The position numbers and the translations under genes are program-made. 64,000 bases of DNA, taken from Acholoe squamosa (lineage: Eukaryota; Annelida; Polychaeta; Phyllodocida; Polynoidae). The stretch covers positions 43,633,269 through 43,697,268 of the forward strand of contig OX439041.1 of NCBI GenBank assembly GCA_949317995.1, in the 5' to 3' direction. Under the pieces are notes generated by a model, which saw only the letters and a program-made list of their open reading frames with translations, did not search any database and was not told the origin of the DNA. Within the stretch, counting starts at the first letter, position 1, and each line of letters starts with the position of its first letter. Positions 1-64,000 of the stretch are shown here, piece by piece.

Positions 1-280
1 CAGACAGTCAATGTTGCCAATAAAGGGTTATTGTATGGTACCACCATTTGTCACCATTTGACTATTTTTCAGCAGTTCGTTAATATATGTCAGTAATTAC
101 TCACTATTTGTCAATATCTGATTGAATATTGAAAATTGCATTAAAAACTCGGGTCTTTTAGGTCTTAGACCTAACCTGCTCCATCTTGGGGAGACCTGGT
201 AACGAAACTCAACTCCTAGTCTTATATTACTGACATGTGTACTACTGGGGTTGCCTGATAACAATACTCAACTTATATAC

Positions 281-540
281 TACCGTAATCTCCCGCGTAT
301 AAGACGCAGTGCGCATATAAGACGCACCTAGAGTTTTGAAAAATTCTCAAAAAAATGAAAAATTCATAACTTTGGTTCTACTGAGTGAATTTTCAAAATT
401 TAAAAACCTGTGTGTAGCTTGGGCCCCCTGGACCCCCCTGGACCCCCTCATGCCCTATTATGACCATTATGGCATGTAACATATCAGAAGAAAGGTCTTG
501 GTGTCCCCCTTGTGGATCCAAGGAGAACTAAAACCCTGGC
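281..540. mobile_element. MITE 5' end fragment plus unrelated insert
   Basis: The first ~55 bases repeat the left end of the 237 bp MITE (TACCGTAATCTCCCGC, then ATAAGACGC words). It sits at the same point of the minisatellite unit as the complete copy. After about position 336 the sequence changes to a C-rich and A-rich stretch with no right TIR before the array resumes near 540. This is a broken copy or one overwritten by another insertion. Confidence 0.6.
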
Positions 541-1128
541 ATTTATATGTACTACAGGGGAGACCTGGTAACAATACACAACTTATATACTACTGACATA
601 TGTACTACAGGGGAGACCTGGTAACAATACACAACTTATATACTACTGACATATGTACTACAGGGGAGACCTGATAACAATACTCAACTCATATACTACT
701 GGCATTTATATGTACTACAGGGGAGACCTGGTAACAATACACAACTTATATACTACTGACATATGTACTACAGGGGAGACCTGGTAACAATACTCAACTC
801 AAATACTACTGGCATATGTACTACAGGGGAGACCTGGTAACAATACTCAACTTATATACTACTGGCATATGTACTACAGGGGAGACCTGGTAACAATACT
901 CAACTCAAATACTACTGGCATTTATATGTACTACAGGGGAGACCTGGTAACAATACTCAACTTATATACTACTGGCATATGTACTACAGGGGAGACCTGG
1001 TAACAATACTCAACTTATATACTACTGGCATATGTACTACAGGGGAGACCTGGTAACAATACTCAACTCATATACTACTGACATATGTACTACAGGGGAG
1101 ACCTGGTAACAATACTCAACTTATATAC

Positions 1129-1365
1129 TACCGTAATCTCCCGCATATAAGACGGGTCCTCTACGCCAAACAAATGCCTGGTGCGTCTTATAGGATTTTT
1201 TCAAGTTGGGTGTGCGTCTTATACGAGGGGTAATTTTGCTATAGAACAGTACTGGATTGACAAAAATCACCCCTAAGAGGTGCGTCTTATACGCGTAAAT
1301 GCATGTGCTGAGTTTGGGGTGCGTCTTCTACGCGCAGCGCGTCTTCTACGCGGGAGATTACGGTA
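1129..1365. mobile_element. 237 bp TA-flanked MITE, copy 1
   Basis: The ends are inverted copies of TACCGTAATCTCCCGC. The interior has many inverted copies of a GCGTCTTATACG-like word. The neighbouring minisatellite unit reads TATACTACTGACATATG where uninterrupted, so the empty site is known, and the element duplicated a TA. That target fits Tc1/mariner-type elements, although the TIR is not one I can assign. The copy at 60101-60337 has the same length, 237 bp. Confidence 0.88.
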
Positions 1366-1599
1366 CTGACATATGTACTACAGGGGAGACCTGGTAACAA
1401 TACACAACTTATATACTACTGACATATGTACTACAGAGTAACCCAGGTAACAATACTCAACTCGTATACTACTGACAGGAGTATGACTGGGACGACCTGG
1501 TAGAAATGCTCAACTCATATACTACTGACATTGTGTACAGGGGAGACCTACAATACTCAACACATGCTTATAATCCTATATTACTCATCTACATACATA

Positions 1600-3700
1600 C
1601 TGGTGACATGGGTCTGACAGGGATAGTTTATAGTGGGGCAATCCCTACGCACCTGTGCATAGGAGAGGTCTAAAGACCTCTGAGAAGTGCGAGGCTATTT
1701 ATCTTCGCGCTCCATCGGTTTCAGGGATGAAAGTCTTCAGGGATTTCCCTGATTTCAGGGATTTTGAAGTTCCAAGGCCCTATACATTCCTATAAAAACC
1801 CAGGTTTTTGGGCTGATATTGGACCATTTCAGGTATTTTTGTGCTCTGTGACTTTCATCCCTGCGGTTTAATATACTGCCCCTTTAATGTGATAATACAC
1901 CCCCCCCCCCCCCAAGGAATAGTGGTAGGGGACCATGGTACATGCACGCTTATCTTAGTGTCCCTCCCCTCCCAGCCATCTATGAAAATGCTCCCTGTGC
2001 CACTAGTGACATTTTAAATACACCCTGTTCTATAACCCTTTAGAGTTTAAATTCCTTTGTCTTCAGAAGTTAGCACTACAATTATGCAGTAGCTACCGTC
2101 CAGTGTGCTCGCCTGCACTGCATCTATGCAGCATGATAACCCTTGCATCAGTACCGTGCAGCATGATAACCCTTGCATCAGTACCGTGCAGCATGATAAC
2201 CCTTGCATCAGTACCGTCGGTTCAGTGTGAGACAATGCACATAAATACAGCCTTAGCTACCCCGGTAGTTGTTTGCCAGCGAGACATTTATGCATCATTC
2301 TGATAACTGTGGATAAATGAAGCAGTATTTTGGGCCTTATAATGCTATATAGAGGGTTAGATATAAGCAGAAAGGTTAAGGAGCAGAGGGTTAACACCGA
2401 AGGCCACTAGGCATGTCTGGAGGTAGGATCAGGTCCATAAAGCATCCAACCTCTCAGGTCAATATTCCCCACCCTGGAGGTACTCTGCAGGTCTGCTGGA
2501 GTGTGTCACTGCCATAAACTATGCCAGGCGTCATGAGTCAACGGTAACCCTAGAAGGGAAACATGATGCCGCCAGGTCTGTGTTCATTTGGCGGCAGAAT
2601 GCATTCATGCAGCGCTGACTGGCAATTCATCAATAGATGTGACATGATGCATTAATGCAGCCTTGGTGAGGTTCTCCCCATAGACATAGTCATTTATCAT
2701 GCTTACAAAAGGGCTTAATGCATAAAAGCACTATGTAGCACTAAAAGGATATAAGCAAACAATGACTAGTCCAAGCACCAGCTGCTGCTGTTCCTCCAGT
2801 ATTCTGCTGGTCGGTGTGGGGAGCAGCTCCGGGAGCTGCTCACAGGGTAGAGCTACTCAGTGCGCATAGTGCAATATGTATAAACTCCCCATTAAAGGGC
2901 GGCGGTTTTAATGTGATATTTGGCTCAGGGTCCTTCCTGAGTCATTATCGCCGGCTTACGGCGATGATTTCTCAATTCCTATTAAATTCCTATATAGACG
3001 ACTGTAACAGCAAGGCTAGGGGTCTCAATTTGACATTCAACGTACATAGAACGTATAGACTACACATATCGCACCTGCAAGAAGACAACCTATTATAACC
3101 CTATAGTCAATAAAACGTTTTCAACTTTTCAAACACAATCGTTTTACTTCTATAAGTTTTGTTCAACGTCTAATTCCAATCAGACAACACAGTATTACTT
3201 CTCCTAAACTGAACAATTTCAGCCCTGAGCCATTTGTTATCAAAATCACAACCTTAAATCTTTCATGATATAGTGTGACAGCTTAGATATGATAACTGTA
3301 ATAACTGCCAGGGTATTTTAGGATCATTAGAAAGGGATACTGGAGTCACAATTGCGTAGACGATAGTAATAATCTACATCCTCCTTTAATAATTGTATCA
3401 TTTAGACTGCTTCTTATCAATGACCAGCGTTGCATTCGTCCATACCGATACCAGTGCATGGGAAATCCAGGATTTTGAAAGGGAGGGGCGCGCGGCCCTT
3501 GTAAAGGCACAATCTTTGGTTAAAAATAAGGTCTAAAATAGGCAAATATAATCTTTCATACATGCAAAAGGGAGGGGAAACGTGCTCCCATCTCAATCTA
3601 CCCCCATGCCCTTGAAGGGGCTGTAAAAAATATGACGTACTGACAGAGTGCTGGCGAGTTATTCACATCATGACGACAAATGGATGAAAAACGCGCTCCA
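1600..3700. other. Gene-free stretch
   Basis: Contains a 15-base C run near 1902, a 30 bp x3 minisatellite (2128-2218) and scattered GATGCAT/TGCATGATG words of the kind that form the 51.6 kb array. Small ORFs such as 2814-3098 show no family resemblance and lack splice or start context. Nothing else supportable. Confidence 0.5.
2128..2218. repeat. 30 bp minisatellite, three copies
   Basis: Three near-identical consecutive copies of a 30-base unit containing GCAGCATGATAACCCTTGCA then TCAGTACC. Both overlapping small ORFs here (one per strand) simply translate the repeat, so they are not genes. Confidence 0.92.
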
Positions 3701-3759
3701 TCACATTGCATCACACTCAGAGGTTGAACATTTGCGTTCATAACAGGACCTCCTTTGGG

Positions 3760-3812
3760 CATCAATGACGTCAGAGGGGAGGCAATGACGTCAAAATGGC
3801 GGCGGTAAGGAC
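3760..3812 (+). promoter_or_regulatory. Promoter-like CRE/YY1 cluster, possible first exon
   Basis: Two perfect palindromic CRE/ATF sites (TGACGTCA) lie at 3766-3773 and 3786-3793, exactly 20 bp apart, with a third half-site (ACGTCA) at 3811-3816. The second CRE abuts AAAATGGCGGCGGTAAGG. This combines a YY1-type AAnATGGCGGC element, a start codon at 3796, and a strong donor (GTAAGG) at 3805 after ATG-GCG-GCG. YY1 sites covering the start codon of a very short first coding exon are a known arrangement in animal housekeeping promoters. The donor leaves phase 0, matching the phase of the exon at 6830. The link is inference; there is no transcript evidence. Confidence 0.45.
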
Positions 3813-4752
3813 GTCATAGTGTCGGTCAAACCCCATGTGTGGGGTATCGGTTGGTGGCAGGCGTCTGTCCTTAGTGAAGGGTCGACAACTAGTGACTCAG
3901 GGGGAGGAGATGTCCAATGCCCAATCCAGAACACCTATACCTTACCTGAACCTAACTGACTGATAAGGTTTCGAACTAAACGGCAGTGAGTTATCCGTCG
4001 TTACTGCCTTGATGCACTATGATCAGTGACATATTTAGACAGGGGGTGCGAGGGCGTGCGCCTCTGCCTTTATGCCCGTAGTTAAACGTATATTTTCTTT
4101 TAAGCCTAAAGTTTATATTAGCTAAATATGGGCACGTCCCTTCCTTTTCAAAACCCTAGATCCGCCACTTGATTACAGGTAATTGGTTATTAGCCATTTA
4201 TGAAGTGAATGTCAGCACTGTGGTCCCCATTCATTAAGTGCCGTATAGACTATAGCCCATTGGGACCGTGAGATGTGTTGGGCTTAATGAGGTGTTAAAA
4301 CTAGCCGCCATGTGACGGCACTGGAGCACTGCTAAGGGTGAAATTGGGTATCACTCAGGTCCAGGAGGACTAGACCTCCGGCACCACTGCACCTACAACT
4401 TTAATATATAGTGGATGGGAGAGGGATGGTGACTTTAACCCTTTAGGAGTTGCGTGGTACTTAATGTTGTCATCAGGATGCGCCTATTCAGAGGCTTACT
4501 CACCCTGACTGCATTGATGCATTATACCAAACATTCAATATGTATTGACTCCTTAGAGGTAATGGTAAGATAACCAAGATGGTGGCGGTGATAGTGTATT
4601 GAAACACCACTTGGTCCTTTAAGGGTTAAGACTAGTAGTATGTATACCTTGAGTGTGTGGGAAGCATTAGAGTATTTGTAATTTGTAATTACATCGTCGC
4701 AAGGTGATAGAACTAATTTATAATTGAAGCTGGAGGGATTAATGTAGATTTA

Positions 4753-5119
4753 GGCAAAAAAAAGAGTTTTATTTCCGGTCACCCGACCTACCTCAGCCAA
4801 AGGGGGCCGACCTCAGACTTTTTGAAGAAAATTTTCATATCATTTTCATATTTTTCATAAGTTTTCCATATTATTTTCATAATTTTTCATATTAATTTCA
4901 TGTTTCTAATATCTTGAGGCTATGAGATGATCCTAAGGTTTGGCTGGTGTTAGAGATGAAATGGATCATCCGTCGGGTAATAATCAATAATAACAATTCA
5001 ATAGATATGTCAAAATCTGTTCAGCCAAAAAAAAAAAATTATAAAAAAAAAAATCCGACCTACCTACCTCAACTTTTTGGAGCATGTTACCGGAAACTTA
5101 CAATATTTTTTTTTTGGCC
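4753..5119. mobile_element. PIF/Harbinger-like MITE (TTA-flanked)
   Basis: Terminal inverted repeats begin GGC(C)AAAAAAAA and continue to TTTCCGGTNAC. Subterminal CCGACCTACC words occur at both ends in the same sense. Direct TTA trinucleotides flank it (4750-4752 and 5120-5122). A 3 bp TWA duplication with a GG-starting TIR is typical of PIF/Harbinger derivatives. No transposase frame remains. Confidence 0.75.
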
Positions 5120-5122
5120 TTA

Positions 5123-6829
5123 GTGATACACAAAGCGATAATTGCCTTGATTACAGTTGGAACTTTTTAAGACTCAAATTTGTAGAAAATGTAGACGATT
5201 TCAATTGTATAAATTGACCGAGTAGCTATTTGATCAAGAAGCTATCACATAACAGGCTTCATTTTTAATATTACTGCAATTGGAAACTTGGGTAAACACT
5301 GGACAGGAAGATCTCCTGGAGGAAAACACTTTACTCACCTATGATATCTTTTGGAGAGTATGCCTAGTTATTAGTCCTAGAAAAAAGGTTACGAGGTCGA
5401 AAGAAATTAGGATACTAGTAGGTAGGTAGGAAAGTGTCTTTGTATTAAAGCATTTGTTAAGGCATTTAAGGCTTAATAATTAAGTTTCTGGGTGAAGAAA
5501 TGGCCTGTGGGAAGATCTTTTATGGTGGTATTTACAAACCAGCCAAGAGCTGCACTTCAGGATCAATATAAGAATTGATCTACCGATGTAAATGTTTGGA
5601 TACATCAGAAAGAATTAGTTTTAATTATTGCAGAAGCTACCTGTTCCCTCACCTTAAGGCGAAATGAAATGTTATATGTACATTTATTTTTCATTTTACA
5701 AAGGAAAGCAGTCCTGTAAGTGTCAACTTGAGATTACGTTTTCAGAATAGGCGCTATCATAATCTGCACATGTAGATGTTTTGTTGCTGACGCTTTTGTG
5801 AAAAAGTTTCTTTTGCACAAATATGATCTTTGAATCACCATCTACCATATGATACGTAAAGGCTGAAAAAGATGGATGTGTATACCTAATACGAGGTCTT
5901 CTGTATGCCAGGGACCGTGAAGTTTTGCATCCAAATCACTAGAGAACTGTAGTTCAGTAGGCTTTTGAGTACAACACATGTAAATAGATTTTTCATGTTC
6001 GATGTCACTATTGCGCTGTAGATGACATGTATGAATATGCTCTGGTTGTTGTTATTGTGTTAGTATTAAAGTGTTCGTGCCATCCTCACATGCTCATTCA
6101 GTTTTAAAAATTATACTCATTGCCGATGTAGATCATAATAGATATTTCTGATGAATTAAGATATAATTATTATCATTTCATTTAATTTTGACTGATACGT
6201 CTTATATGATTTGCCACACCTATGCTAAACATATGCCATTCTCCAGATTTCAATGCAAAAAACAACCTCTGCTTTGATAAAATTATTCTAATCTCTCTAT
6301 GCATTTTCCAGGTTTGTCACTACATTAATCTGTATGATCGTTGTCTGGACATTTTCTATTGTGTCAGTGCCGCTATTCTCTGAACCAATATAACGATACT
6401 GTGTATGAAAATTGTAGACATGTATATTCTCATGCGATCGTGTATAAAATATTAAATGGTGTAGCGTACAATGAGTAGACAGCTGTCCTTTATAAGGGAC
6501 TCGTGTATATTACACAATCTGAAACTAACCAGTCATTCCTTTACCAATTAGATAACATGTGCATCCCAGGTTTGTATTGTGATATTTTGATTACTTTGAA
6601 AATAGATGTCCTGAAACCGCTTGGTAAAATATTATTAACGTAATTATATGTCATATCACAGTTGAAGGTGGCATAATGGAAACCGCCAACACTACGTTGG
6701 GCAAATATAAATATCAACGTTTTAACTTAGTCTTTGGCACAAAAATAGGCCAATATTAGCCATTCAGTGGAGTCGAAAACCTGTACCATACATCTCTTTT
6801 CTCATAGCCTTTCCCCCTACCCTTTTCAG
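5123..6829. other. AT-rich gene-free stretch, possible intron
   Basis: No repeat, RNA or coding signal recognised. If the promoter-like block at 3.76 kb and the exon at 6.83 kb belong together, this is part of intron 1. A pyrimidine-rich tract at 6791-6828 ends it. Confidence 0.4.
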
Positions 6830-7135
6830 AATTTCCCAAGTCCAAAGCAGGAACCGAAGCAGGAGACAAAGCAGCGACCGAAGCAGGAATCGAAGCCAGA
6901 ACCGAAGCAGGAATCGACAAGCTTCATACGTAAGATAACTCGATCGAGTAAACGTAAACAGCAACAACAGCCACAACAACAATCGCACTCCACATCAGGA
7001 CAACACCATGTGGACTTACCTAGTGGTGGGGACCCCTCACAGAACCACCAGGACCAATGGACCATACCTTTCACCGACGCGCTATTCTTGCCAGAATACC
7101 CCCTTAAGGAGGACGTTGGAAGACCCGAATTTCAG
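6830..7135 (+). CDS. Candidate internal coding exon, K/Q/P-rich protein
   Basis: This is the best host coding candidate in the window. A long polypyrimidine tract ends in TTTTCAG at 6829 and a consensus donor CAG|GTAAGT lies at 7135/7136. Between them are 306 bases, 102 codons, with no stop and phase 0 at both ends. The protein opens with about eight imperfect PKQE-type repeats (residues 4-27). Next come a basic patch (RKITRSSKRK, about 34-43), a QQQQPQQQ run, and a more complex end with WTIPFTDALFLPEYPLKEDV (near residues 77-96), which looks like folded or conserved sequence. The basic, Q-rich composition would fit a nuclear or nucleic-acid-associated protein, but I do not recognise the family. 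The exon could be a cassette, since it is symmetric. The frame stays open upstream to 6767 and downstream to 7180 by chance. No neighbouring exon is certain. Confidence 0.6.
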
Positions 7136-7697
7136 GTAAGTTGTGCTTCATTTATTTTGGGTTGGATTTATTTTCAGTAAAGGGAATGGGTAAAGCATGA
7201 AGACCTGCAATAAAAAGAAAGAATAAGATTCACGCTTATTTTTCGTCATGATGCACCGATGTAGGACCCCCTTGTCAGTACTGTGGTACCGCATCATACA
7301 ACCCTGTGGTAATGTTGTAGCCCTGTGAGGTCATCAAGATAAGTGAAAACACCCTTGGCGACTTACTTGTCAAGTCTGTGTTCAAACATCGGTTAGGCTA
7401 AAGGGCATGTATTCTATTTACCACGCTATAATATTTCAATGTACCGAAACAGTAAGTGATACTTACTTTAAACTTAAACTCCTTTAATGCCACTAATGCA
7501 TCATGCGTATTGGTTGGGATGACACATGACTGTGAGTACCTCACCAGGGCTACATTCATGCGTCATCTTAAAGCCCCCGGAGGGCCAGCATAATGGTCCA
7601 ATGAAGTGCTGGCAAGAACTTCATTTTTGCATCGTGCTGCCCAATTGGCATGATGCACCCCTGCTTCAGCGGCTCATAAAAGGTTAAAGACCTTATA
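7136..7697. other. Gene-free stretch, possible intron
   Basis: No further exon recognised. It carries several scattered GATGCA/TGCATC words (7250, 7495, 7555, 7625, 7655), related in style to the 38 bp minisatellite at 51.6 kb but not arrayed. Confidence 0.4.
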
Positions 7698-7977
7698 AGG
7701 CCCCAAAAAAATTGTTGTATTCAGGTAACGGGGTTGAAAAAAATTAGGGTAGGTAGGTAGTGAAATTTTTTATTTTGGAGAATTTTTTTGTGGCCGGCTG
7801 TAAATCTTTGCACCTATGCAATGCGAATTTGATGTGCGAGATCGTGAAAAATACTTCCATGTACCGTTAAGTGCCACAATTTCAGATTTTCCACCAAAAT
7901 GTCCTTAAAAAGGTTATAGTAGGGCCAAAAAAATAAGTGTAGGTAGCGTTATCTGAACACAACAATGGTTTTAGGCC
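7698..7977. mobile_element. Inverted-repeat MITE, copy 1
   Basis: Ends are inverted: the left GGCCCCAAAAAAATTGTTGT and TTCAGGTAACG match the complement of GTTATCTGAACACAAC followed by a GGCC end. GTAGGTAGG-type words lie just inside both ends. A diverged relative is at 33703-33978. No coding capacity. The GGCC-type end suggests a PIF/Harbinger relative, but a clean 3 bp duplication is not visible. Confidence 0.65.
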
Positions 7978-8590
7978 TCTGTGCCATAATGTACATATAC
8001 AGCATTTGTGGGCTATATCAGCAGTCATGAATTATGATGATAAATGGGAATAGTGGCTAGTGCAATCAAACACCAAGTTGCCATTAGAGGGTCAAAAAGA
8101 CGGAAAACACCTTAATAGCATTAGGCCTGCCAAGCACTTGAGCCTTGTAGTACTTCTAGTCGTCCCGATTTCAAGATAACTGTGTACACTCCTTCTATGA
8201 AACGTTTGGTTTTCACAAACCAAATAAAACTAACTAAATATTTGTCCATCCTTCGGAGAAGCAATACCCCATTGAAATGAGTATTGACCAAGTTGCCTTT
8301 CAGTTGAATGCATGGCGTAGTGATTGTAGTCTTTTTCAAACTCCCATTTTCAAATCGATCCTCGCTATTTTTAGAGGATTTTCCTCTGTTACAATACCAT
8401 TTGTAGGAAAGTCAAATCGGCTTTGTTATCATGTTAAGTGTGGGGTCTGGACTGAAGTTATACAGTCTTATCTAATTATTTGGGCCTGGACAGTGCTTTT
8501 TTGCTCATAACCCCAGTTCCTTATCCAGCCATAACGCACTCTGAGACCTTTTCTTCGTCTTCAAGAAGCTGCTGGTTTCAATCCGGACAT
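7978..8590. other. Gene-free stretch
   Basis: Small overlapping ORFs on both strands (for example 8277-8510) show no family resemblance and no splice context. No repeat recognised. Confidence 0.35.
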
Positions 8591-8664
8591 GTTAATAAAT
8601 TGGGGGAATATACAATGTCAACTCCTCCATACATTTCCTGTTAAAACCGTTTAGGTTCAACGGG

Positions 8665-8735
8665 GAATTGATCCCCAGCCGCTGTGGCAGGAGGCGAGCT
8701 CGCTGTCCACTATACCAAGCCGACCATTGATAGAA
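8665..8735 (-). repeat. tRNA-derived SINE head (tRNA-Gly-like)
   Basis: On the minus strand an A-box-like TGGTATAGTGG is followed about 40 bases later by a B-box-like GGGATCAATTCCC. The anticodon-arm region (CTCGCCT...TGCCAC) resembles tRNA-Gly. The acceptor stem does not close, so this is a tRNA-derived repeat and not a working tRNA gene. It lies next to the foldback at 8878-9106. A similar head lies next to a related foldback at 53.85 kb. Confidence 0.6.
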
Positions 8736-8877
8736 GCCAATGCCCATGGAGTATTTGAAAAAAATTTCCGACATACCTGATGTTTACACACCTCGTTAGC
8801 ATAGAATTCAATGGTGCCAGGTGGAGTTATTAACAGAGAAACATCCTTACATATCCTATATGAACATGCCATGCCTA

Positions 8878-9106
8878 ATTTCTCCATTTTGTTCGAAATA
8901 AATAAGAATCCAATGATTTTCCATAGCGATACGAGTTGGCTCCTGCCTCGTACGGCCATTCCTTGTTCGACGCGTGGTTGACCTAGTTCTTACATCCGGG
9001 CACCTCCCCGGTTCGTCAACAAGACGAAATGGCCGTGTACCGGGCCGTGTGCGTTGGATCGGTATGGAAAATCAATGGATTCTTATTTATTTCGAAGAAA
9101 ATGGAT
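8878..9106. mobile_element. Foldback element, family A copy 1
   Basis: Two ~45 bp arms (8878-8925 and 9064-9106) are nearly perfect inverted copies centred on AATAAGAATCCAATGATTTT. The ~138-base loop contains CTTGTTCG and ACATCCGGGC words that recur in the loop of the larger foldback at 54.1-54.65 kb. Small ORFs over it are artefacts. Confidence 0.8.
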
Positions 9107-9356
9107 ACAAAATGAAGGTGAACACCAACTAGAGATCGTATATTTGGCGGTGCTAGAATAACAGGGCTTGACACGCTTGGATTATACCCGAAAAATGTGT
9201 GTAACGGTGGAGGTATGTCGGGCAGAACGACAACATGGCCACGCCGGCTTGGCAAACAGAGCGTATGCACTTACAAAATGTCTTCTCCTGGATTCATTCT
9301 GGGGTTATATGGTAAGAAATTGATAAAAAAGGGAGAAATATGTTAGATAAACGCCT

Positions 9357-9470
9357 TAATCGAGTTATGATAGAGCACTTGTGGGTCTATGGTTCAATAT
9401 TCCACTCCTGCTACACGGTCGTGGAATATTGAACCATAGACCCACACGTGCTCTATCATAACGTTGATTA
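9357..9470. mobile_element. Near-perfect hairpin foldback, ~49 bp arms
   Basis: The arm at 9357-9405 and its inverted copy at 9421-9470 differ at only a few positions and are separated by a 15-base loop (TCCTGCTACACGGTC). This is a snapback element or the remains of a MITE. The ORF at 9365-9568 crosses it and the next hairpin and is not a gene. Confidence 0.9.
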
Positions 9471-9479
9471 ATGAACAAG

Positions 9480-9600
9480 TAACCAATGGATAATTCATGA
9501 CGAGTGTGTGTTAGTGAAGGATAATGACACAAGGCCGTAGGCCGAGTCTTATTAGCCTTTGCTAACACACACTTGTCATGAATTATCTATTGACTACTTA
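9480..9600. mobile_element. Second hairpin element, ~35-39 bp arms
   Basis: The arm TAACCAATGGATAATTCATG and onward to GTGTGTGTTAG (9480-9514) is mirrored at 9562-9600. The spacer is about 47 bases and holds AAGGCCGTAGGCC. It lies 10 bp from the preceding hairpin and its sequence is unrelated, so two foldbacks sit side by side. Confidence 0.87.
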
Positions 9601-9659
9601 TTTTATACCACGAAACCAATAAATAATCAATAGAATACTACTAAATTCAAGTTGAAAAC

Positions 9660-10130
9660 AAAAATTATTCCCCCTCCCCGGGACTCGTAGCCAGCCATAG
9701 TGTGTGTACAGGTACATACACCTCCTCGCCTGGCAGCAGACAGCGACAGCGGCCGTCTCGGCTAGCCTTGGCAGCGGCACACGGCGAAAAGTAGTGTACA
9801 TACACCTCCTCGCCCGGCAGCGGACAGCTAAAGCTTTGAATGTGTCTCGCGGTTATGTTTGTGTATAATACCCCTTGCCCGGCAGCAGACAGCGACAGCG
9901 CACACGGCGAAAAAAGATGCGTCCGGACCGTGTTACTAACTGATAGACTAGATATACACCTCGTCGCCCGGCAGCAGACAGCGACAGCGCACACGGCAAA
10001 AAAAACATGCGCCCGGACCGGGGCTCGATCCGCGGACCTCTCACGGCTGAGCGCAATGCACTAACCGCTAGACCACCGCGTCTCCTCCTTCAGCGCCCGT
10101 CTCGGCTTGGCTATGTTTGACAGTAGGGAA
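9660..10130. repeat. Degenerate tandem cassettes, ~65-90 bp spacing
   Basis: The word GGCAGCAGACAGCGACAGCG or a close variant occurs at 9732, 9816, 9879 and 9970. It is preceded by ACCTCCTCGCC or CCCTTGCC and in several copies followed by CACACGGCRAAAA. Two copies continue into ATGCGYCCGGACCG. Spacing is irregular (84, 63, 91). Overlapping ORFs on both strands are translations of the repeat. Confidence 0.8.
10010..10085 (-). repeat. tRNA-derived SINE head
   Basis: On the minus strand, GGTGGTCTAGCGGTTAGTGC gives a canonical A box and GGATCGAGCCC a B box, with about 45 bases between. It abuts the last tandem cassette. The acceptor arm is poor, so a Pol III-derived repeat is more likely than a functional tRNA. 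Confidence 0.6.
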
Positions 10131-10204
10131 CAAAAATATATGCACAGACCGGGACTCTTCCCGCCTACCTCTACAAGCTTACCAAGCAAACCCAGACCAT
10201 CACA

Positions 10205-10275
10205 CGTCAGTCCCTGTGGCGCACTGCATAGGGAGTTGGACTAGGGATCTTAGGCTGCAGGTTCGAGCCCTGCCC
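10205..10275 (+). repeat. tRNA-like sequence, probable SINE fragment
   Basis: A B-box-like GGTTCGAGCCC is preceded at the expected distance by a weak A-box region (GTGGCGCACTGCATAGGG). The T stem TGCAG/CTGCC is imperfect. This is best read as a decayed tRNA-derived repeat. Confidence 0.4.
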
Positions 10276-10820
10276 TGGTCAAGTCTATCATGGGTTTTAA
10301 CATGTAACATATGACATGGAAGGACATGAGAGGCGTGCGGGTTATCCATGGATAACTGCACTGGGTGCGGGTTATCCATGGATAACCGCACGCCTTACAA
10401 AACTGATGTTACAGCCTATAGGGTGTGCAATATCGACAGATATGTGGTTGGGAATATCCACCAAAAAGCACTGAGTAACCAAGAAATCGTGGTATAAACG
10501 CTAATGAAAGTACCTGTTGTAGACTACAAACTCAAAAAGAAGAACACAGTTTGATGTACCAGGCCAGACTGTTACGCTTTATACCCCTCTTCATTTATGG
10601 TCATTACCCAGCTAGCACCTTACGTAAAAAGATATATTTGTCATATTCACGTTATTACGTGAAACCGACCAGATAATTATGTCATTAGGAGGTATTTTAT
10701 GTGATGAATTTACTAGATGTTGATGTAAAAGATACGTCCTATATGGGATGTAAAAAAGACATGTCCTATTTGACATCATAATCATGTCTTTATCTGGTGC
10801 AATCATACACATCATATGCT

Positions 10821-11376
10821 TCCCCCTGTGGAGTGGGGACCTTCATGTGAGGGCATGGAGGAGCAGAATAACTTCATTGGGAGTCCACGAAGGAGGAATT
10901 TTCCTCCTTCCATTCTACCAGTGGGCATACCAGATTCGTAAAAGGCGACAAACTTGGGGTTTCTTGTGTCTTGGGGTGAGCATGTGGGCAGCTGGTGTCC
11001 ATATGCGCGGGCCTGGGCTTACATGCTTGTTTTTTGCCATGGGATTCCCCCTCAGTGAACCACGTCTGAGTGATCAAAGGCCGTGGTTTGTCTGGCCCTG
11101 CCTATGGGACCAGGCAAATAAAAGAACACTTGCTATCCTTCGAAAAGAGTAGGGGAATGAAGCCCCGGTAGCGGTTTTCCCCCTCGACCCTCCTCATAGA
11201 TTCGGTCATTCATCTCATAGATTCGGTCATTCATAGATTCGGTCACTGCTGTGTCGGGCAAGCAGCATATAAATACCTGTCCAAAAAGAAAAGAAAGGAC
11301 TTAATGTCCAAGAAACCTTGAATGTCTGAGTTCCTTGATGGCCCCCGGACGTAAAACTAAACAAACAAACAAACAA
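10821..11376 (+). mobile_element. 556 bp retroposon with 12 bp TSD and CAAA tail
   Basis: ACATCATATGCT directly flanks it at 10809-10820 and 11377-11388, a clean 12 bp target-site duplication. The 3' end is a (CAAA)n tail after GGCCCCCGGACGTAAAACTAA. Together these show target-primed reverse transcription. The interior has a 27-30 bp sub-repeat with ATAGATTCGGTCATTCAT (11203-11245). A 3' portion (about 11243-11330) recurs twice in the tandem duplication at 14.9-16.1 kb. The 122-codon ORF (10784-11152) starts outside the element and has no family resemblance. It is a long, possibly composite SINE or a non-autonomous LINE derivative. Confidence 0.85.
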
Positions 11377-12432
11377 ACATCATATGCTGTCATAAATATG
11401 CTTTGATATTAGAGGTGTTAAAAAGATGTGCGCCAATTGACATCAATGATACATCTCATAGTAGTTATTTTGCAATGTAATATAGTGACACATGAGTGAT
11501 GTCTAAATTACATCTTGATCTGGTTAAACTTGAGACATTACAGAATTACATCTATTTCTTGTCTCTTCGCTCTTGAAAAACATTATGTGTTACCAGCAAT
11601 ACAACAAATACTTGTTAATTGAATAAAATTTATGTCATTATGATGTGAATTCAAAGCTGTTGTATTCTTGTAAGAATATGACGTCAGTGAAATGTCACGA
11701 TTATATCCCCTAGATAGTTCTGGTATCAGACACAGGGGGTCTTATCTAGCACCTTACTCACTACCTGATCTGCATTGCCACATTCCCAATAAATAGTTGG
11801 ATCAAAATGAACCAACCACCTGCAGATATTGGAATAAACTGAAAGAAAGGTCTTCTTCAATATGTACTCTGTTGTTTCTGTGACATTTAAACGAGAAATA
11901 ATGACTCAACAAACAATGCACATGATAGACACCTCTTAGGCCTTAAGAAAATATACAAGAACCAATATTGACTTCAAGTAGACATCACACCCCAGCCTCT
12001 GCGCTAGGTTAATGTGTAGTGCCCTCTCTATGGATATAGAATACCTGTGAATACCTGTCACTAGAGAGGTATTATATGTATATCCTGTGCAAAGTGTCCA
12101 TGCAGGCTGCATAGAACTTAAACTTTTTTTTTCATTGAACTTAGAAGCCAATAAAATGTAGGTCTGTGGCCTAGACTTAACCTTCATCTTATGTCTTCAG
12201 GGTATCTCTTTTTGAGGTATCCTATCTGACTATGATTTGTAGTCAGTATTCCAATTTCAATAGTAGGCCTATCTTTTATGTATAATGCCATATTTATATC
12301 ACGTCACATTTGCATAGTTGCACTGATGTTGAAATCACATCTATGAGTAATATCTTATCTATGACATAAACCATAGTCAGCTTACATGTCAAGATTAACA
12401 TCATTTTGGTGAGTTTCAAGTACATCATATTG

Positions 12433-13583
12433 ACATATGGTCAATTGCACTGAGTTGGGGTCACACAGGGCTCACTAAGCGGTAAAAATTAAACTGCTTG
12501 GATTGTTTTGAAATTTTTTGTCTAAAATACTGGCGCACTGAGGCACCTACCCTGAAAATTGGGAACACTAATATCAAAAATTGCCAATTTTAGAGTCAAT
12601 TTCATTATTTATCATTAGTTCCTATGGGATTCTGGTCCAAATAGGCTCATTTTTTGGGAGTTAATTTTTCCACCATCAAGTGAACACAATGACATGATAT
12701 CATTTTTACATGATGCTGGGCATTGCCCTTTTATAATAGTAATCTGTCATAACAACAAAACTTCTTAATTCATGATATTTCAGGCATAATACATATTGTG
12801 GCACGTATGGTTCCATGTGGCACGTACGGTTCCTGACATGGAAAAACTGCCATAGATTTCCATTGAGTTGTATAATGAGACTGTAATATTTACATGTAGA
12901 TAGGTGCATAAGTGGTTAATCTTTATGACCATGCATCTCTAGAAAATCCCATAACTATGCACTGGAGGAATCACTTTATGTGGCACGTATGGTTCCTCTA
13001 AAACTACACCAAATCACATTGCAATTTCAAATATGGCAATACTGAGGTATAATGTTAATGAATCTAAAATTCTTTACCTAATGACTGATAGTTGACACCT
13101 TAGGCTTTCTAATTATATTTTTGTATTTGATAAATATGATTTATTTCTCCCCACTATCATGCATTAAAGAATGAGGCACGTATGGTTCCACTTTACCTAC
13201 ACCACAAGGTTTTTAGCAATAACTCCAGGCAGATAAGGGGAATAGTTCTTGAATTGACTATATATAATGCTAAATATTGGGGGCTAGTGGAAATATAAAA
13301 AAAATTATACATTTCCAATGCATTTTCTCTTTACTTTGCCCCATACCAGTGAGAGCACTATGAAAAAACGTTCGAAATACCCCATAAAAAGCTTATATTT
13401 TGTAGTCTGCTGCTTTAAATATTAATGATACATGGATAAAACCATAGTTTCCAAGCAAGATCCTGACCTTACCCACCTAATTGAAATGAAAAATATCCAA
13501 AACGTTCAATCTTTAGTCACATTTACCCCCTTCCCATGGTGAAAAATGGGTTTGTCCCCATCTCAGTGCAATTGACCATATGA
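12433..13583. mobile_element. 1.15 kb inverted-repeat unit
   Basis: The left end (ATATGGTCAATTGCACTGAG then TGGGG, 12433-12460) is mirrored at 13557-13583 with few mismatches. Inside are four copies of GGCACGTATGGTTCC (12800, 12819, 12982, 13175; one reads ACGG). No coding capacity. It is a non-autonomous DNA transposon nested in the larger element. Confidence 0.7.
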
Positions 13584-13739
13584 TATGTATGTGCAAAGAC
13601 ATCTCATAGTGATGTGAAAACGTCTTGCACATACAATGTTTTTTTTCCCACAAAATTCGCGCGATAATATTATGTATGTGAGGATCAGCACAAGATGTAA
13701 AAATGACATGATTTACTACGAGTTTTGCTAGCTGGGTAC

Positions 13740-14897
13740 CTCAGCTACATGGCCATGAATGCTATGGTCTTCAGTCATTGTACCTTTGATTATAGTTTAC
13801 GGGTAAATTACAGGTAATCCAGCAATTCCATCTTGTCCAGCAACGTCTTAGCTCAGGAACAGCAACTAATTAAACACACATTGCTAGACACAGTGCAATG
13901 AAAGTAAGTGCAAGCAGACCCATGGACAAAACAACCAAAATAGTTCCCACTGATTGTAGTCTTTATTTCCTCCAATATGAACACCTGAGGGTTTGTCTAC
14001 ATATGCCTCTTTTTAGATCCCCAAGATGCTAATGTGAATACAATGATCAGCACAACCGACATTCTCACCAAAAAAATTCACCAGGCCTCTGGACAGGAAA
14101 CGAATATATTTTTAAGGGTGGCCTGACTTGTTATTGTGAGCTGCTCCAGTGTACCTATCCCAGTCTTAGCAGGCCCCAGGAGCTCCTCCTCTGAGCAGCT
14201 CTGAGGATTCTCAATTTGTTAGAGACAGCTCAGAGTTGGGTGCCTCAAGGCTGATGGCATAGGTCTAATCATTTTTAAGGCTGTCGCAGTCAGTGTTGCC
14301 AATAGGATTAATTGTCCTTTCCAGCTTTCCTCTAAAAAGTTAACACCACTGCAGTGCAATTCATGCCCAGAGGGAAGAGGCAGATTTGTTAGTTGACACT
14401 GTGCGTGGTTGTTCTGCTCTGTAAATACATGGCCAGACAGGGTTGTACTTAGAGGTTAACCAGGGTATCTGTGCTGCCTCATTCGGTGAAAATGAGCACA
14501 TCGAGCAGTTCAAATGCACGAAAAATTGTTCCTCGTGAGCACTCATCTTATTAAAAAGGCAAAGCCAAGGAACCTTGAAAGACTCATGATTAACACTTAC
14601 AATAACTTTCCCATTGAGGCAATCCTTTCTTTGGGCAAAGGATGTTATTCTGGTAATTCAGAAAAGCCCTTATCCATTGTTCCTTGATCAGTGTTATCAT
14701 TTTTTTCCTCAGTCTAGTGGGTATTGCACCAAGCAGCTCACATTCAAGCGCTAAATGCACATTTTGAGAGAAAACAGTTGAGGAAGGCGGTCAAGTAGAA
14801 TTATAGAATATAAATCAGTGCTGTTTGTCTGCATGACAAAAAAAAATGGTGTTTAGGTTTTAAACATGTTTAAAATCTAGACATATAGGTGAGATAT
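13740..14897. other. Gene-free stretch with a solo MITE end
   Basis: 14081-14126 (CTCTGGACAGGAAACGAATA to AAGGGTGGCC) matches one terminal repeat of the MITE at 49223-49494, with no partner end nearby. 14138-14201 carries an inverted pair of the GAGCTGCTC word. Otherwise nothing supportable. Confidence 0.5.
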
Positions 14898-14898
14898 G

Positions 14899-16075
14899 TG
14901 TCTCATTGACTACATGTATAGATGATCCATAGATGCGATCACTGCTGTGTCGGGCAAGCATTAGGTCTATATAAATACATGTCTAGCTGTTTGGACAAGC
15001 ATCTTTTTAAATATCTGTCCAAACTGAGAAAAGAAATATCTTAATGTCTGGAAACCACAGTCTCGCTGCTAACTTTTAATACCTATTAGTGGAGGTAAAA
15101 TCAACCAATCCAAACCCTAACTGTACAGAACCTTGACATCAACCTTTCTGTACCCTCTCCGCTGATTCCTATGACACCTTTCTCAAGATTTCTAATACAA
15201 TATCTAGAGTAACTAGGCCTATTTCTGTTCAAACTATCAGTTGTAGCTTGATATTTCTATCACATAGTTTTTGATGGCTCAACTTTCCTGGAAGAAGATT
15301 CATTTTACTCCCACAATGTTGCATATAATTATAGGCTTTGGGTATTGAACCGGTTCTGAAAAAGGCATGGAGGGGTAGAGAGTAACCGGAATGCACAATT
15401 GTATGCACAGAGTTTGATGTCAGCATTATTTCTGACTCATGACCCTCCATGAGTCAGAAATGGGTCTCATTGACTGCATGTAGAGGTCATCCAAAGATGC
15501 GATCACTGCTGTGTCGGGCAAGCAGTAAGTCTATATAAATACCTGTCTAGCTGTTTGGACAAGCAGCTTTAAAACATCTGTCCAAACTGAGAAAAGAAAG
15601 GACTTAATGTCCAGAAACCGCAATCTCTGCTAATTTTTTATACCAATTAGTGGAGGTAAAATCAACCAAATCCTAACTGTATAGATTGTTCCTTCTTGCA
15701 CCGATCAAGCTTTTCCCCATAGTTGCTGTAATTGCAGGTCTAGTTACTGCAGTATGTTTCTTCAAAACAAAGAGAACTGAGGACATCAAGCTTTCTATGT
15801 CCCTTTCTGTTGATTCCCATGACACCTTCTCAAGATTTCTAATACAATATCTACAGTAACTAGGCCTAATTCTGTTGAAACCATCAGTTGTAGCTTGATA
15901 CTTCAATCACTTAGTTTTTGATGCCTCAACTGTCCAGGAAGAAGATTCATATTACTCCCACACTGTTTTGCTCATAATTATAGGCTTTGGTATTGGACAG
16001 GTCCTGAAAGGGAATAGAAGGGTAGAGGGTAACCGAAATGCATCATTGCATGCACAGAGTTTGATGTCGGCATTC
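14899..16075. repeat. Diverged tandem segmental duplication (~530 and ~612 bp)
   Basis: Unit A (14899-15427) and unit B (15464-16075) align throughout. Both start with GTCTCATTGACT and then GCGATCACTGCTGTGTCGGG. Both continue with TTAGTGGAGGTAAAATCAAC and end at GCACAGAGTTTGATGTC. Unit B is longer, mainly because of extra sequence near 15690-15790. The first ~130 bases of each unit also match part of the retroposon at 10.8-11.4 kb, so the duplicated segment includes a retroposon fragment. Confidence 0.88.
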
Positions 16076-16436
16076 CTGATTCAAAGTTTCTCTTTCAGTT
16101 AGCACCAGCAGTCCCTCTTCGCTCTACCCATCCTCAAATAACTACCCATTCAGTACGCACACTGAGCACTGGTCATGCCTGAAGTGTCCTTAATAAGGAA
16201 GTCACATCACAACCAATACAATCTCCTGAATGGCCCTTATTGAAGCTGTGTAATTTTTCTAGCATTACCTAAGCAAGGTCTTAGCCTGCTATATATCCAG
16301 ATGCCATATACACATGTATACCTTATACAGACAATCATACAAAAGACAAATGGCCCTATGTTGAATTTTTAGCTGTGAATCTCTTGTGATTGGTTATCAA
16401 AATCTAGCCAGATATCTAGGCAAGAAAAATTGATAC
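16076..16436. other. Gene-free stretch
   Basis: No repeat, RNA or coding feature recognised. It separates the tandem duplication from the MITE at 16440. Confidence 0.3.
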
Positions 16437-16439
16437 TAA

Positions 16440-16712
16440 GGCCACACCAAAAAATAAGTTGGTCTGCGGATTTGGGTTTTGAAAAAATGGTGCAAGCGAG
16501 CAATATTTTTAGGGGGATTTTCTGTCATCCAATGGATTCCTTGCTGGAAAATTGAGCCATGTGCAAATTTTTTATTAAAAAAAATAATTTTCCCGGAGGA
16601 GATGTACAATTGCACATAGAGAAAATGAGGCAAGCAAAATCCATAGACCAGATTCTTTTCCAAAAATATGGAAAGGACGATCCGTAGACCAACTTATTAT
16701 TTTGGTGTGGCC
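16440..16712. mobile_element. PIF/Harbinger-like MITE (TAA-flanked)
   Basis: Terminal inverted repeats of ~33 bp start GGCCACACCAAAAAATAAG and continue into TTGGTCTRCGGA. Direct TAA trinucleotides flank it (16437-16439 and 16713-16715). GG-starting TIRs with a TWA duplication are the PIF/Harbinger signature. Overlapping minus-strand ORFs have no family resemblance. Confidence 0.85.
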
Positions 16713-16803
16713 TAAAGAGAATGATGAATTGGTAGGTTGATGCTCTCTGAATATCCTGGGGGGTATATGATGGACATGTACACAGAAAATGTAAGGCTTA
16801 AAA

Positions 16804-16918
16804 AGGTACTCTGTAGTGATCACTTTTTGATATCTTATTGATGATCCATGGGGAGAATACCCCATGATCTTTCAAGTGATCACATGTGATCACCCCAGGT
16901 GATCACTACAGAGTACCT
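16804..16918. repeat. Short foldback with GTGATCAC-rich interior
   Basis: AGGTACTCTGTAGTGATCAC at 16804-16823 is a perfect inverted match to 16899-16918. The interior also holds TGATCACATGTGATCA, a second palindrome. The next ~120 bases up to the DIRS boundary show nothing. Confidence 0.85.
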
Positions 16919-17040
16919 GTCTGACCGAATCAAAGAGAAACAGGTAAATGATCATTCTGTCATTAATTGATATTTTTAGAATATCATTTTCAAGCAATTA
17001 CACAATTACCCCCTTTCCCCCACAAACAGGCCTATATTAT

Positions 17041-17096
17041 TTAAGCCAGGGGTAGTTATGGTATGTAGCCGGACCTCGCTTGCTGTTTGTCATTCT
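17041..17096 (+). repeat. DIRS left inverted terminal repeat
   Basis: TTAAGCCAGGGGTAGTTATG and onward to GGACCTCGCTTGC (17041-17083) is inverted at 22315-22359 with about five differences. Weaker similarity continues through TTTGTCAT to about 17096. Confidence 0.9.
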
Positions 17097-17320
17097 TACA
17101 GCGACCGCCGTGGAGGTAGGAGCTAGGCCCTTCTCCCTCCATGGCACAAAGCCTGCAGGAGCCCTGAGCAAACAGAGTGAGCAAGCTTCTCCCTCTGATC
17201 CCAGGATCAGAGAAAACAGGTGAAGGGCCATAAAACTGCCCATCACGCTGCCCTAAGGCCCCACCCCTCCCCCTCCTGATCATCTAGATCAGATTTTTAA
17301 AAATTTTATTTAATTAGAGG

Positions 17321-18768
17321 ATGAGGAATCCAATTAAAACAATGGATGGGGCGGAGGAGATGTACAAAAGGCCAAGCACAAGATGCTCAGCATCACCTCT
17401 CAAAAATAGAGCACCAAGCTACCACTCCGAGCTCAGACTCCACCATTACCAGAGCAGGGTACACCAGGTACACACCCGTCTCACCGGTACCCTAGAGGCA
17501 GGGTAGCCTACCAGGTGAGGCGACCTATATTTGGGGACCACTACCCAAGGATGCCACTCAAGGGCTACAGGGATATCACCTTCAAACACAGACAAAATGG
17601 ATACCTGGCCTCACACTACAGCAACCTACAGGAGGGAGGGCCAAGGAGGCCAGTACATTCCATATCACCTGAGGAAGACATGGAATATTACAGAGTGGAT
17701 GCAGTACACACTGCCATACACAGAAAGACCTTGACTCCCCAGAACCCGCCTCCACAGCACGCAACGCCAGGGCTGGCGCCACACCACCTGGAGGCACTCA
17801 ACCGTCACCTGGTGGCACACAGAGCTGAATCCGATGCCCCAGCCAACAGACCAGCCCCACCCACTCAGGACATGGACACAGGGGAGCTGGAGAAGGTGGA
17901 AGTGCTGGACTCACCACTAACAGCAGTAAAGATCCGTAAAGAAGAGCCTATTGACAAGACTACAGACCCTGTAAGGGCCAATGTAAAAACACTGATCAGC
18001 GACATATACAAGGCACCCCTGGGGAAGACGGACACAGCAACGCTGTATGAGAAATACCCCAGACCAGACAACCTGGACAGCCTCCACAAGACGAGAATAA
18101 ACCAAGAGATCCTTGATGAGCTGGAAGCTAAGCTGTTCACAGCTTAGCTGGAAGCTAAGCTGTGAAGAGGGATGCACCCTACAAGTCCATGCAATGGGCC
18201 CTCCAATTTGCAGCCAGACCACTGATATCAGCACTCAACCGTCTGGACGCAAAAACACAGACCCCAAAGGAAATGGCAGTAAAAATATTTGACTCCCTAA
18301 CCCTGAACGCCAAAACCTCCTAAATAATATGAGATCACTCCTTAAGAACACTGTTGCAGGCCCCACTTCACACCTAGCCAAAGACAACAATAACCAAGGC
18401 TTCCAATACCTACTGGGTGACAACCTAAAAGAGGTAGTCACCACAGCAGTAAGCTAGATGACGCCTTCAAGGAAGTCTTCATCACACCCAAAGACAAAAG
18501 GAAGCCTACTAACCAGAGAAACTCCAGCAATGGCCCAGCCCAGGGCCGGGGTCAACTGCGAGGGCACCAACAGCAACAAGACAACAAGTACCACCAAAAC
18601 AACCAACAGTCACGCAGAAACAACAGCCATCAAGGGAAGTATGACGACAAGAGGAAACAACATACCAACAGAGTCCAATACAACAACAGCAAACAACACA
18701 AAAACAAGCAAGACAAATGCCAGCGCAACAGAGGCAGCACCAACAACAGGTGCTAAAAGCAAAAGTAA
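17321..18768 (+). pseudogene. DIRS Gag-like ORF, broken
   Basis: The longest open piece is 17515-18147 (210 codons). An upstream piece at 17321-17506 in another frame may be its N-terminal part. After the stop at 18147 the homologous sequence resumes in other frames. One is the segment around 18164-18320 (AMQ/ALQFAARPLISALNRLD-type, helical). Another is the GDNL box near 18415 that resembles the LFGDDL motif of DIRS Gag proteins. A Q/N/R-rich basic tail reminiscent of a nucleic-acid-binding region follows to about 18768. At least two frameshifts and several stops are needed to read it. Assignment rests on position and these motifs; Gag is the least conserved part of the family. Confidence 0.7.
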
Positions 18769-19592
18769 GTTCACCTACCTCCTACACAAATACAAGTCCT
18801 ACCTTCCAGGCAGGTGGTCAGGGCAGGGAAGCAGACACATGGTCACAATACACATCAGACGGATGGGTATTGGGCATGGTAAAGGGCCTACCCATAAGCC
18901 TCTTCTCCCTGCCTACTCAGGTGAGACAACCTGACTCTAGGTGTTTGGACCCAGTGAAAGACAGAATTATGAGTAAACAACCTGAAAAACTTCTACCACA
19001 AGGCATAATAGAACCTGCCTTCCCATCACCTAGAGCCTTTGTCTCACACATGTTCCTAAAAGAAAAATCTAATGGAACATACAGGCCCATACTAAACTTG
19101 TCAAGCTTAAATGAATACACATCATATAAGCATTTCAAGATGGACCACCTGTCAGTAGTTATGAATACGTTACCATAAGACAGCTACCTAACCAGCATAG
19201 ACATAACCCAGGCCTACTTTTCACTACCGGTAGAATTAAGGGACAGGGACCTCCTACAACTAATACACCATGGCAAGAGATATAGATTCACCTGCTTCCC
19301 CAATGGCTACTCCCCAGGGCCTAGAATCTTTACAAAAATCATGAAAGCTTTCATGGCACACCTGAGAACAAAACATGGGGTAAACCTTGTCTTTTATATA
19401 GACAACACACTAATTTATGCAGACACAAAAGAGGAAGTCAGAACAGCCACAATACACACACTCAGGGTGCTACAAAATGCAGGCTTTATGATTAACTTTG
19501 ACAAATCAGTCCTAGGTCCAACACAAACAATTGAGTACCTGGGCTTCACACTGCACTCACCCACACTAACACTCACGGTACCAAAGAGAATA
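18717..19592 (+). pseudogene. DIRS reverse transcriptase domain, broken
   Basis: Frame 18717-19178 holds the DIRS lead-in (TSDGWVLGMVKG) and the RT core start (LPQGIIEP, FVSHMFLKEKSNGTYRPILN, the K-HFKMD block). A stop at 19179 is followed in the same frame by TSIDITQAYFSLP, which carries the first catalytic aspartate, and by YRFTCFPNGYSPGPR. 19341-19664 has the catalytic box as FYIDN where the family has YxDD, so the last aspartate is replaced by asparagine. The thumb-side EYLGF block follows. Similarity ends at about 19592, where foreign sequence begins. Confidence 0.88.
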
Positions 19593-19945
19593 CTCAACAT
19601 CCATGTAGAGGCGGATGTTGAGTATTCTCAACACCATGTAGGGGCTGATGTTGAGTATAATTGACATAGATAACTGATATGGCAGTCATGTTTGGAAATT
19701 TGAGATAGATTTAAGTGGAGTGCCAATTTTGTCTCAGGATGTTATTTGCCTATTTTGGGGCTGAGGAATTAGAATCTCGGAAGTTTAGAATGATAGACAT
19801 TGGAAAATGATATCAAAGTTATGGATAGTGCATTATACCTTGCAACCTCTCGCCCCCTGGTAAATGTACTGCTTGAAATCCAGTCCCCCAGGCTTTCAAA
19901 GTACCCTCATAGCTCACCCTTAATTGGTTAAGGTACAAATATGTA
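19593..19945. mobile_element. ~320 bp insertion between DIRS RT and RNase H
   Basis: DIRS proteins normally need only about 10-15 residues between the last RT block and the TIRKFSQVLG-like block, but here ~350 bases intervene. The insert opens with a 16 bp-arm hairpin (19587-19628, AGAATACTCAACATCC mirrored), followed by a second ATGTTGAGTAT copy at 19644-19656. The remainder is AT-rich with stops in all frames. No TIR pair or target duplication is evident, so the type of insertion is unresolved. Confidence 0.7.
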
Positions 19946-20946
19946 CCATAAGAAAATTCTCGCAGGTTCTAGGAGCCCTAGCAGCCACAGAACCAGGAAA
20001 TGACAGAGCAAAGGTACTTAACAAAAAGCTCATCATTGCAAAAAAACAGGCCTTAATAACGACACAGGGTAACTATGACAAATTCATTCCCCTCAAAGGG
20101 TTCATAAAACCAACCTTGAGAGAAAACCTACAGTACCTGCCACTCGCAAAGAAAACGTACACAGAAAAGTGCCCACAGACAACCCTATACATAGACTCCT
20201 CAGACACAGGGAGGGGTGCCTACATCCCTGAAACATACTCTGAATATTGGGAAGAATGGTGTGGAGAGATAGAATCCCCCCCCCCCATAAACATAAAAGA
20301 AATCTTAGCAGTCCACAGGGCACTCCTACATTTCAGAAAATCCCTGACTGGAAAACACATACCCATGTTCATAGACAACACCACAGCTATCAGCTGCCTT
20401 AACAAAGCCAATCCATTCTATGCAATAAAGCCACTGAAAGTGTATTAAGACTGGCCTGGGAAATGGACATAACATTCAAAACCACATACATTCCCTCACA
20501 ATGTTGAGGCAGACAGGGCCTCAAGAGCCTTCTCCACGGCAGGAGAATGGACACTAAGCCCCGAAAACCAACAGAAAATATTAAAAAAGTTCCTGAAACC
20601 TGAGATTGACTTATTTGCATCACCTTCCAATGCAATATGCAAACACTTTGTATCTCTACATCACTACCCAAATGTATATGCAACAGATGCATTCTCCATA
20701 ACCTGGTCAGGCCTGTTTGTACTCATATTTCCACCCTTTGGTATCATTGGCAGAACACTAAGGAAACAGAAGGAAGACAGACCGGAGTGGAAGACACAAT
20801 CCTGGTACCCCGGCCTCAAGAGACTGCCCACCTTCAAGGACAGATGGACCCTCAGGGTCAACACATCAACGCTGCAGTGGCCAGAGGGTCAGAAGAAAAT
20901 CTTCCCCATGGCCAACAGGATGAGACTCCTATGCCTGCCTCTATGA
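19946..20946 (+). pseudogene. DIRS RNase H and downstream domain, broken
   Basis: The piece ending at 20448 shows the RNase H acidic residues: LYIDSSDTGRGAYIP (first Asp), NIKEILAVHRAL (Glu) and MFIDNTTAISCLNK (second Asp). After a frameshift the block continues with HNVEADRASR, IDLFASPSN, a DAFSITWSG segment and FPPFGII. These match the conserved order after RNase H in DIRS and related retroelements (ADxLSR, IDLFAS, AxDAF, FPPF). The frame ends at a stop near 20946. A ten-C run at 20278-20287 lies inside the RNase H frame. Confidence 0.88.
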
Positions 20947-21029
20947 ATGACATGCACCCCTTGGAAATCATCTGGTGCGACCATATAGGAATATCCAAGG
21001 CATCCTGGGAGCTCCTCATGGCTTCATAG

Positions 21030-21598
21030 TCAACATCTACCATAGCCATCTACGCAACAGCAGCAAGGAAGTGGCTAAAACACACCATCAAAAACAACGT
21101 CAGCGTCACCCTCCCCACAATATACCAATGTGTAGATTTCCTAACAGAGATCTCCAACAGTGGGGTGGGACACTCATCAGTAGCCACCACCAGGTCCCTG
21201 ATGTCATGCTTCATCTACATAGAAGGCAGACCATCTGGGGAAGTTTGATAAGCATGGAGACACACAGATATGTGTCTACTCACACCTGAAGGCCTACTTG
21301 GACAGGGAGGACACAAAGGGAGCACACCCCAGAGTGTTTGGCACCATCAAAACGCATTAAAGTGACCCTAAGAGACACAGGCATACAGGAACACTTTGGG
21401 GCATATAGCACAAGACAAGCCGCCACCAGTGCACCGGACCGGCTAAATGTACCAATAAATGATATACTCAGCTCGGCAGGATGGGCAAGAACCAATACAT
21501 TTGCCAGGTTCTTCTACAACATACCTCTACTGGAAGATACAGAGGACAACACACACGAGACTTACTTTATAACTGCCATCATGAACCGTGACTCTTAG
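21030..21598 (+). pseudogene. DIRS tyrosine recombinase, broken
   Basis: Two frames are needed. 21030-21248 encodes the N-terminal core-binding-like helices (IAIYATAARKWLKH, a DFLTEISNSGVGHSSVATTRS segment) and ends in a stop. 21338-21598 encodes the C-terminal catalytic part: GAYSTRQAATSAP, then SSAGWARTNTFARFFYNIP with the presumed nucleophilic tyrosine in FFYN. The family's HSTR box reads YSTR here, so the catalytic-site histidine is replaced by tyrosine. The first catalytic arginine box falls in the broken middle and cannot be confirmed. Confidence 0.85.
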
Positions 21599-22162
21599 AC
21601 CACCAACCAGACAGTACACACTCAATACTCCTAGAGAGTGGCGGTCTTATCGACCAGAGTCTTAACCATACATATTAGAATATATTTATCGAGATATTTA
21701 TCCCAGAATCATATATATATTTATGCACTCTAGTGCTAGAGACACACATGTTAAACTATACATGGACACCTTGACACGCTTCTCAAATACATGCCACTTA
21801 GCATGTACATAGAAAGGGGGGGGGACCACCAGCAAAAGGTGGCCCCGACCACCTCTCTTCATGAAGAAGGGGGGGGGGGAGAGACATCAACAGTGGAAAC
21901 ACTGTGTCCTACAAAAGACTGCACATTGTTAGATTAAAGACTATACATGAGATCTACATAAAGGAGGCATAAAGCATTCACGATCATAAGCCATACAAAC
22001 ATGTATACCTACTCTGCTTGAACAGACAACTTACAAAGTGTAAATAAAACCTGTCTACTTAATATGAATCTATGACCTGTGGTCCTTCAATTAGGATATC
22101 TGCCCTGAGTTACATTATCAAAAGAGACAAAATATCTACCCCTGGCTTAAATGCCATTCTGT
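21599..22162. other. DIRS 3' untranslated part, G-runs
   Basis: No coding signal after the recombinase stop. Two poly-G tracts (21815-21824 and 21871-21881) in a repeated GGGGGGG/ACCACC context lie here. Near 21920 a CATTGTTAGATTAAAGACTA segment resembles the CATTGTTAGGTTT of the right end. Confidence 0.5.
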
Positions 22163-22240
22163 GAAATAATTGAATATGAAACCTAACAATGTGCAGTTTA
22201 ATATGAATTATTCCTAAGAGTTATGGCATTAAGCCATAGG
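22163..22240 (+). repeat. DIRS internal complementary region (ICR)
   Basis: AAACCTAACAATG, AATTATTCCTAAGAGTTATGG and CATTAAGCCATAGGGGTA run continuously here. They are the reverse complement of the end of the right ITR plus its outer extension (22340-22371 and 22568-22617), once the SINE at 22372-22556 is disregarded. The last 18 bases also repeat the start of the left ITR. This is the known DIRS-1 arrangement, in which an ICR complementary to both termini templates circularisation of the cDNA. Confidence 0.85.
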
Positions 22241-22299
22241 GGTATACTCTCTACCAGCCCTATTTCACGGGATAATCTAACTCAAAAACAGCTATAAAG

Positions 22300-22359
22300 A
22301 ATACATGACAACCCGCAAGCGAGGTCCTGCTATATACCATAGCTACCCCTATGGCTTAA
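22300..22359 (-). repeat. DIRS right inverted terminal repeat
   Basis: Inverted copy of 17041-17083 (core 22315-22359), weaker towards 22300. Its outer extension continues at 22360-22371 and, after the SINE, at 22568-22617 (AATTTATATTAAACTA, CATTGTTAGGTTT). Confidence 0.88.
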
Positions 22360-22371
22360 TGCCATAACTCT

Positions 22372-22556
22372 TTGGGCTTCCCTAGCCCACTTAAATGGGT
22401 CTATATCTCCTCTTTCTTATCCCCTCGGATGTGTGTGGTGCACATATGTGTGGGCACCAACACATTCCTCTGTGAAATTGTGTAATATAGTTCTCGCCAT
22501 GAATATGACCTTAGCTGTTGAAATGGCGTTAAACATCTATTACTCACTTACTCACT
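22372..22556 (+). mobile_element. SINE family S, copy 1, inside DIRS right end
   Basis: Flanked by an 11 bp duplication CCATAACTCTT (22361-22371, 22557-22567). It starts TGGGCTTCCCTAGCCCACTT, carries ATGAATATGACCTTAGCTGT and GAAATGGCGTTAAAC, and ends in a (ACTC)n tail. Two other complete copies (44482-44650, and 51998-52179 on the other strand) start at the same place, which shows a discrete short element and not a random LINE truncation. No tRNA A or B box is visible, so the head is unclassified. Confidence 0.92.
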
Positions 22557-22617
22557 CCATAACTCTTAGGAATAATTTATATTAAACTATACATTGTTAG
22601 GTTTAATATTTAATTGT

Positions 22618-24714
22618 GGGCACTCACAGCAAACTGAGGCACATTAGATGTTTATATAACAAATGCCAGCTAGTCCCAATGGTTATTAGGTTAGTTTCTG
22701 TGACAAAAGATGTGTCCCTCTTCAAACATGCTTATGCCTTTGATAATTTTGCCAAAATTTCTCTATTTTATCAATTGATATTCCTGTGTGATAATATTCT
22801 TTACATCTTCTATCTCATAAACACCCATGATGAAGCGGATTGAAGATAAGAATTATTATATTCAATGGAATTGGTGTTTTGTTTTCCATTGTTGTATACT
22901 AGGGCCCCCTGGTGGCAGAAAGTAATAGGTGATCAACATGATGACCATCACTTTGATGACTCAAGGTGAACTTGGATCATCAAAGTGATGAACCAAGGTG
23001 ATCAACATGATTACCTTGGGCCATCAACATAGAAAAAGGACCTTAAGTCACCAATACTGACCATCTTTATAGAGGCCCATACTTCCAGTGTACAAAGACA
23101 AACGGACTGAAGAGCAGTTCATCACTCCCATACTCATAGTCCTATGTTCATAACCCTTTTCAAGATCTAATAGATATCACATTTATCAATACAATCATGT
23201 TTGCTATTTTAGGCAGAAGGGATAGAGATACTATACAGAATGGTTAGTTGGCAGGTTGAAGCTCTCTTGTTACTCTCCATAGGAGTGATATAATAGACAT
23301 TAAAAAGATGCCATTCAGATCAGGTACCCAGGTGCAGAGGATAGTTAGCCCCCAGAAACCTGTCCAGGCCAGACTAGTCAACTGTAATAGTAAAGAATGC
23401 CTCAACCTAACTCTTACCTATAACTCTCCATTTTCTTCTAGTTCTTCGCTCCACAAGCCTGGCCTCTTCTATAGTTACCCCTATCCAGTTACTTACTGCC
23501 GAGGGATTATGGGAGAGGTGCTGCACAAATAGCTAGTACATGTGTCTGCTGTGTAGTTTGTATCTGCCTGTTTTGCGTTATGACCAGAGCAGGGAGCACA
23601 TGGTGATTCAGGGGAGATAAATTTTGTATACACACCCTAATATAAGTCCGCTGGTGTAGATTAGGTTAAGGTAAAGGAACACCCGTAGTTATCAAATAGG
23701 GAATTGGGCTACTAAAGATGATTAAAGGGATGAGTAAAGGGAACTGCCTGGAGAAAAAATTAGGCCAAATGAGGTGAAAGGGCGGGGGAGGGGCAAAATG
23801 GGTACTATTCCTTAGAGATTCGAATAGTTCCTAATGCTTTTAGTACATATTGAGCAAGAATGAGATATTGAGATCAAGGTAGAGGAAATAGGAGAGATTA
23901 CTGTAAAAAAGTAGCAGGGATGCAAATAGGGAATTGGGTTACTGAAGAAGATAGAGTGAGTGAAGGGAACTACCTGGAGACAAAATTAGGCCACATGAGA
24001 TGAAAGGGGGAGGAGGGACAAATGATTCCCTCCTCGAGATTCAAATAAGCCTTTTACATAGTATATAAATGGTGTCTATTTTGTTTATATTCAAGGGATG
24101 TTCTACGGTCTCCCTACCCAGGCACTGACGCTTTGCTATTCAAACACTAGTGTTTAAATGTGAGCATACCAAAGAGAAATGATCATGCATCTTTAGGGGT
24201 GCCACATTGATGAGCAGTAAGTGTGGAAGGTATAGGACTACCCGATAACATGAACCTACACCCCACCAGGCCCAAAATGCTATGAATAAACACTACCTAT
24301 ATTGGCGCTGCTCACAAGTGGGGCCTGCACATGTTCACTTTCCAGCACAGCCTTAGTTGGTTGGCTGTCCTTTGAAGCTTTCTGCATGGATATTGATGAC
24401 GTGCTGGGAGAGTGAGCTGCTGCTTAAGAGGAGGTGGGAGTAGACAGTGGCCCTGAGCAGCTCCCCTAAGGGCTGAAGAGCAGTTCATCACTCCCATAGC
24501 TTAAAGGCATTCACCGGCTTTGGTTCAAGAAATAACCAGGTTAACGCCTTTAAAAGGTGGTAGGGGTGAAGTTTGTCATAGCGGTGGGAGAGGTCCATAG
24601 ATATAGGGCAGATCTTATGCTTATGGACTCAAATATACCCTGGTCTATCAAACCATTGGAAATTCCCTGCTGGCAATCGATCGATTCAATAAAATTTGCT
24701 TTCTTGTTGATAAC
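22618..24714. other. Gene-free stretch with local repeats
   Basis: 22930-23022 has a mixed direct and inverted repeat: GGTGATCAACATGATGACC and GGTGATCAACATGATTACC flank a hairpin of CATCACTTTGATGA type. A ~130 bp direct duplication lies at 23697-23830 and 23926-24050 (shared AGGGAATTGGG, AAGGGAACT, GGAGA-AAAATTAGGCCA). 24290-24590 is a diverged relative of 29455-29745. ORF 23308-23532 has no family resemblance. Confidence 0.55.
24290..24590. repeat. Dispersed repeat D, copy 1
   Basis: It shares ordered blocks with 29455-29745: GTTGGTTGGCTG-like, GGAGAGTGAGCTGCT, AAGAGGAGGTG, TCACTCCCATAGCTTAA, GGTTTGGTTC-like and ATAACCAGGTTAACGC. A short piece of the same (AGAGCAGTTCATCACTCCCAT) recurs at 23111. 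No tail, target duplication or coding capacity is visible. Confidence 0.6.
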
Positions 24715-25631
24715 TTTTTTTTTTTTTTGAACAAATTTTAAACTTTATTTGGTCTAGTAGTACATACATCATGTAAACATAGGCATGCTGTGTATTTGTT
24801 GTTATGTATTAGAATTATAGCGTCTATATAAATTTGCCTAAGTACATACGTTGATATATTACATGATTACCCATTTTATAAGGTAATTCATTTTAATAAT
24901 AACACGACCAAACAGTTAATGACCAGATCGTCATTTCAGAAATGTTGTTATGATCTGACCATTTAAATCATTACCGGTATTCATACAATTATAAGATATA
25001 ATAACAATAATTTTGAACAATTTGGGGCACTTTCAGTCTACTTTAAATACAGAATAATAATAATTACCCCTCCCTAGTCTCATAAATGATTTTTACAGCA
25101 TGCACATATACAGTCCAATAATAAATAACGTTATGCAAGCTTTGACAAAGTCGACGTAGACAATCACAAGTAGTCTTAAATAGACCGTTACTATTGCACT
25201 TTAAGGATTAGGTTTAACTCAGACATTTCTTGGTACAGTATGTATAATTATTTTACAATATATTTTATATATTGATAGATTCTATCATACATTTTTTTTG
25301 ATAAAGCTTTAAATTTATCTTTGTCCCTAATATTTCTGATATCAGTCTCTAGATTATTCCACGTTTGGGCACATAGACATTCAGGAGATTTTGTGTAAGC
25401 TGTACAATTAATTTTCATATAATTTAATACCGGAGCACTTGAAAATCTTGTCATTCTAACAGTAGGTTTAATATACTCTTCCTTTGTGGATCTCTTATAA
25501 GCTAGCATTTTTATATGATGTAGCCTTCTAGCTTCAAGTTTCGGGCTCTTTGTATCTCTATGTACAAGATCTGTTGGGGTTAGTACATGTACATCTAGAC
25601 AATGCCATAGTAGTTTAAAGATAATGCCATA
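24715..25631 (-). pseudogene. 5'-truncated LINE, ORF2 C-terminal end
   Basis: The minus-strand frame is open from 25631 to a stop at 25248, 127 codons. The layout matches the C-terminal end of many non-LTR retrotransposon ORF2 proteins: a DLVHRDTKSPKLEARRLHHIKMLAYKRS-like block after RT, a basic linker, then a TWNNLETDIRNI motif followed by a lysine-rich K-FKALSKKM end. The remaining ~530 bases are a 3' UTR with AATAAA (minus strand, near 24745) and a 14-base poly(A), seen as T at 24715-24728. The upstream part is missing and a stop precedes the open frame, so it is a dead 5'-truncated copy. The clade is not resolved. Confidence 0.78.
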
Positions 25632-28600
25632 CTAGTTAAACATCCAATCGCATCCCTCTTAGTCCCCAGTGTCTCATTTGAAACTCCGTCCAATTGTCAC
25701 ACCAGCAATAAAACCCAGAACAAAGTCACACACCGATGACTCAATTGACTCTTCACAGGCTCTATCAATAATAGATATTGACACGTTGCCTCAGATAAGA
25801 AAATTGATTTTTTTGATAATACCCTCCGCTTACTGATAACACGATACTAAAACATAGCCATCTGAGACATCTGTGATCAGCAGAGGGGAAATTCTCTGAG
25901 GAAATCCCCAACAAGATAACTGCATCAGCTTCAGAAAGATCTCTGAAAGAATAAAAATTGTAAGCCTATTGAATCACGAGCTAATATGTTTACCCCATAA
26001 GCTGTAAAAGCGGCTTTATTGTCTCAATAGAATGAGTTAGTTACCTCTTGTAGACAGTAAGCCATCACTGGTATATATTTTAAAGTCTTCAGGTAATCCC
26101 TGCTCTCTGCTGAATCTGACGTTTCACATTGACCTTCCTTACTAACCCTGTAGCATGAAGAGTACATCTCATTCTCCATTAGTCTGCATTGCTTAACCAT
26201 AACTTTTAATGACCTCCAAAAGATAGAGGCGACAACCTGGGTTTTATGCACTTTGAAACCCCTAAGAATGGAGGAAAAACAGGGGTGACTCTCAGTTTCC
26301 ATTGAAATGGGCACACATATTAGAGCAACCTAAGGCTAACATGAATTACATGTGCCGATAGGCCTATATGGGCCTTAAAGGATTAATGCTGACAAGGTGT
26401 GAGTCCTGCTGTGGGCCCTTAATTATATTCCATTCTCCTGCTGCAAGCAGTAAGGGGACTTTCATGAAGCTAATCATATTTGAGCCTACCATGTTGCTAA
26501 TTACAGATCCTATTGTTGTCCTGCTAATTACAGTTAACGTTAACCAAGGGAACTGAAATGTGTTTCCATAGGTTTATTAGGTTTTAGATATGGATATGGC
26601 ATACCGGTATTTCTTTTGCGTGTATGTTATGCAATTGCTGCAACATATTGAGCAATATTCTATCTTCTTTTTCGGGGAATAATCTTTGTCCTAATGTGTG
26701 TTGTTCTATACGCTATACTCTGTTCATACCGAATCTTGGGTCCACTTGTTATTAATGCTTTACACTGTTTCGTTTAGCTATAATAGTAGTATAATAGTAG
26801 TACTCATTAATCTTAACGTACTGCCTCTGATACATACTCTAAGCCCAAGGAAGATATCAGCATCATTAAATGAAAAATTCAATGAATCAGGCACCAGAAA
26901 AGGATTATTTTCTCACCAGCTTAAAAGATTACTGATTTCCCTTGCCTGTTTTTGTAATCTTTATCATGTGGATTTATTTAAGAGGAGAACAATCAGGAAT
27001 ATGACACGGCACTTAGAACCCACTCTATTGTGACAGACAAGCTGTCATAACAGACTTGCGTTTAAGCGAAATCTCACCAGAACATATTGATCATAGAAGA
27101 AGTTAATTACCCAGTGTTCAGTCATCGGAGTAAAATACCATCAATAAATACTTAGTAGGAGAAAGGGAACAAAAGCCTAGGCATTTGAGAACAAATGGCT
27201 TCATTATCCCATCCCTGACTGTAGACTAGCTTTTCTTCTCATGTTTTCGCCTTCTTTTTCAAGGGCCTCTTTACCCTGGAAGGCTTTCAGGCACAATCTG
27301 TGACTTATTATCTCCATGCAATAGTATTAAAAGGGTAACCACTAACATGATAGTGCTATGTCGATTACAGCGTGAGTTTGAGATATTGTATACTGCTTCA
27401 TAATTCAAATGGTCTTTTCTACTCTTATGCTATTGTACTCTTATCTATAATGACACCATCACAATCTTTCAATGTTATGTCAATGAGGTTAAATCTCCCT
27501 TCACATAATGATTTTAACAAAATAAGTACATACTGCAATAGTTTAACCTTTCATCCCTGGATTTCTAGAACTACCTCTATGTGCTTTGTTTGCAAATCCT
27601 GATTTTAATACAATATGACAGAATGTGATTTATGTGTTCTAACCCCTTATGCTCGTCAACTTCCATGTGTCTCACGTCTTTCTACAGATAGCATTCCCCA
27701 TCCGACTTTCCTATGTATGGCTTTCTGTAAAATAGCATTTTATTTATAGCCTCAGCGTTGCTAAATATCTTCACGGGTTTTGGGGGTCCTGCACTAATTA
27801 TCCCATTGTCTCTGACGCCATCCTGTTATCTGTTTTAGTTACTGTAATGTTGTCACCTGTGAGGATACCCCCCTCTCCATTAGAATCTCAAAGTGAAATT
27901 TATAAATAATAGTAGTAAAGCCATTTATAGCTAGTGCATGTAGTGTATTGGCAAGTTGATTAATTTAGACAACATAACGCATTCAGCGTCAATTCACATG
28001 AAAGCGACTTTATTCTATAAGCTGATTCCTGTGGAAGATCCTGCTAGAATTTCTGCTATTGATGCCACCGATGTATCTGCTGTTAGCTAAAAGAAGCTTC
28101 AGAAATGGAGTTAATAGGACACGGTTGGAAGTCTTCTCGATGTTCCTGTCTGTGAGACGCTTCATTATCTATGTCAGAAATGAAATAATATTTCCCTATA
28201 AGAAACAGACCTTGTAGACGGTTGTCCCTGTTGTGTCAATAAATGATAAGGGCTGTACTCTATCATATTTGTTAGGGATACTTTGTCTGTCAGGTTTCAG
28301 TGTAGCATTATGCGATTGTTAAATTCTAGAACCTCTGGTTAACGATTTCCAGGATTGGATTAATTAAATGTCACTTGCGATTCATAGAGGAAGAATTAGG
28401 CATTTGTTCTGGGTGTAATATCCCATTACATGATGCACGACCATGTAATGGGAATATCATTTTCCTCTTGATACCTTTGGCATAAGAGGTAGTGCTGAGG
28501 TGAGACGCATGATGGACATGAAAGAATAAATGCCATTTACAAGAGCTGCCCAGTATTGAATGGGCAAGATTAGCCTACAGTAACTTGACCAGAACTCCGT

Positions 28601-28766
28601 GAACTACGACGGTAAAAGAATCCGTACACCATAATCCCCACTAACTTTCTGCATTCCCTTCTCACATAGCTTACCACTATAGCTTGGCGTTCCCCATCAT
28701 TACCTCTCTCCAGTTACTATGTAGCCTAAATAGGGGGTGGTGGGTGGTTTCATACTGTATTCTTAT
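25632..28766. other. AT-rich gene-free stretch
   Basis: Small ORFs (26698-27033, 27372-27602, minus 26024-26314) have no recognisable family, codon bias or splice context. Part of the sequence just after 25631 may still be LINE in broken frames. No array, RNA gene or TIR pair seen. Confidence 0.4.
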
Positions 28767-29045
28767 TATAGCTCATGGAGAAGACTGCTTACACGCAATG
28801 TTATTTCATTTTGCCATAGAGAAAATATATTTGATGTAACAAAACAATAATGAAATTTGTTAGGTATGCTCATGTTATCTATAATAGGAGGAAGTTGGTT
28901 GGTTTCTAACTGGGGGATTATAGCTCATAGAGAAGATTGCACACACATGCAATGTAATTTCATTTTGCCATAGGGGAAGATACATTTCATGTAACAAAAG
29001 ACTAGTGAAGTTAGTTAGGCAGACTCACGTTATCTGTAATAGGCA
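28767..29045. repeat. ~150 bp tandem duplication
   Basis: 28767-28897 and 28917-29045 align end to end (ATTATAGCTCATGGAGAAGA / ATTATAGCTCATAGAGAAGA; TTTCATTTTGCCATAG; CTCATGTTATCTATAATAGG / CTCACGTTATCTGTAATAGG), with substitutions and small indels. Confidence 0.85.
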
Positions 29046-29399
29046 ATCAATAATGATTCGATGTTACTGTCGTAGGTATAGTGAAGGCATTCACATAGCT
29101 CGAGGGAATAGCTGATATGAGACATAAGCACAACACAACAGCTCAGAGTTCTACCAATCGATAGAGCCATTGTAGTCAGATTAAATACTTTAGGGGAGCA
29201 ATAAAAAATAGAAATGTGAGTACCAAGAGAAAATAGAGTATTATAACAAGGGATGAAATAAGGGAAGGCAGTTACCTGAAACTCCATGCACTTAGGAACA
29301 TTTAAAGCTTAGAGCAAATGAAACATTGATTTAATTTAATATGCACCTAAAAGGTTGTCCTACCGACGAATATAGAAGGTAAGGCCTGATTAACACTTA

Positions 29400-29760
29400 C
29401 AGGCCTGATTAACACTTACATTCACCCCATCATACTCGCGTGCTGTGAATGGGGCACTGTCTGTATGAGAGCTACTCACCAGTGGAACCTATAGGGCCAG
29501 CACTCACTCTCCATCACAACCTCAGTAGGTTGCCTGCCTGATGAAGCTGTGGTCCTGGATATAGACCTGCTTGGAGAGTGTGAGCTGCTCTCCCAGAAGA
29601 GGTGTGAGCAGAACAAGGCCACAAGCAGCTTTACTGAGAGCCTCTGAGCAATTCGTCACTCCCATAGCTTAAGGGCCTTTGTCAGGTTTGGTTCCAGATA
29701 TAACCAGGTTAACGCTTTAAATGTGGTTTGGGATGAAGTTTGCCTCGTGTGTGTGTTGGA
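29400..29760. repeat. Dispersed repeat D, copy 2
   Basis: Diverged partner of 24290-24590. It is preceded by a 19-base perfect direct repeat, AGGCCTGATTAACACTTAC, at 29381-29399 and 29401-29419. Confidence 0.6.
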
Positions 29761-30157
29761 GGAGGGTAGGGGATATGTTATCTAAGAGATATTCTCATGG
29801 GCTGTGTGTAGGAATGATTCATAAACCCTAGTCTAACCGCCTGTTGAGAATATCCCCACATCTATTTGATATGGCCATAGTGCATTGTTGGGGGGAGGGG
29901 GAGGCTATGAAGTCTGGGAAATGAGCTCTTTAAATTCAGATATATTTTACTTTTGATCTCTAGTATCAGCCTGAAATTTTGTAGGGGATACATCCCCTAG
30001 ATTCCCAACAATTCCACCGCCACTGAACTAACCATAAAAGCCATCAAACGAGCCATATACTTAACGATTCGGGCTCCTCTGCATGCGATGTCATTGGTAT
30101 TGGCCTAAGCCGAAAAGGGTTTCAGTAGTTGCGGATATTACTTGCCATTCATATTAC

Positions 30158-30294
30158 TTACCGTAAAACCCCACATATAAACCGCTGCTCGCTACCTCTG
30201 GATGCTTATAGACCATATCATAGGCCTACTGTAGTGCACAACGTCTCCTTTCTTTGAGGGTGGGGCTTGTAGTTATATGTGGAGTTTTACGTAA
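30158..30294. mobile_element. 137 bp MITE, TIR related to ACCGTAAAA
   Basis: TTACCGTAAAACCCCACATA is mirrored by TATGTGGAGTTTTACGTAA at 30273-30294. The outermost bases resemble those of the 237 bp MITE, so it may belong to the same superfamily. Confidence 0.75.
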
Positions 30295-33200
30295 TCATAG
30301 GCCTATACTAGAGTAAGGACAGGCAACACTTTCAACCCCAAAGTGCATCTTATAGGAAAGCCCACAACTCATGATGCGGCTTTCCGGGATTCACGGTACT
30401 TCTCTTTGATAATGGCTAGAGCTAAAAGAGGTAAATGATTTGTACATACCAGAGACCAAATCATTAAAGAGGTAGTCAGATGCATTTTCACCTCAGGTCG
30501 AGGGAAGCATTAATTTTTATATGTTTTGCATTTTGAGTCTGGACCTTTATACTATTATTTTGTCCGGGATGTTGATATTGTAGCTTCATGATTTAGTTTA
30601 TTAGCGCGGCGACTAGTGAGTACTACTCGTGAGATGAGTAGACTAGTGTATGGTTCACAGTCGCCACGGTGTAAGGGATAGGGAGGCCTTGCAATCTATT
30701 TTTGTTTGTGGCTCCTCTGCTATGGACTATTTCTGCTCACTATTCTAATGTAATAACAACAGTGTGTGTACTTTACTTATCAGTGAAGGAATTTTCAGAA
30801 TATATCTCATACTTTTGATTATATTCGCAGATAAGACATTTCATCATTTGGAGCCCTATGGCAGATTAGCATTAGAGCATTTTAAGATTCAGAAATGCAT
30901 CCCTGTAGCCTTTGTTTTAGAATTGTTCGTTTTGAAACTACTATATATATGTAGTACAGGTTTTATCTCAGTGGGTTATGGTACAATTGGATCATATTTT
31001 CTGTATTTGAACAAAGTATTCACTGTCAAAGATCTCTATGGAGAAATCAGTGCTAAAGTGTGTGTTGCCATATGTGCATTTTTGTAAATCAGAGGAGGTT
31101 GAAGTGTAAGGCCACCTTGTGGAACTGCTACCTTCTTTTCTGTGTAAAATTTCTAGTTTACATTGAAATAATGCTTTCTCAGAATATGTATCTACTATTG
31201 GTGATGAAAGATTAATTTGATTACTCCTTTCATTATATAAACGATTTTGTGGAACACTGAAAACATGTATGTACACCGAGGTACTTACACTGTGCTCTCC
31301 CTGTACAGAGAGGTGGAGTGATCTGGCCAGATTGCTGACCACTGGCCCGTGACGAGGTACAGACTATTACAAGTGATTGGCAGTTGGGTGTGTGTGTGTG
31401 GGGGGGGGGGGGGGGGGCAGGGAGGCAGAGCAGGCTCCTGGCAAGCTGAGACAGTGTACACTCATAATGACACACCTGTTGACTATGGCATTGAACATTG
31501 AATAAGACAGGTCCCTGTGGCAGCTGAGTGAGGTGCATGCAGAATGGACAGTCTACAGACTATTAGTACTTAGCTGCAGTGGGTAGTTCAGGTTGAATTT
31601 GTGCTATATATTACCAAAAGCCCAGATAATAGTATGTCCTATCTGTCTCACCAACTGAAACTAGACACAAGATTACAAGTCGCCGCGCCATGTCTCACAG
31701 GACTATTCTCTACTATTGTATTAAAATCTACAACACTATGGTTTTATTACGGTAAACTCACATTTCGGAGTAATATGGACCTGGTGCTATAGCCTTGATG
31801 ATAGATGAAACACCCTCAGGATTCCAGTTTAATTTTGCATATTCACCTAAAACTTGAACCACAAGTATATGGCTTTCTATTTGCTAAAGGAAGCTTTTTT
31901 TCTTCTGTCAGGCTGGTAGACGCAGGCTCTAATATTCTTTCGTCCTCATAGCTATTGCAAGATGTGCGAGGCGTCCCTATTGAATAGGTCTATCAACAAA
32001 TTGAGGTATAGAAGATTGCTCCGTATGTCCGGTGGTATGTAATTGACAGTTATCCAGCACATGTAGCCCATAGCATCGAAGAACTATAAATCAGAGACGG
32101 AGAGTGGCCTCCTAGAGCAAATGCATCGCTTCTGAATAAGAAACTAAATTCATTTCACAATTCGCAAGTCAGCATCACTCGTATTGACTTGCTTTTTAGC
32201 ATTGTCCAGTGTTGGGCATTGCTACTATAAATAGTTCATCATGAATACGTATGGGTACTCCGGGTCCCTGGCGGTAGCACCGCATTTGGCTGCAAGGCGA
32301 TGCTGGGGGTTGGTAATAGGGGGCAGTGAAATGACCTTCTCTATAACTTAACCACCTCTGTGACTAAAAATAGCCCTCGAGCTACTCACATTCTCCAAGC
32401 AGATATCTTCTTTTTAGAATGTGTGAGGGTGTCTGGAGTGCTGCTTGAAGAGTGAGCAGCGTGGCCTGGGGATGGGTTGAGGTCCCTGGAAGCCCTAAAG
32501 TCAGGCTGGAATGGGCAGGAGCCTAGGAGCGATTGAACCAGATTTAAAACTTCACTCTCCTATTTTTACTACTTTTGTTTTAATCTTGGAATGATAATCA
32601 ATCCGACTTTGGGTTTTACTTCTATGCACATCCTCCGTTTCGCAGCTTGATGTGTGACCAACCAATCAATATCCAAGTCAGTAGTTTACATATCCAAGTT
32701 GGAATGGAACAGGCATCAGGTTTCTATAGCTGTAGAAATCACAGATTTCCTAGCGGTATTTAAGTATTCAAGACCAGACAGTGAGACCCCTTGCAATTAC
32801 GTTGGTCACCATTGGGCTTAAGCACACAAAGACAATCAATCACTTAAAGTAGAGGAGAAATAGAGTTGAGATACGATTGGTATCATTGGTTAGGAGCTAG
32901 TTAACGCAGCAGAGCCGCGTTTCTGGTATCGCCCAAAAAGCCATGACACGCATATAGGGGAACTTGATGTATTGCTTTTACAATCCGCCTTAAAAGTAAG
33001 AAATCTCAACCATCCTCTATTCTAATTATATGGAAATGTAGGGGAACATGTTGGCACACAATGTAATCCTTATATTTCTTTGCGAAACAGTGTATTATTA
33101 TGGGGAAAAGGGTAGTAAAGTAACAAATTTTCCAGATAAGACGGTAGGATTAAGACTGGTAGAAGTATCGCTATATCTCATGCATATTGCGAGAAGTCAC

Positions 33201-33702
33201 GAGAGTTCGTGCAAGCTGGCACCAAATGCCCATACCGTAGGTCTATGGTTTAGAGATTGAAACTATGAACTGAATTGTTCACAAAGAGGCAGCGAGGTCA
33301 AGGTCGCATGCAATCTTGTTGAGAGCCGTAGATTAAATGTAGTATCTGACCTCTCCCCCTCTCAAAAATCAGAGCAACAAGTGTACCTACAGAGACTATC
33401 TTACAAAAAATTCGCCATCGTTCTACTCGTGACAGATTGTCAAAATAGAAAAATCCAATATGGCAAGTGAACAGGGAGACGATCGGTCCCGGGGCAGAAG
33501 ACCGGCATGGCAACGAAATGTTTACGGGAAGTGTAAGGGTAGGTCCCGGCCCGAGTGGTCATCCGCCGCCGCGTTCATTCCACGCCTTGGCGTGGATGTA
33601 TTTTATATTATGATAATGAAAGAAGGCCGAAAGGAATAGTGTGACTGAAGACGAACACCCAAAATCTTTCAGAAATTGTAGTGTGTGGTATTGTGATAAG
33701 GG
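30295..33702. other. Gene-free stretch
   Basis: A GT-repeat running into ~20 G lies at 31387-31417. ORFs 30764-31087 (+) and 30992-31538 (-) overlap on opposite strands and neither looks like a protein family. 33470-33600 is locally CpG-rich (CCGCCGCCGCG) but lacks a clear promoter motif set. Nothing else supportable. Confidence 0.4.
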
Positions 33703-33978
33703 CTAAATAAAACTTGTTGGGTTCGGATAACAGAGTCGTAAAAATTAGGTTAGGTAGGTCTTGTTTTGTTATTTCAAAGAATTTTTGTTAAGGCTGGCTG
33801 TCGATTTTTCATACTTTTAGACACATTTTATGCATGGGATCGTAAGTGTTTTTCTTCACTTTTCCACAAAAGCGCCAGAAAATCAGTTGTTTTTTTTCAC
33901 AGAGAGGTCTCTAATTGATTTAGGATAGGGCCAGAAATATAGGGTAGGTAGCGTTATATGAATGCAAAAATTCTTACA
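33703..33978. mobile_element. Inverted-repeat MITE, copy 2 (diverged)
   Basis: It follows the same order as 7698-7977: a GTTGGGTTCGGATAAC end, TTAGGTTAGGTAGG, AGAATTTTTGT-AAGGC-GGCTGT, AGGGCCA-AAATA, and GTAGGTAGCGTTATATGAA. Both ends are eroded. Confidence 0.65.
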
Positions 33979-34064
33979 GGTAAGAGATTCAACACTTGAC
34001 GTACTGTCACGAGGGGACTTGGCATTGTAAGCAATAAGATTAAGGGCCATGCCATGTATATAAG

Positions 34065-34285
34065 TGTAGTGGTCAGCGGAAAATGTCATGGAGAAACCGG
34101 GACTCGAACCCGGGACCCTCCAACTTCGAAGCGGAAGCTCTACCCCTGAGCTACTTCCCCTGGCCTGATATTCTCTACCTTCCAACTACCCTGGATCAGT
34201 ATGGTATACATAGGGGGAGTGACACAATCAAGTGAACAGTCCCTCTGAAGGCTCTGCGCACCGGACGGGGGAACGAACCCCTACA
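34065..34285 (-). repeat. TRIM terminal repeat, 3' LTR in element sense
   Basis: TGTAGTGGTC to CCCCTACA on the + strand. The outer bases are also inverted relative to each other (TGTAG...CTACA), as in retroviral-type LTRs. It holds the tRNA-like sequence at 34089-34160. The hairpin-forming GGGGGAACGAACCCC is near its right edge. Confidence 0.85.
34089..34160 (-). tRNA. tRNA-Ala-like sequence inside TRIM LTR (not a functional gene call)
   Basis: A full 72-base cloverleaf can be drawn on the minus strand: 7 bp acceptor including a G3-U70 wobble, D arm GCTC/GAGC, a weak anticodon stem, 5-base variable loop, T arm CCGGG/CCCGG with loop TTCGAGT, and discriminator A. G3-U70 with A73 is the alanine identity signature, and the acceptor, D and T arms resemble tRNA-Ala. 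The anticodon loop TTCGAAG would give CGA and the stem has a mismatch, so decoding function is doubtful. A second copy is at 34566-34637. A and B boxes are intact, so Pol III transcription from the LTR is plausible. Confidence 0.65.
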
Positions 34286-34525
34286 CTCGTCCCAACCAGC
34301 TTCGACCGTATCTGCCCAGAACTGGTCCTCCAGTCCAGTCTGAACAGTACCACATGTACCCATACTGAGTCACGCACAACCCGTATAGGCTCCTGTTCCC
34401 AGGAACGGCTGTGTGTGCCACCTGTTTCCAAGTTCCTCAGCACTAGCAGGTCGAAGCGCTTGTCTATACCATACCGGCCCAGGTACCGAGCTCTCTAAAG
34501 ATCCCCCTTGTGAGGCGGGACCACT

Positions 34526-34539
34526 CGGTTTCTCCACCA
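34526..34539 (-). promoter_or_regulatory. Primer-binding site complementary to LTR tRNA end
   Basis: Minus-strand TGGTGGAGAAACCG pairs over 14 bases with CGGTTTCTCC, discriminator A, CCA. The first eleven of these are exactly the 3' end of the tRNA-like sequence carried in the LTRs. CCA itself is not encoded in the LTR copies, so it matches a mature, CCA-tailed transcript. Confidence 0.8.
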
Positions 34540-34540
34540 C

Positions 34541-34756
34541 TGTAGTGGTCAGCGGAAAATGTCATGGAGAAACCGGGACTCGAACCCGGGACCCTCCAAC
34601 TTTGAAGTGGAAGCTCTACCCCTGAGCTACTTCCCCTGACATTCTCTACCTTCCAACTACCCTGGATCGGTATGGTATACATAGGGGGAGTGACACAATC
34701 AAGTGAACAGTCCATCTGAAGGCTCTGCGCACCGGACGGGGGAACTAACCCCTACA
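34541..34756 (-). repeat. TRIM terminal repeat, 5' LTR in element sense
   Basis: Direct copy of 34065-34285. It has a 5 bp deletion near 34638 relative to the other repeat, and substitutions in the tRNA-like anticodon loop (TTCAAAG versus TTCGAAG). Confidence 0.85.
34566..34637 (-). tRNA. Second tRNA-Ala-like sequence in the other LTR
   Basis: Same 72-base structure as 34089-34160, with anticodon loop TTCAAAG. It keeps the G3-U70 pair and both Pol III boxes. Confidence 0.6.
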
Positions 34757-35052
34757 TAAGTACTAGGGGTAGTGTATGTGTTATCATATAGAAAAAGTAC
34801 CACGCATGATGTATCGCTGTTTTAGAATAATGTTATGAAATTGCAAAAAGATATCACTGCCAGTTTCATTATAAGAGGGGTAACCAGCTCTGTTTCCAGT
34901 ACCACTGATAACTCTTTCCAATGTATACCAAGACAGACACACAACAGCTCTACTTTTTATGGAAATGCTTTTAGAACACAGCAATTGCAGAATTATGATT
35001 AGTGCTAAGCCTGTGTATTTAAATCCATTAATCAATCCTTTGAACGTCATAA

Positions 35053-35180
35053 GGGCTGCATCAACTGCCGACGGATGGACCATCCGTCAGTTTCATCCGT
35101 TTTATTTATCATTGATTTCTATGGAGAAATAACGGATGAAGGGAGACAGATGGTCCATCCGTCGGCAGTGAATGCAGCCC
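35053..35180. mobile_element. 128 bp MITE, GGGCTGCA ends
   Basis: GGGCTGCATCAACTGCCGAC and then GGATGGACCATC is mirrored at 35148-35180. It is flanked by TAA on the left and TAT on the right, compatible with a decayed TWA duplication. The GGGC start suits PIF/Harbinger. Confidence 0.85.
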
Positions 35181-36980
35181 TATAGAAGAAGGCTTAGGGA
35201 AGACTTGAGAGAATAAATTACAGGTAGTATGCATCACTCAGAATATTCAAAAAGAAAACGAAAAGAACGAACCTATAGTAAAAGCATCAACCTGGCAACA
35301 GCATAGAGATTTAGTTGTTTACCTTTAGATCTCAGAACATAACTTGGGGAATATATATGTATGTGACACATTTTTATTTGCTTTCTCAATTCCTTGGACA
35401 TTTGGAATCGACCAGTCCCAGGATATAGCAAAGTTACATATAGATTCCATCAGGTTCATTGACAAGTTACGTTTATCGCCCTAGAGGCCAGTATGAATAT
35501 TCAGCCAAAGCTAGCTAAACACTGGCATGATAGATATATTGAGAACACACCCCTTCCAATTGCAGAGCAATCCTCCCCAGACGTTGGCTATTGGGAGCAC
35601 AGACAACTACATTACGGGTTTAAATACTAATAACATCCATGAGGCAGTATTAGATATATGTCTAGCCCCCTCCCAGACACAAAAGGCCCCCTTCTCACAC
35701 TCATTTCTGAGCAGTTCTCTGAGTCTTTTCTATATATCTACTTTCATCTCACAACCATGACTCCTAGATGAGGAGCCCCATATCCCACTATCATCCCACT
35801 GCCATGGGTCTGTGGCTACCATGTCTCTGTGAGCTCCCTATACTTCAACAATCGTACTTATGTAGCAGAATCTGGTCTATATTCTATAATCAATATCAAC
35901 TGAGAAGCTAGAACATTATTGTCAATACATCGTGAATTATTGCAAAGCCTGGCAAAAATTCCCACAGCAGATTCGAAGTCATGCCTAATACAGTGGTGCT
36001 TTATTTGCTCCGAGTTTTCGAAGCCCTGGGCCGAATACCTTTTTGTCTATACTACTGCACACTCGTAGGCCCATCAATTGCTGGTAAGTGAGTGTGGAAA
36101 TTGTGAATAGAGAAGTGGGGGTCTCGGTTATTTGATTTTACGGAAGGTCGCAGTGAAATGATATTTTGGTGAAAATAGTTCATGTCCTGTCAGAGCACTA
36201 GGGGTATCTTCATCGTACCTAGAGTACCTCATAATTATAGGCTAGCGTGCGACCTCAAGAAGTCCTCTTAGTCATGTAGTACAGCTCATCTAGTCACATG
36301 ATGTAGCATTAATCTTGAACCAGATAAATAAGGCCATACAAACCATGATTACATACTCCAAGCTCTAATAGAATTTGAAAAAAAAACGACAACCCTAATG
36401 ATACTGTCCCTATGCCGTAGAACTACTTTTGCCAAAAGTATTTGTTTATAAAAATTGCATCGAGGCTATTTGCTCTGACAGTGACGCTTGGGAGTCTGCA
36501 GTATGACGACTTCTTGAGAATCACGACTTGTGGCAATTATATGGTATAACTCTAATGCTTAGAGTGTTGCAAGAGAGCCCAATAGAACCTCGAATATGGT
36601 GTAGTGGTACTAGATCACCTTAAAAGGGTATAATGTCGGTATAATCATGGACCTGTTAGTATATATTGTACAGGTCCATGGTATAATGATACCCAGGTTG
36701 CATTAGGAGGGATACACTTGTACACAGAGAACCTCAAAAGAGGCCCAGAGTACATCAGAAGGTGGGAATCTCTAAATCCTCCAAGCGCTTCCACAGTTAC
36801 TCATACCCCTACAGACCTGTCCAAGGGTGATATAGTAGCTCACTGTCAGAAAGCCCCTACACCACTTCTGTCCCTACAGGCCAGTGAAGTATGGCCCCTG
36901 GACCTCTTTGAAGACACCCCCTCCCAAATCTCACACTGACTAAGGACCTCGTTACCCGCTCCCCCGGATACCAACCCCCG
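35181..36980. other. Gene-free stretch
   Basis: 36630-36692 is a short foldback (GGTATAATCATGGACCTGT mirrored around a TATATA-like loop). ORFs 35527-35760 and 36718-36939 have no family resemblance. The second lies just upstream of the promoter-like cluster and could only matter if transcription were on the + strand through it. Confidence 0.4.
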
Positions 36981-36989
36981 TCACAACGG

Positions 36990-37085
36990 AAACGCCTCGC
37001 GCGCAGGCGCAGCGCGACCCCGTCAGATGGCGCTGTGCACCGGAAGTGGGAATATTTACAGTCTCCATGGCAACCGGAAGGTAGG
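36990..37085. promoter_or_regulatory. Promoter-like cluster: NRF1, ETS, RFX X-box
   Basis: A CpG-rich block stands out from its AT-rich surroundings. It contains an NRF1-type GCGCAGGCGCAGCGC (37001-37015), an ETS site CCGGAAGTG (37040-37048), a perfect X-box GTCTCCATGGCAAC (37061-37074; consensus RYYNYY-N1-3-RRNRAC), and a second ETS core CCGGAAG (37074-37080). GGAAG|GTAGGA at 37080 could be a donor closing a short non-coding first exon. X-boxes bind RFX factors and mark ciliary and some housekeeping genes. No exon of a target gene is recognised either side, and strand is undecided. Confidence 0.5.
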
Positions 37086-37873
37086 AAGCACTCGGGTGAT
37101 GAAGGGTGCAGAGAACAGAATACATCTTTATGAGGTGCTCAGCGTTTAGGAAAGCTATTCATTGTCAGAAAGTGTTGGTTTCTCTGACATTTCATGACAT
37201 TTTGCTGGTTAGGGTGTGAAGGTGAAGGGGGATATATGGGGTCACGGTCTGCATAAGTATGGACAACATTGCCCAGGCAGCATTTAGACAACGACCAGGT
37301 TAGCTCTCAGTGCCGCCTGGTGTGCCTAAGATAAATATAACTGGAAAACTCCAGACAAAAGGTGGTCACTCCATATCGACATAGGCCTAATATTATCCTA
37401 GAGCGCACACCGTAATCAATCTCAACTGAGGTATATCAGGAATCAGAAGGAATTAACAGCACAACAGCCGTTGCGAGATATATGAACTCCCAAGATTATT
37501 AGGTTAATATTTCATTACAGTCATAACATCAGTTCATCATGCGTTCACACTCTGCTGATAGTGATATGCCCAGTTCTACTGTATGTCCCACTCAATCCCA
37601 GACTAGCCTATAGACTCAGAAGGAGGAATGTATTCAGGAATGAATATTTACCTCAGTAGGAGTCTATGCACTGTACTTTGTGTGACAGGATCTGCGAAAA
37701 GGGACCATATTGCAGGGGGCACTAAGGTCCCTTTTCCCAGTACATGTCACATTGTTATCATATAGGCCTTTACCATCCCGTCCTCTCCAAAGCTCACTCA
37801 CCCAGGCTCAGGCAATAGCCAACTATCTCCAGGGAACAAATGGTCGATCCCAACGCCAATCAGAGGGCGGAGG
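37086..37873. other. Gene-free stretch
   Basis: No coding exon or repeat recognised. ORF 37710-37922 runs into the GC-rich foldback and is not supported. Confidence 0.35.
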
Positions 37874-37999
37874 GGTATTCAATAGGCGGCACGCCCAGCC
37901 ATCGGCGCGCGCCCGGACCTGAACGTGCTCGCACTCCAGCTAGAGAGGAGGTGCGCCTGTGGCGCCCGCCGCGTGGCTGGCGTGCGGCTAATGAATACC
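37874..37999. mobile_element. 126 bp GC-rich foldback MITE
   Basis: GGTATTCAATAGGCGGCACG then CCCAGCC at the left is mirrored by GGCTGGCGTGCGGCTAATGA then ATACC at the right. It is unusually CpG-rich (GCGCGCGCCCGG) for this window. ORFs crossing it on both strands are artefacts. Confidence 0.8.
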
Positions 38000-38799
38000 G
38001 CTCAGCAGTCATTTTTCCTGTAGGAATGTACCATACGTATAAATGTGCAGGCCTGTATTTTGGCAGTCTTTCTGCTAGCAGCCAGCTAATCCAGGACTCC
38101 TGAAACACTGCAGGCTGGTGGAACAGATATATCATTAACCCAATGCAGCAAATATCTCATTGTTATCAGCATGGAGCGTCTAGTCAATGCATAAATACAA
38201 TATTCCTCCGGGCGGAGATAACTGTAAGGAAGCCAACTATGGCGAGGCACATATACCAGGCTTCTGATAGTGCAAATCTAATAGTAGTCTGTGGTGTTCA
38301 TATGTCGTCGCCTCAGTGCAACACGGTTGTACCTGACATCTTGGCAAAATTGATGCCAAATTTCAATATCTATTGACTCTTATTTACCTATAGGAAAGTA
38401 TTGCAGCTCTATCTATGAAATAAATGTCTACAGGCTCTACTGTGTGCTATAGTAATTGAAACACTTCTTTTACCTCTCCTTTTACCAAAACCTAAGATAC
38501 AACCTTGTTTGCCTGAGACAACATTATGTAAATTGGTCTGCCAATTTGCAGCAGCAGCAATAACTATGGGTTTATTGCAGACTTTATTCTGCCCACGTTC
38601 TGTCTGATTTGATGCTATTAGATCTATACCAATTATAATTGTCTCCATAATGGATCGTATGCCAATTTACCAGTAAGGTTATTTACTTTGGATTGAAATA
38701 ATATTATAGTGAAATAAATGTCTTTGCATTCTAATCTTTACTTCAATGCTTCAGCATAGAGACCTTGGCATTCTAGTCCTGGAAGTAGCACAACACATC
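38000..38799. other. Gene-free stretch
   Basis: Nothing beyond small unrelated ORFs. Confidence 0.3.
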
Positions 38800-38803
38800 T
38801 TAA

Positions 38804-38960
38804 AGGGGCCCTGGCATAGCGAATTTCAACATGGGTACCTACCAAAAGATCGTGCACAAATCCGCGGGACCCAGCGGAAATTTTTGCGATGATCTGATTG
38901 GTCAACGGGTGGTCACATGACCTTTTAATGCGGGCATGTATTTGCCGTGGCAGGGCCCCT
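38804..38960. mobile_element. 157 bp TTAA-flanked MITE
   Basis: AGGGGCCCTGGCA is mirrored by TGGCAGGGCCCCT with a short extra TGCCG. TTAA lies immediately outside both ends (38800-38803, 38961-38964). A TTAA target occurs in piggyBac and Kolobok superfamilies; the interior is too short to choose. Confidence 0.85.
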
Positions 38961-38964
38961 TTAA

Positions 38965-41900
38965 GCGTTAGCCCTACTTTGACGACTGGCTCTTTTGATG
39001 TCACGATATGCAGCCCTGGTTAGAAACACACCAGGACTGTGTCAGTGTATATGCTACTTGCCCGATGTGGTCAATACATCATCATAGGGTCGGTGTGATG
39101 CACCATACAGTGTGAGCGCGCTAATTACCAGCTTTCTATAGGTGCAGGATGGCGACAAAGTGCAAGATGAACGCTGGAGGCATCGTGCTGTCCTTAAAGG
39201 CTTAAGTGGTAAAGGCATCTAGAACTCAGTGTAGTAGAGACAGCCTCTGTCCACTTCAGTAGACAACCTCATATCTTCACACAGACTCTGTCTTCTTCAC
39301 CGCCACTAGCAACTTCCCAAGTGCACTGAACTGTCTAAAAGCTGCGTGAGTAGGTTTCGTGCCAAAAGAGGATTGCCGTCTCTAGAATCCAACCAGAACA
39401 TGTTTTTGGTGCTGGAAAGTGAGATGTTTTGCTTTATTTGCTTAAGTTGAGTGAGGTGTGACCTCATAGTGAGGTAATACATTCGGCAATAATCGTTGAA
39501 AGTTTTTTATTCTTATAGTTATGAAATATGATGTATTAACGAGATTTTGTAATACTGTTCTTCATGGAAAAGAAAAAAAGAAGAAAATAACATGGAACAT
39601 CATGGGAGTGGTACTGCACAAACAAATTTTAATCGTTGTAAGTATATTGTATAGTGGAAAAATAAAAAAATCTCTTTGCATGTACACACCATATAAGCCA
39701 AGGAGATACTGTAGAAGAAATCCTATAGATGCGACGTGGGATGCTCCCTGAGGCGGGTTTATCCTACTGACAGTATAATAGAGTGCTTAAGATGGGTGGT
39801 TATTGCTGATGTGTCTCCAGGGCTGAAAAATTGATGTTTACACCCGGCTTCATTAAATTCTACCCTAGTCTACAGCTTCCCCTTGCAGCCTCAGGCATTG
39901 CAAATTTATGTGTTCTAATATAAGTCTAGTAAGTAGCACTGCCATTTTGTGGGTCATTTTCACTGCCAAAAAGGTGTCATAATTCACAACACAATAAATC
40001 ATTTATTAGTTTGCTTCCAGTCACATAGCCCTATTTTTGTGCCAGTCCCAGGTTCCCTTCACTTGTGGGACAATCTTATTTTCAAAATGGCCATAAAAGC
40101 CCTGGACTTTTTCTTTGTGCTTGTGGAAAGAGGAATAATTCTGCATTTGGCCAGCTCTTCTATTAGTACTTAACGACAAATGTTCTACATGGATATTTCA
40201 CACACCGCTCGCTGTAAGTAAATCTAAGACGACCCCTTGGGGGAGGGGGGTTGAACTCATCTGCCAAAATGTCTCCCTCTGGTCTTTGAACAATATCTAA
40301 GGGCTTCTGTAAATATTTGATCTATTGCAATGCCTGAGAGCCTTACCTTCCAGGAAGTGGATTTAGCAGGCTACCGACTGGCCAAAGGATAGGTCGTTGC
40401 CATGCAGCTTCCTAGGAGGTGCCTAACGACGGTACTCATTCCTTAGGAATGTGCCATACCGTAATGGCTCGCTTCAGCACCCTATGTGCTGGGATACAGT
40501 GTTATCTAAATCTATATGCAAATGAGTTCTTAAATGGATAAGTATGTATGTCAGCAAAGTAGTAAATCTTCAAGGATGAATTTTGACATGTCTCATTCCC
40601 AGACAGAATGAGAGAAACTAGGAAAGCAAACAATTATGTGAAGGGGCGATACACTAGGGTCTGGCTTATTTCTATCCACTGGCCATTATTTGTATGTCAT
40701 AGTGCTTTTAGGACAATGACTAAGTATTTGCTGACATGTGGAAATCATTATCTTTGGGGAAGCTTAGGTCAATGAGGGAAATGACCAATATAAGTAAAAG
40801 GATTTCACAACTCGCTTTTCCGAAAATGGATTCTATCTAAGGGCTGCGTCGTTTTAGAAGATCATTCCTTATCTATGCCTAGTCAATATTATCAGATTAC
40901 CAAATTTCATATTGCTTTAAGGGGTAAATGATGTCTTAAGGTATGCATTTCTGACTGTAAAGTATTAAAACAGTGGTGACCCTTAGGACGTGTATTCAGC
41001 CCAGGCATGTATACAGTCGACATAAAACATGGATGAAACAATGGGGAGTCAGTCGGAATAGCTACATTGATACAATGTCATTTTTTGCATTGTGAGAACA
41101 AAGGGAATGATACATTCATGTATCATGCAACCCTTATGGGAAAAATTACCCGTTAGTTCCCATCCTTATTTCAAATTTATTTCAAGTTTTTCACCTTGAA
41201 ATGAACGCCCTGTGACTTGTGGTTTGAGGGCAATTCCTGAGAAGAGCGATGCCTAATTCTGCGGTTCTGTAATTAATACGAATTAAAGCCCACTTTAAAG
41301 GGCAATCAAAATGGACCCTTTTAAATAAAATGCAGGCAATCAATTGATGGAATTTCATTTGAGTTTCAGACAAATAATTTCAGAAGAAAACTTTGCCTCT
41401 GATCAGTGTGGCTCCTATAATTTCTAGAGTTAAGAATTGCATTGCTGTGGCTACTAGGTATTGGTATGCAAAAGGAGTTCTTCGTTTGACTGATATGTCA
41501 GGTTTTCTATATAACATTCCCATGGATGGAGCTCTTCAGGGTTAGCCATAATTTCAGAAATATTCAAGTTCCAAATATTTATACGTTCCCATCTGAAACC
41601 TATATTTAAAGGGTTCTAATAAAGCATTTAATGGATTTCTGTGCGTAATCACTTTTATCTCTACATTCCTTCACGAAGTATTGATAGAGTACTCCTCACA
41701 CATGTTAAAGAGGCTAGATGTTCTTAGGGTAGAGGTGTCATACTAGTAATTGTGCATGATCAAGTTGTCATATATGAGAAATATCATATGACTAGTGGTA
41801 TATAGTGAGTAAGAATATCAAGCTCTTATAAGTGCTATTCCAGTTACCACTGGTTTATTCAGCTTTAGGCAGACACGTTATGTATGAGTCATACAAATGT

Positions 41901-42370
41901 TAATATACAGGTAATTTCCACACACAGTAATTATACAATTGGTTAAAAAGTATAAAGTTCTGTTCCACTCCATCTGTGAGGTAATAATAATAATAATAAT
42001 GATACACTGTCCAGTATGGTCCTAGGTGGGTTCCCACACCTAGCTCCTGACCTGCTGCTTAGAGGTATAATATATAAATGTGTAACTTTACCCTCTGGTA
42101 GGTGTCTTGTAGCAGATAGCCTCTGGCCACTAGTGGTATAGTCCTATGCCTACCTGGCATAGTCTAACCCAGCATAGTGCAGAGCTATAACAGGTAGCAG
42201 GAGGGTTGACTGGAGATGTTACCTCAAGGGTGGTTCTGGTGATCCTGCCTTCTAGAGGGAGCAGCCAGGGGTATAAGTACCATTTCCTGGCTTGGCCCCT
42301 CAGACTGACTGGAGACAGGGGCATCTGCCTAACTCTGTGATTGTTTGAGGGGAGTCTTTCATGTGTCACT
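38965..42370. other. AT-rich gene-free stretch
   Basis: It holds scattered GATGCA words near 39050-39110 and an (AAT)n microsatellite at 41983-42001. ORFs are short and unremarkable. No TIR pair, RNA gene or convincing exon was seen in this 3.4 kb. Confidence 0.35.
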
Positions 42371-42374
42371 GGCT

Positions 42375-42760
42375 GCACAAAGGACCCCCATGGACGCCGC
42401 CATGTCCCCCATTGTCTCGGTCGGTATGGCATGTTCAGACCCTCATGTCTCGGTCGTTTACGCTGCTACAGCCTTCATCTCACGCATGCGCGGACTTGAA
42501 TATGTGAAGTTACCACCGCCCGCTTTCTGGGCGCGTAACTCGCGCTGGTTCGTCTGTAGCTCATTTGGAGGTCGAAATAGTCTCGGTGGCGTAACTTCCT
42601 TAATAATGGGGGCTCATTTTGACTGTCTAATTATGGCCTTTTCATAAATGCTTTCAAATTTGACCTAGGTCGCTCAGGAGCGACGCTAGAGTGACCGGAA
42701 GGTTATGGCGTCGTTCAGTCTTGGGGTGCTCAGACACCCATGACGGCATCAGCGGTGCCC
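42375..42760. promoter_or_regulatory. CpG-rich, promoter-like segment
   Basis: It is CpG-dense against its flanks. GCCGCCATG at 42397 has Kozak form. There is an NRF1-like CGCATGCGCG at 42481-42492, repeated GTCTCGGTCG, and an ETS-like ACCGGAAGG near 42694. The overlapping ORF 42345-42647 has no recognised domain. It could instead be a decayed GC-rich repeat. Confidence 0.35.
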
Positions 42761-42794
42761 AGGCACCCGTGACGGCCGGTTGCATTCACTTACA

Positions 42795-42892
42795 AGTTAT
42801 TATATTGTGCACTGGACCATGAGGTCGGTCTCTTAGGCTCTTAAAAGCATTATATTGTGCAGTGGACCATGAGGTCGGACTCTTTGGTGTTG
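42795..42892. repeat. Short tandem duplication, ~56 bp unit
   Basis: TTATATTGTGCACTGGACCA and then TGAGGTCGGTCTCTT is repeated 54 to 56 bases later with one to three changes. Confidence 0.85.
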
Positions 42893-43346
42893 TAACCTAT
42901 GTATATTTGACATAGCTTGTGTTCAGTGGAGCATGAACACTCTCCTAGAATGTCTGAGCGCTCTCCTAGACATTCTATGTATTAATTTCTTATATATTCT
43001 TTGATTAATACAGTAATATGTTAAGATCATTGGAATAATAAAATGGTATATGATAGAGGCACCCTCAGTTGGACAGATACCTAAATTCGGACACCTTGCA
43101 GGTTTAATAAAAAGATATCATGATTAATATGAATAGCCTACAGAATTTATGTCATGGCTGATACGAGCACCACTATAGATTAGTACTAGAACAACCGTAT
43201 TCAATGGGGGGATTGAATACAATGTGCCCGTATTCAATGGCTGGTGGTCATGTGACCTGCTGCAACAAATAGACACTGAAATTAAGTAACTTTGATAGTA
43301 TTCTTGCCTTTAAAAGCAAAATTAAACCTGTAGCCATGACATAAAT
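42893..43346. other. Gene-free stretch
   Basis: CGTATTCAATGG occurs twice (43197 and 43229) around an inverted ATTGAATAC, suggesting another degraded foldback just before the one at 43347. Confidence 0.4.
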
Positions 43347-43499
43347 GCAAATGTCAACTCCCATGGGACATTTTAGCATTGTATTCACCTTGGTGATTCT
43401 GCCCGCATTCAACTCAGCCATATAATGGCTTCGTTGAATACGGGCAGAATCACCTTGGTGAATACAATGCTAAAATATCCCATGGTCATTGACATTTGC
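43347..43499. mobile_element. Foldback element, ~60 bp arms
   Basis: The left arm includes GCAAATGTCAA, CCATGGGACATTTTAGCATT and GTGATTCTGCCCG. The right arm is the inverted copy (43439-43499). The ~32-base loop is CATTCAACTCAGCC and onward. Arms differ at only a few sites. Confidence 0.9.
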
Positions 43500-44473
43500 T
43501 TATATACTTACTAGACATGATAACTGAGTTGTTATTCCATCCCCCAACAGGTCATTGCATACATGCATCACTCCATACATTTTTATTCTAATAAATGGCC
43601 AAACAAGGGGCATTCATGTTGTATACCCATTATGGAGAAAACTGTATTGAAGGGCAAAATTGGTGTGATTAATAACCTCAGCTGCTACAATATTTCTTTA
43701 CTTGACAGTAAGAATATATGGTTGGAACCACGAAACACAAAAAATTCATGCAAAGTACTTTGAATTTTCATAATAGTATCAAATTATACATACTTTTCTA
43801 AATTATCTATACTTTGTCTAGGACACTATGTTAAGAGCATCCCTTGGATTCATTGTCCTTTGCAATGGATCCTACTGATGTAGGATAACGCTTCAATAGA
43901 TAGATAGGCCCTATGGAGTAGTCTATCACGTTATGATTAGTCTATGACCCATAATCTTACCTAACTCTGACCACTTATTTATAAGAATAAAAAGGTTATT
44001 TACCACCACAGAATGGCTGCACCAAGCATCATTATACAACCCTAAATTATATACTTTAAACGGTCTGCTTAGGCAGAGGTATATGTATTTAATCAATGTA
44101 TTTACATAATTGTATTAGATTCTTAATTGGGAGTATATTCAGGAAAAGCCTGTAAATCAATGAACTTACAAACTGTCCGACTGTAGGGCCAATTCTGAGT
44201 CATGATCCCCGATTTTAGGTGCAATTTGCGCCTTTTAAGTGAACATATTCGCAGCTTATTATTCATAATCAAATTGTGAAATTATTCAGTAAAACGTAGA
44301 TATAGGTTCTACATAGAAACAACAAGGTTTCAAATCAAAATTTATAGATCTTACATGACTTTCTATTATTTGGTCAGCAGCGTCCGGAATGGGTGCCTTT
44401 TCCCTAATCTAAAGTGACACATCAGGATATGGAGGATATTTGTAGGTTCGTAGTACCCTCGGAGGTTGTCTGG
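43500..44473. other. AT-rich gene-free stretch
   Basis: No repeat or exon recognised before the SINE copy at 44482. Confidence 0.3.
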
Positions 44474-44481
44474 CAGAGCCT

Positions 44482-44650
44482 ATGGGCTTCCCTAGCCCAC
44501 TTAAATTGGTCTCTTTGCTATCCCCTCGGAGGTTTGTGGTGCACATAATGCTCATAATTTCCTCTGTGAAATTCTGTAATGTAGTTCTCACCATGAATAT
44601 GACCTTAGCTGTCGAAATGGCGTTAAACTTCATTTACTCACTCACTCTGA
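44482..44650 (+). mobile_element. SINE family S, copy 2
   Basis: Flanked by CAGAGCCT at 44474-44481 and 44651-44658. Same start (ATGGGCTTCCCTAGCCCACT), core (ATGAATATGACCTTAGCTGT) and ACTC tail as copy 1, with a short deletion in the first third. Confidence 0.9.
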
Positions 44651-44659
44651 CAGAGCCTT

Positions 44660-45330
44660 CTTTTACAACGGCCTGAGAGAAAACAATCTGTAAACTACTA
44701 TGAATGTGGGGCACGGCTTAGATACCTGCACCATGTATTATGTTGTTGGCCCAGCTCCTGCTGGGTCATTGGCGGCGCCTTGTCGGTCATAAACTGATGG
44801 TCATGAATTCAAACTTTAGATGGGAATTGCTCATCGAAATTGGGGGATAATTAAACAAAAATCATGGAAACATGTTCTTTAGGATCTAGTCTTTCATTGT
44901 AAATGCACAATTCCTTTCTTTAGCTATGAAAATAGCTGAAGAAAAACCTGACATATTTAACCTACTTTAACACGAAAACGAGGCTCCATAGGATAGCATT
45001 GTGCGATAGATTTTCGCGATAGACATAACATGGGTTCCTATGGGAATTGTCCAATTAAGACGCTTTTTTTCAGCAGGTAAGGCTGGAAGACCATCCATGT
45101 AACGTGATAGCTTGAGGAAAAGTTGGTATAAGACCGTTTATATACCGACCCTGTAAATCAGACCGCCATAAGTTTGTTATGCCTATCGCATTTCCGGCGG
45201 GGCGAGTGTGGCACTATATGTACGTAATGGTATAGTCAGAGGACGCAGGCTGTTATGATTTCAGTCTCTTAGCTACTGCGTGGGCCCTCTGACATAATAT
45301 ATATGTACCATATGTACTAGTCTTTACACT
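44660..45330. other. Gene-free stretch
   Basis: Nothing recognised apart from a purine-poor repeatless sequence leading to the promoter-like block. Confidence 0.3.
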
Positions 45331-45339
45331 CTCCCTCCA

Positions 45340-45732
45340 GCCAGGACATCCTCGTGCGAGTTAGCACATGCGCGCAGAGTGATCAGTCGTCAGATTTTAT
45401 TTTATAACAGTAAATTTATTGAGGGGGTGTATTCGATTCAATACGATTAATGTTGCCAAACATGCATGTATTATATTCAAAAACCCATTAATTTCAAGTT
45501 AAATCGATATTATCTATCATTTCTCTGTCAAAAATGCGACTTCCGGCAAGGAGGGGCCGCGCATGTGCACGGAACATCAAAATACAAAATGGCGGACAGC
45601 GAGACGATCACCTTATGGTGCTATCGAAACTGCTGGATTTTAACAAAATGGAGGAGAATTACATTGTCTCATGCGTTTGTATGGTTAATATGTATCCTTA
45701 TTCAAGACTTGCTGGTATTGTGCAATGCTTAA
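45340..45732 (+). promoter_or_regulatory. Promoter-like block with YY1-type start codon
   Basis: It contains NRF1-like ACATGCGCGC (45367), an ETS site CTTCCGGC (45540), NRF1-like CGCGCATGTGC (45558) and AAAATGGCGGAC (45587). The last is a YY1-type element over an ATG at 45589. The frame from that ATG is 47 codons (begins MADSETITLW) and ends at 45732, so if real it is a short first exon; GTGCTA or GTTAAT donors occur inside it. NRF1 + ETS + YY1 is the classic CpG promoter set. The downstream exon is not recognised. Confidence 0.45.
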
Positions 45733-48700
45733 CTCGCCAGGAGAGGAGTAATTCGCCAATGAAACATGCGAGCGATAATGGGTGCATCCTCTATAGCCTT
45801 AAGCATTGATGACTTCAACACACTGTCACTATAGTGCCAGTCACCTACGGTAGGTCATGGACACTCCAACTGTAGACCCTGGGCCATATGTGATATATAT
45901 CACACGTTAAATTTTTCCAGCAGGATAACTATAGTTCATCCAGACCTACATGACAATGCTATATAGTTGGCTATATATTGATGCAGTCCAAGCAAGATAC
46001 TGGCGAGCACGGCGTTAGTGTGTCAGTACAAACAAAATAAAGGCAGTAAACATGGCCTGCATCATCTGCTCATTTAACGCATGAAGTCTTAGTTGAAATA
46101 ATTTTTGTGTCTTATTCTATATATAGAATACATAAAGGCTCAACCAACGAGTGCTGGAATGTAGTGTCTCAATCCTACTCTCCTTTACAGGCACTGCTTG
46201 ATGCTGAGGTAACATAAAAGGTCAAAGACCCAGAGTCCCCTTTATACACAGAGCAATTCCGAGCTGCTCACTGAGTGTATACTAACACGTATGGTAAAGC
46301 TATATACTGAGCAGCTCAGCATTAGACCCTCTGGGTGCCTGGGAGGCAGTATCTGTATCCTCTAGCACTGATTTATGACTCCAGCACTAACCGCTGGACA
46401 GCCACATAGTGCATTTATGTACCATATTTATATTTGTTCGTCTAGAAGCTCTGATGGGTGAATTGACAGGGCTGCATTCATGCATCATGTTGCCCCTCAT
46501 GGTATTGACGTACTGATCAATGGCTTGGCATAGGCAGTCCAGCAAGTTGATTACTGGGATTGTTTTGTTGTATCATGCCCACAAATGAACAAGGGTTTTG
46601 AGGCATCATGCCATTCATACAGTGCGAAGCACAGGACCAGGAAGCGGAGGCCATAGCCATCACCAAACCTCTGCCCTAGAGGTGGTGAGTGCGTTGAGAC
46701 TATAGGTTCCGTCTGCTATACTAATAGTAACCATGTTTAAAAACTCTGTAAGTGCTGAATGATTCAGCCCCAGCCTCAATACCGACTGTCCTCGTTATGC
46801 ACCAGTGCAGCCCTGCTGGAGAATTAGCCAGCACTGCATCGGTGTATCATGCTGACCTGAGTGTAACAAACCAGAAGGGCCGGAATACTGCGTGAATGCA
46901 GCACTGGTGCGAAGTTAACTAGTGCTGCTTTAATGAAGGCCAAATGGCATGATTTATTTCAACACATTTGTTGCCATTAAAGGATTGTCAAAAAAGCCCA
47001 CATCTAGAATCTTTACTTATTTTCTGCAATTTTTTTTTTATAAAGGTACCCTTTCCTAGTAGAGATATATCATATCAGAGATGAGATTGATATAGACCAT
47101 GGTTACTGTATCAAATATCGTATCATTATCTGCCAAATGCATATATATGTATGGAACAAGACTAGTATGCCGCTATCCAAGCTTAAATCATTTTGATATC
47201 ATTGCGTCATTTATACCCCAAGTAGATTAAAATAGAATGCGATATCAATTAGTAACTTGATAACATGTATATGCCAGCCCCTATTTATGCCAAAATTAGT
47301 TGATGTACCCCAGACTATACCTATCTAATTATTTGGTAGCATCCTCTAACCTGTACACCACCAACTACTATCTGATCCGTACATCGCAAAATAGACTACC
47401 ACAAGACACATACGCTATTCCTGTCTGCACCTGGTACATTAAGGCCTGTCACCAAGTTTCTCTACATTCCCTATATGCACCAAGCTTTTTTTCCAGTGTC
47501 TCCCTATAATCTCCAATACTGCCTCGCATTCCCCAGTCCATTTCCCACTGTGAGCTGCTCTAAGAGGGGCCTGCTTGAGCTGCTCCCCTATTCTAGACCA
47601 TATACAATCTCTCTTAGCACCCAGTCTATTGTCATTCCCTCATTAAGTATATATCATGTAACATATGTCTCTGCCACTGCCTAGAGCAAGTCTCAGTCCA
47701 ACCATTCACCCCCCCCCTACTGTATATTCCTCATTCACTATTGCTGCAAACCTTAAGGCACAGACAGTCATTTATCCCTGTGTAAATGGGGCATAAGGTA
47801 TAGGAAAAAGGGCAATGGATTAAAAGGGACCCTATGAGATAAAGCTAGGGAAATCCTCAGATGATGAAGTGTGCTCTTGGGGATGTGGACAGTAGGCTTA
47901 TCGGGGACCAAAGCTGTGTGATTTATGCCTTCTATCGCCATATACTGTGTATTTGGAATACGATAACGCCATGCACGTCTTTGTTAAATGAACGTCTGAA
48001 CTGTTCTGGAATTAGCGCAATAATTCGTAAGAAATAAAGGACTTCTGTGTTGAGATAGACTCCCCTCATAGATTCATATTTTTTTTTATCTGAACTATTT
48101 TGAAATGGAAAACCTTCCTCCTTATTTGGAACGGTACTATTAAACCTATTAGTTATCAGTTTCCAAAATGAAAGGTCTTCTGTACCAAACAAACCACCCT
48201 GAATATTCTAATTAACATTATAGCTCGGTATAGCCAAGAACAGGCGGCATTTACACTACATGCTATCGTAGCCCCTGCTTACCGCCTTTCCATGCCTACG
48301 ATCAAGAATAATTTCTAAAATGAAAAGCGAAAAAAAAATATTAGAGCAGCTACAGCTGATCCTCCACATCTGTAGGCACGTTGGATGTATTGTAGTGACT
48401 GGAAGGAATCAGATATGAGCAGGATAGTCTGAGCAGCTCAGTCTATGACTCACTCCTGCTCCGATGCCTATTCACATACATGTGGTACTTTGGTAGACAA
48501 GAAGTGTAAGCTTCTCTGTGTTGGATGCCAGGGTGTCGTCGGTAACACTCTTATCGGCCGCCTTTGACCACCATTTTCATAATCCCTATCGTCATGATCC
48601 ACCGATCGCACTCAGCAGTGCTTCAATAATTCCAACCTTTTGGAAATCCCTCAATCCTGTAGTTTAGTATGATTTACAAATACAACATGAACACCGCCTA

Positions 48701-49219
48701 GGGCTACCTTACTTTATGATGTCCTGCCCTCCCCTAGTTCTCACATGGTTCATTCTGGTCTTCAACCTAGCTGGCGTGTAGTACTTCAGTAATTAGCGGT
48801 ATGGTTATTGAGCTGCTCATGAATACTGTGACTACTTACCTGTTTTAGTACCAATTTAACCCTTTAAGGTCAAAATGCTACAATAAGACGACAGTTGTCG
48901 CCATGATTTTGCTGCCGTATCACTGATCAGAAGTATGTATCAGTGTCACATCGGTGCATTATGTAGAGGCAATAAAATTATCAACTTGGAGGCCCGTTTC
49001 AAGTCATGCACGCACCACTAGGAATTAGGCTACTCCTTAGGCCTTCATTCAGACACTGTCATCTCTCTAACAAAAGGGTCTCCTTATGATCTGGCTGCTG
49101 AACGATAACGCCGAGAGAGTATGTATACGCTCGCAGCAATGCATTGATTCTGAGCATAGTTAGAGGAATGAACCTGTAGAGCATCACCGAATTCTAGCCT
49201 ATACAAATTGGAGTCCGTA
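45733..49219. other. Gene-free stretch with inverted GAGCTGCTC pairs
   Basis: Exact GAGCTGCTC or GAGCAGCTC words lie at 46261, 46309, 47552, 47577, 48431 and 48810, in a 2.6 kb span. GATGCAT/TGCATC words cluster at 46480-46940. ORFs 47300-47684 and minus 47932-48192 lack family resemblance. Confidence 0.45.
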
Positions 49220-49222
49220 CCA

Positions 49223-49494
49223 GGCCACCCTTAAAAATATTTTCGTTTCCTGTCCAGAGGCCTGGTGTTTTTTTTTTGGTGTTTTTTTTTGAGAATGGGA
49301 AAAAAATTTCCTGAGTTCTGATCACTAAATCTTAGAATGTGATCACAAATTCATGCCATGCCCACTTACGATGCTCATGACAAATAAAAATATTTTCCTA
49401 AAAAGAAATGTTTCCCTCCCTCCCTCATGGTTCTAAAAAATCCCACCCCCTGGACAGGAAACAGACATATTTTTAAGGGTGGCCCCATTGCCAT
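49223..49494. mobile_element. 272 bp MITE, GGCCACCC ends
   Basis: GGCCACCCTTAAAAATATTT and then CGTTTCCTGTCCAG is mirrored by CTGGACAGGAAAC and onward to AAGGGTGGCC. A direct CCA flanks both ends (49220-49222 and 49495-49497). A half copy lies at 14081-14126. Confidence 0.87.
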
Positions 49495-49597
49495 TGGACT
49501 TAAGTGTCAAACATGAAAAGGGAATACATAAGTGGGTGTCTGTGGGTGTAGACCGGGCCTGGCAATAACTCTTGAATGAATATTACTTTGATAATAC

Positions 49598-49625
49598 TGT
49601 GGCCGGAATGGCGCAGTGGTTGAAG
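49598..49625 (+). repeat. Isolated tRNA A-box-like fragment
   Basis: CGGAATGGCGCAGTGGTTGA resembles the 5' end and A box of a Ser/Leu-type tRNA, but no B box follows. Likely a SINE head remnant. Confidence 0.35.
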
Positions 49626-49789
49626 TTTTCTCATCCAGGCTGGAATATTATTCGTTTACCCTCATATATCATCGGTACAGAATATGTCAATAACATGCGC
49701 CTATACCCATATACTGAGTCATGCTAATCCTTTTACCAAGGCCCAAACAATTTTGTAGTGGCCCGTTTATAGATTTCAATCCCACTGTA

Positions 49790-49935
49790 TCCCCGGCGCT
49801 TATATGAGACAGGCGCTTATTTGAATACTGTTATTAGTGGTTAAGATCAATTGCAGTACTCCTAGACCCCCGGCGCCTATTTGAGACCGGCACTTAATTG
49901 AGACCCCGGCGTTTAAATGGGCCATTACGGTAGTC
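49790..49935. repeat. GGCGCTTATTTGAGAC repeats ending TTACGGTA
   Basis: Four degenerate copies of CCCGGCGCTTATWTGAGAC-type words, ending in CCATTACGGTA. The terminal TTACGGTA equals the end of the 237 bp MITE, so this may be a one-ended relative. Confidence 0.5.
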
Positions 49936-50636
49936 TGACGCGTATTGCAGATATTAATTGTTCATGTATTCTATGTGGTCGAGATTAATTGAATACTGCG
50001 AACTCTTTTGACACGTAATATGGAGGCCAATGCATGTTGAAAATATGAGCCGCCTATTTAATTCAAAGTAAACATTTATGACGCACCAGGCCCAGGGGTC
50101 TGGGTTACTCAACATTTATGCCATTAATTATTTTGCTTTTACATTTGATATAAATTTGCCTTTGTGGTATCGAGAGGCCATTTGTATGCAAACTATGAAT
50201 GTGTGGCATAAGTGGGTTATTGGCCCTGGGTTCCCCTGGGCTATTGGCATCGCCCAAATCGTCAGGAAACTCAAATCCAAAAGTGAAGACAATTTGTGAA
50301 ATAAAAGTGATTTACCTACCTTCTTCATCATTCAATTGTATCCTAGAAGTATACTTCAGACCTTCCTCTCCCATGGTGTGAAGTTTTAAGCTCCTAGCAT
50401 CAACGGCTGTATGTGTAAATGGCCGCTGAAATTTTGTAACATTTTTTTTTGCTATACTCACTACAAAATCGCTCCAGTAGATTTCCAAAGTAGCATCATT
50501 TCGAGATTTCTATAGCACATGGAGTCCTATGGGCTTATTGCAATTCAGACACTAAGATTCAGTACCTTTGTCGATAACAATCTTGGCTATACACCTTACA
50601 TCTTGACCCATGCGCATTGATCATGTCTATTTTATA
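49936..50636. other. Gene-free stretch
   Basis: Overlapping short ORFs on both strands at 50078-50381 have no family resemblance. Confidence 0.3.
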
Positions 50637-50865
50637 AGTCAGTTCCCACAACCAGAAGGACTGTAGAAGTCGGTTCCTTCAGCCAGAATGACTGTAGAAG
50701 TCGATTCTTACAACCAGGACTCTCCTGGTTGACTTAGAAAGTCTGTTCATCTGTAGTTTAATTTTCAAACACCAGGTGTCCCTGACCAGAAGGACTGTAG
50801 AAGTCGGTTCCTACAGCTAGAAGGACTGTAGAAGTCGGTTCATCTATAGTTTAATTTTCAAACCT
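50637..50865. repeat. Degenerate minisatellite with GGACTGTAGAAGTCGGTTC
   Basis: Four copies of AGAAGGACTGTAGAAGTCGG or near variants (50655, 50688, 50782, 50822). TTCATCTRTAGTTTAATTTT occurs twice (50743, 50840). Confidence 0.85.
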
Positions 50866-51600
50866 ATTTGTGGAAGACCCTGGGCCAGTCGTGCATTGCA
50901 CACGTTAAATCTTTGAATAGAGCCAACACCACACACCCAGTTTTAATTAGAATTCACTGAAAGACGAGAGTGCTAACAATTTGAACTATCTACACAGATG
51001 CCCCTGTTGGTAGGAATACTTTTACTGTGTAGCTAGACTATCTTTATTGAATGGTATTGATTTAGGGCAGCATATTGACTAAATCATTGATTTCCCACTT
51101 TTGTCCACCATAGAGTAGCATATATATTATATAGGCTGAGCCTTTCCTGGACTGCTATAATTAACACTCTTTAAAATAATGCCCACAATATGCTATGCAT
51201 TGCACATGTTTCAGTATAATTGGTGTAATGGTCAAGCTACAATCTGTGACTGCCCTTCTGCACACAAGACATGGAAATACTTTGCACTACCTTGTTCATG
51301 TAGATGCAGAAGTAAACCCTCAACCTACTGTTAAACCCTGTGTATAAGCCGTATAAGTCGTAATTGATAACATAACTTAATACGCCTATTACTCACATAT
51401 TACATGTATTAGTGCATTGGCATTTGCGTTGTTCGAGCAGCTCATGACTGTCTTTGGCCTAATACAATAGTATAGTAAAAAGGAGATGCCCAAGAATATG
51501 AAATTAATCAATTTGCCCTTTTTACTATTATGAGACAAAGGTATTGAAATTAAATCATGATAAACTGTCAAAAGCTACTGATGTTTTCAATAACAATAAA
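50866..51600. other. AT-rich gene-free stretch
   Basis: Nothing recognised. Confidence 0.3.
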
Positions 51601-51602
51601 AA

Positions 51603-51955
51603 ACAATCAATGCACTGTGCCATCCATAAATAATTAAGTGTGCATCAATGCATCATGACATCCATAAAGGGTAAAGTGTGCATCAATGCACTGTGCCATC
51701 CATAAAGGTTTAAGTGTGCATCATACCATCCATAAAGGTTTAAGTGTGCATCAATGCATCATGCTATCCATAAAGGGTTAAGTGTGCACCAATGCATCAT
51801 GCCATCCATAAAGGTTTAAGTGTGCATCAATGCATCATATCATCCATAAAGGTTTGAGTGTGCATCAATGCATCGTGCCATCCATAAAGGGTTAACTGTG
51901 CATCAATGCATCGTGCCATCCATAAAGAGTTAACTGTGCATCAATGCATCATGCA
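51603..51955. repeat. 38 bp minisatellite, about nine copies
   Basis: The unit is GTGTGCATCAATGCATCATG, CCATCCATAAAGG and TTTAA. One copy is shortened by loss of CAATGCAT. A SINE abuts it after 38 bases. Its component words are scattered elsewhere in the window (2.1-2.7, 4.0-4.6, 7.2-7.7, 46.5-46.9 kb). Confidence 0.93.
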
Positions 51956-51997
51956 GGAGGGTGCTGCCTTAGCATAAATCACTACACCTTTAACAAA

Positions 51998-52179
51998 GTG
52001 AGTGATTAATAGGTGTTTAACGCCATTTCGACAGCTAAGGTCATATTCATGGCGAGAACTACAGTACACAATTTCACAGAGGAATGCATTGGTGCCCGCG
52101 CATATGTGCACCACACACATCCGAGGGGATAGGAAAGATGCGATATAGACCCTTTTAAGTGGGCTAGGGAAGCCCTCCA
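51998..52179 (-). mobile_element. SINE family S, copy 3
   Basis: Flanked by TTAACAAA at 51990-51997 and 52180-52187. On the minus strand it begins at GGGCTTCCCTAGCCCACTT and ends in a degenerate AATCACTCAC tail. The minus ORF 51941-52225 translates it and is not a gene. Confidence 0.92.
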
Positions 52180-52187
52180 TTAACAAA

Positions 52188-53840
52188 ACATGCACCACGG
52201 AGAATGACAGACACAGGCACTTCATTAGGATGTTGAGCTACAGCAAATAATACCCCAGTGAATATTCCAACAGTCAGCACAACTTGTCAATTTGGCCATT
52301 TATGTGGTGAGGTAGATGCTTCATAAATACACGAGAGGAAGAAGGTTGGGATAGATTTGTGAAAGCGAGTTTTTTTTTTAGAATATGATCGTTTGCTGAA
52401 TCGGGGCTATACTTACACAACGGGGTAGTTACGTTGACACCGTACTCAAACCGGCTAACCTCTTATTGAAGGGAAGGGAGATAGAAGAATACAGTACACC
52501 AGTTTAAGTTTAGACGCCATTTCTGGCTAACTCTGTTCTACCAGGGGCAAACAAACTGTCAACTACAGACAAAAAAGGGGGGTGTTGAAATTCGTCACTA
52601 GTATGATACTGCAGCGATATCATACTGAGAAATAGACATGATCTCCATGGAGAGGGTGGGGTAGTCCCCTCACTGCAATAAGAGAATCACGCCCTGTGCG
52701 ACCTCTCTAGTCATTATAGAGGGACGGTCATTGGAAACTAGATGGTGAAAAGATGGCATGGAGCCAGTACATGCTGGGAGCTTGATAGCACTGGAATCGG
52801 GGGCCCAAAAGCAACAGCCCCTAACGCCCTCGCTCCTAGGATAGAGACGTGGCTATCAATCAGAGCTGGTGAGTAGTAGCTCCAGGAGCTGGAGGGAGCT
52901 GCTCATGAAGAATTGAGCAGCCCGCTGTGTGGAGGTGCTCCCATTAATCTATACGGGACAGAGCCATTGCTAGTACCAAACAAATTAGCTAGGTGGCTCA
53001 TGTAGTCCGGGGCTAGATCAGCAGTTGGCCCTTCCTAATAGTCTATATTAAGCTATATTCTAAAAATCTATACCTTTCGATAGCAAATACTTTAAACTTA
53101 AAAAATATAAGCTTTAGATAGACGTAGTACTTCAAATACAAGAGAAATTTAACTTTAAAAGTTTAATAAGAGGGCACATATAATCCAGGCTGAGTAAAAC
53201 CAAGTCATTGTCTCCCTATCAGGCTAATCCCCTCCATTCACACCTAAAACAATGGACAGGTACTTAAGGTGATTAAGATAGAAGCAGAGGCAGCTTATCA
53301 GTCTTATCAGTTCCCATTGTTTCCTGTGGGTGGAGGGGAAGATAAGAGATTACCCACAATCCTCTGTCAGATCCAAGATGGCCGTACGGGGGCCAGTTAC
53401 ATAACTGATTTCAAAATGGCCACCTCCATACAGGAATGGCTCTGTTCCCTATACACGGGCTCTAGCACAGTAGCTGCTTCTCGTAGATGAAGCAGAACAT
53501 GGTATTGGAGCAGCTCCTGATCATTGACTATAGTGAGCAGTTTACAAAGCAGCTCAGATGATAGAGTAGATTCTGTATGTTCGGCTTTAACCATATCTTA
53601 GACTGTCATTGCCAAGGTTTCACTAAGCGTAACAGCCTCTTGTTAACCATTATACCACGATTTCGGCACTTCCGGTGGGTTTATATGCAGTTTAGCCGTG
53701 CATTATTCTGCATATACCACCCATGTGCATTTTTGAAATTTTTGGTATATACTTTTTCGAGGTCAAGTTGGACTTAGAATATTTTTGGAAATTATGGCAG
53801 CTATACAAAGTTAATCTAGCCATTTTCCATGGTGAAAAAT
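52188..53840. other. Gene-free stretch
   Basis: GAGCTGCTC words lie at 52897 and 53508. 53290-53350 has three GATA cores (TTATCA twice, GATAAG) with CCATTGTT and TTTCCTG, a loose transcription-factor cluster of uncertain meaning. ORF 53269-53490 is unsupported. Confidence 0.35.
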
Positions 53841-53844
53841 CGTC

Positions 53845-53920
53845 CCAACTCGTATGAGAATTGAACCCCGGCCGCAGTGGTGGTAGGCGAAGGCCTTAGC
53901 CATAGCGCCACACTGAACGG
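53845..53920 (-). repeat. tRNA-derived SINE head (tRNA-Gly-like)
   Basis: On the minus strand, an A-box-like GTGGCGCTATGGCTAAGGC precedes CTTCGCCTACCAC and the B-box-like GGGGTTCAATTC. As at 8.7 kb, it lies directly beside a family A foldback. Confidence 0.6.
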
Positions 53921-53974
53921 TGATGAAATCCAATGCGAAAATAAATAAGTTCTAACCTGCTATTTTTCCAGTCA

Positions 53975-54120
53975 CTTTTCGTATGGAATCCAACCATGAC
54001 ATGTTATAATATTGATATCCCAAGAAGTTTTCGATCCATAGACGAGGAATGCGTGCTAATTGTCTCCATTTTCTTCAATATAAATAAGAATCCAATGATT
54101 TTCCCAACGTATGCGAGTCG
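53975..54120. mobile_element. Foldback family A, half copy
   Basis: CAGTCACTTTTCGTATGGAA, ATCCAACCATGACA and AATAAGAATCCAATGATTTT repeat the left arm of the next element (54190-54322), with a replaced middle. A mirror arm is absent. Confidence 0.75.
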
Positions 54121-54124
54121 CAGC

Positions 54125-54648
54125 CCGGTTCGCTCTGTGCGAAGCCATTGTTTTTGTTCCTTGCCGGGAGGGGTACCGCTGTGTATACAGTCACTTTTCG
54201 TATGGAATCCAACCATGACACGTCTTCAAATTAAAACATACACATCCTTAGATAGTCTAGATGATCCCTCCATACGTATTATGTCCGATATATTCAAAAT
54301 AAAGGAGAATCCATTGATTTTCCAAACCGGTCCGAAATTTTCGGCGTCTTTCTTGTTCGCCGAGCAGTTGACCTATATCTACATCCGGGCCACTGACACA
54401 CTTTCGCCGGACAAGGAGGCGGGTGGGAATGGCCGGACCGCGACTCGCGTACGTTGGGAAAATCAATGGATTCTCCTTTATTTTGAATATATTGGACATA
54501 ATACGTATGGAGGGATCATCTAGACTATCTAAGGATGTATATGTTTTAATTTGAAAACTTGTCATGGTTGGATTCCATACGAAAAGTGACTGTATACACA
54601 GCGGCAAGGAACAAAAACAATGGCTTCGCGCAGAGCGCTGACCCGGGC
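54125..54648. mobile_element. Large foldback element, family A, ~195 bp arms
   Basis: Left arm 54125-54322 and right arm 54456-54648 are inverted copies over nearly their whole length (GCGAAGCCATTGTTTTTGTT, GTCACTTTTCGTATGGAA, GATGATCCCTCCATACGTAT, GGAGAATCCATTGATTTTCC and their complements). The 133-base loop has GTTGACCTA, ACATCCGGGC and CTTTCGCCGGACAAGG. Long ORFs on both strands here (175 and 200 codons) mirror each other because of the palindrome and are not genes. Confidence 0.93.
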
Positions 54649-54748
54649 CGTGTCGCTTGCTTTTACAAAATGTATTCTCCTGGCTATAATCTTTGGATAT
54701 CAGGTAAGAAATTAATACAAAATGGAGGAAATGGTGGTATAAACCTAT

Positions 54749-54862
54749 TAGGTGATGCATATCGGGGCCCCACGGGCTGTATATGCTGTATATACCCTCG
54801 CCGCTCCGCGGCTCAGGTATATACAGCATATACAGCCCTAGGGCCCCGATATGCATCATCTA
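54749..54862. mobile_element. Hairpin element, ~46 bp arms
   Basis: TAGGTGATGCATATCGGGGC and onward to TGTATATACC is mirrored at 54816-54862, around a 19-base loop CTCGCCGCTCCGCGGCTCA. It lies 100 bases from the large foldback. Confidence 0.92.
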
Positions 54863-55360
54863 TTAGCTTAATGTCAATTGTAGTACAGGCCACCATTAGA
54901 TGGTTTCTAAGGAAGAACCCGATGGCAGGCAAAGGACTAGGCAATATATTGCAGCATTCAGATTTCACAACTCCGAGTCTTGGGGGAGACAATATTCTCT
55001 CACAGATCCTATCACATATCATATCAACTCAAAAGTTGCAGTTCCCGCAATGATTTCCATGAGAGTGACATCAGAACAAAGATTGCAACTTCTAAAATGT
55101 CTAATAACTTTCATCTTTTGTCTATTTTCAGGTAAATGTATTTCGGTGACTGTTAATGGTATATCTCAAGAAGAAAGCAACATTCAAAGGTATTTATGTA
55201 TATTCATCGTGTGCCTAGTGATTTAGAGATGAGTCAAGTTAATCAGTTGGTATTTCCATCCAAAATGCCCTTACAATGTCATATTCTTTGCCTATATTGT
55301 AGTTAGGTAAATCCATACACTTATCTTTGACTATCTGCATACATTTGGACATGGGGTTGT
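54863..55360. other. Gene-free stretch
   Basis: ORFs 54559-55053 and 54900-55226 run through the hairpins or lack any family resemblance. Nothing else seen. Confidence 0.35.
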
Positions 55361-55363
55361 ATG

Positions 55364-55770
55364 TAAAGCTGCAATTGCTAGGCAACCACATGACATAGCA
55401 ACCATTTACTATCTATGTTCATACTGTGAGGTGTGCACAAGGGAGCTGTATGTAATTTGAAATCAGTGAACTATGTCCTTGAGGGGAGACTATGCACAAG
55501 CCATAGTATATGCCTACAGGTATGAATCTAGGCATTGTTGCTATGCAAAACTGCTATTGCTAGGCCACCACACAACCTAGCAACCTTTTATCACCTATGT
55601 TCCTAGTCTATGATGGAAGTCACAGAAGAGTTATATACAAGTTTACATCGAGGGAGTATGTTGCTGAAAGAAAACCATGCAGATATGAGCATTCAAGGAT
55701 ATTTTCAGGTTTGGCTGCTATGCAAAGCTGCTGTTGCTAGGCAACTATACCACTTAGCAACAAAAGAAAA
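55364..55770. repeat. ~180 bp degenerate tandem repeat with RFX-like palindromes
   Basis: Three units share ATGYAAARCTGCTRTTGCTA, GGCAACCACA and a following TAGCAACC. They place RTTGCTAGGCAAC or a variant at 55374, 55556 and 55733 (spacing 182 and 177). The first and third match the RFX X-box consensus exactly; the second has one change (GGCCAC). Sequence between is diverged. Confidence 0.75.
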
Positions 55771-55957
55771 AATGCACTGTATTCTACTAAGCTGATTTAT
55801 AGGGGGTAGGACCCACCAGATACCTTCTAGACTGCACATTTATGTAATTCAAAGTGACATCTGAATCCATTGTTGGCCATTTTGAATTTCAGCCATATAC
55901 AGCCTCGCCATTAAATTTTATGAAGTAGAAACATGCATATTCTTAATCAGCACCCTT

Positions 55958-56224
55958 TTAAGCATAAGAATCAGCAGAATTTAAATTTGATAAAGATTTA
56001 GCATGGAAAAACATCCATTTACATAAAGAGGGAGAAAATGGAACAGCATTGTATTGGCTCAAGGTAGTGTCTTTGCGTCCAAGGCAATAACGTGTGTCAT
56101 AGTCATCAAGGAATTCTGCAAAATGTCTCATACTATTCAGAAAGGTTTGGCCTACATAAATCATATTAGATATTGTGCTTAGATGGGGATAAGGGCAAGT
56201 TTTATACATGTATCTGGAGCGCAT
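55958..56224 (-). CDS. Unassigned minus-strand ORF, doubtful
   Basis: 88 codons from the ATG to a stop, with a balanced, non-repetitive composition (contains ISNMIYVGQTFLN and FLDDYDTRYCLGRKD). I do not recognise the family. There is no clear acceptor before it, no promoter-like sequence and no neighbouring exon. It could be a terminal exon, a fragment of a transposon protein, or chance. Confidence 0.2.
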   Translation of the reverse strand: MRSRYMYKTCPYPHLSTISNMIYVGQTFLNSMRHFAEFLDDYDTRYCLGRKDTTLSQYNAVPFSPSLCKWMFFHAKSLSNLNSADSYA

Positions 56225-56319
56225 TTTAGATTTTCAGTAAAAAAAGGGAACTTTGTAATTTCAATCTTCCATCTTCCCGACTGTCTGGTACACTCAAATC
56301 TGAACTTAAAAACATATAT

Positions 56320-56625
56320 TACACTGTAAAAACAGTGTTTAGGGATTAAACACCAGTGTTAGAGGTTAAACACTTGGTTAAACACTTATTTGTCCCACTT
56401 TTCTCAACACTTCTTAAGTGTTAAACACGTTTAATTTTAAACGCGTTTAACTAGGAAGCGTTTAACCAAGTGTTTAAATGCTAAACACTTAAACACTTCA
56501 GTGTTTAGGTGTTTGAGAATAAGTGTTTAAAACCTAAACACCTAAACACTTCAAGTGTTTAGCTGTTTAAATATTGGTGTTGAGAAAATTTGGTGTTTAT
56601 CTTTAAACACCTTTTTTGCAGTGTA
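56320..56625. mobile_element. 306 bp MITE made of GTGTTTAA words
   Basis: TACACTGTAAAAA at the left is mirrored by TTTTTTGCAGTGTA at the right, with TA at both outer ends. The interior is almost entirely alternating direct and inverted copies of GTGTTTAAAC-type words, so it can fold at many scales. MITEs with TACACTGYAAAAA ends are familiar from marine invertebrate genomes. Confidence 0.88.
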
Positions 56626-59600
56626 GGGCTTAATAAAAAGCTTATCATGTTCTTTCCAACAAGACCAATAGCCTCAGGATCCAGACAAGGTAAGATAGTC
56701 TTAGAGCTTGGGGATTGAGCATACCCGTTGAATAACATGGTACCAAAATTGACCCAAAAGTAGTCTCAACATGCACATGGATAATGAGCCAAAACCGGTA
56801 GTGCATCCCAAGATAATCAATGTTAATATCTTGAATCTTGTTCAGTGGACCCTAAGGATCGAAAAAATACCTGGTGCGTTGAGATGTGGGGGGGGGGTGC
56901 ATGGTGACCCCTATCAGCCCCCCACCTACAGCCGACAGTGGCGCGAAAAGGGAGCGTCAGGGCTGCGTTACAGCTTAAACGCAGAAAATGGCATTGTTTT
57001 ATGGCCGTGGACTTAGGCATTTAGTTTCATAAGGGTCTCTTAGCACAGTTATCCACATGTTGACTCAGAAACCAAGCTATATCCTATCTATGCATTGTTC
57101 ACATCACTGTGCCCTTATTGTAGGGGATTTGGTAATGGCGGTTGGGGCTTCAAGAGCTGAGGTTGGGCCCAAGTGGTGTGCCACAAGATAAATGGGAGGT
57201 GTGGGATACACAGAGAGCTGCATCCTATTGTTGTTATTGAGTCCTGACTGGCCAGCATTCTGTGCTCTAAATTGTCGTCTGCTTCTGTGTGACGAGTGTT
57301 GCTGCCCAACTTCAGAGCTCACCCTACCGCACCCACACTGTCTGACCTACAGTCTACTACTGTTAAAGTTCTATTTGATATTGTGGGTAAGTCATGTACC
57401 TTGCACCACATGTTGGTATTCATATAAAGCATGCAGAGTAGGGGTGTCCTTTGAGATTAAATGGTTCTTTCTATTTGAAAGAGGAGGCATCTGCAAAGCA
57501 TGGGACTGGGCCATACACACGTTTTTGTCCATTGTGTAGAACAAATTCATGGATTTATCAACCATTTTGGGTGGTGAATTCAGCATACTCAGACCCTGCA
57601 AATCACAACCATCTCGTATACAATAAAGATAACATCGATTTATATACCATCATATCCTTTTCCATGGCTGTCTTTCAGTGGAACATCATGAATGAAAATA
57701 AATCATGTACATGTATAGATAGGGGTTGAAATTTTGACCAATAGCTTATCTACTGAAATCCTAGATACCTGCATGGCACGGGCAGTAACTTAATAGGTAC
57801 TAATATTATATGGGCCAGCACCCAGCACCCATTGACTTTATCCATAGAAGTTCAGTGGCCTAGCTACTTTATGCACATGTAAAAGTATCATCCTGACCTG
57901 TTACCAGGCAGTAGACCCGACCTAGACAGACCTGGGGCTTAGTACAAGTATATGATTCAATCTGATAGCTCCTTGGGACTGCTGAGCCATGACCAGCCAG
58001 TGGACCAGGCCTTGACGGACCTGGGGCCGCCCTATTAAGCATGCAGTCCTAGTGAGTCTATGGCCTACCTCCCCCCCCCCCCACACACCTCCTAATCTCC
58101 TAATCATTCTAATAGGGGTGGGTATTGGTGGGACACACATAATATACTTGTCCATCTGTTATCCTGATGCATGAAAGTAGGACAAAATAATCATACCACG
58201 CGGACAGCAGTGCCTAGATAACAACAGCGGACAGCTCCTTCAACTACCACAGCACTCCCTACAAAACAACAGCGGACAGCTCCCTCTGTTACCGACTATG
58301 GAAATGACCCCCCCCCCCCCCACACACACACACACACACACTCACAGGTCACTAAATATGATTATATCAACATGCCCCTACCTCTCCTACTTCATATGTA
58401 GGCCTATATTCTACTACTGCAAGGCTCTATGGGGACTGTTTTTGTGGCCCTCAGCAGTGCAGGTAAACGGCCTAAAAGAATCTGTAATCAAAGTTTTCAA
58501 AATAACGTGGCCTAATCGATGAAGAAACCATGACAAAATAAATTACAACGGCTATGCCCTGCTTAACTGACTTCCTTAATCCATCAAATACACGCCTCCT
58601 AGTATTTGACACGTCAGGATTGGTAGCTGAAGAAATGTGATGTGTTTAATATGCCCATTGCTTGGGCCATATGTGCTCTACAGTGGGAACCAAATATGGT
58701 AGCTGTAAGTGAAACACTTTCAGACATGTGTTCTATTTGTCGCATGCAGACTACCACTGGTAATGTCCTATGGGCATTGGATGCTCTATCCCCTATGGCC
58801 CCATCTCATAGATCTATAAAGAATCCTAAAAGAGTTATTTAAACATAATGTAGAGCCTGATGGCATGATATTGTTTGTAAGGTGGCTTGATATACACTAG
58901 CTAGCTCGGAAGAGCCGCACATTGCAGTGAAATCGCGGCACTTTTTAAAAATCTAGCTTGTCTTTCCAAGGCTCTGTAGGCCGGACTACTAAAGATACAG
59001 GAATGGCAGACCCCATTACTGAAAGGTCTAGACCTCCTCTCTCTACCTGATAACATAAATGCATGGTATTGTGGAAGTAAGAGGCCATAAAAGGGCAGTG
59101 TTTACATGGTCACTTTCAGCAATATCTTAAATTTGTCCCCTGCTGTTCTCAATATAAGTTTTGGCGCCTAAGTTTTAAGGGTTTGCTCTTGCAAAATCGC
59201 CATGGTAGAAATATAGACAGTATCAACATATATGTGGTTATTTATATTTTAAGCTTTATTTTGATATGTAGGACTATCTGACATATTAATATCTTCATAT
59301 TGCAGCTGCAGTAACAATAGTAGAGTAACTATAAAAACATAGTACCTGTAAAAATAGAAGAAAGTCCCGCACCTTACAAGGAAGCTTGAAGGGCCTAGAA
59401 TGATCATATTAAAAAACTAAGCATTCCAATTGACAGTTAAAATGTGAGAGCCCACCAAAGTAGGGGTGTCACACAGTTCCCCCATAGAGTGTAGGCTATT
59501 TAGCTGCTCCCCTCAGTGTAGCAGTGCGGTGTTTTACAAAAAAGAGCCTCATCTTCCCTAGGCCCTAGAAGCCAAATGGATAAAGATTCAGTAATGGCAG

Positions 59601-60100
59601 ACCCCATCTAGGGTCGCAGTTCCCTTGTCCCAAATTATAGGACTGTTGTATGGGTTTCAGCCTGATGAGACCATAAATGGGTTTGTTTCAGAGGGTTGAT
59701 TCCAGGAACCTCCACATTTTGTCCTCTATTTGCCACCAGATGGCCCCTCAGTCTGTATCATTGCATACCTTTGATAATTGTACAAAGAGAGCATTGTCCG
59801 GAGTATTCATGTTTCAGATTTGAAAGCAATCAGACTTGTAGTTAAAGTTCTATAGCCTATCATATTTCATAGTCTAATATGCTTCTAAGACAAAGCTATT
59901 AATTACTGTATTTTAGTAATTTTGTTAACTTCACACAATCTAATATCGGATAACTGCTGTGTAAATAGGTGTCAAAAAAAGTTGAGCATTCCTCCATATG
60001 TTGGAGATATCATGTATGAAATCCTTTACACCTGACCTAAATATTTATCAAGTTGTATTATAAGCCTGAAAATGGCAGAATGTTTATCAACACAAGTTGT
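56626..60100. other. Gene-free stretch
   Basis: Holds poly-C tracts at 58072-58083 and 58309-58321, the latter followed by (AC)n, and two ACAACAGCGGACAGCTCC words (58221, 58265). Opposite-strand ORFs at 57104-57539 conflict and neither has a recognised domain. Confidence 0.4.
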
Positions 60101-60337
60101 TACCGTAATCTCCCGCGTAGAAGACGCGGTGCGTGTATAGGACGCACCCCCTTCTTGGGAGAAGCATTTTCGCGTATAAGACGCACATTTTAAGGATGAA
60201 ATTAGCAAGATTAGTACATTTCTATAGAAAAATTACCCCTCGTATAAGACGCCCCCCCAACTTGAGAGAAAGCTATAAGACTCCCCAGCATTTTGTTTGG
60301 CGTAGAGGACGCGTCTTATGCGTGGGAGTTTACGGTA
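60101..60337. mobile_element. 237 bp TA-flanked MITE, copy 2
   Basis: Starts TACCGTAATCTCCCGCGTA and ends CGTGGGAGTTTACGGTA, with internal TATAAGACGC words in both orientations. Same length as the copy at 1129-1365; its internal order corresponds to that of the other copy read on the opposite strand. ORFs over it are artefacts. Confidence 0.9.
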
Positions 60338-61078
60338 GTTTGGAATTATTGAATGATTTTGCAGGTTTGGAGGTTTCCTGATCAAATTATTATGCATGTG
60401 AATGTAGTTCAAATCAATTTCCTTCTACAGAGGCGTAGGAAGCAAATCTTCCATTGGGGGGGGGGCGACGAGGGCACCATCGCGACCACCTTGAATTGTC
60501 GGCTGATGCGTGATGGCATCTATATACGCGTATTTTGAATTCATATAGAAAAGTGATTTTTGGTAAATTTTGGATCTGACTTTAGGCTCAGACCCCCATT
60601 CTCCCTATGACATCACCATAATAATCTAATTTGAGATGTAAAGTTTTAGCTTCTTTTCCATTGAGTTTATGAGTTCTTGGAAAATATTGGGGGGGGGGCC
60701 CAGACAAACTCAGGCCCCACCTCCTTCATGATTGGGGGGCCCAGGCCCCCCTGGCCCCCCCTTTTCCTATGCCCCTGTTCTAGTACCCATAGCATAGAGT
60801 ATGAGTACAATGGTTCCTGACATTATATCTATAATGTTTTTGCTGTATTCATCACGAGCCTTCTGAAAATGCTCCAGTGGCTATGAGCAAAAGGTGTCAA
60901 TTTTAGAGCAAACGTTCTCCCATGAAAACTGTCATCCTGTAACAAGTTCCCAATGCATCTTAATGGGACTTATACCCTTGGATTTCAAACTTATCAGGCT
61001 TTCTAATGAATAGTGTTTCAACTACCTGTGTTAGGTTTTTGAAACATAGCTGGGGTACCTATATACACGGATGTATAT
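60338..61078. other. Gene-free stretch
   Basis: G/C homopolymer-rich patches (60457-60466, 60691-60760) without array structure. Nothing else. Confidence 0.3.
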
Positions 61079-61140
61079 AAGCCATTGTGTCACCGTGTTC
61101 ATGTATATATATATACATGAACACGGTGACACAATGGCTT
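61079..61140. repeat. 62 bp perfect palindrome, no spacer
   Basis: The 31-base half (AAGCCATTGTGTCACCGTGT, TCATGTATATA) is followed immediately by its exact reverse complement. A partial third copy of the arm (ACACGGTGACACA) follows at 61171-61183. The ORF crossing it (minus 61059-61409) is unsupported. Confidence 0.95.
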
Positions 61141-61183
61141 TTTATGGATTGACTTCTTCCCCATTTTAACACACGGTGACACA

Positions 61184-62594
61184 TTATACACTGGGTCTCA
61201 TAAATAATGCCATACACAATGATGGTGGTACGCTTCAACCAATATACCGTTTTCTCGCTAGAGTAGCAGTATATGAAAATGCATCTTTGGAAGGTCAGGT
61301 CTAGGAGACACCAGTAAGATCTTTTTTTTTTGTAAATGACATGTATAAACATAAAGGAGGAGAAGAAAATGAAAGAAAACGCGCATAATGGGTAAATCAT
61401 GGTTTTCAAAGAGAACTGAAAACCGTTATGATATACTAGGGGTCATTCTGTACTGACGCTAAAGCTGTGTGATGCTTTTATTGTAATAGTCTATGTGTAT
61501 TATAGTGTATTGCGTCTAAACTGATAATGCCCTTAAATGTGAGATATACAACGGATATGGATAAGAAAGTCAGCATGACAGTAACGAATCTCAGAAGCTG
61601 GTTTATGTTGCCAGACAAGACACTTGGGACGATATCTACACAGACATATCAATTCTCAGAATCTTCATTACTTGCGACTATGAAATGTCACACAAAATCT
61701 AGTTGGCCGTTTATGCTTTACCATTTACTAAGCCTCAAAATCACAGCCTTTACTGCTCGCCATATACCATGGCTGATTACAACACATAGACTTTTTGACA
61801 TAGACCAGACATTGCCTCTGCTATATCTACATTGTGCATGGTAATCTGTCATAGTGCTGCTGTGTATGTTTTGTAAAAAGCAGCTCATGATACACCAGCT
61901 CAGATTACACAGATCATATATATATACATTATACCTGTGCCTTCACACACAGAATGAAGCGACATACGAGGCAGACGAAGGCGTGCATATTCTATGGACT
62001 CTAGGTTGTATATTTTATGAACTCTAGGTTGATATTGATAAAGTGTATACGTCCGCTATAGTTGGCAGCACACCGAAGTCCAATGTCATTCTGGGTGGCT
62101 CACTAATACATACAGTTATATGTACTAGCTGGATCTTTAGCCATAAAGGTCACGAGATTCAGTTTTAGCATTATGCTTAAATGAAAACGGCTGGGCATTA
62201 TACAAGCAGTAGAGTAGGCAGACTGAAAAGCGATTTAGCTATAGATTGACTATGGAAAATCTCTTTCATACAGAACACAAGGGCCTCTCATGGGTCCACA
62301 CCTCTGCTTCTGTCTCCTGCTCTCCGAGGATCAATCCTGTTTGGTCAGGAGCCTGCCAAAATGAAGCCAGTGAAGCAGAATGACATTGACAGCCTCGCCC
62401 TGGAGGGGAAACAAAAGCAGGGGTGCAAGCCCACGCCATGGTCTATAAGTATTAATCTCAGAAGTGTCAGAAGATAGTCTTGAAGGCTGGCCTCTGTTTT
62501 AGGGAGTTATTTTGGTGAACAAAATACCATGTATTTAGGTAATATGACCTTCTTAGCTTCAGCCTTACGTTACCTCTCCGTAGACTTCTTTATA
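61184..62594. other. Gene-free stretch
   Basis: ORF 61527-61844 (105 codons) has no recognised domain and no splice or promoter context. No repeat recognised. Confidence 0.3.
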
Positions 62595-62834
62595 GGTTGA
62601 ATCCCACTTGGCGAAAAATGGCTGAAATATCTCTGCGATTTTGTCCCTTGCATTGTATGGCCCTTGTGGGGGCCATAAAACACAAGGATTGATCAACTAA
62701 TACTGAATCCCACAGTGGTTTTGGGTTAACTTTGCAGTAGTCCTTGCGTTTTATGGCCTCAACAAGGGCCATAAAACGCAAGGGACAAAATCGCAGAGAT
62801 ATTTCAGCCATTTTTCGCCATGTGGGATTCGACC
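62595..62834. mobile_element. 240 bp MITE with ~100 bp TIRs
   Basis: GGTTGAATCCCACTTGGCGA and then AAAATGGCTGAAATATCTCT through TTTTGTCCCTTGC is mirrored from the right end (62745-62834) with few changes. Flanks are ATA and TTA. A ~65-base centre separates the arms. Confidence 0.92.
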
Positions 62835-64000
62835 TTATGAGTTTGATTTTGAATTGCAATTCATTTGTCACTCAGAAGATATATGCCTAATGGGTCAATC
62901 ACCGTATCAATCTCTACAAAATGGTTGTAGTTTAACAAGATCATCGACTTGACTTCTCACCATCCTCCTTGTTAGTGATGGCACTTGTGGCTTCTTTAGT
63001 AAATGAGTGTAGAACAGAAAGTCATCGGTTTCACTCTACCACAAAACATAGATGTTTCAGATACTTCGTTTTGGGGTATTAACATTGGTGGTAAGGGCAG
63101 TGGAGAAGAACGTGAAGGAATGAGCACTAGAGGAATTGAAACCTTTCGTGGTTTCATACAGCTGAAATCGGTGCATAGAGCAAAATGCATGGAAAGTTGC
63201 TGGTAAATTAGCAAGTTTATGATGACTATTTTTTTTTATTTCATAACAACATTTTCCAAACCATGCTGCCCTGTCAATGTTCCTTTGTGGGAGGATGTAA
63301 CTTGTCTCTCACAATTAAATACTATTCCTCAGGTAACCATCTTTGGTGGTTGAGTGGTACAGTAGAAGAGGCAGGTAACCCTAGAGTTTAGTGTTCATCA
63401 GGATTCTCAATGCAATTTCGACATGTAAATTGCAACTTCTGCATTAGGCGGAACGCTCATAACTGTCAGTATTATGCATAACTGTAGCCCATATCATTTA
63501 CTCACCATGTATTTTATGCAGTATGGCGACCAAAGTCCAGAGACCCCTGCTGTACAATATAGAAGTTAAACAAGATTAATTTATAAAAGATAGTTGCCCA
63601 TGTGTTGTGGGCTGCTCTCCCTAAGAGCTAAAATCTCAGGCATTCCAACTTCCTGTGAGTGGTTTGTCGAAAACAAAAGTAATGGTGCCAGACAATGAAA
63701 ATGCTAAATAATTTGACCAATGCATTGCTTCCTGTTGTTTGGAGAATTCTTCTACTTGAAAGAATTGTGGAGGCATGGGGAAAGAAACGACGTCGCCTTA
63801 AATGAGTTCTCAAAAAGTTAAATTGACCAAGCTGTTGACAGTGTGTGGTGGAAAAGCTATTTGCAGTTCATTAAAAAAGGCACTGGCTGAAGGCAGGGAG
63901 GGGGTCGTAAATTGGGTAGTGATTTTGTATTGAGATTCACGTCCACATTCTCCAGCTTCCAGTACAATATAAGACAATGTGATGGATGAGCACGGGGAGT
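62835..64000. other. Gene-free stretch to window end
   Basis: Opposing ORFs at 62996-63214 and minus 63628-63813 have no recognised domain. No repeat or RNA gene seen. Confidence 0.3.

Follow-up and report, generated by a model that had tools for sequence, protein, structure and literature searches.

A Helenus-type TRIM whose LTR-borne tRNA gene may supply its own reverse-transcription primer

The 692-bp element at positions 34065-34756 of the window (the whole 64-kb stretch of DNA that was analysed) is best read, with a probability of about 0.77, as a Helenus-type TRIM in which the complete tRNA gene carried by the LTR would supply the element's own primer for reverse transcription. Across the family to which it belongs, the match between the primer-binding site (PBS) and the LTR tRNA is systematic, and the two change together. 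The accepted view is that retroviruses and LTR retroelements prime with tRNAs borrowed from the host or, in rare cases, with one end of their own RNA. If the reading is true, an element-borne primer tRNA would loosen the dependence on host tRNAs, would explain the presence of a tRNA in the LTR and would provide a natural experiment in which primer swaps are readable from the PBS. A link between tRNA and PBS was sought in the published Helenus survey, which reports none (PMC10886601).

Anatomy of the element and its LTR tRNA genes

Re-reading of the letters by script identified a 692-bp LTR element with its sense strand on the minus strand, and confirmed the 221- and 216-bp TG...CA repeats and the TAAG duplication described in the initial annotation. 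The features are:

34061-34064, target-site duplication TAAG, one side
34757-34760, target-site duplication TAAG, other side
34541-34756, minus strand, 5' LTR, 216 bp
34565-34636, minus strand, tRNA-like gene of the 5' LTR, anticodon triplet CAA (ARAGORN; Rfam RF00005, 53.4 bits, E 3.3e-10)
34556-34559, minus strand, TTTT, possible Pol III terminator of the 5' LTR, 5 nt past the discriminator (script re-reading)
34526-34539, minus strand, PBS TGGTGGAGAAACCG, complementary to the LTR tRNA 3' end plus CCA, 14/14 (script re-reading)
34286-34293, minus strand, weak polypurine tract GGGACGAG, adjoining the 3' LTR (by position only)
34065-34285, minus strand, 3' LTR, 221 bp
34089-34160, minus strand, tRNA-like gene of the 3' LTR, anticodon triplet CGA (ARAGORN; Rfam RF00005, 51.3 bits, E 1.2e-9)
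34080-34083, minus strand, TTTT, possible Pol III terminator of the 3' LTR (script re-reading)

Read along the minus strand, the 5' LTR is followed by a single spacer base, the PBS at 34539-34526, the internal region, a possible polypurine tract that amounts to no more than the weak GGGACGAG, and the 3' LTR. The 14-mer that had been noticed one base inside the LTR is indeed complementary, at all 14 positions, to the acceptor end, the discriminator and CCA. This CCA is non-encoded; the LTR tRNA copies that were read are not followed by CCA.

The two LTRs, a length below about 1 kb, the TG...CA ends, the short target duplication and the PBS beside the 5' LTR place the element among TRIMs; the tRNA-derived LTR sequence with A and B boxes and the 4-bp target duplication, as in animal Helenus, place it with Helenus. 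A tRNA-derived SINE, which has neither LTRs nor PBS, is excluded by the presence of both. No 5S-derived sequence, the mark of Cassandra and Ajax, was detected in 33500-35300, where Rfam finds tRNA only.

The description of a 72-nt tRNA-Ala-like block in each LTR was upheld in part. Both LTR genes are called as tRNA folds and have G3-U70, A73 and the A and B boxes; the anticodon triplets CAA and CGA are not those of Ala and lead ARAGORN to assign Leu and Ser. Elsewhere in the family, Rfam scores were 68.5 bits for a family-2 copy (L041) and 37-40 bits for a family-3 copy (L047), compared with 68.4 for one host tRNA-Ala-TGC gene and 49.4 for one host tRNA-Ala-AGC gene. Among 48 unbiased loci of contig C1, the ARAGORN calls were mostly Ser(cga) (47), Ala(tgc) (17) and Leu(caa) (9). 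As the anticodon loops are variable, decoding does not appear to be the conserved property. Within 125 LTR tRNA blocks fitting a loose tRNA pattern, which favours intact blocks, T4 or T5 follows 4-7 nt past the discriminator in all 125, and one acceptor pairing with G3-U70 is common to 93. Counting against the LTR tRNA as a primer, the cloverleaf is not the minimum-energy fold of the unmodified RNA.

G3-U70 is the alanine identity rule for tRNA charging. LTR tRNAs such as that at 34565-34636 (minus strand) join a G3-U70 acceptor to Ser or Leu anticodon triplets, and could mistranslate if charged with alanine.

A dispersed family in which tRNA and PBS co-vary

The host genome (1.48 Gb, 63 contigs) was searched for further copies. 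The full 692-bp unit gave 42 matches, from 40 scored of 3534 first-look candidates. LTR|PBS junctions of one LTR-end type numbered 805 (reversed control, 16), and a pattern joining the tRNA end to the PBS matched 1572 sites (control, 0). In the latter pattern CTCCA, TGGTGGAG and a portion of the T arm were held constant, and variation was allowed at tRNA positions 63-68 and at the three bases of the PBS opposite 66-68. The 88 loci of the TRIM search contain 78 junctions, of which 59 could be bounded; with each copy scored by its best end among up to a few candidates, 38 of these 59 have a perfect 4-bp duplication, and the remainder agree at three of four bases (10), two (7) or one (4). The 38 perfect duplications comprise 32 different sequences. 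Median LTR-LTR identity in these 38 copies is 0.984, with identical LTRs in three, which indicates that some insertions are recent. Copies are thus dispersed with differing target duplications, and ARAGORN together with the loose-pattern survey showed that other copies carry the tRNA-like block too, so that these refuting conditions of the initial annotation do not hold. A local tandem duplication or chance repeat was rejected on the grounds of this dispersal, the differing target duplications and the low controls. The TGG complementary to CCA is intact in 35 of 39 junctions from 40 family loci selected without regard to the PBS. An exact search of viral contigs with one pattern returned 0 matches.

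Tandems of the form LTR-internal-LTR-internal-LTR occur at L021, L034, L069 and L111, the last recognised from its spacing and a third tRNA. Six loci (L044, L046, L048, L053, L054 and L056) form a sub-group with a different internal start, AGCATCCTAACGCAATC; the U3 of L044 appears to contain the internal start of family 3, pointing to chimeric elements.

The coupling is visible at the free positions. Among 100 sites listed of the 1572, tRNA positions 66-68 match the facing PBS bases in 95, in the states TTT/AAA (77), TGT/ACA (16) and TAT/ATA (2); the five mismatched sites are TGT/ATA, TAT/ACA, TTT/AGA, CAT/ACA and TGT/GCA. At position 67, agreement is found in 96 of the 100 listed sites, against a mean of 63.6 and a maximum of 76 over 10000 shuffles of the PBS letters. 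In the C1 sample, 49 junctions were read, 44 of them with a tRNA end; 30 match at 14/14 and 41 of the 44 agree at position 67, the exceptions being L049, L050 and L114.

Because shuffling ignores relatedness, swap pairs and trees were added as tests. In pair A (LTR end ACCACTACA), 16 T67 copies, with spacer G, were compared with 10 G67 copies; their majority sequences differ at 16 of 68 tRNA columns, 3 of 81 in U3, 4 of 23 in the LTR tail, 1 of 130 in the internal region and 1 of 14 in the PBS. In pair B (LTR end ACCTCTACA, spacer C), 2 T67 and 4 G67 copies differ at 16 of 69 tRNA columns, 0 of 104 in U3, 0 of 22 in the tail, 13 of 158 in the internal region and 1 of 13 in the PBS. In both pairs the PBS change facing position 67 is A to C, as demanded by the T-to-G change in the tRNA. 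Since the LTR ends differ between the two backgrounds and sit between tRNA and PBS, the transfer of one block is insufficient to account for both.

Trees were made without the tRNA and PBS columns from 79 of 83 rows; four A67 rows (two matching, two not) were omitted, and L049 and L050 are absent because their LTR tRNA falls outside the pattern. The internal tree yields 2 supported independent pairs (8 on all branches) and the U3 tree 3 (5), all concordant; these are too few for a sign test, which counts against the reading. Copies with an LTR identity of at least 0.985 (n=19) have a 14/14 match to the 5' LTR tRNA in 15 cases, or to either LTR in 17; the corresponding counts in older copies (n=19) are 7 and 14. 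As matches are commoner in young copies, mismatches look mostly like decay. L030 and L036 also count against, with a tRNA change common to both LTRs and absent from the PBS, a pattern that would fit a primer coming from another copy.

Candidate sources of the primer

The proposed cycle has four steps. Pol III would transcribe the LTR tRNA, which would be cut at the discriminator and receive CCA. Its 3' end would then pair with the 14-nt PBS beside the 5' LTR, to which it is complementary, and would be extended by the reverse transcriptase of an autonomous LTR element. Finally, plus-strand synthesis would write the primer end into the new PBS, a copying step established for retroviruses (PMC4549124, as far as the accessible text goes). 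Such copying would make the PBS track the LTR tRNA, and tracking is what is observed. The PBS is accordingly read here as a report of the LTR tRNA. It is probable, at slightly lower confidence than the main reading, that every cycle includes expression of the LTR tRNA, addition of CCA and copying of the tRNA into the PBS; primer and PBS would then evolve together, and the tRNA cassette could be exchanged, with the PBS changing to follow it. That the LTR-borne tRNA might act as the element's own primer had been suggested at the outset, and the suggestion gains support from this co-variation and from host Ala ends that mostly differ.

Either a free tRNA or the 3' end of the element RNA, folded like a tRNA, could be the primer. 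Taken furthest, the reading has the element RNA itself ending as a CCA-tailed tRNA that primes on its own PBS. Here Pol III would run from the 5' LTR tRNA to the T4 of the 3' LTR, and the transcript, trimmed at its 3' end and CCA-tailed, would pair with its own PBS or with that of a different copy. Being a sub-case of the best explanation, this version overlaps with it in its odds, and taken separately it is possible though unlikely. Both LTRs carry A and B boxes and T4, and Cassandra is described as transcribed from the 5S of one LTR to that of the other (PMC10886601, in the part of the text available). The T4 of the 5' LTR, however, should stop most transcripts early, and in L030 and L036 the observed change would suit a primer supplied by a different copy. 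Pairing of the tRNA end and PBS within the same RNA would also be expected, could mask the PBS and was counted against the main reading.

Longer PBS-like sites bear on what was copied. A 20-nt pattern (TGGTGGAGNNNCCGGGNNYC) matched 101 sites (control, 1). Among 100 listed, 48 are the exact complement of host tRNA-Ala-AGC plus CCA and are presumably PBSs of other LTR elements, and 39 equal LTR-tRNA types: for T67, AAA with ACTC (21), AGTC (11) or AATC (3), corresponding to T-loops GAGT, GACT and GATT; otherwise ACA with ATTC (3; GAAT, G67) and ATA with AGTC (1). The remaining 13 listed sites are assorted; they include five with the ending CATC, simply internal region in the case of L129, and one (AAC with ACTC) that combines host and LTR types. 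AAA with TATC, expected from three variant host genes described below, was found at 0 of the 100 listed sites. On C1 and the covered part of C2, all three LTR-type sites (C1:111153969, C2:31812571 and C2:79307784) coincide with TRIM junctions, as against 0 of 2 exact host-type sites, and at C1:111153969 the LTR tRNA matches the site 20/20. A 27-nt pattern running through the T arm and unable to match the host AGC type gave 25 sites (control, 0); the 20 shown comprise ACTC (11), AGTC (5), AATC (2) and ATTC of the G67 type (2). Since the LTR tRNA copies that were read lack CCA, the long sites look like copies of a CCA-tailed LTR-type tRNA, and would arise most simply by primer copying beyond the usual 14 nt.

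The long antisense sites might instead be retropseudogenes of CCA-tailed tRNAs, uninformative on priming. This is improbable given the coincidence of all three LTR-type sites on C1 and the covered part of C2 with TRIM junctions, and even so such sites would show that an LTR-type tRNA is made and CCA-tailed.

Doubtful, at longer odds, is priming by an ordinary host tRNA. In that case the LTR tRNA would be only a promoter with a similar origin, as published for Helenus, and its match to the PBS would be inherited or due to chance. In the first 100 listed of 168 matches, host tRNA-Ala-AGC ends in CGGGTTCTCCA and Ala-TGC in CGGCATCTCCA; the PBS complements of these main ends occur at 0 of 100 listed TRIM sites. 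Three tRNA-Ala-AGC genes in a tandem array on contig C12 end in CGGTTTCTCCA and fit the commonest PBS, and tRNA-Ala-AGC appears to prime something in this genome, to judge from the 48 exact complements among the listed 20-nt sites. A genome-wide Ala pattern (D-arm TAGAGC, Ala loop TTNGCAT, end GGT[A/G/T]TCTCCA), which covers Ala genes conforming to it, matched only these three genes; with it, no regular host Ala gene fitting the G67 or A67 PBS types was found. The compatible genes thus fit one of three PBS types. The PBS that the variant AGC gene would give, AAACCGGGTATC, occurs at 0 of the 100 listed 20-nt sites, and in both swap pairs the PBS changes along with the tRNA cassette. Also counted against the main reading are 21 further sites with GGTGTCTCCA (sites ending GTGTCTCCA) in which the next base is other than G; two pairs among them lie 468 bp apart, as in tandem LTRs. 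Taken together, regular host tRNA-Ala genes, as covered by these patterns, do not explain the PBS match.

In the array itself, at C12:51451300-51478919, the tRNA-Ala-AGC genes are spaced at about 290-515 bp, and three of them have the variant 3' end.

Least probable is that the complementarity is kept for a hairpin in the element RNA, as structure or for cleavage self-priming of the Tf1 kind, with no separate CCA-tailed tRNA: 11 nt of the LTR and the PBS do pair about 25 nt apart, forming a stem in a 130-nt fold, and in the LTRs of L049 and L067 the tRNA body is replaced by an inverted internal start, the product expected of snap-back copying at this stem. Against this, the PBS starts with TGG, complementary to a CCA that is absent from the LTR at this point, and the 20-27 nt sites bear both the CCA complement and the T arm.

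The inverted copies in L049 and L067 are 48 and 25 nt long (loose criterion) and are joined at the complement between tRNA end and PBS.

A Pol III promoter role alone for the LTR tRNA is disfavoured by the matching at 66-68, the swap pairs and the long sites. Derivation of the LTR tRNA from primer read-through was rejected, as read-through would predict an antisense tRNA after the PBS and the LTR tRNA is in sense orientation.

Related elements and other features of the window

Helenus, named in Kojima 2024, comprises TRIMs with LTR tRNAs; in the portions available, the paper states that no complementarity to the PBS could be detected in the LTR tRNA, which is said to play no part in initiation (PMC10886601). 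As in Helenus (TRIMp3), the present element is short and non-coding and has a PBS and an LTR tRNA-like sequence with A and B boxes; the 4-bp target duplication is shared with animal Helenus, and the disagreement between anticodon and isotype and the tandem copies with Helenus generally (same source, in part). In contrast to the surveyed Helenus elements, LTR tRNA and PBS here match and co-vary, non-complementarity being reported there and not part of the definition. The animal Helenus primers listed in the accessible text of that paper do not include Ala. The initial annotation's claim that no described element has this coupling needs qualification: TRIMs with an LTR tRNA are known, and the PBS match is unreported for them in the available text (PMC10886601). 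A search of the open-access (PMC) literature found no paper on a self-encoded primer tRNA, and a 2026 meeting report, in the part available, refers to Helenus solely for its use of small-RNA sequences in transcription (PMC12859917).

In the TRIMs Cassandra and Ajax, too, the LTR contains a Pol III-type gene (PMC10886601, in part); theirs is 5S where the present one is a tRNA, and that text does not report that their LTR-borne RNA acts as a primer. The biv-TRIM of bivalves is likewise a non-plant TRIM whose repeats measure about 200 bp and which has tandem copies, but it differs in that no canonical PBS was identified, the internal domain is 77-80 bp and an LTR tRNA goes unmentioned in the sections available (PMC6934838). 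As in LTR elements that self-prime in the Tf1 manner, the primer here would come from the element itself. The Tf1 primer is the 5' end of its own mRNA, whereas a CCA-tailed tRNA end is implied here.

Elsewhere in the window, a broken retroelement at 17410-21289 (plus strand) carries a reverse transcriptase (PF00078), together with an RNase H match that stays below threshold. Tandem repeat arrays with units of about 53 bp and 38 bp occupy 545-1586 and 51570-51988, respectively. A near-perfect, MITE-like inverted repeat lies at 35061-35172, with weak, below-threshold Rfam matches to miRNA precursors on both strands.
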